Notes: generated by a model from the sequence alone, not told the origin. A DNA stretch of 34,651 nt from a virus (IMGVR_UViG_3300025132_000136:1-34651), one strand, 5' to 3'. Positions 1 through 34,651 are shown, numbered from the stretch's first letter. Numbers and translations are program-made.

Positions 1-3000
1 ATTGATATGTATAGGGGAAACCCTAATATGTTCAATGAAGAACAGCTTGACGAATTACAAGAATTAGCAAAGCAAACTAATCTTACTTTTAACAGGGTAT
101 CAACAGAATTTAATTTAAGAAATGTAGCTGAGTCTGCAGTTGGTGGTCTTGCAGAAGGTTTCACTACTATACCTATAGGCAGACAGCCTCGCAATACATA
201 TGAAGCATTAGCACATTCAATGGGACACCTTGTAGGTTTTGCTCCCGGTATTGCTGCTATCCCATTAAAAGGTTTGGCTGCAGGTGCATCTAGATTAGGA
301 ATGATGGGCGTTAAGAAAGCTTTTGAAAAAGGGGCATTTGGTGCTCAATCAATAAATAAGTTTTCAGTACCTATGATATTTGGTGATAAAGCTAGTGATC
401 TATTAAATAGAGGTATCGCTAAAGCTGGATTAGAATCATTAGATTATTTGAAGCGTGGTAGTGCTACACGTGGTATTATGAATGACGCTGTTCATTTAGG
501 TGTAGCTAGTGGTGCTAGTAGTATCTGGGGAGGACCAGATGAAGTATTAAATTCTATGATGCATGGTGCAATTGCAGGTGGTGCTTTTGGTGGGTTAGGA
601 AACTTTAGACAAATAGGCAACTTACTTAAAAGTAAGAATGTTCAAAATCATCAGCAAGCAGAGCAATTAATTAAAGCTGGTATAGGTTCTATGATAACTG
701 GATTACCTACCACATTACAAGAACAACCTATTGAAATACAAATGTACCAGTATTTACTGGGAGGATTTTTTGGATATAATTCAAGACCATCCCATGAAAA
801 GGCTGCACAAGAGTTTTTTCATGAAGATTTAGTTTCAGGCAGACCTGACAGAATTTTTTATCCCGAAAAGAACTCAGAATGGTCGAAACTTTCAAAAGAG
901 ACACAAGACTACGTCTATAAACAATCTGCCGACCAAGCTCGAATTAGCATGCTTAAAATGGGTTTATGGAAAAACGAGCAAGAATTAGATGTATATTTGA
1001 ATAATGAGGCTAAAAAACGTAAAGGTGACAACTATAAGCCCGAAGATGTAGATAATATAGCTAGGGAACAAGCAGGTAAAATAATACAAGGTGGTATTCT
1101 TGTTGATCTTGAGGCTTGGGAAAATCCTATGCCTGAAGATTTAGGTGACCCAAGGCAAAGTTCAAGACATCAAATGCTTGTTCAAATATTTAGAAAGCCA
1201 GATGGAACAATAAGTTCTGTAGAATCTATGCCAAGAGGTGGGGATTATCGTGGTCTTAGAATGGACTCTAAACATCCTATTGGAGAAAGTCGTACAGGTG
1301 AACCTGCGTGGGATATTCCTGCTGAGAAGTTTGATGGTAGAGAAATTATTACTTTGCAATATATTAATCCTAAGGGAGTTGAAGGTTCTAAAGGTACAAT
1401 ATCTGCATTTAAACCATTTGCTGGTAAGCCTAACTTTAAAGAAGGTAAGATAGATTACCATGTAACTCAAAAAGATTGGTTTGCTATTGAGGACCATCTT
1501 AATTCTCAGAATATGTATATAGATGGAGGTGTTAAGGATAAGGGTGTATTAAAAATTAGTCTTCATCATCCTGATATAAATCGTGTTGGTATAGATAATA
1601 TGATAGATACCCTAGCAAGAGGTATGCTGCAGGAAAGATTAGAGACAGAAAATTTAAGTGCTGGTGAGCAGAAGAGATTATTTAATGAATTAAAAAATGA
1701 AGTAAGAGAAAATTACGATTTTAGCGTAGCTAAAGAATACGAATGGTTTCAAGATGGTATTGAATCAGAAGGTATGATGCAGCATGTTAAAGATATGCAT
1801 GACAAGGCTTGGAAAAGTAATCTTTTATATGAAGCTGAAAGACACGGATTATTTACAAGAGGTGGGGAAGACTTTACTCAAGTAGGGAAGTTAATGAATA
1901 GCAAGGTTGGTGCTAGGAATGTTGTAGATAGAAATAAGCGTGAGCAGGTATTTCACACAAAGAATATTCCAACCAATTTTGAGATTAATGGAAAAAAAGA
2001 TTTAAACATAACAATACTTGAAGATTTTATTGCTAGTAAGGATGAACATCCTGATATGTGGTATAAAACTGAAATAACTAAGTCAGATGGTAGTAAGGAA
2101 ATAGTTGAAAGACCTTATGAATCTGCTACTGATGGTACAATATATATTAGAAGTTCTGTATGGAATGAACTTGTTAAGAAGTCTGGGTTTATGTCTGGTG
2201 ACAAGTTTGTAAATGATCTATTAGAAAAGACTGGAATGTTAAAGCCTACAATTGCTACTAAGTTAGATACGGGTGTAATGATTGGTAAGGCAGCAGGTCG
2301 CAGAGCAAGTGAGTCTATGGATAAGTTTATGGAAGCTAATGACTTAGATATGGTTCTAATGTCAAGTGCAGCTAAACATAGGGGTGGTATAAAAGCTGCA
2401 AAATATGACTACAAAGATGGAACATATTTTCCTATGGACCAAATGGATATCAGAAAGATGCCGATATCAGACCTTAGATTAGACCTTGGTGTTTATGAAA
2501 ATCCAAAGAAATCAAATGCTCCGCAGATGTTAGTACGTCAGTTGTTTGGTAATTTAAATGAAGGTCAACATCCGGGCGTAGTAGATCATGTATTTAAAAC
2601 AATATATGAGCCTATTATTAATGGTAAACCAGAGCAAAATAAGTTAATAGAAGATTATATTAAAAAGCCGTCTAAAGATTTTGACTTTAAAAATTTAGAT
2701 ATAGACAGCATTTCACTTAAGAATATTCATGAAATACTGGTTTCTGATGGTAAAAACCTTAAAAATTTAAGGCAGTATGTAAGAGACCATATTATGCGAG
2801 TAGATAAAGATAAGCTACAAGAAGGTGAAGCTGATCTTAATTTTACAGATGACCAATGGCGTGATTATATATTTAGAAACAAGCGTATCTTTAATACAGT
2901 TGGTACAACAGATGCAGTAGCTGATGGATTTAAAGCAACTAATAAGTTTTGGGAACACGCTTATAAAAGATATATAATAGACAGATATCTTAGACCTAAG

Positions 3001-6000
3001 TGGCAGTTTTCTGGTAAAGGATGGGCAGCACCTTACGATGTAGAGGTATTAAAAGATAATAAGGTTGAGGCAGGTACATTCTTAATGGATAACGGTAAGA
3101 AGAATATGCCTGTAGATTTTAATGCAGATATAATTAAGATATTTTTTCCTAAGAAAAAAGGTAACAAAGTTACTTTAGGTGAAGTTGTTGCTGCACAAAA
3201 AAGAATTGAACGACCTGAGAATGTAAACAAATTAAAATCACTTGGTGTATATAATAAAGCTAAAAAAGCATTAGATAAATTTGATTATGAATTTGTTGTT
3301 ATTCGAGTACCTGCTGATTCATCTAGTGGTGCTAGAGTATTAAGATTTAAAGGTTTTACAGGACAGGAAGGTGAAGCTATTGTAACGCATCCAAAAGATG
3401 ATGCGTATTTAGGTGGTATGGATAAAGATTCTGATTCAATGTTTGTTTACCACGGGTTTGATAAAAAAACTAAAGATGCTTACAATTCTGTTAAAAATGA
3501 ATGGGAAAAGAATGGTATTGTAATTGAAGGTAAGTCTAGTGAGTTAGATAAGGTATTTAATGAGCAAGCTAATGAAGCTCCATATTTACATGCGGCTAGT
3601 ATTCTATCTCCCTCTATGAGAAAAGAAGTAGCTCGCAATGTATATCAAGGTAATCTTGGTATAGGCTGGGCTATTAACTCAAGAATGACAGTATTATCTT
3701 GGATGGATATGGCTGCAGCTAATGGTGGTGAGCTTTCAGTTAAGGCACATAAAAAGAAAGGTTATGGGTTAGATTATAAATCTGATTTAGGTGAGTACGT
3801 ATTAAGATTAAAACCAGATTCTAGTTATAATGTAAGACGCTATGCTAGAGAAATGTTAAATAGGTCTGCTGATGCTGGTAACTATCCTAAGATGAGATCA
3901 TATACAAGATTTCCAGAGCAACTATTTAAACAAGCTTTTGATGTAGAGTATATTCCTCCAAAGTGGATGATGGACCCTAAGTATGACACTATGAGAAGTT
4001 CTTATTCTTCAGCAGATTTTAGAAACATGACAAACTCTACTGACTTAGGTAAGGTTCATAAGATGAATCAAACTATGAAACCTAATGCTAGATCTAAAGC
4101 AGAAGAAGGTTCTATGGAACTTCATGAGTTTCAAGAAAGACTTGCAGCAGAAACTTTAACGTCTGAGTCGTTTAAACATGAGCCTAAGAATTTAACTAGT
4201 TTAATAGCGAAAAAAGCTAAGGCTGATGGATTAGATAAGATGACATTTACTCATCCGTATCAATCTAATGTTAGGCTGTTAAGTGCATTAAGAGACATTA
4301 TAAATAAGGACCCGTTAGCTAAAGAATTAGATTTAATGATTGGTCTTTCTACTGAAAAGAATATTAGACAGGGATTAAATAAGGCTGCAATTGCAGGTGA
4401 AAAAAAAGATTGGAAGAATTTTTCTGAAATACTAAGAAAAGAAAATATTAAAATAGCAAGTTTTCTTTCTTTAGTTAGAAAGGCTCATGCTATAGAGCAG
4501 AGAATTTTATCAGAAGGTGGCAGCAAGCAAGATGTAACTAGGAATTTAAAGGTATTAGTTAAGGAAGCAGATAAGTTAAAATTAAAATATAGGACCATCG
4601 ATGATAATCCAGATGCAGAACATAAAAATAGTTCTTTTAATGACTATGATTCAGATGTTATTGAATTAAAAAATAGAATAAGGCAGCAACTTGGTGAACA
4701 AGGCATGAAGTCAGAGCCTTTTGAAGAGTACCTTGACCTTTATTTATTAAGTCCTTTTCTTAAATCTCAACCATTTGGATACCATAGTAGAATGCCGTGG
4801 CAGTCTAGAGCAATAAGCAATAAGGCTGTGCAAGAAGTATTTAAAGAATTAGATGTTGTAACAGAGATGGCAGGATTAGATGCAACTAAACAAATAGATA
4901 AGCTTGAAGGATTTAAAGATTATATGCATCAGCCCTCTGGTTACGCAAAGATCAACAGCAGTTTTTCTAAGTTTATGGGACAAGAATTTGTAGGAGATGT
5001 TGAGTTTGATGCTAGAATAAAAAAATTAAAAGACCGTATGGCAGAACATCCTTTCTGGGCTGAACATCCAGAGGATGCTTTTATTCAGTATACTACTGAG
5101 TTTGAAGGTGGTGTAGGTAGAGATTTTAGTACAATGACAAAGAATGATGTTAATAATCTATTAAGATTCTTTGACTACTATGACCCTAAAAGCAAGCAAA
5201 GCTGGATAGATAATTTTGTAAAAGACAACTTCCCTGCTACTAAGGATAGGGACCCGATGCGTATACAGAAAATCTTTTACTACAATAGACCAGCTACGTT
5301 AGATAAGAAGACTCTTGCTTATGAGGTTAATATATTTAAACAGGCTAATGTTCCTGTTAAGAGTAAAGATAGGGTAGTTATTAGAGATGTAAAAAGAATT
5401 ATGTCTACTCATGGAACAATGAGAGAATGGTTAAGTAAGATGGTGGTTCAATCTGAAGCTAAGGTAACTAGAGAATTAGATAAAATGGATGAAGGACCAT
5501 TTAGCAATCTTCAAAATCTTACTCCGAATGAACGTGTGGAATTAATGAATCATGTAGTAGATGTAATAGAGAAGAAGGTTAAGATAGAAGATATTCCAGA
5601 TTATTTAAATAAGAAATTTGAAATATCTACAGGTAAAGACCAGATAAAAACATTTACTGGTAAGGAAATGATTGAATCTTATGTGGGTAAGGTTAAGGCT
5701 GATTTAGAGCAGTTTGGTAATGAATATATTTATGCAACTAAAGATTGGAAATCTGTAGAAAGTGATATTGCAGCAGGTAAATCTGTTCAGGTATCAGATT
5801 ATATGAGATGGAATAAGGGTAAGTTTGACTTTAATAATTTTTATAAAAAGGTAGTTGAACCTGCTTGGCAAGGTAAGGATATAACAGAGATTCCTTTAGA
5901 AGCTATTTATAGAGCACAGTATGAGCATAAGCTTGAGCAAGTTATTAAAAATAAAAAGATAGATAACCCGTCTAAGTTTAGAAAACTATGGAGAAATAAC

Positions 6001-8193
6001 GGATTAAAGGATAAGAAAACTAAAGAGAAATTAGAGACTGCTTTTAAACCTATAGGCAGGAAGGATAAAGAAACTTATTTCCCCCATATGTTTAGATCAA
6101 ATCCTACAAAAGCAGAGAAAAGAATTCACGATGAGTTTTATAATAATCAATTAGAATTAGAATTAAGTCGGTTATTAAGTAACCCTAGTAACACTATTAA
6201 ATATTTAAAAGAGCAAGGCAAGCTATTAAATAAAGAATCTGGCGATAAATTAAATAAAAGACTTGAAGAATATGAAAAGACTAAAGATATTAATATTCTA
6301 AAAGAATTAATAGAGCCAGCTATAGTAGCTAAGTATCAATATTTAAGAGAAGGATTATCTCATCCAACTCAATATGGAGAGAGTCATATACATGAAGCAT
6401 TAACTCAGGTTGATATGTCTTCTGATGTTGCTGCTATTGTATCTGATTTAGTTAAAGTAGGATTCTTTTCTAGACCTAAGAATATATTAGAGAGACAAGT
6501 AGAAGAGAAGCCGGGATATATGAAGGAATATGATGCTATTAAAAGATATAAAGAAGGCATTATAAAATCACGCTTTAAAAATCTTGCTGCTCTTATGGGA
6601 GATAGACAGATAGAGTTAATGACAGATAAAAATCCTTTTGGTAAGTATACTAAAGACCATGCAGAGTTCTACAGAATGTATCTTCGTGATTCTCTTGGAT
6701 ATAAGACTACTTTTTCTGATTGGGTTTTGAAGGCTATGGAGAGTAGTGACCCATTAAAGTTAAAAAAGAATATGTATTATCAGACTAGCGACCATGAAAT
6801 GATTCAAAAGCTAGATCGTATATTAAAGTTTTTTAAGACAGATAAGCTGCCGTTTAAATTATCTAGTAATGATAAGGCTAGGTCTGAACAACTTTCTAGA
6901 ATAATACATGATATGGGTGCACTAGAGGCAAAGTATCAGTTACTTACGCTACTTGCTAATACTGGTGTAGCTACTGGTAACTTATTTGGTGGTTCTTTGA
7001 ACACAGTTACTAAGACTGGTTTAAGAAACTTTACTAGAGCAATGAGTTTTAAATACCTTGAGAAGAATTTACTCAAAGATGTTGATGGTAATTATCAATT
7101 AAAGTTTAAAAATGGTAAGTCTGTAAAGACTAAAGAAGACTTGAAGAAATGGGCGATTGAGAGGGGAGTTGTTGAACAATATATAAAGAACGAACTTGAT
7201 TTCAACCCAAAATTAAGTACCATAAAAAACAAAAAATCAATACAAGAATTTGCTAAGGATTTTCAGAAGTTATTATTAAGGAATCCTGATCCTAATAAAG
7301 AGACTATTATGGAGCTTGCCAGAAGGCATGGAATAGATGAAGCTATTCTTTTTGCAGGTTCATTTCCTATGCAAGCATCAGAAAGATGGTTGAGAATAAA
7401 TTCATTCTTATCACATATGTTGCAAATGAGGGATAGTTTTAATGGAGTGTCAGGTAAGGTCGATATGAACAGCGAAGCTGTGGTTAAACACGCTTTAAAA
7501 GGCGTTGAGGCTACTCAGTTTGTTTATCATAGCGTTGGTAGAAGTGCTTTCATGCGTACAGCTACTGGTAAGGTACTTACTAGGTTTAAAAATTATGTAC
7601 AAAACCAAATGGCTTTTCAAAGAGAAATTTATAAGCAAGCTAAGATGTATGGCTTTGAGCCGGGTACAAAAGCACATGATGATTTTCAAAGACTATTTGT
7701 TATTAATGCAATGCTAATGGCGTTAGGCTCTGCTTATGCTTACAGCTTATTTGATGTAGCTACTCCTCCTCCATTTGATTGGATGGTAGAGACATCTGAA
7801 TTGCTTTGGGGCGATGCTAGAGAGCGAGAGAGAGCTTTTTTTGGTACATATCCAAGGGCTATAGCACCTTTACAAATCATAACACCGCCTATTGCAAGAA
7901 TACCTCAAAGTTTAGTAATGTTGCTTAATGGAGATTGGGAAAGATTTGCCGATTACCAAGCGTGGACTCTTTTCCCGTTTGGTAGGTTTGCTAGGTCCGT
8001 TGATAAAACATTCAACGAGCCTTATGGCACTACGGTTGGTAGAGGCATGCAACAATTTTTTAGATTACCTACTGACAAGTTTGTACGAAGGTATGAGAAA
8101 AAACAAATAGAAGATATGCGTAAAGATTATATAGCGACTACACTTGATGACCTTGACCAAGAAGGTGAAGAGTGGGATAATAAGGAAAATTAA
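1..8193 (+). CDS. Giant virion-associated RNA polymerase-like protein (two-barrel type), 5' end possibly outside window
   Basis: Very long uninterrupted frame, first Met at 7, open to the window edge, so the true start may lie upstream. Numbering from that Met, residues 1100-1143 carry a pattern like the catalytic barrel of cellular RNA polymerase beta' and eukaryotic-type RdRPs: RVP at 1100-1102 (compare RQP), then HP and GGMDKDSD, giving D1139, D1141 and D1143 as the DxDxD metal triad. K790 in SSAAKHRGG is a candidate lysine of the first barrel. LGIGWAINSR (about 1217-1226) and SADAGNYPK (about 1287) follow, roughly where RdRP-type enzymes have LG...N.h and aVDfpK. The N-terminus has Gly/Ala-rich, possibly membrane-active stretches (about 65-98 and 165-200) and the C-terminus a hydrophobic segment (2563-2584). 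Size, placement and membrane-like segments resemble giant virion proteins such as crAss-like phage vRNAP. RNAP identity is motif-based inference; the remaining 2,000 residues are unassigned. Confidence 0.8.
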   Translation: MDMYRGNPNMFNEEQLDELQELAKQTNLTFNRVSTEFNLRNVAESAVGGLAEGFTTIPIGRQPRNTYEALAHSMGHLVGFAPGIAAIPLKGLAAGASRLGMMGVKKAFEKGAFGAQSINKFSVPMIFGDKASDLLNRGIAKAGLESLDYLKRGSATRGIMNDAVHLGVASGASSIWGGPDEVLNSMMHGAIAGGAFGGLGNFRQIGNLLKSKNVQNHQQAEQLIKAGIGSMITGLPTTLQEQPIEIQMYQYLLGGFFGYNSRPSHEKAAQEFFHEDLVSGRPDRIFYPEKNSEWSKLSKETQDYVYKQSADQARISMLKMGLWKNEQELDVYLNNEAKKRKGDNYKPEDVDNIAREQAGKIIQGGILVDLEAWENPMPEDLGDPRQSSRHQMLVQIFRKPDGTISSVESMPRGGDYRGLRMDSKHPIGESRTGEPAWDIPAEKFDGREIITLQYINPKGVEGSKGTISAFKPFAGKPNFKEGKIDYHVTQKDWFAIEDHLNSQNMYIDGGVKDKGVLKISLHHPDINRVGIDNMIDTLARGMLQERLETENLSAGEQKRLFNELKNEVRENYDFSVAKEYEWFQDGIESEGMMQHVKDMHDKAWKSNLLYEAERHGLFTRGGEDFTQVGKLMNSKVGARNVVDRNKREQVFHTKNIPTNFEINGKKDLNITILEDFIASKDEHPDMWYKTEITKSDGSKEIVERPYESATDGTIYIRSSVWNELVKKSGFMSGDKFVNDLLEKTGMLKPTIATKLDTGVMIGKAAGRRASESMDKFMEANDLDMVLMSSAAKHRGGIKAAKYDYKDGTYFPMDQMDIRKMPISDLRLDLGVYENPKKSNAPQMLVRQLFGNLNEGQHPGVVDHVFKTIYEPIINGKPEQNKLIEDYIKKPSKDFDFKNLDIDSISLKNIHEILVSDGKNLKNLRQYVRDHIMRVDKDKLQEGEADLNFTDDQWRDYIFRNKRIFNTVGTTDAVADGFKATNKFWEHAYKRYIIDRYLRPKWQFSGKGWAAPYDVEVLKDNKVEAGTFLMDNGKKNMPVDFNADIIKIFFPKKKGNKVTLGEVVAAQKRIERPENVNKLKSLGVYNKAKKALDKFDYEFVVIRVPADSSSGARVLRFKGFTGQEGEAIVTHPKDDAYLGGMDKDSDSMFVYHGFDKKTKDAYNSVKNEWEKNGIVIEGKSSELDKVFNEQANEAPYLHAASILSPSMRKEVARNVYQGNLGIGWAINSRMTVLSWMDMAAANGGELSVKAHKKKGYGLDYKSDLGEYVLRLKPDSSYNVRRYAREMLNRSADAGNYPKMRSYTRFPEQLFKQAFDVEYIPPKWMMDPKYDTMRSSYSSADFRNMTNSTDLGKVHKMNQTMKPNARSKAEEGSMELHEFQERLAAETLTSESFKHEPKNLTSLIAKKAKADGLDKMTFTHPYQSNVRLLSALRDIINKDPLAKELDLMIGLSTEKNIRQGLNKAAIAGEKKDWKNFSEILRKENIKIASFLSLVRKAHAIEQRILSEGGSKQDVTRNLKVLVKEADKLKLKYRTIDDNPDAEHKNSSFNDYDSDVIELKNRIRQQLGEQGMKSEPFEEYLDLYLLSPFLKSQPFGYHSRMPWQSRAISNKAVQEVFKELDVVTEMAGLDATKQIDKLEGFKDYMHQPSGYAKINSSFSKFMGQEFVGDVEFDARIKKLKDRMAEHPFWAEHPEDAFIQYTTEFEGGVGRDFSTMTKNDVNNLLRFFDYYDPKSKQSWIDNFVKDNFPATKDRDPMRIQKIFYYNRPATLDKKTLAYEVNIFKQANVPVKSKDRVVIRDVKRIMSTHGTMREWLSKMVVQSEAKVTRELDKMDEGPFSNLQNLTPNERVELMNHVVDVIEKKVKIEDIPDYLNKKFEISTGKDQIKTFTGKEMIESYVGKVKADLEQFGNEYIYATKDWKSVESDIAAGKSVQVSDYMRWNKGKFDFNNFYKKVVEPAWQGKDITEIPLEAIYRAQYEHKLEQVIKNKKIDNPSKFRKLWRNNGLKDKKTKEKLETAFKPIGRKDKETYFPHMFRSNPTKAEKRIHDEFYNNQLELELSRLLSNPSNTIKYLKEQGKLLNKESGDKLNKRLEEYEKTKDINILKELIEPAIVAKYQYLREGLSHPTQYGESHIHEALTQVDMSSDVAAIVSDLVKVGFFSRPKNILERQVEEKPGYMKEYDAIKRYKEGIIKSRFKNLAALMGDRQIELMTDKNPFGKYTKDHAEFYRMYLRDSLGYKTTFSDWVLKAMESSDPLKLKKNMYYQTSDHEMIQKLDRILKFFKTDKLPFKLSSNDKARSEQLSRIIHDMGALEAKYQLLTLLANTGVATGNLFGGSLNTVTKTGLRNFTRAMSFKYLEKNLLKDVDGNYQLKFKNGKSVKTKEDLKKWAIERGVVEQYIKNELDFNPKLSTIKNKKSIQEFAKDFQKLLLRNPDPNKETIMELARRHGIDEAILFAGSFPMQASERWLRINSFLSHMLQMRDSFNGVSGKVDMNSEAVVKHALKGVEATQFVYHSVGRSAFMRTATGKVLTRFKNYVQNQMAFQREIYKQAKMYGFEPGTKAHDDFQRLFVINAMLMALGSAYAYSLFDVATPPPFDWMVETSELLWGDARERERAFFGTYPRAIAPLQIITPPIARIPQSLVMLLNGDWERFADYQAWTLFPFGRFARSVDKTFNEPYGTTVGRGMQQFFRLPTDKFVRRYEKKQIEDMRKDYIATTLDDLDQEGEEWDNKEN

Positions 8194-8195
8194 TT

Positions 8196-9041
8196 ATGGG
8201 ACAAAATCATTCACATTCAAATGGTCACAATCATAGTAATACTAATTCGCTAAACTATCAAAATAGACCTCATTTACCTAGGTATCAATATGATCCTGAG
8301 CTTTTAGCAAAGTTTACTCAAAATGCAAGACCTGCTTTGTTAGATTTTGTAAAACAACAAAATAGATATGGTGGAGAAGCACGTAGGTCTGTAGATGATA
8401 TTGTAAGTAGAGTTAAAAATCAAGAACTTAAAGCTTATGCAGTACCAGAACAGATGTATGGCGAAATCAGGGGAGATACTGGAGGTCTTTCTTCTGGTGG
8501 TTTTCATTGGGGAAATGAAATTTATATGAAAGGCACAGGTGGTAGTAGTGGTATTGCACATGAATTAGGGCATGAGTTATATGGTCATAAAGGAACAAGC
8601 GAGTCTGTTCCTAAAATGAATTGGTATAATAAATTAGATAGAAAATTAAAAGGCTGGTTGCCATCTTTTTCAAAGTACGCTGAAAGACCTAAATTTACTT
8701 CAATTGATAATACAGCTAGAAGAGAAGATGCATATTCAAGTTTTTCTGATAGAGATCAATATAATAAAAGAATGAGAACAGGAGATTATAATCCTAAATT
8801 TGCAGATGCTCCATTTGACCACTTAGGTAGTAAAATGTGGGAATTACAAGACCAAGCAACTAAAGATGCTATGTTATCTAATGTTCTTAGGACAGTAAAA
8901 ACAAAAGGCGGGGATTATGGTAAGTATGATAAGCGAAGTTTAAAAGCTAAAGATTTTAGATATGCTTTTAAAGAAGCTAGAGAAAAAGGTTTAGACCAGT
9001 TTGACTGGGATGGTAGAAAATATTCTACTGAATTAGGATAA
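8196..9041 (+). CDS. Putative zincin metallopeptidase
   Basis: 281 residues. The core motif is HELGHELYGH at 122-131: H122 and H126 as zinc ligands, E123 as catalytic base, H131 a possible third ligand. The spacing to the third His is one residue shorter than in metzincins (HExxHxxGxxH), so it is not a clear metzincin; the family is open. Residues 1-20 are rich in His, Asn and Ser and may be disordered or bind metal. The rest is polar with no signal peptide or membrane segment. It starts 2 nt after the stop of the giant virion-type gene, preceded by a purine-rich AAGGA, so co-expression is likely. A virion-processing or host-directed protease is an inference. Confidence 0.65.
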   Translation: MGQNHSHSNGHNHSNTNSLNYQNRPHLPRYQYDPELLAKFTQNARPALLDFVKQQNRYGGEARRSVDDIVSRVKNQELKAYAVPEQMYGEIRGDTGGLSSGGFHWGNEIYMKGTGGSSGIAHELGHELYGHKGTSESVPKMNWYNKLDRKLKGWLPSFSKYAERPKFTSIDNTARREDAYSSFSDRDQYNKRMRTGDYNPKFADAPFDHLGSKMWELQDQATKDAMLSNVLRTVKTKGGDYGKYDKRSLKAKDFRYAFKEAREKGLDQFDWDGRKYSTELG

Positions 9042-9055
9042 GAAAGGCAAGAGGA

Positions 9056-9160
9056 ATGGCTACACGTAAAAACATGAACGACTTAAATAAAAGTCGTAGG
9101 AAACAATACAAGACTACTAAAAAGAAAAAGACTTCTAGTAAACCCAAAAAGAAATATTAA
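9056..9160 (+). CDS. Small highly basic protein
   Basis: 34 residues beginning MATRKNMNDL and ending KKKY; about half of the residues are Lys or Arg, with no acidic run. The AGAAAGG at 9041-9047 fits a ribosome site 8 nt before the ATG, and the gene lies 14 nt after the metallopeptidase stop in the same direction. Such a charge suggests nucleic-acid binding, for example a DNA-condensing minor head protein, but no family is recognised. Confidence 0.55.
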   Translation: MATRKNMNDLNKSRRKQYKTTKKKKTSSKPKKKY

Positions 9161-9177
9161 GCTCGGTCCCACATACC

Positions 9178-10251
9178 ATGAGTATAATTAAAAACGATGA
9201 GGGCGATATTATCGCATGCCCTAAATGTGGCTCAAGAAGAATCAGAAAAGACGGATTTCAGTATTGGAAGACTAGAAAAAGACAAAGATGGATGTGCTAT
9301 GCTTGTAACGGCAAGACAATAGCACCTAAAATTGTTGAAAAGTCTCCTTTTACAAAAGATTTACAAGAGGTTGATTTTATTCCAATCGATGAAATTATTG
9401 AACATCGAAAAAAGCAATACAATCAAAAGCGTAAAGCTAAAAAAGCTAGAAAGCTTATTGATGTACATATCAATATTAAAGGACCCATCGGAATACTTCA
9501 TTTTGGAGACCCTCATGTAGACGATGACGGTACTGATCTAGCTGAGATATATTCTTTATGTAATTTAGTAAATAAAACCGAAGGTTTATTTGGTGGTAAT
9601 CTAGGGGATATTCAAAACAATTGGATAGGTAGGCTGCAAGCATTGTATGGGCAGCAATCTACTTCAGCTAAGGAATCATGGAGATTAACAGAGCACTTTG
9701 TAAATCAAGTTGAATGGCTATATTTAGTTGCTGGTAATCACGATGTTTGGAGTGGAGACGGTGACCCGTTAGAATTTATTATGAGAGAACATAGTGGTGT
9801 TTATGAGCAATGGGGAGCAAGATTAAATCTTGTATTTCCAAATGGAAAAGAAATTAGAGTAAATGCTAGGCATATGTTTAAAGGCAATTCAATGTGGAAT
9901 ACTGCTCACGGCGTTGCTAAAGCAGCACAAATGGGTTGGAAAGACCATATATTAACGTGTGGTCACACTCACGTTTCAGGTTATCAAGTTTTAAAAGACG
10001 CTGCTAGTGGTTTAATTAGTCATGCTATACAAGTAGCATCATTTAAGATAATGGATAGTTATGCTGATAAATTAGGATTAGATGATAAAAATATATTCAA
10101 TGCTCCTGTTACTATTATAGACCCGTATCACGAAGACGATGATAACAAACTTATAACTACTATATTTAATCCTTACGAAGGTGCAGAGTTTTTAAAGTAT
10201 AAACGTGAGGCGTGGAAAAAAAAGAAAGGGCTCCCGGTTAAAGGAGCCTGA
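9178..10251 (+). CDS. Zinc-ribbon / calcineurin-like metallophosphoesterase
   Basis: 357 residues in two parts. An N-terminal zinc ribbon has C14-x2-C17 and C40-x2-C43, with a basic linker to about residue 95. The calcineurin-like phosphoesterase domain follows with its metal-binding motifs in order: GDPH (D111, H113), GNLGD (D144), GNHD (186-189) and GHTH (262-265). Such phage enzymes hydrolyse phosphodiesters, often in DNA, like the SbcD/Mre11 nucleases; the zinc ribbon fits DNA or RNA binding. Actual substrate is unknown. It is the last rightward gene of this block and its final codons form one arm of a terminator hairpin. No strong ribosome site was seen before the ATG. Confidence 0.85.
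   Translation: MSIIKNDEGDIIACPKCGSRRIRKDGFQYWKTRKRQRWMCYACNGKTIAPKIVEKSPFTKDLQEVDFIPIDEIIEHRKKQYNQKRKAKKARKLIDVHINIKGPIGILHFGDPHVDDDGTDLAEIYSLCNLVNKTEGLFGGNLGDIQNNWIGRLQALYGQQSTSAKESWRLTEHFVNQVEWLYLVAGNHDVWSGDGDPLEFIMREHSGVYEQWGARLNLVFPNGKEIRVNARHMFKGNSMWNTAHGVAKAAQMGWKDHILTCGHTHVSGYQVLKDAASGLISHAIQVASFKIMDSYADKLGLDDKNIFNAPVTIIDPYHEDDDNKLITTIFNPYEGAEFLKYKREAWKKKKGLPVKGA
10229..10248. terminator. Bidirectional intrinsic terminator
   Basis: GGCTCC (10229-10234) pairs with GGAGCC (10243-10248) around an 8-nt loop. Rightward it is followed by TGATTTCTTTATTC; leftward by CTTTCTTTTTTTT, so the T-tract is stronger leftward. It lies between converging gene blocks, inside the last codons of the metallophosphoesterase gene. 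Confidence 0.7.
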
Positions 10252-10256
10252 TTTCT

Positions 10257-10517
10257 TTATTCTTCTTCGTCTTTTGCGTGATGTTCATCACCGGGATCGT
10301 GAGGAGATATAAAGTTATATTCTATGTCGTCTCCTTGATTGATTGCTTCCGGTATTCCTTGATAATTATAGTTATCTTTATTATTTAAAACTTTAACAAG
10401 ACTGTCCCATATTTCTGAGGCTAGCTTTTCACGATCTAATGCTTTTCCAAGGTCTAAGCTATTTCCGTATCTTGCTAATACTATTTCTATATTATTTATT
10501 GTTTCTGGTTTGAGCAT
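10257..10517 (-). CDS. Hypothetical acidic phage protein
   Basis: 86 residues, family not recognised. The N-terminal half looks helical; the C-terminus is a charged tail (GDEHHAKDEEE). The ATG has CTGGAG as ribosome site, and TAACTAA ends 17 nt before the ATG, inside the preceding gene's coding sequence. It overlaps the preceding gene by 26 nt and is the last leftward gene before the bidirectional terminator. Confidence 0.75.
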   Translation of the reverse strand: MLKPETINNIEIVLARYGNSLDLGKALDREKLASEIWDSLVKVLNNKDNYNYQGIPEAINQGDDIEYNFISPHDPGDEHHAKDEEE

Positions 10518-10692
10518 GTGGATTCTCCAGTATTTTAGTTAATGATTCTTTAGCTATTTTTCTATACTTAGCACTATTTGCTTGAGTAGTAATAATGTTA
10601 TCTAAACAATCTATTGCTATATGTAGCATATCTTCAAGTTCTTTTATATAGACATAAGCTTCTTGTGGCGGTATGCTATTATCTTGTTTCAT
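10492..10692 (-). CDS. Hypothetical small phage protein
   Basis: 66 residues with a helical middle (YIKELEDMLHIAIDCLDNII) and a polar tail. No family recognised. It overlaps the upstream gene by 14 nt and the downstream gene by 26 nt, which indicates translational coupling in a leftward operon. Confidence 0.7.
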   Translation of the reverse strand: MKQDNSIPPQEAYVYIKELEDMLHIAIDCLDNIITTQANSAKYRKIAKESLTKILENPHAQTRNNK

Positions 10693-11095
10693 ATATCTTC
10701 TCTACTTTTTCTAACGCTTCTTCTAATCCCGTTACGTATCCATGCCAAGCACCATCGTGAAATACTACTTTATCTGTATCTTGGTTGTTATACTGATATT
10801 CTATCATCCCTTTTAAGGTGTCTACAATGCTTTTAATCAAGGGATCTTCTATATTGCTATGTCTGGTTAACTTACTAATAGGAATGATGCGTAAAGAGAC
10901 GCTTCCTATAGTTTTAATTGGGTACTTCTTTGCCTCAGATTGTTTAATTATATATTTATCTGGGTAAACAAGGTTATCAAACTTATCTTTATAAGAGATA
11001 TTTACAATGCACGGCAGCCTAAATTCTGCTATACCGATGCATCTTTCATTAAATCCTCCATCCCATATAGGTTTACTTATTGTGTATTTATTCAT
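10679..11095 (-). CDS. Hypothetical phage protein
   Basis: 138 residues of mixed alpha/beta character with a basic central part (KYIIKQSEAKKYPIKTIGS) and a helical C-terminus (LEEALEKVEKIYE). No membrane segment or known motif. The ATG overlaps the stop of the 31-residue zinc protein in an ATGA junction. Confidence 0.75.
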   Translation of the reverse strand: MNKYTISKPIWDGGFNERCIGIAEFRLPCIVNISYKDKFDNLVYPDKYIIKQSEAKKYPIKTIGSVSLRIIPISKLTRHSNIEDPLIKSIVDTLKGMIEYQYNNQDTDKVVFHDGAWHGYVTGLEEALEKVEKIYETR

Positions 11096-11187
11096 TCATT
11101 ATCCTCATATACTCCACAATGTTCTTTGCAATCTGAACATATATCACTATATATTATTTTAGCATCACAACATTCGCTTAATTTCAT
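11092..11187 (-). CDS. 31-residue Cys-rich zinc-type miniprotein
   Basis: Protein of 31 residues starting MKLSECCDAK, with C6, C7, C17, C20 and C24; the segment ICSDCKEHCG resembles the CSDCKEH ending of tiny phage zinc-binding proteins. The ribosome site TTGGAG lies 8 nt before the ATG and the stop overlaps the next ATG (ATGA), which supports a real gene despite the size. Function unknown; a metal-stabilised host-interaction protein is plausible. Confidence 0.7.
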   Translation of the reverse strand: MKLSECCDAKIIYSDICSDCKEHCGVYEDNE

Positions 11188-11203
11188 TATATTCTCCAAT
11201 ATA

Positions 11204-11231
11204 AGGGTGCTTAACGCCAACCAAGCACCCT
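11204..11231 (-). terminator. Hairpin before the miniprotein gene
   Basis: Perfect 9-bp stem (AGGGTGCTT with AAGCACCCT) and 10-nt loop. Leftward it is followed by TATATT and then directly by the GGAG ribosome site of the 31-residue gene. It may be a weak terminator, an RNA-processing site or a leader structure. The 67 nt between it and the upstream gene stop hold only a 10-codon frame without ribosome site. Confidence 0.5.
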
Positions 11232-11298
11232 CATTATTTGTCAGTCTTCAACATTCCACATACGAAAGAGGTCCTTTCATAAGTTTAATTTGTTAAAG

Positions 11299-11631
11299 TT
11301 AGCCTGTTATCCTTTTAAATAAGGTTAACAAGTCTTTGTATCGTATTGTAACTAGTGGCTCTTTACGATCTTCTTTTAATATCTGTCCATATACATCATC
11401 ACAAGGTTTGTACAGTTCTCCAATCTTTTTACGACCTTTGACCTGAAACTTGAATAAGTCATTTTTTAGACTATCTCCTATAGTAATAGTCATATCTACT
11501 TCTTCATGCCAACCAAGTGATCTTCCATCAGATCCCCACGCTCGTTTAGATTCAAAGCCAAATCCTTTAGCTTGATTTACACACTCACGTTCTATTCTGT
11601 TGCCTTTTTGTTTAGGTGCCTTGCCGCTCAT
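11299..11631 (-). CDS. Hjc-like PD-(D/E)XK nuclease (putative Holliday junction resolvase)
   Basis: 110 residues. The order GNRIERE (E14 and E16), an SxG-type basic segment SKRAWGSDGRSLG (28-40), EVD (D46) and FKFQVKGRKK (Q63-x-K65) matches the E...D...(E/Q)xK active site of small archaeal-type resolvases, with Gln in place of the usual Glu before the catalytic Lys. Such enzymes cleave branched DNA, which a phage needs before packaging. It starts at an ATG preceded by GGAGGA and overlaps the upstream gene as ATGA. Assignment to resolvase rather than another PD-(D/E)XK nuclease is inference. Confidence 0.7.
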   Translation of the reverse strand: MSGKAPKQKGNRIERECVNQAKGFGFESKRAWGSDGRSLGWHEEVDMTITIGDSLKNDLFKFQVKGRKKIGELYKPCDDVYGQILKEDRKEPLVTIRYKDLLTLFKRITG

Positions 11632-11810
11632 TCTTCCTCCTCGCTATAATGGTTATTTAAAGCAGTTGCTATTATTTTAGCATGTGTTATGTTTCTAGCT
11701 TTAATATGACTTGGAGTATTTGTATACATATCTCCTACGTAGATAGAGTCAGTTACGCTAGATACATAGACTTCACATCCATTTTTTCTAAACTCTAAGT
11801 CCCACTTCAT
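11628..11810 (-). CDS. Hypothetical small protein
   Basis: 60 residues: a beta-like N-terminal half (LEFRKNGCEVYVSSV) followed by a helix (ITHAKIIATALNNHYS) and EEEE at the end. The alternation of strand then helix suggests a small alpha/beta fold. ATGA overlaps at both ends couple it to its neighbours. Confidence 0.7.
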   Translation of the reverse strand: MKWDLEFRKNGCEVYVSSVTDSIYVGDMYTNTPSHIKARNITHAKIIATALNNHYSEEEE

Positions 11811-12001
11811 TCTTCTTCTTCTCTCATTCTGATAGCTTCATCATATGTAGGCATACCTAAAGCTTTCCAGATTTCATCTAGATAATGTTTGCCACTTTGT
11901 GACATACGTTGTCTATCTACTTGTTCTAAAAGTGCTATATTTTTAATTAACCTTTGCATTCTTTCAGTAGCTAAATTTGTATATACTTGTTTATCGCTCA
12001 T
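11807..12001 (-). CDS. Hypothetical small helical protein
   Basis: 64 residues starting MSDKQVYTNL; mostly helical, ending REEEE. The frame could extend to a TTG at 12016, but the ATG at 12001 makes an ATGA overlap with the upstream stop, the junction used repeatedly here, so it is preferred. No family recognised. Confidence 0.7.
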   Translation of the reverse strand: MSDKQVYTNLATERMQRLIKNIALLEQVDRQRMSQSGKHYLDEIWKALGMPTYDEAIRMREEEE

Positions 12002-12234
12002 AATACTGGTAAGCAAGGTTCGTTATTATCTGTAGTAAACAATGCTCCTCCGTTGTTTCCCTCATCGTCTTGAGATGGAAATATCCACACACCATTATCT
12101 AATAGCATGCAAACAGGTCTTTTGTCCCAATACATTTGATCACATTCTTCTTTTGACATATATTCTATTTTAACTATTTTTCTATTTAACAACAGGTCTT
12201 CTGCTGTTTTTGTCCATTTGTTTGTTGTTGTCAT
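11998..12234 (-). CDS. Hypothetical small protein
   Basis: 78 residues: helical start (TTNKWTKTAEDLLLNRKIV), then beta-type segments with VCMLLDNGVWIFPSQDDEGN, a pattern often seen in small phage proteins of unknown role. AGGATG upstream may act as the ribosome site. Linked by ATGA overlaps on both sides. Confidence 0.7.
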   Translation of the reverse strand: MTTTNKWTKTAEDLLLNRKIVKIEYMSKEECDQMYWDKRPVCMLLDNGVWIFPSQDDEGNNGGALFTTDNNEPCLPVL

Positions 12235-12440
12235 GGTAACATCCTATCTTTTAGTGTAAATCCAAAGAATACTTCAGTATTTAGTATACCAAATGACATA
12301 TGATGATGATATCCTTCTTGATATCCGATGCCAAATGTAAGTAATAATATACCAAAGAATACTGTTTTAATACCTCTGTAGTCCTTTGTTTTTATAATTG
12401 CATATCTAAATAAAGGGATTCCGAATAATGTTATGTTCAT
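12231..12440 (-). CDS. Small membrane protein
   Basis: 69 residues with a hydrophobic segment at about 24-42 (TVFFGILLLTFGIGY) flanked by basic residues (KTKDYRGIK), so a single membrane span is likely; another hydrophobic patch lies near FGILNTEVFFGF. The ATG at 12440 overlaps the upstream stop as TAATG and is chosen over a TTG 21 nt upstream. An early membrane protein could act in superinfection exclusion or host takeover, but nothing specific supports either. Confidence 0.65.
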   Translation of the reverse strand: MNITLFGIPLFRYAIIKTKDYRGIKTVFFGILLLTFGIGYQEGYHHHMSFGILNTEVFFGFTLKDRMLP

Positions 12441-12781
12441 TAAGTTGCCGCCAATCCCCAAAATACAAAAGCTTTAATATTTCTTTTGCCTTTATATCCA
12501 TTCATTTCTTTTAAATGTTTTAGAAATGCACCTTTAATTTCTATACAATTCCAATTAGACCACTTTGTTCCATCTAATGTTTCTTCGTAGAAATCATCCC
12601 ATTTTTTTGTTCCATATCTTGGATGATCTTTTCTCATAAAGAATCCTTCTGATGTAGTTATTGTACCATTATAACCATCGTGTCCATATTCATATAGTTC
12701 TTCTTCAACAAGTTGATTATATGCTTCTGATGCATTTTTATATTTACCTATTTCTATGTATAATTTATCCCATGCTCCCAT
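12440..12781 (-). CDS. Hypothetical phage protein
   Basis: 113 residues, rich in Tyr, Trp and Gly, with YGHDGYNGTITTSEGF and a basic C-terminal half. No family recognised. A strong GGAGG lies 5 nt before the ATG. It is the first gene after the terminator hairpin that follows the primase-helicase gene. Confidence 0.75.
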   Translation of the reverse strand: MGAWDKLYIEIGKYKNASEAYNQLVEEELYEYGHDGYNGTITTSEGFFMRKDHPRYGTKKWDDFYEETLDGTKWSNWNCIEIKGAFLKHLKEMNGYKGKRNIKAFVFWGLAAT

Positions 12782-12806
12782 GTTTCCTCCATAATTATTA
12801 GGGAAA

Positions 12807-12875
12807 TAAAGGGTATTACACTTGTAATCATTTGGGTACGGAGTCCAGTTGATATACTAATAGTAACACCCTTTA
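12807..12875 (-). terminator. Long-loop hairpin downstream of primase-helicase gene
   Basis: A 13-bp stem pairs 12807-12819 with 12863-12875. One position is G-U only when the leftward strand is transcribed and a mismatch otherwise, which fits leftward RNA. Leftward the stem is followed by TTTCCC rather than a clean U-run. The 43-nt loop holds a smaller hairpin (ATTAC, ACTT, GTAAT). It starts 2 nt after the stop codon. Confidence 0.55.
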
Positions 12876-12877
12876 AT

Positions 12878-14665
12878 TTATAGTTGTTCAAACGAGAATG
12901 TTTCGTAATTGAATGTCATTCTTACTTCAAAAGGGCTTTCATCCCTAGTTCCAAGAGTAGAAATAATCCTTATCTTTTCGTTATCGCTTTGTTGCTCAAA
13001 GCCGATTACTTTATCAGCTTTTTGTTCGATAACAGAGTTACCTTTAAAGCTGTGAATACCAAGTCTTTCGCCATTCTCAAGTTGCTGTGCAGCATACTTT
13101 GAAATATGAGATATACCAAATATGATAATCTTATATTTATTTGCTAAAGACTTTAATTCTTTAATGATAAAGTTTTGTCTTTCATATTCTTCTTGGTAGT
13201 ATTTAGCTGGAATAGTATCTATAGTATCTATTACCAGCATTTTAGGATTATATGTTTCAATTATCTTATGATAATCTCTTATATCAGGAGAATCATCAGT
13301 TACGCTTATATGATTCATTCCCTCTTTTAAGTATTGATCGTATTCTTCGTTCCATTCTTTAAAGTTATCTTTATTTAAGCCTATGATACATTGGAAGAAT
13401 CTTCTATTTATTAGATTCTCACCAACTTCTAAGGACATAAATGCTGTCTTTACATCTGGAACTTGAGATACAACCCATTGAACAAATGCTGTTTTACCTA
13501 TTTTAGTGTTTCCACCAAGAATAACAAGGTCTCCAGCGTTAAAGATATAATCGTCTTGTATGTCAACTAAATCTTTAAAGTTGAATGTGTTGTTATACTT
13601 TGCGTCTTCTATGTATTGTTTGTATGTTTCGATAATTTCATCAATATTCTTTAACTTAATATTGGAACCATAATCTTTTGATTTAAAGTATTTACACTTA
13701 GGGTCACAATGTGCCTCAAGTACTTCATCTTGACAATTAAATTCATATGGTCTACTGAATGTATCTACTACAATACGTTTTATTTCTGATTTTTCAAAGT
13801 TATCAGGATATGTATCAATCCATTGTTTTCCAAGTAACATACATTGGTCTTGAGTAAAGCCTTTTCTACGCCAAATAGATACCAGTCTTAATAATGTTAT
13901 GTGCCTATTTTCAACGGCAGCACCTTTATTAAAGATATGCTGACCGCAGGTTACATCTGCATTAGTCTGATATGTGGCGTTTTCAAGAACAGTACGTTCC
14001 TCTTTTACTTCTTTTTTAGTATGTTCCATTGGTTTCCAGATAGTTGTTACTCCGTTAACTACTGGTGGTCTATCAAATCTAAGCTCTTTACAATAATCCA
14101 TTATATTATCATATGACAATGCTAGGAATTGTGAATGAGTTAAATATGTTTTATATAGATTTGTTTTTTTATTTAGTGAGAAAGGTAAACGAATTAGCCT
14201 TTTTGAGTCGTAGATCAAATCTATTGAATTTCCAAAGTCTCTTGCAATCGTAGCTTTTACTTCTCTTGCAATATCTGCTGATGGTTTAAAACCATATAGG
14301 TCCGGGATTACAACGTGAAAACCTCTGCCGCTAAACCATATACTTATATGCTCTGTTTTGCAGCCTAGCTTTACTAGTTTTTTCATTAACTTATTTGTCT
14401 CTTGTTTTATATCGGTACTTTCATCTGCACCTTTATCAACATCAAAGACAATCTTGTCAATTGCTTGTACTCCCCTATATCCTTTGATACTTCCAGTATC
14501 TTTAATATGGTCTTTTATGTCTTTTTGATAAAGAAACATACTTCTGTACACTTCTTTACCAATATTTCCATCAACTATTCTTCCTACTTCGTTATATGGT
14601 ACTACTTGATTTCTAGACGATACATCTCCAATTGCTACTTCGACATAATAGTCTTCATAGTTCAT
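12878..14665 (-). CDS. Primase-helicase fusion (AEP-type primase + DnaB/RecA-like helicase)
   Basis: About 595 residues. The N-terminal part has archaeo-eukaryotic primase signatures: FDVD (about 74-77, metal-binding Asp), SGRGFHVV (about 112-119) and RLIRLPFSLNKKT (from about 156). A Cys cluster C311-x8-C320-x3-C324 may bind zinc between domains. The C-terminal part is a RecA-fold ATPase: GGNTKIGKT (about 384-392, Walker A), MLVIDTID (about 476-483, Walker B) and FGISHISK. The protein would unwind the fork and lay down primers. The ATG at 14665 lies 5 nt after GGAG; a GTG at 14671 overlaps that site and is less likely. It sits beside the ssDNA-binding and ERF genes, making a replication cluster. 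Confidence 0.88.
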   Translation of the reverse strand: MNYEDYYVEVAIGDVSSRNQVVPYNEVGRIVDGNIGKEVYRSMFLYQKDIKDHIKDTGSIKGYRGVQAIDKIVFDVDKGADESTDIKQETNKLMKKLVKLGCKTEHISIWFSGRGFHVVIPDLYGFKPSADIAREVKATIARDFGNSIDLIYDSKRLIRLPFSLNKKTNLYKTYLTHSQFLALSYDNIMDYCKELRFDRPPVVNGVTTIWKPMEHTKKEVKEERTVLENATYQTNADVTCGQHIFNKGAAVENRHITLLRLVSIWRRKGFTQDQCMLLGKQWIDTYPDNFEKSEIKRIVVDTFSRPYEFNCQDEVLEAHCDPKCKYFKSKDYGSNIKLKNIDEIIETYKQYIEDAKYNNTFNFKDLVDIQDDYIFNAGDLVILGGNTKIGKTAFVQWVVSQVPDVKTAFMSLEVGENLINRRFFQCIIGLNKDNFKEWNEEYDQYLKEGMNHISVTDDSPDIRDYHKIIETYNPKMLVIDTIDTIPAKYYQEEYERQNFIIKELKSLANKYKIIIFGISHISKYAAQQLENGERLGIHSFKGNSVIEQKADKVIGFEQQSDNEKIRIISTLGTRDESPFEVRMTFNYETFSFEQL

Positions 14666-14682
14666 TATCACTCCGTACTAAT

Positions 14683-14701
14683 TTAGTTAATAAGAAAGGG
14701 G
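14683..14701 (-). promoter_or_regulatory. TAACTAA element before the primase-helicase gene
   Basis: TTAACTAA precedes the GGAG ribosome site and ends 17 nt before the ATG. A CCCC lies 8 nt upstream of it, not the 15-16 nt seen in the 21.4-23.7 kb gene series, so this is a partial match to that element. Confidence 0.4.
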
Positions 14702-14724
14702 AACTAGATAACCTAGCTCCCCTT
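14694..14724 (-). terminator. Intrinsic terminator after the ssDNA-binding gene
   Basis: A 12-bp stem pairs 14696-14707 with 14713-14724 around loop ATAAC, followed leftward by TTTCTTATT. One pair is G-U in leftward RNA and a mismatch in rightward RNA, so it is most likely read leftward. Confidence 0.75.
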
Positions 14725-14738
14725 GGGATTAGAGCGTG

Positions 14739-15287
14739 CTAAAGTTGGAAATCGCTACCAACTTTTGATTCTTCAGATGATTTTTGCTCTACTGATGCAT
14801 TTGGTCTATAATCTCTGACCCATTTATTCTTTACTGCATCAAGAAACTTATCTTTTAGTTTTTGGTCATCTCCAATTTTTCCGACTTCTGTCCAATCATT
14901 CCATCCTGATTTGCCGTTGTCTTTGACTCCCCAAACATAAGAAAGTTTACAAAACTCCTTACCTGCTAATTCCTCTAAAGAAGAATCGGTAAGTTCGTAG
15001 CTTTCTTTAACAAAAGAATTTTCCCAGTTAACTCCTACGCTATCAAATAATATTTTAATCTTTGTAGCTGTTCCGTTATTCTGGAAAGAACCATCTTCTT
15101 TCTTGTTAAAGTATCCACGAAGTTTGAGTTCTGGTTGAAATTCAGGATTTCCTACATCTAATGTTAATGTAAGAATTATATCATCTGCTCTTTTCTGCCA
15201 TCCCTCTTTTGGTGGTGTATATTCTACACTAGCGTCAATTATCTTAACGTTTTTAGTAAATATACCATTATTGTTTTGTTCGCTCAT
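14739..15287 (-). CDS. Probable single-stranded DNA-binding protein
   Basis: 182 residues. The middle has alternating beta-type segments (DIILTLTLDVGNPEF, LKLRGYF) and the C-terminus is a Ser/Glu-rich tail ending SKVGSDFQL, like the acidic tip of SSB proteins. Position supports this: it overlaps the ERF annealing-protein gene by one base (TAATG) and precedes the primase-helicase gene. No family signature is certain, so the assignment rests on architecture and context. Confidence 0.55.
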   Translation of the reverse strand: MSEQNNNGIFTKNVKIIDASVEYTPPKEGWQKRADDIILTLTLDVGNPEFQPELKLRGYFNKKEDGSFQNNGTATKIKILFDSVGVNWENSFVKESYELTDSSLEELAGKEFCKLSYVWGVKDNGKSGWNDWTEVGKIGDDQKLKDKFLDAVKNKWVRDYRPNASVEQKSSEESKVGSDFQL

Positions 15288-15886
15288 TATTTACCTTCTT
15301 TTATTATTGTGTTTAGTTTAAGAATTTTAGCATCAGCTTCTTCCTTTGTAGGATTTGAGTTGATAAATTCTCTTACTTGTTTCTGCATATCTGCTCCTTT
15401 AAACTTAGGATCACGAGATAATCTTTCAAGTTTTACGTTTTGATCTACAGTAATGTGTCCAGCTTTTGGAAGTTTACCATTTATTAATGTCTCTGGTCTG
15501 TTATCCATACTATCAGCATCTGCTGTATCATCAATAGCAAATAAGCCATTAGCTGCGTATTTACGAGCGTATGATGATGTTGCACCAGTTATCTGGCTAT
15601 CATCCATACCTTTCTTGCTTACGGCTTCTCTAGCCCAGCCTGTGACTGGTATTGTATTTGTTCCATCAGATAACGACATAGTTGATTCTATATAATTAAA
15701 TCCATTTACTTCTTGTATTTCATCAGAAACAGTTACTACGCATCCAGTTTCTTTAAGTAATGGTTTAAGTGCTTCAAAAATATCATCTAGATTTCTATAT
15801 TTATATCCACCAAAGCTGTTTACTTTTTCTTTCTTGACCTTTAGATTGGTCTGGATATAGTTTAGTTTTTCATGTATAGTTTTCAT
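15287..15886 (-). CDS. erf: ERF-family ssDNA-annealing recombinase
   Basis: 199 residues. The N-terminal half matches the ERF family: FGGYKYRNLDDIFEALKPLL (25-44), then the hallmark MDDSQITGATSSYARKYAAN (about 94-113) and GLFAIDDTADAD. ERF proteins form rings on ssDNA and anneal complementary strands in phage recombination and genome circularisation. The C-terminal 70 residues are helical and basic. GAGG lies upstream of the ATG, after a long structured leader. Confidence 0.9.
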   Translation of the reverse strand: MKTIHEKLNYIQTNLKVKKEKVNSFGGYKYRNLDDIFEALKPLLKETGCVVTVSDEIQEVNGFNYIESTMSLSDGTNTIPVTGWAREAVSKKGMDDSQITGATSSYARKYAANGLFAIDDTADADSMDNRPETLINGKLPKAGHITVDQNVKLERLSRDPKFKGADMQKQVREFINSNPTKEEADAKILKLNTIIKEGK

Positions 15887-16038
15887 TTATTTTCCTCTTT
15901 TTTAACCGATTAATTTACGAAAATCACTACAATTACTCAACCTTGGAAGTTGAATAATATCAGGAATTAGGGATTAGCCAAGAAGGAGGACTATGTTACA
16001 TAAGTCACTATATACCAATCCCCAATTCCATTTGTTTT
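15887..16038 (-). promoter_or_regulatory. Structured 5' leader of the ERF gene
   Basis: The 152 nt between DUF932 and ERF genes hold a 15-bp stem (15963-15977 with 16015-16029) whose two imperfect positions are G-U pairs only in leftward RNA. Its loop exposes CCTCCTT, which could pair with a GGAGG ribosome site. A second 7-bp hairpin near 15939-15955 (TCAACTT, CCA, AGGTTGA) follows. No U-run follows the large stem, so a regulatory leader is as likely as a terminator. Confidence 0.5.
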
Positions 16039-17046
16039 TTATGCTATTGTTATTCCATCAGACATCTTATCGCTAACAATTCGCTTTCCGTATAAGAACG
16101 CATCACGCTTATACATTGCTGATATACCAAATTGTGTTCCTTTGACCCAATCTTTATGATTTTTCTGATGATCAAAGTATTCGGTAACTGCATTATAAGC
16201 ATCCCATAGGGTTTCTCCTTTGTTCCCACGACCAGACCTAAAGTTACTCTTTAGCTGGTTAAATACTGGGGTTGCAAAGTCTCTATGAGTTACTCCAAGT
16301 TTGTTCTTACCACTTAATCCACGATTACGTAAGTAAGGTATGACAACTTCGAAGTAAGCTTCTGCTTGTTTTTCGTCAATTTTGTGTTCGTGCATCCTCT
16401 TCATTATTTCATGTGCTCTGGACCAATTAGCATCAGCATCTTTTAGTATGCCTGATACTTGTTTTAATCGGTCATTTACACCAGTTGTATGTCTAATAGA
16501 GAATCTCATATCTGACTTTTTATCTAAAGCCCAGTTTAGAGTATTAGCACATACGACTCTTACATCTGTAGGCTGTAAGTACACGGGAGTGCTGCCATCA
16601 TGTGAATTCATCAATAATGCATATTGCAATAAATCGTCATCTCCTATTTTAACAGTAGATGGCTTTTTAGCAAGTATCCATACTTTTTTGCCCTCGTCTA
16701 CAGCACCAGCAGTTTCTAACGCATATCCTTTATCGAGTAAAATCTCAAAAGGTTCAAATGCATTAGTATTCTGCAGTATCTCATACTTAGCAGATACATT
16801 ACCTAGTGGTGTATTAGTATCTTTCTTAACAGTTACATAATGACCAGTTTCAAATACTGGCTCAGTAACATCATCGATATTGTTAGATAATTTATATACT
16901 GTAGGTACTTTTATTACACTCCAATCAAGATTACCTTGAACTAATGCGTCTTCTATAGTTGGTGGTTTCTCTAGTTTGATACCTAGTTTATGCCAAGGTG
17001 TTTCTCCGACATAAAACATAGTATCATCTAATAATTGATGTGCCAT
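16039..17046 (-). CDS. DUF932 phage/plasmid-like protein
   Basis: 335 residues. The start MAHQLLDDTMFYVGETPWHK, followed by a long alpha/beta domain with YVTVKKDTNTPLGNVSAKYE and DVRVVCANTLNWAL, is typical of DUF932 (phage/plasmid-like TIGR03299) proteins. The family is common in phage and plasmid replication/recombination clusters, but its reaction is unknown. The ATG is preceded by GGAGGATAA and lies 9 nt after the next upstream gene. Confidence 0.85.
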   Translation of the reverse strand: MAHQLLDDTMFYVGETPWHKLGIKLEKPPTIEDALVQGNLDWSVIKVPTVYKLSNNIDDVTEPVFETGHYVTVKKDTNTPLGNVSAKYEILQNTNAFEPFEILLDKGYALETAGAVDEGKKVWILAKKPSTVKIGDDDLLQYALLMNSHDGSTPVYLQPTDVRVVCANTLNWALDKKSDMRFSIRHTTGVNDRLKQVSGILKDADANWSRAHEIMKRMHEHKIDEKQAEAYFEVVIPYLRNRGLSGKNKLGVTHRDFATPVFNQLKSNFRSGRGNKGETLWDAYNAVTEYFDHQKNHKDWVKGTQFGISAMYKRDAFLYGKRIVSDKMSDGITIA

Positions 17047-17055
17047 TTATCCTCC

Positions 17056-17547
17056 TTATGCTGCTTTTTTATTAGTATAGAAATTACGAAAATCATTCAT
17101 TACTTCTTTGATATCTTTTCCGTAATGTTCTTCTATATCATCAAAGCGTATATGATCACATATTTCATTTGCTTTACTATGTAAGTTTTTAGTTATATCA
17201 GCTTGTTCCTGTTTTCTTTTCTCAATTAATTTATTCAATTTATTTTGAATTGTTTTAATTTCTGGAATTAGCTTTAAAATACTTACAGTTGTATGTTCAA
17301 AATTATAACAATGCTGTCCATAATATTGAGCATCTGTTATTTGATTTGAAACTCTATTAAATAGATTTCTAATTAATGCATCTGATTTAGTTTTAGTTCT
17401 ATTTCTATAGACTCTTTCTACTTCTTCAGCGAGTTTATTTTTATATTCATCAAATGATATCTTTGGAGTATCGGGTATATTTTCAACCAATTCTGCTTGA
17501 ATATCTTTTATTCTTTTTATAAAATATCTTTTATCTGTTTCAGTCAC
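17056..17547 (-). CDS. Hypothetical coiled-coil protein
   Basis: 163 residues, Lys/Glu/Asn-rich and predicted helical almost throughout; heptad-like spacing in ILKLIPEIKTIQNKLNKLIE suggests a coiled coil at about 90-120. The start is a GTG with GGAG upstream. No family recognised. It lies between the ParB-like and DUF932 genes with short spacers, so it is in the same operon. Confidence 0.75.
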   Translation of the reverse strand: MTETDKRYFIKRIKDIQAELVENIPDTPKISFDEYKNKLAEEVERVYRNRTKTKSDALIRNLFNRVSNQITDAQYYGQHCYNFEHTTVSILKLIPEIKTIQNKLNKLIEKRKQEQADITKNLHSKANEICDHIRFDDIEEHYGKDIKEVMNDFRNFYTNKKAA

Positions 17548-17557
17548 GTTTGCTCCT

Positions 17558-18322
17558 TTATAGTGATATTAACATTACTTTATCTTCTTCTTTGGCATAA
17601 TAATTATATATATCTTGTATAACAGTTAGATACTGTTGCCAATGTCTGAAGTCACTAAGTTTATCTTTTTGATAACTTAATTTTGCTATGAATCTTTTAT
17701 GGTCATATTCAGGATTAGATAAGCATTTCATTATAGCTATAACAAATCCTCTACGCTTATATCCAGAGTAATACTCGCTTACTTCACGTATTTGATTTGC
17801 TATTTGTCTAGCTTTCTTAATGCTTTTTATTTTAAAGTCTCCTTTTCTGAAGTCGTCTGCTAGTTTTCCAGAGAACATTGTTTTTCCTGATAACATTGTC
17901 TGTGTTTCATTGTGACCAAATCCATATTCTCTTTTAAATTCGCTGTATTCTACATAATCATCATATTCTCCTGAGTCTGAATCAAGTGCTAAATCGCAAT
18001 AACAATTCATAAAAGAATCTGCTGTCCAAGCTTTCATTAATATGTTTAATCTTTGAACGTCTTTTAATTTCAAACCCTTAATTATAATGTAGTGAAGTTC
18101 TAAATCAAGCTCTTTACAAGCGTGATATCTATGTTGTCCGTCAATTATTTCTAAACTTTCATTTACAATTATTGGAACAGGTACATATTCTTCTTTCATT
18201 GATATAATTAGTTTTGATAAATGTGATTTTATTACAGGTCTATTCCCCGTAATAAATGTGAACCAATGATATTCTTTTGTTTTATATACTGATGTAACTT
18301 CTTTTTTATCTTTTGGAACCAT
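17558..18322 (-). CDS. ParB/Srx-fold domain protein
   Basis: 254 residues. The N-terminal domain holds NRPVIKSHLSKLIISMKE (27-44), a PIIVNE strand and IIDGQHRYHACKEL (about 59-72); the DGQHR motif is the nucleotide-binding signature of ParB-like N-terminal domains. The C-terminal half is helical and basic, ending in aromatic-rich helices, and is not a recognised ParB DNA-binding domain. Phage ParB-like proteins may act as CTP/ATP-dependent DNA-binding proteins or nucleases; the role here is open. An AGGAG lies before the ATG. Confidence 0.8.
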   Translation of the reverse strand: MVPKDKKEVTSVYKTKEYHWFTFITGNRPVIKSHLSKLIISMKEEYVPVPIIVNESLEIIDGQHRYHACKELDLELHYIIIKGLKLKDVQRLNILMKAWTADSFMNCYCDLALDSDSGEYDDYVEYSEFKREYGFGHNETQTMLSGKTMFSGKLADDFRKGDFKIKSIKKARQIANQIREVSEYYSGYKRRGFVIAIMKCLSNPEYDHKRFIAKLSYQKDKLSDFRHWQQYLTVIQDIYNYYAKEEDKVMLISL

Positions 18323-18338
18323 TTAATTTCTCCTTTAT

Positions 18339-18716
18339 TTAAAAGTCTATTGATTTATTAAGGTATACTCCATATTTATATGGATCTCCTAGCTCTTCTA
18401 CGTCTTCGAAATCTTCTCCTGAACGTAGAAAAGCATACTTACTACTTCCTTTTGTTTCGTCTAATGCTGTAAGATAATCCATTACTTTAGTTACTGCATC
18501 GTATCCACCAAGTATTGTTTCTCCATCAATAGGTGAAACTAATCTTGGATACCATTTTACTGCTGAGTAATAAAATAATGTTGTTTCTTCTTCATTTCCA
18601 TAATCATCTTTAGGGCTATCAGATACTCTATCCCAATCTTCTTCTGGAATTATATCTAAAATATCTTGTTTACTTTTTCTTGGTACTACTATTACTACTT
18701 CACTTCTATAACCCAT
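18339..18716 (-). CDS. Conserved phage protein of the MGYRSEV type
   Basis: 125 residues. The N-terminus MGYRSEVVIVVP and the later WYPRL and AFLRSGED segments match a widespread but uncharacterised small phage/plasmid protein type. Acidic, no membrane segment. AGGAG 6-10 nt upstream of the ATG. Confidence 0.75.
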   Translation of the reverse strand: MGYRSEVVIVVPRKSKQDILDIIPEEDWDRVSDSPKDDYGNEEETTLFYYSAVKWYPRLVSPIDGETILGGYDAVTKVMDYLTALDETKGSSKYAFLRSGEDFEDVEELGDPYKYGVYLNKSIDF

Positions 18717-18736
18717 TTTATCTCCTATAGGTTAAA

Positions 18737-18767
18737 AGACGGGTCCCACTTGCGATAGGACCCATCT
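18737..18767 (-). terminator. Intrinsic terminator upstream of the MGYRSEV-type gene
   Basis: A 10-bp stem pairs 18737-18746 with 18758-18767 (core GGGTCC / GGACCC), 11-nt loop, followed leftward by TTTT. One position is a U-G pair in leftward RNA only. The next gene's ribosome site follows within about 15 nt, so there is little room for a full promoter between them. Confidence 0.7.
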
Positions 18768-18785
18768 CTATTTATCCAGAGTACG

Positions 18786-19076
18786 CTATGCTAGATTTAT
18801 AATCTTTTTTCTTAGCAAGTTAGCGTACATTAATTTTGACACCATTCTTAACACAAATAATTTCTTATTGCCTTTAGCAATTTTGTCATAAAAATGTTTG
18901 TGTTTTGCATACCATTCTGACAGTTCTACCTCTTCCATATTCCTTATGTGGTCGAACCTAGAATATTTAGTAGGTATGTATGGTTTCTTTGCCGTTTTCT
19001 TCGGCATGTGTGTCATCAGAGCTATCTTCAGATTCTGAATGAACTCCTGACTGTTTTCTGGTATTGATGTTGTCAT
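18786..19076 (-). CDS. Hypothetical basic protein
   Basis: 96 residues: basic throughout, with KKTAKKPYIPTKY and a Lys-rich helical C-terminus (FVLRMVSKLMYANLLRKKI). No family recognised. The ATG has a strong GGAGG and TAACTAA ends 14 nt before the ATG. The first 110 nt overlap the end of the upstream gene in another frame; an internal ATG 63 nt downstream would shorten the overlap but has no equally good ribosome site. Confidence 0.65.
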   Translation of the reverse strand: MTTSIPENSQEFIQNLKIALMTHMPKKTAKKPYIPTKYSRFDHIRNMEEVELSEWYAKHKHFYDKIAKGNKKLFVLRMVSKLMYANLLRKKIINLA

Positions 19077-19326
19077 CTTGTCCTCCTGAGTTAGTTACGT
19101 GTATTTGTACATTACCGAAATGACTCATTGTATCGAGTAATGCAATTATTTCTGTTGCTGTTAAGCCAATTCTAGATTCCATAACAACACCTTGCAGCGT
19201 TATTTCTACATCGAATCTTTTTCTACTGGCTACCCAGTCTATACTTTTATTTGTATAGTCTTTAGCAATGCGTAGTGCATTACTTACTGCCCACGTTACA
19301 TAAGCTATAGTTCTACTTTTACTCAT
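18967..19326 (-). CDS. Hypothetical phage protein with disordered tail
   Basis: 119 residues. Residues 1-80 look folded (SNALRIAKDYTNKSIDW, FDVEITLQGVVMESRIG, ATEIIALLDTMSHFG). The last 40, rich in Ser, Asp, Glu and Asn, look disordered and are encoded by DNA shared with the start of the next gene. The ATG is preceded by GGAGGAAGA and overlaps the stop of the 54-residue zinc protein (ATGA). Confidence 0.7.
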   Translation of the reverse strand: MSKSRTIAYVTWAVSNALRIAKDYTNKSIDWVASRKRFDVEITLQGVVMESRIGLTATEIIALLDTMSHFGNVQIHVTNSGGQDDNINTRKQSGVHSESEDSSDDTHAEENGKETIHTY

Positions 19327-19487
19327 TCTTCCTCCTCATTTTGTTGTGCATAATCACATCTTTCACAATATTGTACATCTATAAATATTTCGTAATATTC
19401 GCCTAGATTATGATCATATTCTTGTCTTGCACTTTCGGACCACGTTAGTGGTTTATCACATTTAGTGCATATTTCTTCATTATACAT
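19323..19487 (-). CDS. 54-residue Cys-rich zinc-ribbon protein
   Basis: 54 residues beginning MYNEEICTKC and ending QQNEEEE. C7-x2-C10 and C41-x2-C44 form a plain four-Cys zinc ribbon. AAGGAG lies before the ATG and the stop overlaps the next ATG. Role unknown; such small ribbons often bind host proteins or nucleic acid. Confidence 0.75.
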   Translation of the reverse strand: MYNEEICTKCDKPLTWSESARQEYDHNLGEYYEIFIDVQYCERCDYAQQNEEEE

Positions 19488-19506
19488 AATTACTCCTTAA
19501 TATTTA

Positions 19507-19571
19507 CCAGACTCTCCCATACACGTGAACGTTGTAGTGAGGGTATTAACTCGAGTTTACACAGAGTCTGG
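19507..19571 (-). promoter_or_regulatory. Large stem-loop in the leader of the 54-residue gene
   Basis: A perfect 9-bp stem (CCAGACTCT, 19507-19515, with AGAGTCTGG, 19563-19571) encloses 47 nt that contain an AACTCGAGTT palindrome and a short ACG-type hairpin. In leftward RNA it ends about 8 nt before the AAGGAG ribosome site, a position suited to controlling translation. No known riboswitch class is recognised. Confidence 0.45.
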
Positions 19572-19821
19572 CTTTTTACAGTAAAAATTTGGGCGAACCT
19601 TGCGTGACGCAACCGTCTTCTTGGTTCTAAAGCTGATATAACCACGTCTGGAGTCAGCGTCTACAATCTTGCATATAAATGTCTAAGACTGCAACTTGTT
19701 ATCAACGCTTATTTTATACGCTTCAGCACCCATTTTACATTAGCTCACAACCCTTAGTCGGCGTGCTCGAGCTTTGCTTGTTAATGTAAGCTAATGTAAT
19801 AGATAGGAAAAAAGGGGTGAG
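19572..19821. other. Gene-free structured region: candidate origin or ncRNA
   Basis: No frame with a ribosome site was found. The stretch looks richer in G+C than its neighbours and dense in symmetry: TTGCGTGACGCAA (19600-19612), GCTGA/TCAGC (19632-19636/19654-19658) with an inner CCA/TGG, AACC/GGTT (19611-19614/19623-19626), and an 11-bp inverted repeat TTACATTAGCT / AGCTAATGTAA (19735-19745/19789-19799). The 8-mer TAATGTAA occurs at 19782-19789 and 19792-19799, and inverted at 19735-19742, like iterons. No tRNA cloverleaf fits. Confidence 0.45.
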
Positions 19822-20019
19822 TTATTTCCATTTTCTCTTTTTAGGAAAGTATCTAAGACCTGAGTTGTATAGTATTTCTAGTTGCTTCATTCTTTTGTAA
19901 GCAGCAGAACCGTGAGACACTCCTTTATACTTAGGGTCTTCGATCATTCTTTTATATATTAAAATAGCATCACTAATAGTGATACCGCTATCGTGTTTGT
20001 CAAATACATCTTTTGGCAT
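19822..20019 (-). CDS. Hypothetical small basic protein
   Basis: 65 residues; helical, with AILIYKRMIEDPKYKGVSHGSAAYKRMKQ and a basic end (FPKKRKWK) that could bind nucleic acid. AGGAGG precedes the ATG. Leftward after its stop lies a CCCC and a TTTTTT tract (about 19808-19818) with only a weak hairpin. Confidence 0.7.
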   Translation of the reverse strand: MPKDVFDKHDSGITISDAILIYKRMIEDPKYKGVSHGSAAYKRMKQLEILYNSGLRYFPKKRKWK

Positions 20020-20031
20020 GTGGATTACCTC

Positions 20032-20235
20032 CTAAGATTTAAACGGTGATTTTAAAAAGTTGTAAAACCCTTTTTCTACTTGTTGCATAAAGGTTTTACT
20101 TTTTTTTGTATATTTGCGTTTTTTGATTTTTATTCTTTCTTTTTGCATTTGTAATTCCTCGATTTTGTTATATGCAATATTCAACTCTTTTGACATATCT
20201 TGCAACAAATCATTCCAGCTCATTTGATTAGCCAT
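20032..20235 (-). CDS. Hypothetical basic coiled-coil protein
   Basis: 67 residues: helix with heptad character (LLQDMSKELNIAYNKIEEL), then a Lys/Arg-rich run (KIKKRKYTKKSK). GGAG 6 nt before the ATG; it overlaps the upstream Cys-rich gene by 8 nt. No family recognised. Confidence 0.7.
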   Translation of the reverse strand: MANQMSWNDLLQDMSKELNIAYNKIEELQMQKERIKIKKRKYTKKSKTFMQQVEKGFYNFLKSPFKS

Positions 20236-20578
20236 CTTGTTCTCCTATTATTGCTTCACATATATGACATTCGTATTCATCACACTCATACCAATCGGTC
20301 CAATAGCAATCACTTGTATCAAATTCATGTTCAAGTTCGCAATTTTCAAAATAGTCACTAAATGATTCTAAAGTCCATAGATTACCTTTATGATCTTTTA
20401 GTTTACAAAGACATTTATCATCACAAGCATATTCTTCTCCATCCCATAATACGTAACCACTTAACATTCCATCATTACAAACAGAACACACTCTAGCAGC
20501 GTGTTCTATTCTTTCGTCATCCCATAATAATACTGGTATGAATTCATAATCTTCCATTTGTTTTGGTTTTTTAACCAT
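20228..20578 (-). CDS. Cys-rich putative zinc protein
   Basis: 116 residues, strongly acidic in the C-terminal half. Cys pairs C31-x2-C34 and C52-x3-C56 look like one zinc site; CDEYECHIC near the C-terminus (C104-x2-C107) may be part of another. The ATG at 20578 overlaps the preceding stop as TAATG and is preferred over a GTG 12 nt upstream that has no room for a ribosome site. Function unknown. Confidence 0.7.
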   Translation of the reverse strand: MVKKPKQMEDYEFIPVLLWDDERIEHAARVCSVCNDGMLSGYVLWDGEEYACDDKCLCKLKDHKGNLWTLESFSDYFENCELEHEFDTSDCYWTDWYECDEYECHICEAIIGEQDG

Positions 20579-20748
20579 TACATATTCCACTCTTTAGAAT
20601 ATCTATTATAATTAGTGATTATATTTACCCATTGAGCTTTAGATAATGATGTTAATTCTCTTGCTCTTGGGTCAAGCATATTATATAATCCACTTTCTTG
20701 TATATCTAAATATTCTTTAAATTGTTCTTTAGTTATTGTCCACTTCAT
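20578..20748 (-). CDS. 56-residue conserved-type small phage protein
   Basis: 56 residues starting MKWTITKEQF; the pattern SGLYNMLDPRARELTSL then AQWVNIITNYNRYSKEW is one seen in small phage proteins of unknown role. GGAG precedes the ATG; the start overlaps the upstream stop (ATGA) and the end overlaps the next ATG (TAATG), which locks it into the operon. Confidence 0.8.
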   Translation of the reverse strand: MKWTITKEQFKEYLDIQESGLYNMLDPRARELTSLSKAQWVNIITNYNRYSKEWNM

Positions 20749-20966
20749 TTTTTCTCCATTTCTTTTGATATTTGTTTGTTAATTTCTGTTATACTAACAG
20801 TTTTTGCAGGGTTTATAAACATATTTTGTACTTCTATTGCTACTGAAAGAAGTTTTTTGACGTGATCATTATATAGTTTATTATCTTCTACATATTTACT
20901 TAATACGTGTACAAGAGTATTTATTTCTTGTGCATTATCAAATGATATTGCTCTTATTTTCTTCAT
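20745..20966 (-). CDS. Hypothetical helical protein
   Basis: 73 residues, helical (INTLVHVLSKYVEDNKLY, VKKLLSVAIEVQNMF), ending Lys-rich. No family recognised. AAGGAG lies before the ATG, downstream of the 20995-21025 terminator. Confidence 0.7.
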   Translation of the reverse strand: MKKIRAISFDNAQEINTLVHVLSKYVEDNKLYNDHVKKLLSVAIEVQNMFINPAKTVSITEINKQISKEMEKK

Positions 20967-20994
20967 TAGTACTCCTTAATAAATTAGAAACCTA

Positions 20995-21025
20995 AAAAAA
21001 AGGGAAAGGGTGCTAGCCCTTTCCC
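20995..21025 (-). terminator. Intrinsic terminator
   Basis: Perfect 9-bp stem GGGAAAGGG (21002-21010) / CCCTTTCCC (21017-21025), loop TGCTAG, followed leftward by seven T. It lies 8 nt after the stop of the 110-residue gene. Confidence 0.85.
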
Positions 21026-21033
21026 ATATATAC

Positions 21034-21366
21034 TTAACTGTTAGCCACAATTAAGAAGCGATAACCGGTAACATTACCACTTTTATCTTTCTTCTCGTAT
21101 GTAGACTTACTACTAGATGATATAGTTAAGCCCTTTGTCTCTAAAGACTCCTGAGCTTTCTCTATATCGTTAACACTAGCACTAGCATTAACCCACATAT
21201 TATAGAAAACAGGTGGTGTTTCATCATCTTCACTTTGAGGTAATACAGATGCTTTCACATCTTTCACTTCAATTAGTGTATTAACCCATTCATCGCCATC
21301 CTGCTCGGATTTCTGGAAAGATATTGTTGAAAAGAACTTTCCCATTATTTCACTTATATGTAACAT
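21034..21366 (-). CDS. Hypothetical phage protein
   Basis: 110 residues with MGKFFSTISFQKSEQDGDEW, an acidic middle (QSEDDETPP) and a beta-type C-terminus (SGNVTGYRFLIVANS). No family recognised. GGAG lies 6 nt before the ATG. It is bracketed by hairpins on both sides, so it may be a single-gene transcript. Confidence 0.75.
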   Translation of the reverse strand: MLHISEIMGKFFSTISFQKSEQDGDEWVNTLIEVKDVKASVLPQSEDDETPPVFYNMWVNASASVNDIEKAQESLETKGLTISSSSKSTYEKKDKSGNVTGYRFLIVANS

Positions 21367-21383
21367 AGTTACTCCTTTGTTTA

Positions 21384-21408
21384 TTAGTTATGAAATGAAA
21401 AAAAAGGG
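21384..21408 (-). promoter_or_regulatory. CCC-N15-TAACTAA element, gene starting at 21366
   Basis: TAACTAA (21384-21390) lies 17 nt before the ATG; CCC (21406-21408) is exactly 15 nt further upstream and merges with a T-run. Confidence 0.5.
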
Positions 21409-21507
21409 TACTGGATATTAGGATGGTGCACAATGTTTTTTAAGAAGGTGCCCTTGGCAAGTAAAGGGCGAGCGTAAGCGAGCACCTTTTTTGAAATAAG
21501 CCCAAAG
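21409..21507. other. Gene-free spacer with nested stems
   Basis: Contains GCCCTT (21450-21455) / AAGGGC (about 21464-21469), an outer GGTGC / GCACC pair, a rightward TTTTTT (about 21487-21492) and the direct repeat GCGAGC. Leftward, AAGGG-type sequence can pair with the CCCTT next to 21406. No credible gene; a short RNA or a double terminator is possible. Confidence 0.4.
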
Positions 21508-21541
21508 TAAAAAAGAGGGACTAGATTTCTCTAATCCCTCT
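21508..21541 (-). terminator. Intrinsic terminator
   Basis: A 12-bp stem pairs 21514-21525 with 21530-21541, loop TTTC, followed leftward by TTTTT. One position is U-G in leftward RNA only. It starts 12 nt after the stop of the 71-residue zinc protein. Confidence 0.8.
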
Positions 21542-21553
21542 ATGTGCCCACAA

Positions 21554-21769
21554 CTAATTAAATTGTGCTTTGTATTCAGCGTAGTCTCTACATTTATCCA
21601 TAGTATCCATTTCTGGTACTTCATCATCATTATATTGCATAATATTCTTTATAGTTATGTGAGCATCGTTTGCAAACACTTCGTTATTCAAAAACTTAAG
21701 GCAATTTATAGAGCAACAACCTTTAAGATTTGTATCACTAAGCGTTCCACAATTAAGACATCTATGCAT
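21554..21769 (-). CDS. Small Cys-rich zinc-finger protein
   Basis: 71 residues starting MHRCLNCGTL. C4-x2-C7 and C18/C19 with C23 give a compact zinc site in the first 25 residues; the rest is acidic and helical. GGAGG before the ATG. Flanked by hairpins on both sides. Function unknown. Confidence 0.75.
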   Translation of the reverse strand: MHRCLNCGTLSDTNLKGCCSINCLKFLNNEVFANDAHITIKNIMQYNDDEVPEMDTMDKCRDYAEYKAQFN

Positions 21770-21782
21770 ATGTCCTCCTTTA

Positions 21783-21807
21783 TTTGTTAAAGAATGATAA
21801 AAAAGGG
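21783..21807 (-). promoter_or_regulatory. CCC-N15-TAACAAA element, gene starting at 21769
   Basis: TAACAAA (21783-21789, one base off TAACTAA) lies 13 nt before the ATG; CCC (21805-21807) is 15 nt further upstream. Confidence 0.45.
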
Positions 21808-21826
21808 TAAGCTAATGCTCACCCTT
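21799..21826 (-). terminator. Intrinsic terminator overlapping a stop codon
   Basis: A 10-bp stem pairs 21803-21812 with 21817-21826, loop TAAT, then six T leftward. One position is G-U in leftward RNA only. The stop codon of the upstream gene (21812-21814) lies inside the hairpin. Confidence 0.8.
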
Positions 21827-22171
21827 ATCATCCAATTTCCATCTTAAATCATCTTCTCTCCAAGGATTAAACCTTTGACTTATCTCTTGATGACTTAATT
21901 CAACTCGTTGATTACTAGGCTCATACTTCTTTACCACTTCTAGATTTAATTTATCTATGGTTTTAGGATTACAAGCACAAGTAGAACAGATAGATGTAGT
22001 TACTCTTTCTGTCGTTAGTTTATCATATGGTTGCGACTCTACGAATTTAAACTTCCATATCTTAAAGATAATCTTATCTCTAAAGGCAACTATTTTCTTT
22101 TGTACATCAATTTTACAGATGTATTCAGCTAATGACATAAAAGGGATTTTACAAAGATAACAACACTTCAT
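21812..22171 (-). CDS. Cys-rich putative zinc-binding protein
   Basis: 119 residues. C4-x2-C7 at the start and C62-x2-C65 (plus C67) in ICSTCACNP make a four-Cys site split by a basic hydrophobic segment (KKIVAFRDKIIFKIWKFKF). The C-terminus is charged. GGAG lies 7 nt before the ATG. Function unknown. Confidence 0.75.
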   Translation of the reverse strand: MKCCYLCKIPFMSLAEYICKIDVQKKIVAFRDKIIFKIWKFKFVESQPYDKLTTERVTTSICSTCACNPKTIDKLNLEVVKKYEPSNQRVELSHQEISQRFNPWREDDLRWKLDDKGEH

Positions 22172-22186
22172 TATTTACTCCATATT

Positions 22187-22211
22187 TTAGTTATAAGAAC
22201 ATAAAAAAGGG
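22187..22211 (-). promoter_or_regulatory. CCC-N15-TAACTAA element, gene starting at 22171
   Basis: TATAACTAA with TAACTAA at 22187-22193, 15 nt before the ATG; CCC (22209-22211) is 15 nt further upstream. TATAAC is also near a sigma70 -10 hexamer, but no TTGACA-like -35 lies 17 nt upstream. Confidence 0.5.
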
Positions 22212-22235
22212 TAAGCCATACATTGACCTACCCTT
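22203..22235 (-). terminator. Intrinsic terminator
   Basis: An 11-bp stem pairs 22207-22217 with 22225-22235, with two G-U pairs possible only in leftward RNA, 7-nt loop, then six T leftward. It starts 7 nt after the upstream stop. Confidence 0.8.
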
Positions 22236-22242
22236 GTGATTA

Positions 22243-22704
22243 TTATTGCTCCTTTGATGGATTCATTGGAGCAGTATCATATACATCGCCTAAAAGCCTA
22301 CCTCTTTTCTTTAGTCTAAAGTAGAGATAGCTGAGTTCTGCATATTTTAGATTAACTTCCATATGTTCCTCAACATATGATAATGTATGTACTAAACTAT
22401 CAATCATTTTCATATAGTTTATAACACTATCATTAGTTTCCAATTGCAATTTAGATATAACCTTGCAATTCTCTTCTGATTCATTGTATTTAACCCATAG
22501 TTCTTGATATCTAGCACGTAGCCTACGTATATCAGCCTCAAGATCATCTTTCTTTATGTTAAGATTAGCACATATTTGCTTAAACTTTAATAGTTTAGCC
22601 TCTAATCTTACTATTTTAAGATGATGTTGATACAATAGATGAGCGAGAAATACCATAGTAAAGGTTACTATTAAACTCATAGTTATCATTAAAACATCTA
22701 ACAT
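22243..22704 (-). CDS. Membrane-anchored coiled-coil protein
   Basis: 153 residues. Residues 3-25 (DVLMITMSLIVTFTMVFLAHLLY) are a clear membrane span; a charged helix at about 30-80 (LEAKLLKFKQ, LEADIRRLRARYQELW) looks like a coiled coil. Topology resembles inner-membrane spanins, but it sits among early-type genes with no lysis neighbours, so a membrane-bound early protein is equally possible. GGAGG before the ATG. Confidence 0.75.
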   Translation of the reverse strand: MLDVLMITMSLIVTFTMVFLAHLLYQHHLKIVRLEAKLLKFKQICANLNIKKDDLEADIRRLRARYQELWVKYNESEENCKVISKLQLETNDSVINYMKMIDSLVHTLSYVEEHMEVNLKYAELSYLYFRLKKRGRLLGDVYDTAPMNPSKEQ

Positions 22705-22721
22705 TATTACACCTCCGTGTG

Positions 22722-22747
22722 TTATTTATGGACAACAAAAAAGAGGG
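22722..22747 (-). promoter_or_regulatory. CCC-N16-TAAATAA element, gene starting at 22704
   Basis: TAAATAA (22722-22728, one base off TAACTAA) lies 17 nt before the ATG; CCC (22745-22747) is 16 nt further upstream. Confidence 0.45.
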
Positions 22748-22766
22748 TAAGCTAGTGCTTACCCTC
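22737..22766 (-). terminator. Intrinsic terminator
   Basis: Perfect 10-bp stem GAGGGTAAGC (22743-22752) / GCTTACCCTC (22757-22766), loop TAGT, followed leftward by six T. It lies 56 nt after the upstream stop; the stretch between holds no gene. Confidence 0.85.
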
Positions 22767-22822
22767 GGTACTTACCACAACCCAATTATGGGAGTCTTTT
22801 ACGTGGTCTTACGTCATAATTA

Positions 22823-23017
22823 TTAATCATCGTTGTTGCATGAGCTGTGATAGCCATATATATAAGCTTCGTAAGCTAGGCTATCGCAGCAAGGGCAACC
22901 ATCGTGACTGAAGTGCAATGGTTCGTCATCTGGACAAGCTATCTTAGCAAGATAACTACGATAACGGAAAGGAAGTGGAAGGTTGATGTATAAGAACAAT
23001 AAGATATTATTAAGCAT
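22823..23017 (-). CDS. Small Cys-rich protein
   Basis: 64 residues. A hydrophobic N-terminus (MLNNILLFLYINLPLPF) could be a membrane anchor. C28, the cluster GCPCCDS (C41, C43, C44) and C60 suggest metal binding. Only a weak GAG ribosome site is seen. No family recognised. Confidence 0.6.
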   Translation of the reverse strand: MLNNILLFLYINLPLPFRYRSYLAKIACPDDEPLHFSHDGCPCCDSLAYEAYIYGYHSSCNNDD

Positions 23018-23031
23018 ATTATGTCTCGTAT

Positions 23032-23057
23032 TTAGTTATGAAGAACATATAAAAGGG
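23032..23057 (-). promoter_or_regulatory. CCC-N16-TAACTAA element, gene starting at 23017
   Basis: CATAACTAA with TAACTAA at 23032-23038, 14 nt before the ATG; CCC (23055-23057) is 16 nt further upstream. Here the CCC is not part of the neighbouring hairpin. Confidence 0.5.
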
Positions 23058-23069
23058 TATGAAAATAGG

Positions 23070-23101
23070 TGGGGACAGTTCTGTTGCCAAGCCTGTCCCC
23101 A
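23070..23101 (-). terminator. Hairpin after the DUF4313-like gene
   Basis: A perfect 9-bp stem pairs TGGGGACAG (23070-23078) with CTGTCCCCA (23093-23101), 14-nt loop. Leftward it is followed by CCTATTTTC, a weaker T-tract than at the other sites. Confidence 0.65.
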
Positions 23102-23113
23102 ATGCTCCGAGTC

Positions 23114-23446
23114 TTAGTCGGTGGACACGTTCAGTTTCCATACCGGAACATCCTCGTAGCCGTGTAGTACTGACTTACCTGTATCTGTGAAGATATCAGT
23201 TATGTCTAGTAGTTCCACGAGCTGTGAGTTCTCGCTCCATAGCTTGACAAAGAACTCGTCTTCTTCAAGCATATGTGCGTGCTCTGGTAGGTTAACTGAT
23301 AGTGTAGCGTATGGACACCAGTATCCGTCATCAGTTCCCTCAAGGCGAACCGATAGAGCGTTACCTTTACTATATGTATCGGTAATAGCTCTTAGATCAC
23401 AAGGACCATACGTTGTCACTAACGTGCCTATGTTAATGTACACCAT
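23114..23446 (-). CDS. DUF4313-like phage protein
   Basis: 110 residues. The core YATLSVNLPEHAHMLEEDEF followed by FVKLWSENSQLVELL resembles DUF4313 proteins (ATLTVNLP...), a small phage/mobile-element family of unknown function. By eye its DNA is richer in G+C than its neighbours, hinting at a different origin. No clear GGAG precedes the ATG; a GTG follows two bases later in another frame. Confidence 0.7.
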   Translation of the reverse strand: MVYINIGTLVTTYGPCDLRAITDTYSKGNALSVRLEGTDDGYWCPYATLSVNLPEHAHMLEEDEFFVKLWSENSQLVELLDITDIFTDTGKSVLHGYEDVPVWKLNVSTD

Positions 23447-23460
23447 AGGATAGATAAGGG

Positions 23461-23484
23461 TAAGTTATGTAGTGTAAAAAAAGG
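23461..23484 (-). promoter_or_regulatory. CC-N15-TAACTTA element, gene starting at 23446
   Basis: TAACTTA (23461-23467, one base off TAACTAA) lies 14 nt before the ATG; CC (23483-23484) is 15 nt further upstream. Confidence 0.45.
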
Positions 23485-23510
23485 AACTAGGTGATTAGCC
23501 TAGTCCCTTT
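23476..23510 (-). terminator. Intrinsic terminator
   Basis: A 12-bp stem pairs 23480-23491 with 23499-23510, loop TGATTAG, followed leftward by seven T (partly in the stem). One pair is G-U in leftward RNA only. It starts 5 nt after the upstream stop. Confidence 0.85.
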
Positions 23511-23515
23511 TGTTA

Positions 23516-23686
23516 TTAGGTATTACACATACTGATTTCATCAATAAGTGTACTTCCCCAACCCTTACGTTCCAGCTTAATATCATCCATCTTATTCATA
23601 ATGCGTTGGTGTTCTTCCTTAGTATGTGGAATACAATCCACACATAAGAAACAATACTCATCAGCTGTGGGTAATGTTATGCCCAT
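23516..23686 (-). CDS. 56-residue hypothetical protein, first leftward gene
   Basis: 56 residues starting MGITLPTADE; three Cys in EYCFLCVDC (C12, C15, C18) plus C54 may bind metal, followed by a charged helix (KEEHQRIMNKMDDIKLERK). GGAG 6 nt before the ATG. It is the first leftward gene after the divergent region, so probably among the earliest expressed. Family not recognised. Confidence 0.7.
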   Translation of the reverse strand: MGITLPTADEYCFLCVDCIPHTKEEHQRIMNKMDDIKLERKGWGSTLIDEISMCNT

Positions 23687-23701
23687 AATATCTCCTTTCG
23701 G

Positions 23702-23727
23702 TTAGTTAATGAACAGGTATATAGGGG
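23702..23727 (-). promoter_or_regulatory. CCCC-N15-TAACTAA element, first leftward gene
   Basis: TTAACTAA with TAACTAA at 23702-23708, 15 nt before the ATG; CCCC (23724-23727) is 15 nt further upstream. No gene lies upstream, so here the element cannot merely be the end of a terminator. A 6-bp hairpin (TACTCT / AGAGTA) lies just beyond it. Confidence 0.55.
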
Positions 23728-24038
23728 TAGTACTCTGATGTAAGAGTAGGGATTAGTATAGTATACTATGCGTGTGTATGTACATAGGATGTGAGGACTG
23801 GGCAGGGTGGTGAGTAAGCTTACTGGTGTGTGGGGTATGCGTAGCATAGGGCACGCCAGCCAAGCTCGGGTGGGTGAGAAGTACTGGGCGAGGCACGAGC
23901 ACATCTAACTCAACCCATATAGTCAACTCAACGTAGAACCAACCCTCAACCGTAATTTAACGGGGGGTGGGTCTAACTCATCTTACTCACATACACTCTA
24001 GATATATTTTTTTAACTGAAACTCTCCTATATTAAGCT
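23728..24038. other. Divergent intergenic region with several palindromes
   Basis: About 310 nt without a credible gene between leftward and rightward blocks. Symmetric sites: ATAGTATACTAT (23758-23769), AGTAAGCTTACT (23813-23824) and TATGCGTAGCATA (23836-23848). The rightward strand is G-rich at about 23790-23900, while a C-rich part follows with CAACTCAAC-type repeats. A TAACTGA (24013-24019) lies 19 nt before the first rightward ATG and may be a relative of the leftward element. Likely an operator/promoter region, possibly an origin. Confidence 0.5.
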
Positions 24039-24239
24039 ATGCCAAAGAAGCTAACATATGATATTTTCAACGGAGATACTGGATCGTGGGAAGAAAAGCG
24101 TGTAAATGAGGATGAGTATCTTGAAGAGATGACTAAATTAGACGTAGAGAAAGAGATACTAGACGCTGAACTCCATGTAATAAATACTATTATAGAACAA
24201 TATTTAAATGACCCGGAGACTTGGGAGAGTAGGGATTAA
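24039..24239 (+). CDS. Hypothetical acidic protein
   Basis: 66 residues, acidic, helical in its second half (EEMTKLDVEKEILDAELHVI). First rightward gene after the divergent region. No ribosome site is obvious before the ATG. Might be a small regulator or packaging-associated protein; nothing specific supports this. Confidence 0.65.
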   Translation: MPKKLTYDIFNGDTGSWEEKRVNEDEYLEEMTKLDVEKEILDAELHVINTIIEQYLNDPETWESRD

Positions 24240-24243
24240 CACT

Positions 24244-24288
24244 AAGTAATATATACAAGTAAGTATATATTACTTCTAGTACTAGAAG
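24244..24288. repeat. Two perfect inverted repeats before the terminase genes
   Basis: A 13-bp inverted repeat (AAGTAATATATAC, 24244-24256, with GTATATATTACTT, 24263-24275) around 6 nt is followed at once by a 16-nt perfect palindrome CTTCTAGTACTAGAAG (24273-24288). They fill the spacer before the small-terminase candidate. Possible roles: operator, terminator without T-run, or packaging (pac/cos) recognition site. Confidence 0.6.
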
Positions 24289-24298
24289 GTAAGTAGGG

Positions 24299-25072
24299 AT
24301 GGATACTTTAAGAAGAAAAGTAAATAATAGAAATCAGGTATATAAGATATACACGATTGAAGAGGCAGATAAATTAAATATAACGTATCTGCATTGGAAA
24401 GAGACAGACATAGGGGATTATGCTCTTTCCGATGATGGATATGTAGGAAAGTGTATAGGGAAAAAGACATATACCGATAAAAAAGGTAGGGTCAAGACCT
24501 TTATTAGGCTTTCCTACGGTGCAAACTGGGCGGGTAATACCAATAGGATAGAATATCTTGTAAACAGGTCCCATGGTGTCTATACACAAGCCAATCCTAC
24601 GGGATGGGCAGAACGTGAAGCAAAGAAAACCCGGACTAAGAACCTTGTAAATGCTTATGTAGGACAGTTAACTTCTACTAAGCAAGTAGATTATAAGCAA
24701 TTAGGGTACATATACCGCCCAGATCAACAGAATCCTGCTGCAACAGTTCGCAGGGTACTAAAACAGGAGGTAATAAAGAAGATGGTAGAAAAGAAACTAA
24801 AAGAAGTTCTATCTGAAAAGGGAATAAATAGTTCATCAGTACTAGATACGATGCTTGAAGGATTGCATATTGCTCGTAATAAGCAAGATGTAACTAATAT
24901 GATTAAGATATCGGATGCTTTTATGGAGTTATTAGAGATGAAACCTAATAAAAAGATAACAACCGATACGCTGCAGCTAGATGTTGCTAGTAATATTGGG
25001 GACCTGATAGCGAATGAAGAGAAATCGTTAACAATGTCACGCAAGGTAGAAGAAGATGAACCAGCCCAATGA
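24299..25072 (+). CDS. Putative terminase small subunit
   Basis: 257 residues. The N-terminal part (about 30-90) has beta-type sequence HWKETDIGDYALSDDGYVGK. The C-terminal half is helical (RRVLKQEVIKKMVEKKLKEV, NMIKISDAFMELLEMKPNKK) and ends acidic. Position directly before the large terminase with a 17-nt overlap, plus helix-rich DNA-binding-like character, supports a small-subunit role: recognising phage DNA and loading it on the motor. No family signature is certain. AAGG lies 9 nt before the ATG. Confidence 0.55.
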   Translation: MDTLRRKVNNRNQVYKIYTIEEADKLNITYLHWKETDIGDYALSDDGYVGKCIGKKTYTDKKGRVKTFIRLSYGANWAGNTNRIEYLVNRSHGVYTQANPTGWAEREAKKTRTKNLVNAYVGQLTSTKQVDYKQLGYIYRPDQQNPAATVRRVLKQEVIKKMVEKKLKEVLSEKGINSSSVLDTMLEGLHIARNKQDVTNMIKISDAFMELLEMKPNKKITTDTLQLDVASNIGDLIANEEKSLTMSRKVEEDEPAQ

Positions 25073-26549
25073 CATAAAAGAAAAGCTTAAAAGCAATCTT
25101 GTGCTGTTTGGAAAGGTCACAATGCCTAATATGTTCTCTGTACCTTCGCCAGACTTCCATTATAAAATAGCAGAATCGCTATTAAATAGGAATCATTCTC
25201 AGATAAATATTGTAGCCCCTCGTGGTCATGCCAAATCCTCCATAGTAGGTGGTGTTTTTCCTCTTTACCATCTAATGTTTCACGGGGGGCAGAAACTTAT
25301 AGTATTAGTATCTAGAACACAGGACCATGCTATTAAATTGTTAGGTACAATTAAGGATACTCTTGATTTTTCCTCTAATTTTAGGTCATTATTTGGATAT
25401 TGGGGACAACATTCAGCAAGACAATGGGCTAAATCAGAGATTGAACTGAAAGATGGCTCTATGATTATCTGTAAAGGTACAGGACAGCAGTTAAGGGGGA
25501 TTAAAAAAGGCAATCAGCGACCTACAATGATAATAGTAGACGACCCGGAAGACGAAAATAACACCAAAACAGCAGAAGCAATGGAAGTAAACCTAAGATG
25601 GCTGCTGCAGTCTGCCGTTCCATCCCTAGACCCTAAGTGCGGCAGGATAGTTATTATCGGCACACCTCAACATCAAAGATGTATGGTCGAAACTTTGAAG
25701 GAGATGAAAGGATGGGAGAATCTTTATTTTGCACCAGACTTGGATAAAAAGATATCTCTATGGGAAGAATGGCATCCTATTGAAAAACTTCAGAAAAAGA
25801 AAGAAGAATTAGAATCTATTAACAGAGTATCTGTATTCTACAGAGAATATCTATGTAAGATCATTGGAGATGAGGACCAACTGTTTAAAGAATCATATTT
25901 TCAATATTATGCAGGAACGCTACATCATAATGATGATGATGAAGCATATTTGAAGATAACAAAAAGAAATGGCAAGGATGTAGAAGAAAGTGTGCCAGTA
26001 AATGTGTTCATGGGGGTTGATCCCGCATCGTCTACCAAAAGTACTGCTGATTATTCAACAATAGTCGCAGTTGCTATTGATAACGACAATAATCGATTCC
26101 TCTTACCTTACTATCGTAAACGTGCAACTCCCATGAGCCTAGCAGACCACATTATTGAGTACTTTAAAATATATAAGCCAGTAAAAGTACGAATTGAGTC
26201 TGTTGGTTATCAGGAAATGCTACGAGAGTACGTAAAACAAAGATGTGATGAGGAAAATCTCTTTATATCGGGATTAGAGATACGAGAAAACCCTAGAAAT
26301 AGCAAATCAGCCAGATTAGAAACGCTTGAACCTTATTTTGCACAGAAAAAAGTTTATATTCAAGAAGATATGCTTGAAATAAAGGATGAGATGCTATTAT
26401 ATCCCAGAGCAAAGCATGATGACCTCCTCGATGGAATGTATTATGCTATGAAGAAAATATATGCTCCATTTCATAAAATAGAAGAGGAAGAAGAGACGAA
26501 AACGAAGCATTTTACAAAATCTGGACAATTTGACTGGATGACAGCTTAA
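25056..26549 (+). CDS. terL: Terminase large subunit
   Basis: 497 residues with both expected domains. ATPase: APRGHAKS at 54-61 (Walker A with K60), MIIVDDPED at 158-166 (Walker B), and VIIGTPQ as coupling motif. RNase H-like nuclease: GVDPASS with D322, a later conserved acidic helix region, and HDDLLDG at 454-460 (D455, D456, D459). It would drive DNA into the prohead and cut the concatemer. The frame overlaps the upstream gene by 17 nt, typical of coupled terminase subunits. Confidence 0.95.
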   Translation: MNQPNDIKEKLKSNLVLFGKVTMPNMFSVPSPDFHYKIAESLLNRNHSQINIVAPRGHAKSSIVGGVFPLYHLMFHGGQKLIVLVSRTQDHAIKLLGTIKDTLDFSSNFRSLFGYWGQHSARQWAKSEIELKDGSMIICKGTGQQLRGIKKGNQRPTMIIVDDPEDENNTKTAEAMEVNLRWLLQSAVPSLDPKCGRIVIIGTPQHQRCMVETLKEMKGWENLYFAPDLDKKISLWEEWHPIEKLQKKKEELESINRVSVFYREYLCKIIGDEDQLFKESYFQYYAGTLHHNDDDEAYLKITKRNGKDVEESVPVNVFMGVDPASSTKSTADYSTIVAVAIDNDNNRFLLPYYRKRATPMSLADHIIEYFKIYKPVKVRIESVGYQEMLREYVKQRCDEENLFISGLEIRENPRNSKSARLETLEPYFAQKKVYIQEDMLEIKDEMLLYPRAKHDDLLDGMYYAMKKIYAPFHKIEEEEETKTKHFTKSGQFDWMTA

Positions 26550-26551
26550 AC

Positions 26552-26581
26552 TTTACTTAAATTTTAAAGAATAATTATATA
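26552..26581 (+). promoter_or_regulatory. Possible sigma70-like promoter before the portal gene
   Basis: TTTACT (26552-26557), an 18-nt spacer and TATATA (26576-26581) lie in the 46-nt AT-rich gap between terminase and portal genes. AT-rich spacers often contain such matches by chance. Confidence 0.25.
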
Positions 26582-26595
26582 TATGTTAGGACCAC

Positions 26596-28782
26596 ATGCC
26601 ACAAAAACATCCTGAGACTCAATATACTCACGATCTATTTAGCGACTATAGCTCTGCTCGTAAAAGGTGGTCTAGACAAGCTGTAGAAGATTCAGAGTTT
26701 CGCTCTGGTAAACAATGGAAAAAAGAACAAGTAAATGCTTTACGTGCACGAGCACAAGAGCCTTTAGTTGTTAATGTAATACATCCAGCAGTAGAACAAG
26801 CAAAAGCAATGCTCACTTCTAATGCACCTAAGTTTCAATCAACAGGAAGGGATACTTCTGATACAAAAGTAGGTAGAATATTCTCTGATTTAATGTCTTG
26901 GGTATGGGATATCTCAGTAGGCAATGCAGAATTAAAACGCTGCATAGATGATTATTACGTTAAAGGCATGGGTGTAATGATGTCCTATATTAAGCCTGAT
27001 GCTGATTTCGGCAGAGGTGAAGTAATGGTTAAGTCTATTGACCCTCTATCTGTATACATTGACCCCGATGCAGAAGATCCATTTTGCAGGGATGCTTCTA
27101 ACATTGTTGTAGCAAAGCGTATGACAGAAAAAGAATTAATTGAGATGTATCCTGAGTTTGAAGAATCAATCAGGAGTTCTCAGGAAACAAGTCATATAAG
27201 TGATTACGATGAGAATAGATTTGGACTATTTGATGAGGAAGTTGTACCGCAATCTAGAAAGCAAGCATTATTAAATACAGATGACGAGAGAGAATTAGAA
27301 GTATTTGAAAGATATACAAAAGTAAAAACTCCTTATTATAAAATATTTGACCCTTTTGAAAATAGAGAAGTTATTTTAAACGACCCTCAGTATGCTGAGT
27401 ATCGTGAAGAACCTGCAGTTATAGTAACTACTGCTGATAACCAGCAAATACTTACAGAATCTCAAGCAGTAAATCAGCAGATGCAGATAGCAGAGCAGGT
27501 TGGTAAAGTATATCATTTAATGGTTGACCCTCAAACTGGTCAACCTACTCCTATGGCTGGAGAGGAGCATCTCGATTCAGTACCAAATAGTACTGTAAAC
27601 ATAGACATTATTGACAAAGGAATCCTTATTGATAGTGATAAAATAATGGTTACTAAGGTAATGAATACAAATATTAAACAATGTATCTCAGTTGGAGATG
27701 AGTATCTTTATTCTATTATACTTCCAATAGAAGATTATCCGATTGTTCCATTTATGAATGGTCATAATCGTAATCCATACCCTACAAGTGATGTAAGACT
27801 TGTAAGGGGACTGCAAGAATACATTAACAAAATTCGTTCTCTCATCGTTGCTCACGCCAGCTCTTCCACGAACGTCAAGTTGCTTATCCCTCGTGGCTCA
27901 ATGAACAAAAAACAACTTGAGGAAGAGTGGGCAAAAGCTGGTACGGCTGTAATAGAATTCGATCCTGAATTGGGTCAGCCTATTGTAGCCGGACCAGTAC
28001 CCTTACCTAATGAGCTTTATAAGAATGAAGCAGATGCAAAGCAGGATATTGAAAGAATATTAGGTATATATACTTTTATGCAGGGTGATGTAGGTGGAGC
28101 ACCTCAGACGTTCAAAGGAACTATAGCAATGGATGAGTTTGGACAAAGAAGAATTAACTCAAAGAAAGACGATATTGAAGCATCTTTAAATCAACTAGCG
28201 AGATCTGTCGTTGGTTTGATTCAGTTTGTATATCAGAGTGAAAAAACAGTAAGACTGATACAACCGAATAACAAACCATCTGAAGTAAGAATAAACCAGA
28301 ATATCTATGATGATGTATCTGGGCAAGTAATTGAAAAGATAAATGATATCACGGTAGGCAAATACGATATAATTGTTGTGTCTGGCTCTACCCTACCATC
28401 TAATAGATGGGCTAGATTTGAGTATTACATGGAACTCTATAAATCAGGATTAATCGATCAAACAGAAGTTTTAAAACAAACTGATGTTGCTGATATGGAA
28501 GGAGTTTTGGAGAGAGCTGGGCAGATGCAACAATTGCAAAGTCAGGTCCAGCAGCAAACTGAACAGATCAAGAAGCTTGAAGGTGACCTCCAGACTGCCC
28601 AACGTGAATCAATCCACGACCGTAAAAGAGTTGAAGTTAAAGAGTTCGAGAAAAAATTGGCAAAGGCTGAGGCAAAAGCCGAAATGGCTACACAGCTATA
28701 TAAGGAAAGAGCCTCAGATGAGCTTAAGAAACTTCGTGAAGAAGTGAAAAAAGCTACCAATACTAAAGTAGGTCTATCATAA
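26596..28782 (+). CDS. Portal protein (P22-like)
   Basis: 728 residues. RKRWSRQAVEDSEFRSGKQW near the start, then PLVVNVIHPAVEQAKAMLTS and SIDPLSVYIDPDAEDP are typical of P22-type portal proteins. Residues about 633-725 form a long charged, Gln-rich coiled coil, consistent with an extended C-terminal barrel. The protein would form the 12-subunit channel at the packaging vertex. AGGA lies 5 nt before the ATG. It is between terminase and scaffold genes, the expected place. Confidence 0.92.
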   Translation: MPQKHPETQYTHDLFSDYSSARKRWSRQAVEDSEFRSGKQWKKEQVNALRARAQEPLVVNVIHPAVEQAKAMLTSNAPKFQSTGRDTSDTKVGRIFSDLMSWVWDISVGNAELKRCIDDYYVKGMGVMMSYIKPDADFGRGEVMVKSIDPLSVYIDPDAEDPFCRDASNIVVAKRMTEKELIEMYPEFEESIRSSQETSHISDYDENRFGLFDEEVVPQSRKQALLNTDDERELEVFERYTKVKTPYYKIFDPFENREVILNDPQYAEYREEPAVIVTTADNQQILTESQAVNQQMQIAEQVGKVYHLMVDPQTGQPTPMAGEEHLDSVPNSTVNIDIIDKGILIDSDKIMVTKVMNTNIKQCISVGDEYLYSIILPIEDYPIVPFMNGHNRNPYPTSDVRLVRGLQEYINKIRSLIVAHASSSTNVKLLIPRGSMNKKQLEEEWAKAGTAVIEFDPELGQPIVAGPVPLPNELYKNEADAKQDIERILGIYTFMQGDVGGAPQTFKGTIAMDEFGQRRINSKKDDIEASLNQLARSVVGLIQFVYQSEKTVRLIQPNNKPSEVRINQNIYDDVSGQVIEKINDITVGKYDIIVVSGSTLPSNRWARFEYYMELYKSGLIDQTEVLKQTDVADMEGVLERAGQMQQLQSQVQQQTEQIKKLEGDLQTAQRESIHDRKRVEVKEFEKKLAKAEAKAEMATQLYKERASDELKKLREEVKKATNTKVGLS

Positions 28783-28819
28783 CAGCGGTTGCTGAAAACA
28801 AATCGCAAAGGAGAATAAA

Positions 28820-29722
28820 ATGGCTGAAGTAGCACAAGAAGCAAGTATACAAGTTGATGCTGACCCGTTCGGTTACGGAGTAGAGGATGCAAAGGTTCCT
28901 GTTGAAGGAGCAGCTATCCCGGCAGGTGATGACGCAACAAACACTCAAATGTTTGATGTGGACACAACTGGACCATCAATCAACGAAACGCCTGTAGGAG
29001 AACAACAGGCTGAAAGTGTGGAGAGTTCTCAAGAACAATCATCTGCAAAAGCAGACCCGAGTAGGTTTGAATACTGGCAAAGTCAGGCAGACAAGGTGAA
29101 GGGCGAACTGTCCGCAACTCAGCAAGAGTTAGCTTACTATCGTGAGCAAGCTATGCAGAGTGCACAGCAATCACCCTCCAATGGACAACCTGTTGAGCAA
29201 GCTCAAGAGCCTTCATTGAAGTCACCCGTTAAACCGGAGAAACCAGTCAACTACAACGAGGTTGATGCGTATAATGACCCCGAAAGTGCGTCTTTTAAAT
29301 TCAGATTGCAAAAGGAACAATACCAAGATGATTATATCTCTTTTATTGAAAAAAGGGAACAAGTTCGTGAAGATGAGTATGCTAGAAAGTACCAGCAAGC
29401 TATGTTGGAACAGGAAGCAAATTCACTACGCAGTAATGCATATAATCATGCGGTCAGTAACTATGGTTGGGACCAGTCTCGTGCAAATGATTTTGTACAA
29501 TGGGCTAGTAATCCTGCGAATGTTACTGTTGATCACTTAGCAAAGCTGTTTCAAATGAAGGATGCACCTAATGCTCAAATCCAACAGCGTAAAGAACAAG
29601 TCGTCAGAGAAAGGGAGATAGCTGCTATGCCAAGAACTGCAGCAGTAGAGACTGGCAAAACAGAAGCTCCAATGAATGATGAAGATATGTTTAACGCTGG
29701 CTTAATGGCTTTGAAGCGATAA
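28820..29722 (+). CDS. Scaffolding protein
   Basis: 300 residues, acidic, rich in Gln, Glu, Ala and Ser, with a disordered first 70 residues and helices with coiled-coil character (about 80-112 and 150-195). Low complexity, high charge and placement between portal and major capsid genes are typical of internal scaffolds that guide prohead assembly. No protease motif is seen. AAAGGAG lies 6 nt before the ATG. Confidence 0.8.
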   Translation: MAEVAQEASIQVDADPFGYGVEDAKVPVEGAAIPAGDDATNTQMFDVDTTGPSINETPVGEQQAESVESSQEQSSAKADPSRFEYWQSQADKVKGELSATQQELAYYREQAMQSAQQSPSNGQPVEQAQEPSLKSPVKPEKPVNYNEVDAYNDPESASFKFRLQKEQYQDDYISFIEKREQVREDEYARKYQQAMLEQEANSLRSNAYNHAVSNYGWDQSRANDFVQWASNPANVTVDHLAKLFQMKDAPNAQIQQRKEQVVREREIAAMPRTAAVETGKTEAPMNDEDMFNAGLMALKR

Positions 29723-29739
29723 AATAAAGGACAATAAAA

Positions 29740-31077
29740 ATGGCAGCAACAGAAAAGCTCCTAAAAGGTTCTGGTGTCCTCTTTACGGATAGACGGGATT
29801 TTTACGTAAGCCCACAAGTTGTAAAAGAACTGTGGACAGACGTTGCCCCCTTCACTACCGTGATTTCAAATAGAGAAACCAGAAAAGTACCCGACCCAAT
29901 CTTTAAGATGTTTGAACATCGTAATCCTTGGGTTAAACAAACATTTACAGCAGGATCAGGTTCCGCTACATCAATAGCAGACGATGATACAGCTGTAGCA
30001 ATCGACACTATTACAGGCATTAAAGGATTGCCAGCCTGTGATGATTCATGGATTGGATTAGTTTGTGAATGTTGGAATTCTAGTGAGACAACTAAACTAG
30101 GTGTCGTAGTAGTAAAATCAGTCACAGATGCAAGTCATGTAAAAGTTGTATCTTTAAGTGGAGCTTTTAGCCCCACTACCAGTAGTGTTTACCATGTAAT
30201 TGGTAATGCACAAGGTGAAGGTATGACAGCACCTGAAGCTTGGTCTGATGAACTGCAAGTAGTTTGGAATTCTTCACAGATATTCAAAACTCCTCTGCAG
30301 ATTACCGGAACACTTCTAGCTGCGTCTTTACGTGGTGAATCATCAGAGTTGGCACGTTTACGTGCACAAAAAAATCAGGAACACAAAATGCAGAAAGAAA
30401 AGGCTTTCCTTTTTGGTACTCGTGTTGGTGGAACTGATTTAGGTGGTGCAGCGTATGATGCTGGTAACAAATCAGCTGACGTTGTTGAGTCTTTTGCTGA
30501 TGGTGGCAGAGTAGATACTGCTGGAAATATTATTCGTTCTACTTATGGTATAGTAAGTGCAATGGATAAATATGGTGAAAGCGGATCATCTTATGATTAT
30601 CAGAATGTCTTTAGTATCTCAGAGGCAAGCTATACTTACTCTAACTTTGTGGATGATATGGAAAAAGTTTTCCAGTACGTTCCTGAAGCTGGTGTAAAGA
30701 GAGCTTTCTGTGGTGCTGGTGCATTAGGATATTGGTCAAAGATCGCTGGTACTTCTGGTATGGCAGGTAACTCTGGATGGACAGTTAATATGAGTGATAT
30801 GAAAAGGGATTCTCTTGGATTTAATTATAAAGTCCTTGAAACTCCTCATGGCATATTGCAATTAATTCCAACTCCAGCTTTGCGTGGACCTTATAATAAA
30901 TATATGCTCGCTGTAAGTGAGGAGAATTTATTCCATGCTCAGTATCGTTCGCCAATGTATCAAACTAACATCAAAACAGATAATGCTTTTGACGGAGTAA
31001 AAGATCAATACTTCTCTGATGAAGGCGTTGGTATCTCATTGATTGAAAGTCATCATCTGTTTAAAGTTACAGATTAA
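29740..31077 (+). CDS. Major capsid protein (HK97-fold, SU10/DUF5309-like)
   Basis: 445 residues. Features include an N-terminal arm, RKVPDPIFKMFEHRNPW (about 48-64), a central beta-rich insertion (about 70-160), a helix LRGESSELARLRAQKNQEHK (about 194-213) before KAFLFGTRVGG, and a beta-rich C-terminal third ending HHLFKVTD. The arrangement resembles SU10-type major capsid proteins. Context after portal and scaffold is decisive. Closest family is a judgement from pattern, not from a search. Confidence 0.88.
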   Translation: MAATEKLLKGSGVLFTDRRDFYVSPQVVKELWTDVAPFTTVISNRETRKVPDPIFKMFEHRNPWVKQTFTAGSGSATSIADDDTAVAIDTITGIKGLPACDDSWIGLVCECWNSSETTKLGVVVVKSVTDASHVKVVSLSGAFSPTTSSVYHVIGNAQGEGMTAPEAWSDELQVVWNSSQIFKTPLQITGTLLAASLRGESSELARLRAQKNQEHKMQKEKAFLFGTRVGGTDLGGAAYDAGNKSADVVESFADGGRVDTAGNIIRSTYGIVSAMDKYGESGSSYDYQNVFSISEASYTYSNFVDDMEKVFQYVPEAGVKRAFCGAGALGYWSKIAGTSGMAGNSGWTVNMSDMKRDSLGFNYKVLETPHGILQLIPTPALRGPYNKYMLAVSEENLFHAQYRSPMYQTNIKTDNAFDGVKDQYFSDEGVGISLIESHHLFKVTD

Positions 31078-31088
31078 GGAGGCTTATT

Positions 31089-31508
31089 ATGGCTAGACCT
31101 TATCTAGGTGGTACAAATGGTGGCGTTAAAGCCCTTACTGCTAGTGCAACATTGCAAAAGGCAGATAGTGGGAAAGTAATAGTCTTTACACCTCCAAGTA
31201 GTGCAGGTGCTTTAGTTGTTACTCTACCAGCTTGTGATAAAGGAATAGAGTTAAAAATCATTCAGATTAGTGCCTATGATACAGCAGTATGTAAAGTACT
31301 TTCTGCTGAAGGCAATAATCTTGTGGGTGGTATAATGGCTCAAACAGGAGCTGGTGACAATGCGGCTGGAACTGATGATTTTATTCAGTTCGGTTCTGCA
31401 ACTGTTGCTGGTGACTATGTTTCTTTAGTATCTGACGGATCAAAGTGGTATGTCGTTGATAGTTGCTCAAAGGTAACTACAAACGGAATAGCGTTTGGAG
31501 CAAGTTAA
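31089..31508 (+). CDS. Head decoration/stabilisation-like protein
   Basis: 139 residues. ARPYLGGTNGGVKALTASAT followed by LQKADSGKVIVFTPPSSAGA and LVVTLPACDKGIELKIIQIS matches beta-rich phage proteins that decorate capsids (ADSGK...TLPA...G). It follows the major capsid gene by 11 nt with GGAGG. A head-fibre or minor coat role is also possible. Confidence 0.65.
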   Translation: MARPYLGGTNGGVKALTASATLQKADSGKVIVFTPPSSAGALVVTLPACDKGIELKIIQISAYDTAVCKVLSAEGNNLVGGIMAQTGAGDNAAGTDDFIQFGSATVAGDYVSLVSDGSKWYVVDSCSKVTTNGIAFGAS

Positions 31509-31531
31509 TACATAACGGTAACTAAACTCGG

Positions 31532-31552
31532 GGGGAGATTAATAGTCTCCCC
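31532..31552 (+). other. Hairpin between decoration and neck genes
   Basis: Perfect 7-bp stem GGGGAGA / TCTCCCC with loop TTAATAG. It lacks a T-run, so it is more likely an RNA-stability or processing structure than a terminator. A TAACTAA lies just before it (31519-31525), but 38 nt from the next ATG, outside the spacing seen leftward. Confidence 0.6.
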
Positions 31553-31563
31553 TCGTATGAATT

Positions 31564-32634
31564 ATGGCAACATATCAAACAAAAATAGAAGACTTAATCG
31601 GCAGCGTAGGAGATACGGCTGCTATATCTGATTTCTGTACAGATACAGCTAGGGAGTTAGTTAACATTGCACCTAGAAATGTTCTTGAAATAATGGCTGA
31701 AGAAATAGATGATACAGGGACAGGAGCTAGTTTATCTAATTCTAAATTTCTCTATGCTAAAAAAGATGGATATGAGGCAACTAAGGCTCAACCTGATAAG
31801 ACAGCAAGGTATACAGATTCTGACTCTATCTATTTTGCTACAACTAAAAATCCTATATGTTATATTATAAAAAATAAAGCATATGTTAAGCCGTCTGGCG
31901 GGCAAGTATTTGCAGTTAAATTTCCTACTATAGCTTATGGAGACTCATTTGGTAGTTACGCAAGTAGTGGAACTATAGTAGCAGAAGATCTAGAGCCTGC
32001 AATTTTATTAGGAGCAGCGGTTAAAGGAAGACTAAGACAGTTAGCAGATAAGAGAACATCCCTGCCTACTGGTTTAGTATTTCCATCTACTCCTTCAGTA
32101 CCAAGTTTATCAGCAAATCAAATAGGTACTTTAGCAACAGCACCTACTTATACAGCTCCTACAATAGCTGGAGCAACAGAAGAATTAACCGCTACTATTA
32201 CAAGTGGAACAATTGGTACAGATGCAGATTTTTTAGATTTTAGTGATTGGTTTGAAGTTCTTGGACATATGATCGAAGACGAAGAAGATACTGAATTAGC
32301 ATCAGCACAACTACAAAAAATAAGTACATATTTAAATACTTACTCTCAAGCAATGCAAAATAAGATGAATATATTTAATGACGCTAATGTAGAGTATCAG
32401 GCAGAAGTTCAAAAAGCTGTGGAAAATGCTAGGCTGTCATCACAAGATGATGCTCAGTTACTACAGAAATATCAAGCTGAACTACAAAATTATAGCAACG
32501 AATTGAACGCACAGGTACAATCATATACAAATGATTTACAAAGATTTTCTCAAGAACATACGTTAATGTTTCAAGAGCTACAGGTTCTTCAAGCTCAGTA
32601 TGCACAAGCAGTACAAGGAATACAAAAAGGATAA
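31564..32634 (+). CDS. Neck/structural protein with C-terminal coiled coil
   Basis: 356 residues. A globular N-terminal half (about 1-170) contains YAKKDGYEATKAQ and KFPTIAYGDSFGSYAS; a Thr/Pro/Ala-rich linker (about 175-220) follows; the last 130 residues are a long Gln/Asn-rich coiled coil. Proteins of this shape often follow capsid genes in short- or siphovirus-tailed phages as neck or head-tail proteins. Specific identity unknown. The stop overlaps the next ATG (TAATG). Confidence 0.7.
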   Translation: MATYQTKIEDLIGSVGDTAAISDFCTDTARELVNIAPRNVLEIMAEEIDDTGTGASLSNSKFLYAKKDGYEATKAQPDKTARYTDSDSIYFATTKNPICYIIKNKAYVKPSGGQVFAVKFPTIAYGDSFGSYASSGTIVAEDLEPAILLGAAVKGRLRQLADKRTSLPTGLVFPSTPSVPSLSANQIGTLATAPTYTAPTIAGATEELTATITSGTIGTDADFLDFSDWFEVLGHMIEDEEDTELASAQLQKISTYLNTYSQAMQNKMNIFNDANVEYQAEVQKAVENARLSSQDDAQLLQKYQAELQNYSNELNAQVQSYTNDLQRFSQEHTLMFQELQVLQAQYAQAVQGIQKG

Positions 32635-33098
32635 TGGCTGATTCTTTTAAAATTCAATATTCTGGAAAAGTAACTCCGGTAGAAGAAGTTGAATCCGCAG
32701 ATGGTGGTAAGATTAGAATAGTACATAGTAATATTGATAAAGTTTTAGGCGGTTCTAATGAGGTAAATTTTAGTTCTACATCATCTAAAGTTAACTATAA
32801 AGATTATACCACTACGACTAGTGGGGTAAATCTAGAGGATTCTACCATATTTAACGATGCTAATCTACAACTTGATTTTTGGTATATGGGTATTAGAGAA
32901 GCAGCTGGGTCTGGTATTCCAGATGTTAATGTTGGTGTAAGTGGTGTTTCTGCAGCTTTTATAGAATTGCAAGGAATTGGTGATTTTTTAATTATTCCTT
33001 TTAAAAATAATAATTTCCCGGGTCACGCTATTACTTTAAACAGCACTAGCTCTTCAACACTAGCTAAAGTAGACATATTAATAGGAGAAATTGAATAA
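32634..33098 (+). CDS. Hypothetical beta-rich virion protein
   Basis: 154 residues rich in Ser, Asn, Asp and Val with alternating strands (VNVGVSGVSAAFIELQ, GIGDFLIIPFKNNNF, LAKVDILIGEIE). No Cys and no membrane segment. Looks like a virion component by composition and by TAATG coupling to neighbours on both sides. Family not recognised. Confidence 0.7.
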   Translation: MADSFKIQYSGKVTPVEEVESADGGKIRIVHSNIDKVLGGSNEVNFSSTSSKVNYKDYTTTTSGVNLEDSTIFNDANLQLDFWYMGIREAAGSGIPDVNVGVSGVSAAFIELQGIGDFLIIPFKNNNFPGHAITLNSTSSSTLAKVDILIGEIE

Positions 33099-33394
33099 TG
33101 AAACAACAGCAAATGATCGAAATGGTCCAGAAACATCATCCCGAGATGACAGAAACAGAAATTAGAATATACTTAAATAAGGCATTAGATGAATTTTGTG
33201 AACAAACTAAAATCCTTAAAGGTCAAGAGACTTTCACTACTACTGCTGACACTCGTTATTATAAGCTTGACGATCTTGATGCTGATGGTAGTGGGGCTGA
33301 TCAACATAAGTTTATTGATGTTGATAGAGTTGACTACAACAATTACCAAATATCTAGGTTGCAAGAGCCACCAGAAAAGTATTCGAGTTCATAA
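33098..33394 (+). CDS. Head-tail connector, N-terminal half (possible split)
   Basis: 98 residues. The helix-rich start MIEMVQKHHPEMTETEIRIY and LNKALDEFCEQT resembles the beginning of gp6-like head-tail adaptor proteins, followed by strands FTTTADTRYYKL. It ends EPPEKYSSS where the next gene begins in the TAATG overlap. Together with the next gene it looks like one longer connector protein of other phages divided in two. Confidence 0.7.
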   Translation: MKQQQMIEMVQKHHPEMTETEIRIYLNKALDEFCEQTKILKGQETFTTTADTRYYKLDDLDADGSGADQHKFIDVDRVDYNNYQISRLQEPPEKYSSS

Positions 33395-33831
33395 TGTCTG
33401 AAAAATCAAAAGCATTAGACCATGTATGGTGGATTGAATATTCATCGGAGAAGAGCACAGGTTACCATGTTCCATCAATTGCGGTGGCAAAAGTAACAAG
33501 TGCAGATACTACTACAAATTTTACAACAGCAACATCAGGGAAAACTGTAAGATTATACGGTTCTGTATATGACGAGGATTTTGTTGAGTCTGGTACTGGC
33601 ATTGCATTAGCCGAAGAGCCTAATATACCTAATCAATTTCATGAAGGTTTAGTTCACTATGTCATTATGAAAGGATATGAAAACAAAATGTCGGATGAAG
33701 GAAGTATGCAAAAAGCAAGTTACTTCAGAAATTACTGGAACTTATGTATAAAGATGGGAACACAATACGGAAATAGAAACTTTGATAACACAGGATTTAG
33801 TATAAAGCCAGCAGACGGCTTTTTAATGTAA
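33394..33831 (+). CDS. Head-tail connector, C-terminal half (possible split)
   Basis: 145 residues. LDHVWWIEYSS, VRLYGSVYDEDFVESGTGI and EPNIPNQFHEGLVHYVIMKG are typical of the C-terminal part of adaptor-like phage structural proteins (WWI..., YG...EDF..., F...LV.Y.I). Overlaps the preceding stop by one base (TAATG), so translation is coupled. Reading frame is shifted relative to the first half. Confidence 0.7.
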   Translation: MSEKSKALDHVWWIEYSSEKSTGYHVPSIAVAKVTSADTTTNFTTATSGKTVRLYGSVYDEDFVESGTGIALAEEPNIPNQFHEGLVHYVIMKGYENKMSDEGSMQKASYFRNYWNLCIKMGTQYGNRNFDNTGFSIKPADGFLM

Positions 33832-33882
33832 CAATAAACAAGCCCATTCACGGACCGTCAATCCTTAGGGCAGGAGGCAAAC

Positions 33883-34218
33883 ATGGCAAAGAAACAACAC
33901 TTATCAGTACAGGAATCTTTAAACTCAGCAGGCTTTGGTGGCACTTGGACCGTTAATGCGGCAGCCACTCATGGTGGAACAGCTACAGGAAATACAATTC
34001 ATTTAGATGTATCTGGAGCTGGACAAATAGGCGTATACGCAGCTGGAGCAATATATTTTAACTTTTCAGCATCATCTACAGATTGTAATACATCTAATGA
34101 TTTAAAATTACCAGCAGAAACATTAGTATTTCTAACGGTCCCACAAGGACTAGGTTCTACGGTTTATTTTAATCATCTTGGTGTTGCTGCTTGTGCAGTA
34201 AGAGTAGTGGAGGTTTAA
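33883..34218 (+). CDS. Small beta-rich virion protein
   Basis: 111 residues, Gly/Ala/Thr-rich, all-beta appearance (GNTIHLDVSGAGQIGVYAAG, LVFLTVPQGLGSTVYFN). Sequence KKQHLSVQESLNSAGFGGTW at the start. A capsid- or tail-associated small structural protein is likely from composition and neighbours. AGGAGG lies 6 nt before the ATG. The 51-nt gap before it holds nothing notable. Confidence 0.65.
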   Translation: MAKKQHLSVQESLNSAGFGGTWTVNAAATHGGTATGNTIHLDVSGAGQIGVYAAGAIYFNFSASSTDCNTSNDLKLPAETLVFLTVPQGLGSTVYFNHLGVAACAVRVVEV

Positions 34219-34219
34219 G

Positions 34220-34651
34220 ATGATCACAAATTTTATGAGCTCAGAGTCTGGATTAGGCTCAGGCGGTACAATATCTGGTGACGTTACTATAGGTGGTGAC
34301 TTAACTGTAACTGGTAGTACTGCAATAACAACTAACGAAGTTATTCAAGGCACATCAATAATAGATGTAACCAATGCTGAAGCATTTTTAGTTCGTAAAG
34401 ATTCTGATGGTTCAGACATTTTTAAAGTAGACACTGTTAATAATCGAGTTGGTGTTAATGTTCTTACTCCTGCTGTAGCTTTTGATGTTAATGGTACTGT
34501 AGGAGTAGGCTCTAATAATTATGACCCATTAATACAAGATGGTTCAGGAGTTAGTGCAGGTAATGTAGGATATTCATTTAAAGCAGATACAGATACAGGA
34601 ATGTCAAGCGGTGCTAGTTCTAATGTATTAACATTGGTAACTGGTGGTAGT
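34220..34651 (+). CDS. Tail fibre protein, 3' end outside window
   Basis: 144 codons read through the window edge without a stop. MITNFMSSESGLGSGGTISG is followed by GDVTIGGDLTVTGST and NNRVGVNVLTPAVAFDVNGT. Repeated GDLTVTG and RVGxxVxxPxxxxDVNG patterns are characteristic of trimeric tail fibres, often ending in an S74-type chaperone domain (not visible here). GGAGG lies 7 nt before the ATG; the start is 1 nt after the previous stop. Confidence 0.85.
   Translation, partial: MITNFMSSESGLGSGGTISGDVTIGGDLTVTGSTAITTNEVIQGTSIIDVTNAEAFLVRKDSDGSDIFKVDTVNNRVGVNVLTPAVAFDVNGTVGVGSNNYDPLIQDGSGVSAGNVGYSFKADTDTGMSSGASSNVLTLVTGGS

Follow-up and report, generated by a model that had tools for sequence, protein, structure and literature searches.

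A repeated element before the early genes of an uncultured phage family and its probable reader, a predicted virion RNA polymerase

The locus and its relatives

The window (the whole stretch of DNA analysed here, 34,651 bases) is an uncultured phage contig from a virus record. Genes for terminase, portal and capsid run rightward from 24299 and small genes run leftward from 23686; family searches with the early gene products gave no informative match. The predicted features are collected in Table 1. In IMG/VR hundreds of relatives of the window's major capsid protein (MCP) are found, and those of their contigs that reach the early arm have the same layout as the window, namely terminase, portal and capsid pointing one way, short early genes and replication genes the other way, and beyond these a giant protein encoded in the same orientation as the late genes. 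The family records mostly comprise 35–50 kb, with one of 89 kb. The primase-helicase, used as bait, retrieved only two relatives. Among 50,697 phage records no tblastn match of the MCP was detected, the window terminase matches assorted phages at ~25% only, and neither the MCP nor the polymerase described below led to cultured relatives in the phage collection. One relative sits on a Prochlorococcus single-cell contig.

Table 1. Predicted features of the window, with positions counted from its first base
Feature	Position	Strand	Remarks
Predicted virion RNA polymerase, 2,728 aa	7..8193	+	AF2 model pTM 0.75; 6vr4 first PDB match
Catalytic double-psi barrel IRVPADSSSG...GGMDKDSDSM, residues 1099-1150; D1139, D1141, D1143	3301..3456	+	Invariant residues
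Promoter core, gene 20966	20990..21007	-	TTTCCCTTTTTTTTAGGT; 14.2 bits hairpin-less matrix, 21.4 full motif
Terminator hairpin; 3' arm and T-tract common with 20966 core	21002..21025	-	
TAACTAA leader element, gene 21366	21384..21390	-	
Promoter core, gene 21366	21394..21411	-	GTACCCTTTTTTTTCATT; 15.4 bits, no hairpin at CCC
TAACAAA leader element, gene 21769	21783..21789	-	
Promoter core, gene 21769	21793..21810	-	TTACCCTTTTTTATCATT; 19.3 bits, rank 1 in whole-window scan, hairpin-less matrix
Terminator hairpin; 3' arm and T-tract common with 21769 core	21803..21826	-	
TAACTAA leader element, gene 22171	22187..22193	-	
Promoter core, gene 22171	22197..22214	-	TTACCCTTTTTTATGTTC; 16.8 bits hairpin-less matrix, 23.3 full motif
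Terminator hairpin; 3' arm and T-tract common with 22171 core	22207..22235	-	
TAAATAA leader element, gene 22704	22722..22728	-	
Promoter core, gene 22704	22733..22750	-	TTACCCTCTTTTTTGTTG; 15.8 bits hairpin-less matrix
Terminator hairpin of preceding gene; 3' arm and T-tract common with 22704 core	22743..22766	-	
TAACTAA leader element, gene 23017	23032..23038	-	
Promoter core, gene 23017	23043..23060	-	ATACCCTTTTATATGTTC; 13.3 bits, no hairpin at CCC
Hairpin upstream of 23017 core, separate from core	23071..23101	-	From sequence; stem 0 at CCC
Early gene, probable corrected start GTG 23419, ATTAACATAGG before start	23114..23419	-	Judged from core overlap
Promoter core over ATG 23446	23446..23463	-	TTACCCTTATCTATCCTA; 16.6 bits, no hairpin at CCC
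Terminator-like hairpin and T-tract after gene 23686, apart from 23446 core	23483..23507	-	From sequence
TAACTAA leader element, gene 23686	23702..23708	-	
Weak, divergent core, first early gene 23686	23713..23730	-	CTACCCCTATATACCTGT; 3.9 bits; assignment tentative

The giant protein of the late arm

The gene at the end of the late arm encodes a protein of 2,728 amino acids which, by sequence, has no match in Pfam, PHROGs or the PDB; hhalign against the phi14:2 polymerase gave a probability of 0.5%, which is not significant. Its identification as a polymerase came from fold comparison and an invariant motif only. Three aspartates (D1139, D1141 and D1143) and an upstream RxP are invariant in 15 homologues, in which the motif reads IR(V/T)P(A/S)D...SG...YLGG(A/M)DKDSDS, and we take this DxDxD/RxP motif to match the β' catalytic barrel of cellular RNA polymerases. 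AlphaFold models were obtained for residues 560–1660 (pTM 0.75) and about 639–1319 (pTM 0.74). In the fold search with two models 6vr4, the virion RNA polymerase of phi14:2, came first (E 5e-8 and 1e-8), and the remaining matches among those listed were RNA polymerases as well (QDE-1 or cellular and phage β' chains); TM-scores were modest (0.33–0.40). In a viral structure library crAss-like proteins were matched, phi14:2 weakly.

From the fold and the motif we conclude that the protein is a two-barrel RNA polymerase. It is the only recognised RNA polymerase of the family. A T7-type RNA polymerase was detected in none of 15 records, but this absence is weak evidence since the PF00940 control was silent too. 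Judged by analogy and by the position of its gene, the 2,728-residue polymerase is very likely packaged in the virion.

A conserved core before the early genes

The sequence-only reading had started from seven consecutive genes with a shared upstream pattern, and this pattern is indeed there: TAACTAA with at most one change occurs 13–17 nt before the ATG at 7/7 starts, and CC follows 15–16 nt farther upstream at all seven. TAACTAA is exact before 21366, 22171, 23017 and 23686, and one-change forms are found at 21769 (TAACAAA), 22704 (TAAATAA) and 23446 (TAACTTA). In 1000 shuffles the mean number was 0.19 when only TAACTAA was required and 0.04 when CC was required as well, and no shuffle exceeded 2, but such a count is post hoc and therefore an independent test was made with a motif from relatives.

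For this, an EM motif was trained on four relatives only, with the window left out, and the window was scanned blind on both strands. The motif has the consensus GCTTACCCTTTTTTTTGTTTTT (individual strong sites GCTTACCCTTTTTTTTGTGTTTATTAAC) and reached an EM score of 240 compared to 64–73 for shuffled sequences. The top seven full-motif matches of the window, all of them on the minus strand, precede 22171, 21769, 20966, 23017, 22704, 21366 and 23446. This means that six of the genes originally listed rank at the top, whereas gene 20966, a member of the set by its strong core though it has no TAACTAA, had been missed and the core of the first gene, 23686, is only weak (CTACCCCTATATACCTG, 3.9 bits). 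A second matrix, built from the hairpin-less sites of the relatives only, again placed the same seven window sites first with 13.3–19.3 bits, the next match having 8.5. The conserved core is TTACCC-TT(A/T)T-NNN-TG and is located at the CCC end of the original pattern, its strong part being ACCC, the T-tract and TG.

At the same place the sister lineage has TTCCTTTATNTNTGG (EM score 424 versus 73 for shuffled sequences); TTCTCTTTTTTTTATG and TCTCCTTTATTTATA are found in two other records. Cores differ by lineage (ACCCTT.. versus TTCCTTTAT..). Aligned on their C's, the window and sister motifs form one motif, CCYTTWTNTNTG, with a density in early-sense DNA 15.6 times higher than elsewhere. In five window-lineage genomes the sense strand of the early arm holds 36/41 motif matches, and in relatives also first genes without an upstream gene carry the core. 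A shared motif was looked for in the distant records G027 and G028 and was not established. The element is repeated before early genes, rare elsewhere and kept in relatives, by which a phage-specific early promoter is recognised. That part of the earlier claim which proposed a phage-specific promoter without TTGACA box is supported because the motif, in a search upstream of the relatives' early genes as had been proposed, recurs across relatives and hardly occurs other than in sense direction within the early arm; its division into -35 and -10 elements is not supported.

Many phages make use of alternative sigma factors, and the element could consist of promoters for the host RNA polymerase equipped with a host- or phage-encoded factor of this type, the more so as TAACTAA loosely resembles a -10 element. 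We consider this unlikely. There is no -35/-10 pair, and sigma70 promoters were rejected since TTGACA/TATAAT hexamers 16–18 nt apart are not enriched but stay below expectation (10 versus 14.8 expected). In addition, no sigma factor occurs among the genes scanned, the phage has a polymerase of the virion class, and different lineages of the family do not have the same core. An early-arm-specific, non-sigma70 motif that varies between the family's lineages fits the plan of a virion polymerase, but the reader of the core may also be host RNA polymerase together with an unrecognised phage factor.

The leader element and the start of transcription

TAACTAA was discarded as main signal, being not over-represented in the whole window (17 versus 13.7 expected) and loosely placed in relatives. 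The sites before 10517, 14665 and 19076, formerly taken as partial matches, have no core, and those before 10517 and 19076 are located inside upstream coding sequence. Between core and ATG, TAACTAA is enriched in both lineages (18/31 versus 6.9 expected and 20/38 versus 7.9 expected). Its spacing in the sister lineage is loose to the core (sd 7.1 nt) and tighter to the ATG (sd 3.8), which argues for a leader element. TAACTAA thus looks like a weaker leader element between the core and the ribosome-binding site.

In the sister lineage stems of at least 5 bp that start exactly at the TG of the core are found 9 times compared to 0.6 expected from shuffles, although not every site counts as independent because some of these genomes are closely related; cores of the window lineage have no stem that starts at TG. 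As the leader hairpins of the sister lineage begin at the core TG, the likely start site would be upstream of TAACTAA, and transcripts would start at or just after the TG. The start previously predicted, 5–10 nt past TAACTAA, does not agree with this.

It was part of the same proposal that CCC acts as -35-like and TAACTAA as -10-like element, and the fairly tight core-to-TAACTAA spacing in the window lineage (17.2, sd 1.8) is in its favour. We nevertheless regard this anatomy as very unlikely, because the spacing in the sister lineage follows the ATG rather than the core, gene 20966 combines a strong core with the lack of TAACTAA, and the leader hairpins start at the core TG. Moreover, conservation is highest at the CCC end together with the T-rich tract and the TG that follow it, and with a start downstream of TAACTAA the leader would be no longer than some 12 nt and the ribosome-binding site would be cut off or abutted.

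The gene start at ATG 23446 needs revision, since it is overlapped by the promoter core TTACCCTTATCTATCCTA. Therefore TAACTTA at this site would be coincidental and the gene probably starts at GTG 23419; ATTAACATAGG and GTG 23419 after the core fit the usual leader layout.

Overlap of core and terminator

About half of the window-lineage sites have the arrangement of an intrinsic terminator, a G+C-rich hairpin that ends with the CCC and is followed by a T-tract. The other half of the cores (17/36 in the window lineage, including 23017) has no hairpin at CCC, and these hairpin-less sites are present in every window-lineage genome. For this reason the core is not just a terminator, as had already been argued from the window. 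Position 6 is T in 19/19 hairpin sites and A in 7/17 hairpin-less sites. This is the pattern expected if a promoter tolerates A or T while a terminator needs T, and it suggests that promoter and terminator share bases.

The proposal that the intrinsic terminator of each preceding gene accounts for the whole element, CCC and T-run included, can refer to the over-representation of intrinsic terminators in the window (6 found versus 1.5 expected) and to the arm and T-tract which about half of the cores share with a hairpin. It is highly improbable in view of the cores without hairpin and of the relatives' first genes, which carry the core with no gene upstream; furthermore, the trailing TG and the leader are not features of terminators. 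Plain terminators are ruled out by the hairpin-less training set, with which all window sites came first. That recognition depends on an extruded DNA hairpin, as in N4, the classic phage with a virion RNA polymerase (PMC4496689), is hardly conceivable even though hairpins flank many cores, because the obligatory inverted repeat is absent from the many cores (again 17/36) that have no hairpin at CCC, no window-lineage core has a stem starting at TG, and the enzyme belongs to the two-barrel class and not to that of T7/N4.

Proposed mechanism

We regard it as probable that the repeated element is an early promoter read by a virion-packaged two-barrel RNA polymerase. Its core of ~15 nt, (T)ACCC-TT(A/T)T-NNN-TG, would be positioned ~35–45 nt before each short early gene and would be followed by an A-rich leader, usually with TAACTAA, and then by a GGAG ribosome-binding site. 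The single-chain double-psi β-barrel polymerase encoded by gene 7–8193 would be carried in the virion and enter the cell together with the DNA to read this core, as do the polymerases of the crAss-like phage phi14:2 and the Thermus phage P23-45 and the unrelated enzyme of N4. The early genes would each represent a transcription unit of their own. Where a gene precedes, an arm of the GGGTAAGC type would pair with the TTACCC of the promoter, and the T-rich stretch of the promoter would provide the U-tract, so that the terminator of one gene would overlap the promoter of the next.

The motif, its placement, conservation and independence of hairpins, and the fold of the polymerase were obtained by computation; the packaging, the pairing of enzyme and motif, for which the link is indirect, and the start site are our inference. 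Against the proposal speaks the first gene, 23686, for which a strong early promoter is expected and which has only a weak core. It is conceivable, though rather doubtful, that the core element is bifunctional in the sense that the injected polymerase ends one transcript at hairpin and T-tract and begins the next on these very bases. If such a stop-start mark were true, a string of single-gene units would be transcribed before any phage protein is made.

Comparison with known systems

Early promoters of virion RNA polymerases are of an already known kind. The closest structural relative, the virion RNA polymerase of phi14:2, is the best structural match of the window protein and likewise a giant single chain with DxDxD, its gene being found among virion protein genes. 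It differs in having no detectable sequence similarity to the window protein, and polymerases of the phi14:2/P23-45 type are described as extremely divergent (PMC7886860). The phage phi14:2 belongs to the Crassvirales and has a 100-kb genome, in contrast with the mostly shorter records of the window family, whose MCP is unmatched in the phage collection. The open-access papers on crAss-like phages that were consulted do not mention promoters of the phi14:2 polymerase, nor do they state which DNA signal is recognised by a two-barrel virion polymerase of the crAss type.

The virion RNA polymerase of N4 has a T7-like fold. It resembles the window polymerase as a giant virion-packaged enzyme dedicated to early genes, and differs from it by this fold and by obligatory hairpin promoters. 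Its length is about 3,500 residues (PMC12633501), and in its early promoters the hairpin is obligatory (PMC4496689). Virion polymerases with dedicated early promoters are known from N4, phiKZ/AR9 and P23-45 (PMC4496689, PMC5312081, PMC10770324). In P23-45 the virion two-barrel polymerase gp96 is similarly assigned to a repeated motif, which is AT-rich and lies before the pre-early genes, and a special terminator motif is described (PMC10770324). This Thermus siphovirus differs in that its polymerase is fused to the tail tape measure and that the motif is another one; unlike in P23-45, promoter and terminator would overlap in the window phage. With phiKZ/AR9 the window phage has in common a conserved, extended element that is rich in T and A and near the start site, the early promoter consensus of AR9 being AAATATATATTAT-N6-G (PMC5312081), but these are jumbo phages with a multisubunit enzyme and another consensus.

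According to the searched collections and open-access papers, the phage family, the divergence of the enzyme, the promoter and the promoter–terminator overlap appear to be new. The family suggests that marine phages not yet cultured have a virion-polymerase system which has apparently escaped annotation, and in its sequences predicted promoters and terminators have bases in common. Enzyme and promoter are both predicted here, the promoter sharply, and natural variants of the two occur across the lineages, so that promoter recognition should be directly testable.

Relative in a Prochlorococcus single-cell genome

The Prochlorococcus single-cell genome AG-436-M02 contains a 46-kb phage contig (contig C10 of source record G032; L138 and L141-L143) that encodes relatives, at 69% for the terminase, 61% for the capsid protein and 33% for the polymerase. 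Its early genes are preceded by TCTCTTTTTTTT-type sites. The contig hints that some members of the phage family may infect cyanobacteria, or else it represents a co-sorted phage.

Further elements of the window and related phages

The gene immediately 3' of the polymerase gene encodes a 281-aa protein with a peptidase-like HExxH motif (HELGHELYGH). In most lineages the spacer 3' of the primase-helicase gene contains a hairpin (window and the equivalent place in the related phages L124/L125, L127, L090, L091 and L093), which in some is a conserved GATAGATTCCGCACTATC stem-loop and in the sister lineage GGGCACAGATTCCTTTATTTGTGCCC, whose loop contains the promoter core.

Three promoter cores in relatives have no ORF directly downstream and could possibly give rise to short non-coding early RNAs. 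The terminator hairpin 3' of gene 21769 occurs without a core, and a spacer of about 100 nt separates it from the 21366 core downstream.

Between the divergent arms a non-coding region is strongly conserved in the window, L124 and L128, with CGGGGGGTGGGTCTAACTCATC as first block and ATATATTTTTTT after it; it is perhaps a late promoter or an origin. Two related copies, AGTAGGGATTAGTATA / AGTAGGGATTAACACTA, are kept in relatives, one of them located a short way 5' of gene 24299.

Positions of the elements described
Element	DNA	Position	Strand
Gene with peptidase-like motif	window	8196-9041	
Primase-helicase spacer	window	12780-12878	
Terminator hairpin without core	window	21514-21541	
AGTAGGGATTAGTATA / AGTAGGGATTAACACTA copies	window	23747-23765; 24229-24252	+
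Conserved non-coding region	window	23945-24015	
Cores without ORF	L124	11811; 12522	
Core without ORF	L021	3118
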